From NCBI GenBank assembly GCA_008501785.1, contig QQUD01000517.1, positions 1-9,206 of the forward strand: a stretch of 9,206 bases of DNA, in the 5' to 3' direction. The notes under the pieces are model-generated. The model made no database searches and had not been told where the DNA came from. It saw only the letters and a list, made by a program, of their open reading frames with translations. The DNA comes from Chloroflexota bacterium (lineage in GTDB: Bacteria; Chloroflexota; Anaerolineae; Promineifilales; Promineifilaceae). How positions within the stretch are numbered: position 1 is the first letter of the stretch; every line of letters begins with the position of its first letter. Of this stretch, positions 1 to 9,206 are shown piece after piece. The position numbers and the translations under genes were made by a program.

Positions 1-2427
1 GGCAACAGTTCCCTCAACCAACAAGCCATTTAATTGCAACAAACATTGTTGCACAAGATGTTGTGTCGGTTCATCCAAGGGGGCATCCGTGTTTGTCTGA
101 CTTACGAAAAGAAGCGACTGCACAATATCAGCGGCGGTTGGTTCATTTCGTACACCCAACCAGCGATAAAGCGCACGAATCGACTCACTGTCTACCGGTT
201 CAGCAATATGCACCTGTGTACCCAACAGCCTTTCTACGTCTCGTGATGCAAAGGCATTATTTGCCGCACGAAACGAACCATCGAGACAAGCAATCAATGG
301 GAGATCGCTTAACTGCGATTGCAACTCTCGGTCATCTCGAAACTCACCGAGCCGCTCCGCCAAAAGTTGAAGCAGCCGGTGTCGTCCGTCTGAGGGAATA
401 TCAAGGTGTTGGGTGAGCACACGCGGCAGTTGTTCATAAACATACGTTTCGAAATCAAGTTCCTGCACGCCTAAATCACGCAAGAATTGAGGCCGCCCCC
501 CGATTAAATCTAAATCTACTGTGCCAGAGAGTTTGAGCGGGTCTTCAAAGCCGCCAGGGATGTAGAGGTGAGATAACGGCCGTAATTCCCCATTCACCGG
601 CACCAACGGCAATCGGCGAATATCTTGCTGCAATGTCGGATCGTCGGCAAAAATCTCAATTTGGTTCGATTCAAACCAGCGAAAAATCCCTGGCACATCT
701 AGGCGTTCCATGCGCCATTCATATTCCAGTTGGTCCAAAGGTATATCGACCAACTGGTTTACAGCTTGCCGCACACCAAAATTATTGACAAACTGCCCTG
801 GAAATCTGTTTTCCGACACAGCTTCATGCACCCACAAAGCATCTGGAAAAAGCGTTTTTGCTTCTGATTTGCCACGAAAAACATGATTGCTCTGTTCTAA
901 CGTCATCACTTCAGACAATACGAGGCTACATCGTTGCAACATATTTAATGCAGCCTCCCTTTCTTGAGGATGCAGCACATTTATCAACAGCCTATCAATC
1001 AAATTCCACAGCGTTTGCAACGCATCTACACTGCGCAAAAATAACGGCGCTTCAAATAACGGCATTGACCGAACCAAACCAGCTTGCTTCAATGCATCTG
1101 TCACGTCTTGAATGGAAAGGTCTACTGCACGGATCTCGGATTGCCGCATTAATTGGCTATGTGGGTTTAAATCAGGATGAAGGATGGGGATTTTGAGGGA
1201 GTTGAGCAGGGAAACGGCCGTTTCCCTCACCCCACGCCCCGGTAATCGTACATCTGCCGGTAACAGCCATTGATCATCTGCCGTAAACAGGATCGGTTTG
1301 TTGTGCAAGGTTGGGGCAACCGTTTGCCAGAAAGCAGCAAACACATCTGGCAGCTCACCTTCATTTGCCAACTGCTGCGTGTACGCCATTTTTTGCAGCA
1401 AATCCCAAAAGTCAAAGGGGCCAAGCTGCTGAGGCAAACTATCAAACTGGTTGGCAATCACATTTGCCGCACACCGAATGGCCGCCCGATTCCACTCCGA
1501 TTGATAATCGCTGCCAAAATGAATGCGTTTGCGGTCTGTTGTTGGGTAAAAATCTGCGTTGATATGCAAAGGCAGCGGTGTCGTAGATTCAGTAGGCAGC
1601 ACAGCAAACAGACGCCCCTGCTGGTCAAGCCCAGATGCCCGAACGGCGATGCGTACGTCACTGCGTCGTTTTTCTTCGATTTGCCACGGGTATTGTGTCC
1701 GTAGTTGGATGGCTTCTGCAGCAAAATCACCTTGCATCAGCAGCCATGTAGTCGTGCTGTTTAACCCTTGCAGCACAATTTCATCAGGGGCTGGTGTGAG
1801 CCGTTCAATGCGTTGGATAAGACGGCCGTTTCGCTTCACTTCCAACACCTGCAACTGCTGTAAAAACAGCGCAGCTACCTCAGTGGCAACAGCAATTGTG
1901 TCGGCCAGACTGTCAAGTTGATCTGCCTGAATTGCCTCAATTCGCAACGCACGCCGCACAGGAGACCGGGCATCAAAGGCCCACGGTAGTCGGAAACAAG
2001 TACCTTGGGTTTTTTCCTGGCGTTCCTGAATACGCTGTGCAGGGGCCGCGTCAGGTTGAATGGTCCAATGTATGTTATTTGAGTAAATTTCAGGGGCATC
2101 GGTAATCTGATAAACGGCGACAAAGCCAATGCCAAACGCACCTGTCGTGCCAACTTCTTCGCGCTTACCACCACCAGCTAAGTTTTGCAGCCGCTCAAAA
2201 TCGACAGGACGGAAGACCCCGTTATTTTTAACAATCAATGCTTCATCAGTGATGTCAAAGGAGAGGTTTGTGGTGGGAGAACGGCCGTTTTCACCTTGAA
2301 CATCATCTGCATTTTGAATAAGTTCGTATGTCAAAATGTCGATGCCAGTCAAGTCACGCAGCTGCGCTTCCAAAAAACCGAGGTAATTTACATCTTGCGA
2401 TTTGTAAGTGAAGTCGTTTTGAGTCAT
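1..2427 (-). CDS. Sacsin/NOV-like Hsp90-type ATPase, large protein, 3' end beyond the window
   Basis: The frame is open from an ATG at 2427 down to base 1 (809 codons read, no stop), so the gene is 3'-truncated by the window. The N-terminus carries a GHKL/Hsp90-type ATP-binding module: ELIQNADD (residues 35-42, N-box), NNG (68-70), LAGGGKR (83-89) and GAFGIGF (96-102), the arrangement typical of sacsin and plant NO VEIN proteins. A second family hallmark is LPLHINADFYPTTDRKRI at about residues 285-302. The remaining 500 residues are mostly helical-looking and I recognise no further domain. An AGAAGG Shine-Dalgarno (plus 2434-2439) lies 6 bases before the ATG. In this family the module is thought to act as an ATP-driven chaperone or conformational switch; bacterial members are poorly characterised and some sit in conflict-related loci. 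The function here is inferred from fold only. The family call is sure, the role is not. Confidence 0.88.
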   Translation of the reverse strand, partial: MTQNDFTYKSQDVNYLGFLEAQLRDLTGIDILTYELIQNADDVQGENGRSPTTNLSFDITDEALIVKNNGVFRPVDFERLQNLAGGGKREEVGTTGAFGIGFVAVYQITDAPEIYSNNIHWTIQPDAAPAQRIQERQEKTQGTCFRLPWAFDARSPVRRALRIEAIQADQLDSLADTIAVATEVAALFLQQLQVLEVKRNGRLIQRIERLTPAPDEIVLQGLNSTTTWLLMQGDFAAEAIQLRTQYPWQIEEKRRSDVRIAVRASGLDQQGRLFAVLPTESTTPLPLHINADFYPTTDRKRIHFGSDYQSEWNRAAIRCAANVIANQFDSLPQQLGPFDFWDLLQKMAYTQQLANEGELPDVFAAFWQTVAPTLHNKPILFTADDQWLLPADVRLPGRGVRETAVSLLNSLKIPILHPDLNPHSQLMRQSEIRAVDLSIQDVTDALKQAGLVRSMPLFEAPLFLRSVDALQTLWNLIDRLLINVLHPQEREAALNMLQRCSLVLSEVMTLEQSNHVFRGKSEAKTLFPDALWVHEAVSENRFPGQFVNNFGVRQAVNQLVDIPLDQLEYEWRMERLDVPGIFRWFESNQIEIFADDPTLQQDIRRLPLVPVNGELRPLSHLYIPGGFEDPLKLSGTVDLDLIGGRPQFLRDLGVQELDFETYVYEQLPRVLTQHLDIPSDGRHRLLQLLAERLGEFRDDRELQSQLSDLPLIACLDGSFRAANNAFASRDVERLLGTQVHIAEPVDSESIRALYRWLGVRNEPTAADIVQSLLFVSQTNTDAPLDEPTQHLVQQCLLQLNGLLVEGTVA
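1208..1227. repeat. 20-bp perfect palindrome; best copy of a dispersed ACGGCCGT motif
   Basis: The bases here form a perfect 20-bp palindrome centred on CGGCCG, inside the sacsin-like gene. The core ACGGCCGT recurs exactly at 576, 1214, 1822, 2281, 2907, 4048, 4101, 7620 and 8149 (start positions), with a one-base variant GCGGCCGT at 3515. The copies at 7620 and 8149 extend to AAACGGCCGTTT. At equal base composition one 8-mer is expected about 0.14 times in 9.2 kb. The copies are inside coding regions and are read in different frames (as NGR, DGR, TAV, RP, AAV), so no peptide motif explains them. Confidence 0.8.
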
Positions 2428-2510
2428 TCAGGGCCTTCTCTTTACTCACGTGATCGTCTTCTCTTTTCAATAACCATACACTGTTTGCAAGGACTGCACA
2501 ACCAAAAAAG

Positions 2511-2552
2511 TGTAAGACTTGACAAGTTTTTTGATATCCTTCAAGTCTTGCA
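2511..2552. promoter_or_regulatory. Inverted repeat in the divergent intergenic region, candidate operator or leader stem
   Basis: TGTAAGACTTGA (2511-2522) and TCAAGTCTTGCA (2541-2552) are inverted copies: nine bases pair perfectly, a T/G wobble follows and two more pairs extend it, around an 18-base loop. A related half-site, TTTGCAAGGACT, lies at 2484-2495. The repeat is in the 274-base gap between the divergent sacsin-like and RRM genes. It could be a regulator binding site or, if transcribed, an RNA stem in the RRM leader. TTGACA at 2519-2524 has no good -10 at normal spacing, so I do not call a promoter. Nothing else in the gap is clear. Confidence 0.5.
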
Positions 2553-2685
2553 AATTATGAGTACAAGATGAGAGAGGGGGAGGCTAACTATAGACAAATC
2601 CGCATTTATGAATCATAATGCCGGTTCTGTTTGATTCCCATGCTGTTCGGTATGTGACTGAACTGCACGGGATTTTTTTATTTTT

Positions 2686-2704
2686 AGGAGACGTGAATAA
2701 ATTG
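2686..2704 (+). promoter_or_regulatory. Ribosome binding site and start choice for the RRM gene
   Basis: AGGAG is at 2686-2690. The in-frame GTG at 2693 is only 2 bases away, which is too close; the in-frame TTG at 2702 is 11 bases away and gives the N-terminus MSKKIYVGNL that is usual for small bacterial RRM proteins. I therefore prefer TTG 2702, with GTG 2693 (three residues longer) as the alternative. The 11-base string AGGAGACGTGA is shared with the TfoX-like gene's start region (5919-5929 area). Confidence 0.5.
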
Positions 2705-3010
2705 AGTAAAAAAATATATGTAGGAAACTTGCCTTTTAGTGCAACAGAAGAACAGGTACGTGAATTGTTTGTAGAACATGGCGAAGTAGAATCAATCGCT
2801 ATGATCACAGATCGTGACACAGGCAGGTTCCGAGGATTTGGTTTCGTTGAAATGGAAGATTCCAAAGCAAATGCAGCCATCAGTGCATTGAACGATGCAA
2901 TGTTTGACGGCCGTGCATTGCGTGTCAACGAAGCACGCCCACGCGAAGATCGTGGGGGTGGCGGACGTCGCAATGATCGTCGCGGTGGCGGCGGCGGCAG
3001 CCGCTGGTAA
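2702..3010 (+). CDS. Small RRM RNA-binding protein with RGG-type tail
   Basis: The 102-residue product is a single RNA recognition motif plus a short basic tail. RNP2 is KIYVGNL (4-10) and RNP1 is RGFGFVEM (44-51), with the aromatic residues at Tyr6, Phe46 and Phe48 that stack on RNA bases. Residues 79-102 are Arg/Gly-rich, with GGGG and GGGGG runs, ending SRW. This is the layout of the cyanobacterial Rbp proteins and their relatives, cytoplasmic single-RRM proteins that bind single-stranded RNA and are often cold- or stress-induced; induction here is not visible. The long upstream leader (from about 2560) would suit post-transcriptional control. A further upstream in-frame ATG (2618) would add 28 residues not seen in the family and would place the ribosome site inside the gene. 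The gene is monocistronic, closed by the palindromic terminator at 3057-3090. Confidence 0.93.
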   Translation: MSKKIYVGNLPFSATEEQVRELFVEHGEVESIAMITDRDTGRFRGFGFVEMEDSKANAAISALNDAMFDGRALRVNEARPREDRGGGGRRNDRRGGGGGSRW

Positions 3011-3023
3011 ATCATTGCGTGGT

Positions 3024-3053
3024 TTGTCAATGATGAACCATTCAAGATAAAAT
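3024..3053 (+). promoter_or_regulatory. Candidate promoter for the ABC-F gene
   Basis: TTGTCA (3024-3029) and TAAAAT (3048-3053) each match the sigma-70 consensus at five of six bases, with an 18-base spacer. The start site would be near 3060, so the transcript would begin within the terminator palindrome. The call rests on the hexamers only. Without it the ABC-F gene would depend on read-through, as only 22 bases separate the terminator from its start. Confidence 0.45.
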
Positions 3054-3056
3054 AAT

Positions 3057-3090
3057 AAACGGTCGTTTTCATATGAAAACGACCGTTTTT
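3057..3090 (+). terminator. Rho-independent terminator after the RRM gene
   Basis: A perfect palindrome of two 16-base arms (3057-3072 and 3073-3088, centre CATATG) is followed by a T run (3086-3090, then CTTT). The G/C-containing lower stem with an A/T tip and U tract is a classical intrinsic terminator. It sits 46 bases after the RRM stop and 22 bases before the ABC-F start. A weaker 7-bp repeat (ATCATTG 3011-3017, CAATGAT 3028-3034) directly follows the RRM stop codon. Confidence 0.8.
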
Positions 3091-3112
3091 CTTTGCAAAG
3101 ATAAGGTGATTT

Positions 3113-4747
3113 GTGTTAACGATTCAGAATGTGACCCTGGCATTTGGGCAGCGTACTTTGTTTAAAGATGTCAATTTAAAATTTATACCGGGCAACTGTT
3201 ATGGTCTGATTGGGCCAAATGGAGCCGGTAAATCCACTTTGCTCAAAGTGATTGCCGGTCACATCGAAGCCAACAAAGGCACGATTAGTGTCGGCCCAAA
3301 CGAACGAATCGCCATCTTGCAGCAGGATCAATTTGCTTTTGATGCATATGGGGTGCTGGAAACTGTCATCATGGGGTATCAGCGTTTGTATGACGTCCTG
3401 AGAGAACGAGATGCCATTTATACCAAACCCGATTTTTCAGAGGCAGATGGCCTACGCGCCGCCGATCTAGAAGGGGAAGTTGCAGAATTAGGCGGTTATG
3501 ATGCGGAATCGGAAGCGGCCGTTTTACTCAGCAGTCTGGGTCTAGATGAATCGCTCTATCAGAAAAACATGAAAGAGTTGGAGCCTAGCCAAAAAGTGCG
3601 CGTGCTGCTGGCTCAAGCATTGTTTGGTAGTCCCGATATTTTGCTGCTCGACGAACCGACCAATCAACTCGATTTGGCATCTATCGCGTGGCTAGAAGAT
3701 TTTTTGTATCGCTTCCCAAACACTGTCATCGTTGTTTCCCATGATCGCCACTTTCTCAATAATGTCTGTACCCATATTGCCGATATTGATTTTGGCAAGA
3801 TTCAACTATTTGTGGGCAATTATGATTTCTGGTATCAAACCAGCCAGCTCATTCAAATACAGCAAAAAAATGAAGCCAAGAAACGCACGGATAAGATCAA
3901 AGAGCTGCAGCAATTTGTGCGCCGATTTAGTGCAAATGCCTCTAAATCAAAACAAGCCACTTCACGGAAAAACTTGATTGAGAAGCTCTCGATTGATGAT
4001 TTGCCGGTATCAACGCGCAAGTTTCCCTATGTCGATTTCAAACCAGAACGGCCGTGTGGCAAAGTGATTTTGTCGATTGAGGATTTGAGTAAGAGAGTAG
4101 ACGGCCGTTTCATCCTCCACAACCTAAACTTAAATGTTAACCCAGGTGACAAAATTGCCTTTATCGGTCCCAACGATCTCATCAAATCAACCTTATTCCA
4201 GATATTAATGGAAGAACTCGCACCAGACAGTGGTAAATTTAACTGGGGCGTCACCATCACCCCCGCCTACTTCCCAAAAGAAAATGCCACTTACTTTGAC
4301 ACCGATTTAAACTTGGTCGATTGGCTGCGTCAATATTCATCAGACGACAGTGAATCTTTTGTGCGTGGCTTTCTAGGACGAATGCTTTTCTCAGGCGAAG
4401 AAGCGCTTAAAAATACAAGAGTGTTGTCTGGCGGAGAGAAAGTACGCTGCATGTTGTCGCGCATGATGTTAAGCGGTGCCAATGTGCTGCTGCTCGATGA
4501 ACCCACCGATCATCTTGATCTGGAAGCAATCTCAGCACTCAATGAGGGGCTAATTAAATTTCCAGGGGTTGTGCTATTTGCATCACACGATTACCAATTC
4601 GTAAATACCATCGCCAATCGCATCGTTGAAATCACACCCAACGGCGTTCTTGACCGCATGATGTCGCTTGCAGCATATAATCAAGACCCAAATGTGCAAC
4701 AGTTGCGTAACAAGCTATACCAGGGGCAGCAAATGCTGCGTGTTTAA
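3113..4747 (+). CDS. ybiT: ABC-F ATPase, YbiT type, with degenerate second nucleotide site
   Basis: The 544-residue soluble protein has two ABC ATPase domains and no membrane segment, as in the ABC-F family of ribosome-associated translation factors; E. coli YbiT is the closest relative I recognise (shared VRVLLAQAL, SHDRHFLN and RFSANASKS strings). NBD1 has Walker A GPNGAGKST (34-42), Walker B LLLDEPT (177-183) and switch His210. The interdomain linker (about 241-300) carries RRFSANASKSKQATSR (270-285). NBD2 has signature LSGGE (438-442), Walker B LLLDEPT (459-465) and His492. Odd features: NBD2's P-loop reads GPNDLIKST (352-360), without the glycine before the lysine; its Q-loop Gln is replaced by Lys389; NBD1's signature is LEPSQ (156-160). 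The GTG start has AAGGTGAT just upstream (3103-3110). The stop overlaps that of the convergent methyltransferase gene. An antibiotic-resistance role is possible but nothing shows it. Confidence 0.93.
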   Translation: MLTIQNVTLAFGQRTLFKDVNLKFIPGNCYGLIGPNGAGKSTLLKVIAGHIEANKGTISVGPNERIAILQQDQFAFDAYGVLETVIMGYQRLYDVLRERDAIYTKPDFSEADGLRAADLEGEVAELGGYDAESEAAVLLSSLGLDESLYQKNMKELEPSQKVRVLLAQALFGSPDILLLDEPTNQLDLASIAWLEDFLYRFPNTVIVVSHDRHFLNNVCTHIADIDFGKIQLFVGNYDFWYQTSQLIQIQQKNEAKKRTDKIKELQQFVRRFSANASKSKQATSRKNLIEKLSIDDLPVSTRKFPYVDFKPERPCGKVILSIEDLSKRVDGRFILHNLNLNVNPGDKIAFIGPNDLIKSTLFQILMEELAPDSGKFNWGVTITPAYFPKENATYFDTDLNLVDWLRQYSSDDSESFVRGFLGRMLFSGEEALKNTRVLSGGEKVRCMLSRMMLSGANVLLLDEPTDHLDLEAISALNEGLIKFPGVVLFASHDYQFVNTIANRIVEITPNGVLDRMMSLAAYNQDPNVQQLRNKLYQGQQMLRV

Positions 4748-5427
4748 ACATTTCGTTTTAATCGGCAGCGACCCACTTCATAAATACCAATATTCTGCCC
4801 TTTGAAATTAAGTCGAAATGGGGATGCTGTTAACCCTTTACGCAGTGCATAATCCGTTAAACTCTCCAGCCATTGTACCCCTATCGGCGGGTAAAAGGGT
4901 TCCTCAATCACACAGCAGGGAAACAAAACAAATCCACATCCATATTCCGCCGCTGCATCAATAATTGCTGCATTACACCCATGTGCATGCATCCCCACCA
5001 GCAAATCAAACTGGTTCCCCATCTCCTTTACAAACGGCTTGTCAATGTGTGGAACGGTTTCATCTGGCGCAATCTTCACCCGCTTTCCAGTGGCAATATC
5101 TTTGTACTTATTAATCAATAATTGATGGGTTGGATCAATAACAACCGCCTCATAGCCACTATTTTGCAACAAATAGGCAAACAGCCCTTTGCCACCAGCA
5201 ATGTCTGCCACCCGGCATGGCTCAAATCGTTCCGTTATCCATCGATGCAGCAGTTGGAACCGAAACTTCTTCATTTTTCGCAATTCACGTATTCTTTTAG
5301 TTTCCAATGACTGAATATGCAAAAAGTCAGCGCCAGCAAACACAGCATTTCGCGGAGATCGTGCCGCCATTGTTTGCAAACTTTGAAAAAGTTCCTGACT
5401 ATATTCTCGATCTTTGTGTTTTGTCAT
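4744..5427 (-). CDS. Class I SAM-dependent methyltransferase-like protein
   Basis: The 227-residue protein has a Rossmann methyltransferase core. Motif I is VADIAGGKGLFAYLL (73-87), the acidic residue ending strand 2 is Asp98 (VIDP), and a later strand reads LLVGMHAHGCNAA (142-154) followed by VLFPCCV (167-173). The pairing of a G-H-A-x-G loop with a PCC loop recalls the METTL25/RRNAD1 and Trm44 groups of RNA methyltransferases, but the match is only by motif and the substrate is unknown. The N-terminal 60 residues are basic and helical. The ATG lies 9 bases after the stop of the HxlR regulator, so both are probably one transcript. Its stop overlaps the ABC-F stop by 4 bases, which leaves no room for a terminator between them. 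Confidence 0.75.
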   Translation of the reverse strand: MTKHKDREYSQELFQSLQTMAARSPRNAVFAGADFLHIQSLETKRIRELRKMKKFRFQLLHRWITERFEPCRVADIAGGKGLFAYLLQNSGYEAVVIDPTHQLLINKYKDIATGKRVKIAPDETVPHIDKPFVKEMGNQFDLLVGMHAHGCNAAIIDAAAEYGCGFVLFPCCVIEEPFYPPIGVQWLESLTDYALRKGLTASPFRLNFKGQNIGIYEVGRCRLKRNV

Positions 5428-5436
5428 CGCCTATCT

Positions 5437-5790
5437 CTAAAACCCTTTACTCTTCCCTGTTCCTGACACATGTGTCAATCCCCAATGAATCATTGCCTGC
5501 ACCAATGGTTCCAAGTCACGTCCCTTTGTCGTTAAATGGTACTCATACCGCAGCGGGTGCTGTTGGTACGGCACCATTTCCAATATGTTGTGTGCAACCA
5601 GTCGCTTTAAACGATTGGCGAGAATATTTGAAGGAATGCGTTCAGCCATTGCCGCAAATTCGCCATATTTGTGACTGTCATATAATAAAATATCACGCAC
5701 AATCAATAGCGTCCATTTATCTCCCACCACTTCCAGTACTGCATTTACGGGACAATCTGATCGCAAGTTGTCACTGTTTTTTTTATTCAT
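5437..5790 (-). CDS. HxlR-family winged-helix transcriptional regulator
   Basis: The 117-residue protein matches the HxlR (DUF24) family: CPVNAVLEVVGDKWTLLIVR (13-32) at the start, a recognition-helix region RIPSNILANRLKRL (51-64), and the wing RYEYHLTTKG (81-90) before the dimer helix. Cys13 is the N-terminal cysteine that in YodB and HypR senses oxidants or electrophiles, so a redox or quinone signal is plausible. The ATG at 5790 is preferred to a TTG at 5826, because it gives the usual family length and the TTG lies almost at the predicted transcript start. The ATG has no clear Shine-Dalgarno. The gene is divergent from the TfoX-like gene and is followed by the methyltransferase gene; the palindrome at 5829-5844 is the likely site of autoregulation. 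Confidence 0.92.
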   Translation of the reverse strand: MNKKNSDNLRSDCPVNAVLEVVGDKWTLLIVRDILLYDSHKYGEFAAMAERIPSNILANRLKRLVAHNILEMVPYQQHPLRYEYHLTTKGRDLEPLVQAMIHWGLTHVSGTGKSKGF

Positions 5791-5808
5791 AACAATTAGA
5801 ACATATGA

Positions 5809-5837
5809 TTGACTTTTGTTTTGCAAGTGACTACAAT
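5809..5837 (+). promoter_or_regulatory. Sigma-70 promoter for the TfoX-like gene
   Basis: TTGACT (5809-5814) and TACAAT (5832-5837) are separated by 17 bases; each differs from consensus at one position. The start site would be near 5844, giving a leader of about 85 bases before the ATG at 5929. Confidence 0.75.
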
Positions 5838-5844
5838 GATAGTC
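5829..5844. promoter_or_regulatory. Palindromic operator covering both divergent -10 boxes
   Basis: GACTA (5829-5833) and TAGTC (5840-5844) form a perfect inverted repeat with a 6-base spacer. It covers the -10 boxes of both the plus-strand (5832-5837) and minus-strand (5836-5841) promoters. HxlR proteins bind short palindromes near their own promoters, so the divergent HxlR regulator is the obvious candidate; binding itself is inferred. Confidence 0.6.
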
Positions 5845-5864
5845 GATTGCTGGATTTTTTACAA
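5836..5864 (-). promoter_or_regulatory. Sigma-70 promoter for the HxlR-methyltransferase unit
   Basis: On the minus strand TTGTAA (plus 5859-5864) and TATCAT (plus 5836-5841) are separated by 17 bases. The -10 matches consensus at five of six positions, the -35 at four. The start would be near 5829, about 40 bases before the HxlR ATG. Confidence 0.55.
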
Positions 5865-5886
5865 AATCAATTCTACCCTGGTGTAA

Positions 5887-5909
5887 AGGACAAAACAGCG
5901 TTTTGTCCT
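5887..5909 (+). repeat. 10-bp perfect hairpin in the TfoX leader
   Basis: AGGACAAAAC (5887-5896) and GTTTTGTCCT (5900-5909) pair perfectly around a 3-base loop. TACCC (5874-5878) and GGGTA (5912-5916) could extend it after an internal loop. There is no T run, so it is not a terminator of the usual kind. It ends 8 bases before the GAGGAG ribosome site (5918-5923). It may stabilise the messenger, modulate translation, or be a copy of a short palindromic repeat family; no second copy is in this window. Confidence 0.6.
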
Positions 5910-5928
5910 ACGGGTAAGAGGAGACGTG

Positions 5929-6288
5929 ATGGCATACGATGAGGGATTAGCTGAACGAATTCGAGATGTAGTAATTGACCGCCCCGCTGTAGTGGAAAAA
6001 AAGATGTTTGGTGGCATTGCATTTATGCATCGGAATTACATGTTTTGCGGTGTCATTGATGACATGCTTATGGCACGCGTTGGACCAGACAATTACCCAA
6101 ACTCACTGTCACAACCTCACGTGCGTGAAATGGATTTCACAGGTCGAAAAATGAAGGGGTATGTTTACGTAGCTCCTGAAGGAATCGAATCGGATGATGA
6201 CCTTGCTTATTGGGTTAACCTTTGTGCCGAATTTGTAGAGTCGCTGCCACCCAAGAAACCGAAAAAGAAAAAAGCTTCGCGAAAATAA
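5929..6288 (+). CDS. TfoX N-terminal-domain protein
   Basis: The 119-residue product is a stand-alone TfoX N-terminal domain (PF04993-type). Hallmarks are KKMFGGIAFM (24-33) and, later, FTGRKMKGYVYV (70-81) and the Asp/Glu-rich helix start around 86-92. The C-terminus (109-119) is a run of Lys and Arg, which suggests nucleic-acid contact. Full-length TfoX/Sxy is a competence regulator in gammaproteobacteria and has an additional C-terminal domain. Single-domain proteins like this one are widespread and without a known role, so competence should not be assumed. The ATG at 5929 lies 5 bases after GAGGAG; the adjacent in-frame GTG at 5926 is too close. The gene is divergent from the HxlR regulator and convergent with the histidine kinase, whose stop is 6 bases away. 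Confidence 0.88.
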   Translation: MAYDEGLAERIRDVVIDRPAVVEKKMFGGIAFMHRNYMFCGVIDDMLMARVGPDNYPNSLSQPHVREMDFTGRKMKGYVYVAPEGIESDDDLAYWVNLCAEFVESLPPKKPKKKKASRK

Positions 6289-6294
6289 ATTATC

Positions 6295-8016
6295 TTATTT
6301 CCGAACTTTAACTGGCTGACATAACCTTAATGCGGAAACTAAATCATTAATTTGAATAGGTTTACTGATGTAATCATCCATGCCAATGCTCAAATATTTC
6401 TCTTTTTGGCCTGCCAATGCATCGGCGGTTAAGGCGATGATACGGGGCTGTTTTTCGATAGCCCACTCCTGACGAATGCGACGGGTCGCCTCACAGCCAT
6501 CAAGCTCAGGCATCTGTACATCCATTAAAATGACATCATACGATTGCCTTTGCAACGCTTGCAATGCTTCAAGCCCATTCGCTACCACATCAGATCGATA
6601 TCCAAGTCGCTCTAAGATGCGCATATTTACTTTTTGATTGATCACGTTATCCTCTGCAATAAGGATACGAAGAGGGTGCTCAAGCCCCATTTGCCGGTTG
6701 AAAACATTAGTTTGGTTTAGCTTTTTATCTGAGGCAAGTGTACCGGTATTAAAAATGTATTGAAGCACTTCATCTAGTTGAGCAGGTTTTACTGGTTTTG
6801 TGAGGTAGGCAGCAAATTGAATCTCTTCGGGGATTGGCATTTCAACATCAACCGATGTGAGCAGCACAAGCGGGAATTCCTCTGGTGAAAACTTTTGACG
6901 AATTCTAACAGCTAATTCCAAACCATCCATATAAGGCATTTGCATATCTAAAATTGCAATGTCATATGTTTTACCTTCACGCAAAAAATCTAACGCTTCG
7001 GCGGCTGAGGGAGCCGTTTGAAATTTCATACCCAATGATTGCAATTGACGAGAAAGGATATAGCGATTTGTGGCATTATCATCGACGATAAGCACCTTTT
7101 TACCTGCTAATGCCGGTTGCAAACCTGAACCTTTAACGCGTTTCAGCCGTTCGGCGACTGGAGCAACGACGGTGAAATGGAAAGTTGATCCCATTCCTTT
7201 TTGACTTTCAACCCAAATTCGCCCTCCCATCAAAACGGAAAGTCGTTTACAGATTGCTAATCCCAAACCAGTACCACCATATTTGCGTGTGGTTGAAGCG
7301 TCTACCTGGCTAAAAGATTGAAACAGACGGGGCAAGTCTTCCATTGAAATTCCGACACCCGTATCTCGAACTGAAAAATGAATTTCATGCAAATTTTCTT
7401 TAACTTGGCGAGTGTCTACTGACAAGACCACTTCACCTCTTTCGGTGAACTTGACAGCATTGTTCAAAAGATTTACTAAAATCTGGCGCAGCCGCGTTGG
7501 ATCGCTAATGATGGCGCTGGGCACCCGTTTGTGCATTAAATAGGCCAAGTCTAACCCTTTTCCATACGCTTGGGGTGACAATAAATCGAGTGCTGATTCA
7601 ACACAATCACGTAGGTCAAACGGCCGTTTCTCCAACACCAATTTATCTGCTTCAATTTTTGAAAAGTCAAGAATATCGTTAATTAACGTCAGCAGGGTAT
7701 CGCCACCATTTCGAATCGTTTCCACAAACTCTTCCTGCTCTTCTGTGAGATCTGTATCGAGCAACAATGCCGTCATACCAATTACTGCATTCATTGGCGT
7801 GCGAATTTCATGGCTCATATTTGCTAGAAAATCACTTTTGGCCTGGTTTGCAGAAATTTCCTGATCACGAGCAACAGCTAAAGCATCTGCCATCTTTTTT
7901 AATGCTTCATTGGCATCATAAAGCTCTCTTGTCTTAATTTCAGCAATCGACTCAGCCTCTTTTCGCGCTTTTCGCTCACGGGCCAATCTTTTTTCGAGCT
8001 TAGCGATGTCATTCAT
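6295..8016 (-). CDS. Soluble hybrid histidine kinase with two receiver domains, H-NOX partner
   Basis: The 573-residue protein autophosphorylates on a histidine and passes phosphate to receiver aspartates. Residues 1-60 are a charged coiled coil with no sensor domain and no membrane segment. The HisKA box is [14 protein letters not shown] (68-81, His69). The ATPase has NLLNNAVKF (182-190), DTGVGI (218-223) and [10 protein letters not shown] (246-255). REC1 spans about 306-420 (acidic pair 312-313, phospho-acceptor Asp357, Lys407); REC2 spans about 448-565 (Glu455, Asp456, Asp499, Lys552). Both receivers look active. There is no HPt or DNA-binding output, so phosphate must leave through another protein. 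The ATG overlaps the end of the H-NOX gene by 8 bases, which implies translational coupling; AAGGG lies 8 bases upstream. Such kinases paired with H-NOX proteins are controlled by nitric oxide in Shewanella and Vibrio; this pairing is inferred from position. Confidence 0.93.
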
Positions 8017-8563
8017 TTCTTTTTCCCTTAGTTAGCGTAAATTGCGTTTCAGCACCCTGCTCGACCGCAATATCCTGACGGGCAACGGTAATATTTTCAC
8101 CAAAATATTCGACAGCACCTAAAATTAACCCCTCGGCTAGATCGGAAAACGGCCGTTTCGACCGATACGTCATCATCAGCTTTCCTGATTCTGGATGGCT
8201 GTACTCAAAACTTGGGGGATTTGCGTTTTGATACAATTTTTTCACTTCAATATGGACATTGCGATCAACACTCTCCATAAAAGCAAAGGTGGATTCAGCT
8301 TGTGTAAAAAAATCAGGATGTGCAAAGGCAAAACGATTGATCAAGTGCTTCCCAAATTCCTTTACCAGTTCAGAAATAGGTATATCGGTTTGTTGACTCA
8401 AATGAGTTACGAGCTGCAATATCTCATGATGGCTGTAATTCCCGAGAGATGTATAGGCACCATCAGAACTTAGCTGCGACAACTCAATAATCTGGTCAAC
8501 CATTTCAGGCGCGAATGCCTCTTCTACCATTTCCAGAAATTCTGTAAAAATGACACCTTTCAT
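8009..8563 (-). CDS. hnoX: H-NOX haem nitric-oxide sensor protein
   Basis: The 184-residue protein is a stand-alone H-NOX (HNOB) domain of usual length. It begins [15 protein letters not shown], as the family does. The proximal haem ligand is His104 ([10 protein letters not shown], 102-111), and the porphyrin-carboxylate motif Y-x-S-x-R is Tyr133, Ser135, Arg137. Pro116/Pro117 fall where the family has its conserved haem-distorting proline. Counting from the Y-x-S-x-R motif, the distal position held by Tyr140 in the O2-binding Thermoanaerobacter protein is Leu142, so the pocket lacks that hydrogen-bond donor and should favour NO over O2. TAGGA lies about 6 bases before the ATG. The gene runs directly into the hybrid histidine kinase, its probable partner. 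Confidence 0.95.
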
Positions 8564-8618
8564 AATTTTTCCTATGTTTAGAGTATAAAGTAGGCTTTTT
8601 GAAAATGATGGTGTGATG

Positions 8619-8656
8619 AAGCAAACTTATGCGGATAAGGTAGTGAAGGTTTGCTT
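8619..8656. promoter_or_regulatory. Inverted repeat upstream of the H-NOX gene
   Basis: AAGCAAAC (8619-8626) and GTTTGCTT (8649-8656) are inverted copies separated by 22 bases, in the 125-base gap between the Ser/Thr kinase stop and the H-NOX start. A minus-strand TATAAT lies at 8660-8665, but no -35 fits it well. The repeat may be an operator for the H-NOX-kinase pair; no T run follows, so a terminator is unlikely. Confidence 0.35.
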
Positions 8657-8688
8657 TCAATTATAAGGTGATCAGATTAGAAGCTATA

Positions 8689-9206
8689 TTATACTTTTGT
8701 CACGTCTCTGAGGATGTCGTTCCGAATGAACTCCAATTCTGCTGCAATTTTGCGCATACTTGCGATGCGATGCTTTTTCTCTCTGGTCAACATGTGACCG
8801 ATCAATGTAGTCAATGGGGCTGGCACATCCGGGCGCATCAGTATTAAATCAGGAACAGGTTCATTCAAAATAGATATCAATGTAGCCGTAATTTTCTCCT
8901 TGGCAAATGGATTGAGACCAGCCAACATTTCATACAAAATCACGCCAAACGACCAAATATCACTTCGTGCATCCAACTCAGCTCCGGTACACGCCTCTGG
9001 ACTCATGTAAGCTGGGCTGCCCATAAAAGCACCTTCTTGTGTTAGGCGTGTGTCTTGCATAGTCAAGCGAGCAATGCCAAAATCTGTTAAACGTGGTGTA
9101 CCATCTGCCGCTATCAGAACATTGGCCGGTTTCAAATCACGATGAATAATGTTCAGATGGTGTGCACGCGCCAGCGCATCGGCCAATTCCAGGCCAATCA
9201 TCAATA
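8689..9206 (-). CDS. Hanks-type Ser/Thr protein kinase, C-terminal part only
   Basis: About 172 codons of the C-lobe are in the window; the frame stays open to the right edge, so the ATP-binding N-lobe lies outside. Counted from the TTG at 9204, the catalytic loop is HRDLKPAN (21-28), the metal-binding motif DFG (40-42), and the activation segment ends GSPAYMSPE, with Ser in place of the usual Ala of APE. DIWSFGVILYEML is helix F. The protein ends about 10 residues after the kinase fold, without a transmembrane, PASTA or other C-terminal domain. It would phosphorylate proteins on Ser or Thr; the substrate is unknown. It lies 125 bases upstream of the H-NOX gene on the same strand, so a shared function is possible. 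Confidence 0.92.
   Translation of the reverse strand, partial: LMIGLELADALARAHHLNIIHRDLKPANVLIAADGTPRLTDFGIARLTMQDTRLTQEGAFMGSPAYMSPEACTGAELDARSDIWSFGVILYEMLAGLNPFAKEKITATLISILNEPVPDLILMRPDVPAPLTTLIGHMLTREKKHRIASMRKIAAELEFIRNDILRDVTKV

Follow-up and report, generated by a model that had tools for sequence, protein, structure and literature searches.

The palindromic octamer ACGGCCGT, present nine times in the 9.2-kb window (the whole stretch of DNA that was analysed), is almost certainly one sample of a genome-wide element resembling the highly iterated palindromes (HIP) of cyanobacteria and carried by a clade of the Chloroflexota. In relatives of the window's organism the sites are actively kept against mutation, and very probably a protein that reads the sequence keeps the palindrome intact as one unit. 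The initial annotation had likened the word to HIP1 and suggested a genome-wide element, a view which the whole genomes of the closest relatives support.

ACGGCCGT is a GC-rich octamer identical to its own reverse complement. Recounting confirmed the nine exact copies (Table 1), a density of 0.98 per kb and far above chance, since 200 dinucleotide shuffles gave a mean of 0.09 copies (maximum 1) and an order-3 Markov model 0.23. It is the most frequent 8-mer in the window, the runner-up palindromic octamers having 2 copies each. As had been noted from the sequence, five genes carry the copies, both coding strands are represented and all of codon phases 0, 1 and 2 occur; the near copy at 3515 proves to be GCGGCCGT. 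Nine relatives were compared at three of these positions. All five strict relatives (L001, L002, L004, L005, L006) have the identical word at the codon of copy 6, from which it is absent in the other four (L003, L008, L009, L014); copy 7 is common to L001 only, and GCGGCCGT is also found at its codon in L002, L009 and L014.

Table 1. Copies of the palindrome in the window and the genes that carry them
Feature	Position	Strand	Description
ACGGCCGT copy 1	576..583	.	sacsin-domain gene (-), phase 2, peptide LRPL
ACGGCCGT copy 2	1214..1221	.	sacsin-domain gene, phase 0, TAVS; inside extended palindrome GGGAAACGGCCGTTTCCC
ACGGCCGT copy 3	1822..1829	.	sacsin-domain gene, phase 1, NGRL
ACGGCCGT copy 4	2281..2288	.	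sacsin-domain gene, phase 1, NGRS
ACGGCCGT copy 5	2907..2914	.	RRM gene (+), phase 1, DGRA
One-off copy GCGGCCGT	3515..3522	.	ABC-F gene
ACGGCCGT copy 6	4048..4055	.	ABC-F gene (+), phase 2, ERPC
ACGGCCGT copy 7	4101..4108	.	ABC-F gene (+), phase 1, DGRF
ACGGCCGT copy 8	7620..7627	.	hybrid histidine kinase gene (-), phase 2, KRPF
ACGGCCGT copy 9	8149..8156	.	HNOB gene (-), phase 2, KRPF
Sacsin (SACS) domain gene	1..2427	-	open at the window's left edge; carries copies 1-4
RRM protein gene	2618..3010	+	glycine-rich tail; carries copy 5
ABC-F protein gene	3113..4747	+	carries copies 6, 7 and the one-off GCGGCCGT
Hybrid histidine kinase gene	6295..8016	-	two receiver domains; carries copy 8
HNOB (haem-NO-binding) protein gene	8009..8563	-	carries copy 9

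The genome-wide counts are those of relatives, found through the window's ABC-F gene, and not of the organism's own genome. A class survey covered 298 genomes, a subset of a larger group, and other phyla were sampled only through at least 80 loci. Metagenome bins, of unknown completeness, make up most of the genomes, so that an absence means absence from those assemblies, and ORFs were called by simple rules. The five best-matching ACGGCCGT-rich relatives have between 6,147 and 11,907 copies each, a density of about 1-1.5 per kb. The strict ACGGCCGT genomes, twelve in number, contain 5,641-13,708 copies each against 40-459 of the reversed word, and whole-genome densities in twelve relatives are 0.99-1.99 per kb, an over-representation of the HIP kind. 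The initial annotation had named the lack of any excess beyond the window as the outcome that would count against it; in the relatives this outcome did not occur. The palindrome was the top 8-mer, counted on both strands, in each of five sampled genomes, at about 18-27 times the order-3 expectation. In a G006 sample, for example, 652 copies were observed where Markov models of order 3, 5 and 6 predict 35, 242 and 536, respectively. The order-6 comparison, which had been proposed as a check, thus gives an expectation near the count (378 against 410 observed in a G202 sample); it was judged uninformative and dropped, since its 7-mers are mostly fragments of the palindrome itself.

The copies are scattered as HIP copies are, 83-94% of them lying inside ORFs, near the coding fraction of 84-92%. 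Every codon phase and the intergenic DNA of the relatives contain the palindrome. Phase 0 (Thr-Ala-Val) is the most frequent, which indicates that peptide tolerance shapes where copies are placed. Consecutive copies in the window are separated by 638, 608, 459, 626, 1141, 53, 3519 and 529 bp. The spacing of 450-640 bp remarked upon earlier therefore holds for five of these eight gaps; as a property of the element it does not stand, as gaps in 1.14 Mb sampled from relatives are close to exponential (CV 0.87-1.20). Similarly, the 3.5-kb gap between 4101 and 7620 is real and unremarkable, the longest gaps in those samples being 2.7-6.5 kb. The one departure from random spacing there is a deficit of gaps below 50 bp, which is expected if a second nearby site adds nothing. 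Again as in a HIP, words one substitution away are concentrated at the outer positions: at positions 1 and 8 the mean ratio of observed to expected is 1.3-3.7, against 0.2-1.2 elsewhere, in four strict samples. In G003, unlike these, the outer positions give a mean of 0.92.

In G003 the repeated word is GCGGCCGC, with 12,040 copies, and not ACGGCCGT; a further five genomes repeat CGGCCG with free flanks. In an rpoB tree, in which the gene is partial for G002, G005, G008 and G009, the twelve strict genomes, G003 and the five free-flank genomes fall into one Chloroflexota clade with 100/100 support.

Conservation was examined at synonymous positions, as had also been proposed, and in pairs of relatives; the alignments behind the pair tests measure 50 kb and 14 kb, and that of a third pair 5.7 kb. 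A count by occurrence scores every conserved site twice; where tests were made, the figures are by site. Between two strict genomes, 4 of 152 fourfold synonymous positions differ inside the palindrome against 934 of 6,287 outside, although positions within one site are not independent and the p-value is therefore optimistic. Between G242 and G262 (the strict pair) the octamer is retained at 81 of 93 sites, compared with 817 of 1,508 sites of octamers of the same composition, while the bases flanking it show no extra conservation. Within this pair CGGCCG enclosed by A and T is retained at 83 of 91 sites; in other settings the figure is 37 of 61, which does not differ from control (p 0.89). By comparison, in the free-flank, loose pair G008/G009 CGGCCG is retained at 38 of 67 sites, and control hexamers, which are few in that pair, at 21 of 111. 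The unit that is kept is thus the exact octamer in the strict pair and the hexamer CGGCCG in the free-flank pair. In rpoB one site is common to all eleven strict genomes whose sequence covers it, and another three are found in 8-9.

The centre of the palindrome, GGCC, is the target of M.Ssp6803II of Synechocystis (GGm4CC), whose N4-cytosine mark is linked to DNA stability and repair (PMC6560206). Unlike that case, GGCC outside CGGCCG is retained here at 574 of 696 sites in the strict pair and 34 of 100 in the loose pair. Control hexamers, which are two bases longer, are retained nearly as often (872 of 1,146 and 42 of 132). An explanation by GGCC only is thus not supported.

That the palindrome is a passive outcome of composition or codon usage, or a chance local cluster, is practically inconceivable. 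The predominance of phase 0 and the closeness of the order-6 expectation to the count would fit such an origin, but the word occupies all phases and intergenic DNA, exceeds the order-3 expectation by the factors given above and has its synonymous sites frozen inside the word only. Moreover, it is retained in 62 of 64 cases as against 25 of 35 for peptide-matched alternative codings. These results refute this explanation, and the earlier statement that neither a peptide motif nor codon bias alone suffices is upheld by the genome counts and the synonymous positions.

Our tentative explanation is a HIP1-like site, read as an exact 8-bp unit by a methyltransferase, with the family that we term A1 as the best candidate, and feeding repair; a coupling of the palindrome to methylation is, likewise, quite possible. 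In this reading ACGGCCGT is a genome-wide site, at one or two per kb, for a DNA-acting protein. The reader would be a DNA methyltransferase, perhaps A1, that N4-methylates one of the site's cytosines; cytosine is suggested by GCGGCCGC, which offers no adenine to methylate. The mark might then influence which strand mismatch or recombination repair corrects, or where that repair is placed, with the result that departures from the word would be reverted and new sites would build up until most DNA lay within about 1 kb of one. MutL is present in 29 of the 30 genomes searched; it was not found in the assembly of strict G242, and is present in its 93.7%-identical sister. G003, G008, G009, G212 and G289 have a MutL of a different type.

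The search for a solitary methyltransferase, another of the proposed checks, yielded A1 as a candidate partner: an orphan DUF1156-like amino-methyltransferase family of ca. 680 amino acids with a PF01555 match. A1 occurs in eleven of the twelve strict genomes and in the GCGGCCGC genome G003 and was not found in the assemblies of the five free-flank genomes; no restriction gene directly adjoins it in the eight of twelve A1-bearing genomes examined. Among the PF01555 matches with loci, to which the comparison was confined, no other family recurred so widely, the remainder being patchy. That A1 is the methyltransferase which reads the palindrome is nevertheless somewhat doubtful. It was not found in the assembly of G143, which carries the strict palindrome at 1.6 per kb. 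Near-full-length matches are present in 32 of the 298 class genomes (30 single matches of at least 847 bits, and G222 and G104 in two pieces), yet 24 of these 32 lack such a repeat, with at most a mild excess of CGGCCG in G232, G124, G045 and G077. In the A1 tree, which omits G004 and includes G005 and G222 by parts only, HIP genomes are interleaved with those having no HIP. Lastly, motif IV of A1 is DPPY, which is commoner in adenine than in N4-cytosine enzymes. One or two losses may account for the pattern of presence and absence, and some absences may be due to incomplete metagenome bins. Since the free-flank genomes keep CGGCCG without A1, something else presumably reads the core there. 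The predicted A1 structure (mean pLDDT 60) was not used in the argument. A NurA nuclease gene adjoins A1 in G222 and G003 and, as a fragment, in G001; in G242 and G262 it adjoins another methyltransferase and in G005 it is near the ABC-F gene, so that a conserved A1-NurA operon was discarded.

The absence of A1 from G143 and the free-flank genomes is readily accommodated if ACGGCCGT, at about one copy per kb, is the binding site of a nucleoid or replication protein and chromosome organisation or segregation is what is selected, the versions reflecting changed specificity, for no methyltransferase is then needed. Such an architectural site would also agree with the keeping of an exact 8-bp unit without its flanks and with site positions that persist over deep divergence, as in rpoB. 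We consider it rather unlikely, because the density is high and the spacing nearly random, unlike known segregation motifs, which have few or polar sites. A cytosine-5 methyltransferase acting with very-short-patch (Vsr) repair, a process which raises its own target word, could create an excess as a by-product, and Vsr-family genes do occur in G143, G242 and G252, each with a PF00145 match. However, they were found in only three of the 18 repeat-bearing genomes, and no PF00145 enzyme was found in strict G004, G006, G176, G202 and G222 or in free-flank G212. This origin is highly improbable, and as a universal cause it is ruled out, unless gaps in all six assemblies conceal such enzymes.

The repeat might, alternatively, be a DNA uptake sequence (DUS), with competent cells preferring palindrome-bearing DNA, biased uptake and recombination multiplying and protecting the copies, and the versions representing dialects. 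The Neisseriaceae dialects (PMC3630211) likewise number thousands of copies with clade-specific variants around an invariant core, and the present figure of about 1-2 copies per kb, the versions and the conserved copies resemble them; the difference is that those are tied to transformation. A ComEC family is present in 28 of 30 genomes but equally in those without the repeat; nothing links it to the palindrome, and competence gene content does not discriminate the two groups. Known uptake words, those of the Neisseriaceae included, are oriented and not palindromic whereas ACGGCCGT is a perfect palindrome, and we know of no uptake sequence that is a palindromic octamer. Uptake is, accordingly, quite improbable.

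Returning to methylation, HIP1 (GCGATCGC) of cyanobacteria is also a GC-rich palindromic octamer, scattered in genes at the order of 1 per kb, with single-base deviants concentrated at the outer positions and a solitary methyltransferase as candidate; PMC4390886 gives a HIP range of about 500-2500 per million bases. That paper links HIP1 to GATC- and CGATCG-specific enzymes, whereas the candidate here is DUF1156-like, the core is CGGCCG and not CGATCG, there is no GATC inside, and the phylum is another. It also describes alternate cyanobacterial HIPs, which occur sporadically and in each case alongside a methyltransferase that can act on the palindrome; as in G003, another GC-rich palindrome (GGCGCC in Calothrix PCC 7103) replaces the usual one. 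Unlike the alternate HIPs, the versions here have one common core, and the kept unit changes in length (8 versus 6 bp).

We regard as doubtful the fuller proposal that this is a second HIP system, separately evolved in the Chloroflexota, in which an A1-type enzyme sets the 8-bp frame, changes in the enzyme move a genome from ACGGCCGT to GCGGCCGC, and loss of A1 shrinks the unit to CGGCCG held by a second reader. If true, alterations to one or two proteins would have rewritten the top octamer at ten thousand positions. No report of a highly iterated palindrome in the Chloroflexota was found among the papers that the literature searches listed, most subscription journals being outside their coverage. 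The function of HIP1 has been open for decades, palindrome, methyltransferases and lineage being hard to separate in cyanobacteria. Here a separate phylum exhibits the phenomenon on another core, and one clade offers three natural states (A-flank octamer, G-flank octamer and bare hexamer) which, with the apparent losses of the candidate enzyme, make cause and effect separable by comparison. The differing versions of relatives are thus a new way to learn what such repeats are for.

The surroundings of the copies also vary by lineage. The base at -1 is most commonly A in the window and nine strict genomes, and C in G006, G242, G262 and G003. Relative to phase-matched controls, strict genomes mostly have an excess of G at -3 to -5 and of C at +3 to +5 (0.73-2.9 fold), though not at every position and phase. 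An extended motif of 16-18 bp was rejected, as, at sites common to G242 and G262, the per-position conservation of the flanks is 0.91-0.99 where the background is about 0.94; for this reason we treat the flank bias as a property of where the copies sit.

All nine copies of the palindromic octamer ACGGCCGT (core CGGCCG, flanked by A and T) that the initial annotation had placed in the window are exact at their positions, where shuffles predict 0.09, and their spread over five genes, three codon phases and both coding strands was borne out as well. The genes specify a sacsin-domain protein, an RRM protein, an ABC-F protein, a hybrid histidine kinase and an HNOB protein. None of the window's other palindromic octamers occurs more than twice.

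The ABC-F protein places the window in the Chloroflexota; the best six of the 80 loci listed are 71–79% identical (Anaerolinea sp. CH6, Anaerolineae CH7, Chloroflexi Go_Eff_bin_125, Chloroflexota KLAP72, Anaerolineaceae NAT123 and Ardenticatenaceae CFX1). Five of these best six among the 80 listed are rich in ACGGCCGT, and L003, one of the six (74% identity), carries the G-flanked version GCGGCCGC in its place. Whole-genome counts, given as ACGGCCGT/reversed control word, are 9,707/186, 6,147/71, 6,888/40, 11,907/403 and 11,353/459 in the rich genomes G001, G002, G004, G005 and G006, 874/22 and 657/43 in the intermediates G008 and G009, and 9/13 and 38/519 in the non-carriers G007 and G010. 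G003 (83/5) has 12,040 copies of GCGGCCGC (control 2). At least 1,000 copies of ACGGCCGT occur in 11 of 298 genomes of the class (G002, G143, G161, G176, G202, G212, G222, G242, G252, G262 and G289). We term strict the genomes with >5,000 copies (G001, G002, G004, G005, G006, G143, G176, G202, G222, G242, G252 and G262), and loose those whose sampled stretches have an excess of CGGCCG with free flanks (G008, G009, G161, G212 and G289). GCGGCCGC is also well above control in G212 (1,959/248), G289 (797/13) and G161. The latter (L175) has both versions far over control (ACGGCCGT 1,727, control 4; GCGGCCGC 1,462, control 2), as if caught between them.

In an rpoB tree of 30 genomes, a single-gene tree in which G002, G005, G008 and G009 are represented by partial sequences, one clade (support 100/100) takes in every strict genome (12), all five loose ones and G003, along with G045, G077 and G124, which have only a mild CGGCCG excess. 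G003 and the loose genomes cluster together (86/89).

The initial annotation had proposed a genome-wide element, to be judged against an order-6 Markov model. In stretches of five relatives the observed counts, against expectations of order 3, 5 and 6, were 652 versus 35, 242 and 536 (G006, 390 kb), 410 versus 15, 195 and 378 (G202, 260 kb), 345 versus 12.6, 124 and 283 (G242, 198 kb) and 280 versus 11, 111 and 218 (G262, 150 kb) for ACGGCCGT, and 249 versus 12.5, 127 and 242 for GCGGCCGC (G003, 140 kb). The excess over order 6 is small in all five, and is circular as a measure. Observed counts are 18–27 times those of order 3. By both-strand word count the palindrome is the top 8-mer in each of the five samples, while by places an overlapping word outnumbers it in G202 (AACGGCCG or complement, 576) and G003 (CGCGGCCG or complement, 306).

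Alignment of relatives shows that the ACGGCCGT sites are conserved. Between the strict genomes G242 and G262 (93.7% identity over 50 kb) 162 of 174 occurrences have an identical partner, against 1,634 of 2,325 8-mers of the same composition; by site, 81/93 are kept against 817/1,508 (Fisher p 5e-11). The synonymous positions, which had been suggested as a check, agree: four-fold third positions differ in 4/152 cases inside the palindrome and 934/6,287 outside (p 1e-6). For short peptides that the two genomes share, coding by the palindrome persists in 62 of 64 windows, compared with 25 of 35 for alternative codings (p 4e-4). The window copy at 4048 recurs at the corresponding codon of each of the five strict relatives with which it was compared. 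Among the 12 strict genomes, some with fragmentary sequence, four rpoB sites are common to 8, 11, 9 and 8, and a fifth to two.

In the same strict pair CGGCCG is kept in 166/174 cases within A..T, 32/42 with one correct flank and 42/56 with neither, the last two being at the level of control hexamers (872/1,146). A small set from G252/G222 agrees (9/12 with A..T, 3/12 without; control 28/135). In the loose pair G008/G009 (78.9% identity, 14 kb) the core is kept regardless of flanks (flank classes 48/66, 25/35 and 3/4; control hexamers 42/132, hexamers with two CpG 4/35). Bases directly outside the octamer are conserved no more than background. The core is thus kept above control only within A..T in the strict pair and with any flanks in the loose pair, with outer bases at background, so that some factor reads an 8-bp unit in the strict genomes and a 6-bp unit in the loose.

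A candidate for this reader, on gene distribution, is A1, a PF01555 methyltransferase family of about 680 aa (motif I LDPMMGGGT, motif IV TDPPY) with weak similarity, far under cut-off, to the DUF1156 anti-phage model. A1 was found in 11 of the 12 strict genomes (the matches in G004, G005 and G222 being fragmentary or lying at contig edges) and G003, and not in the strict G143 or in G007, G008, G009, G010, G161, G212 and G289. In the eight of the 12 bearers examined (G001, G002, G003, G006, G176, G202, G222 and G242) its direct neighbours are dusB, LysM proteins, MFS transporters, MoxR ATPase, NurA or HATPase, with no restriction enzyme among them. Against A1 as reader, of the 32 class genomes that match it over nearly its full length 24 lack the repeat, the family tree intermixes carriers and non-carriers, and the family extends, by source names, to Desulfobacterota. 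Since A1 is not required by it, an architectural protein reading the palindrome is the main rival to the methylation mechanism proposed below.

We propose, after Elhai's model for HIP1 (PMC4390886), that a methyl mark at the palindrome directs repair; existing sites would be protected and new ones would build up until every ~1 kb stretch held one palindrome. The density (1–2 per kb, in genomes whose G+C ranges from about 0.45 to 0.59), the deviants at outer positions and the scarcity of closely adjacent pairs fit this model. As GCGGCCGC has no adenine, a mark common to both versions would have to sit on cytosine. Elhai's specific rule, a G preceding the methylated C, is at odds with the A-flanked octamer if the mark sits on the outer C, and could be compatible if the marked C is the one within GGCC. 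The main text of PMC4390886 contains neither "Chloroflex" nor "CGGCCG", and the only Chloroflexi methylation motifs met in the literature searched were GANTC, TTAA and GCWGC, from lake genomes (PMC6329791). No PF00145 m5C enzyme was found in six of the carriers, and no Vsr in 15 of the 18 genomes with the repeat. Mismatch repair is available, MutL having been found in 29 of 30 genomes; ComEC was found in 28 of 30.

The MutL model match is continuous (524–552 bits) in G003 (C143) and four of the five loose genomes (G008, C894; G009, C285; G212, C10; G289, C336), and split in two, interrupted around positions 330–428, in the remaining genomes with a match, G161 included. The continuous form may be a different type tracking the change of palindrome version, or may simply track the subclade.

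Several minor features are collected in the table. HATPase-domain proteins occur in some defence loci. The terminator-like repeat recalls uptake sequences sited in terminators, and relatives of the TfoX domain are competence regulators in other bacteria. Lastly, the HNOB protein and the hybrid histidine kinase are likely a nitric-oxide- or haem-sensing pair.

Features noted in the window and beside A1 genes
Feature	Sequence	Positions	Remark
Inverted repeat, terminator-like	window	3057-3090	3' of RRM gene; holds ACGGTCGT and ACGACCGT, each one base off the palindrome
TfoX N-terminal domain protein	window	5926-6288	within the palindrome-free 3.5 kb stretch
HNOB and hybrid histidine kinase genes	window	6295-8563	HNOB gene overlaps start of kinase gene; kinase has two receiver domains
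NurA-domain nuclease gene, G222	L138	3803-5050	adjoins A1
NurA-domain nuclease gene, G003	L139	1579-2787	adjoins A1
NurA-domain nuclease gene, G001	L128	3-236	contig-edge fragment, adjoins A1
760-aa protein with HATPase domains, G002	L127	2614-4896	follows A1 gene
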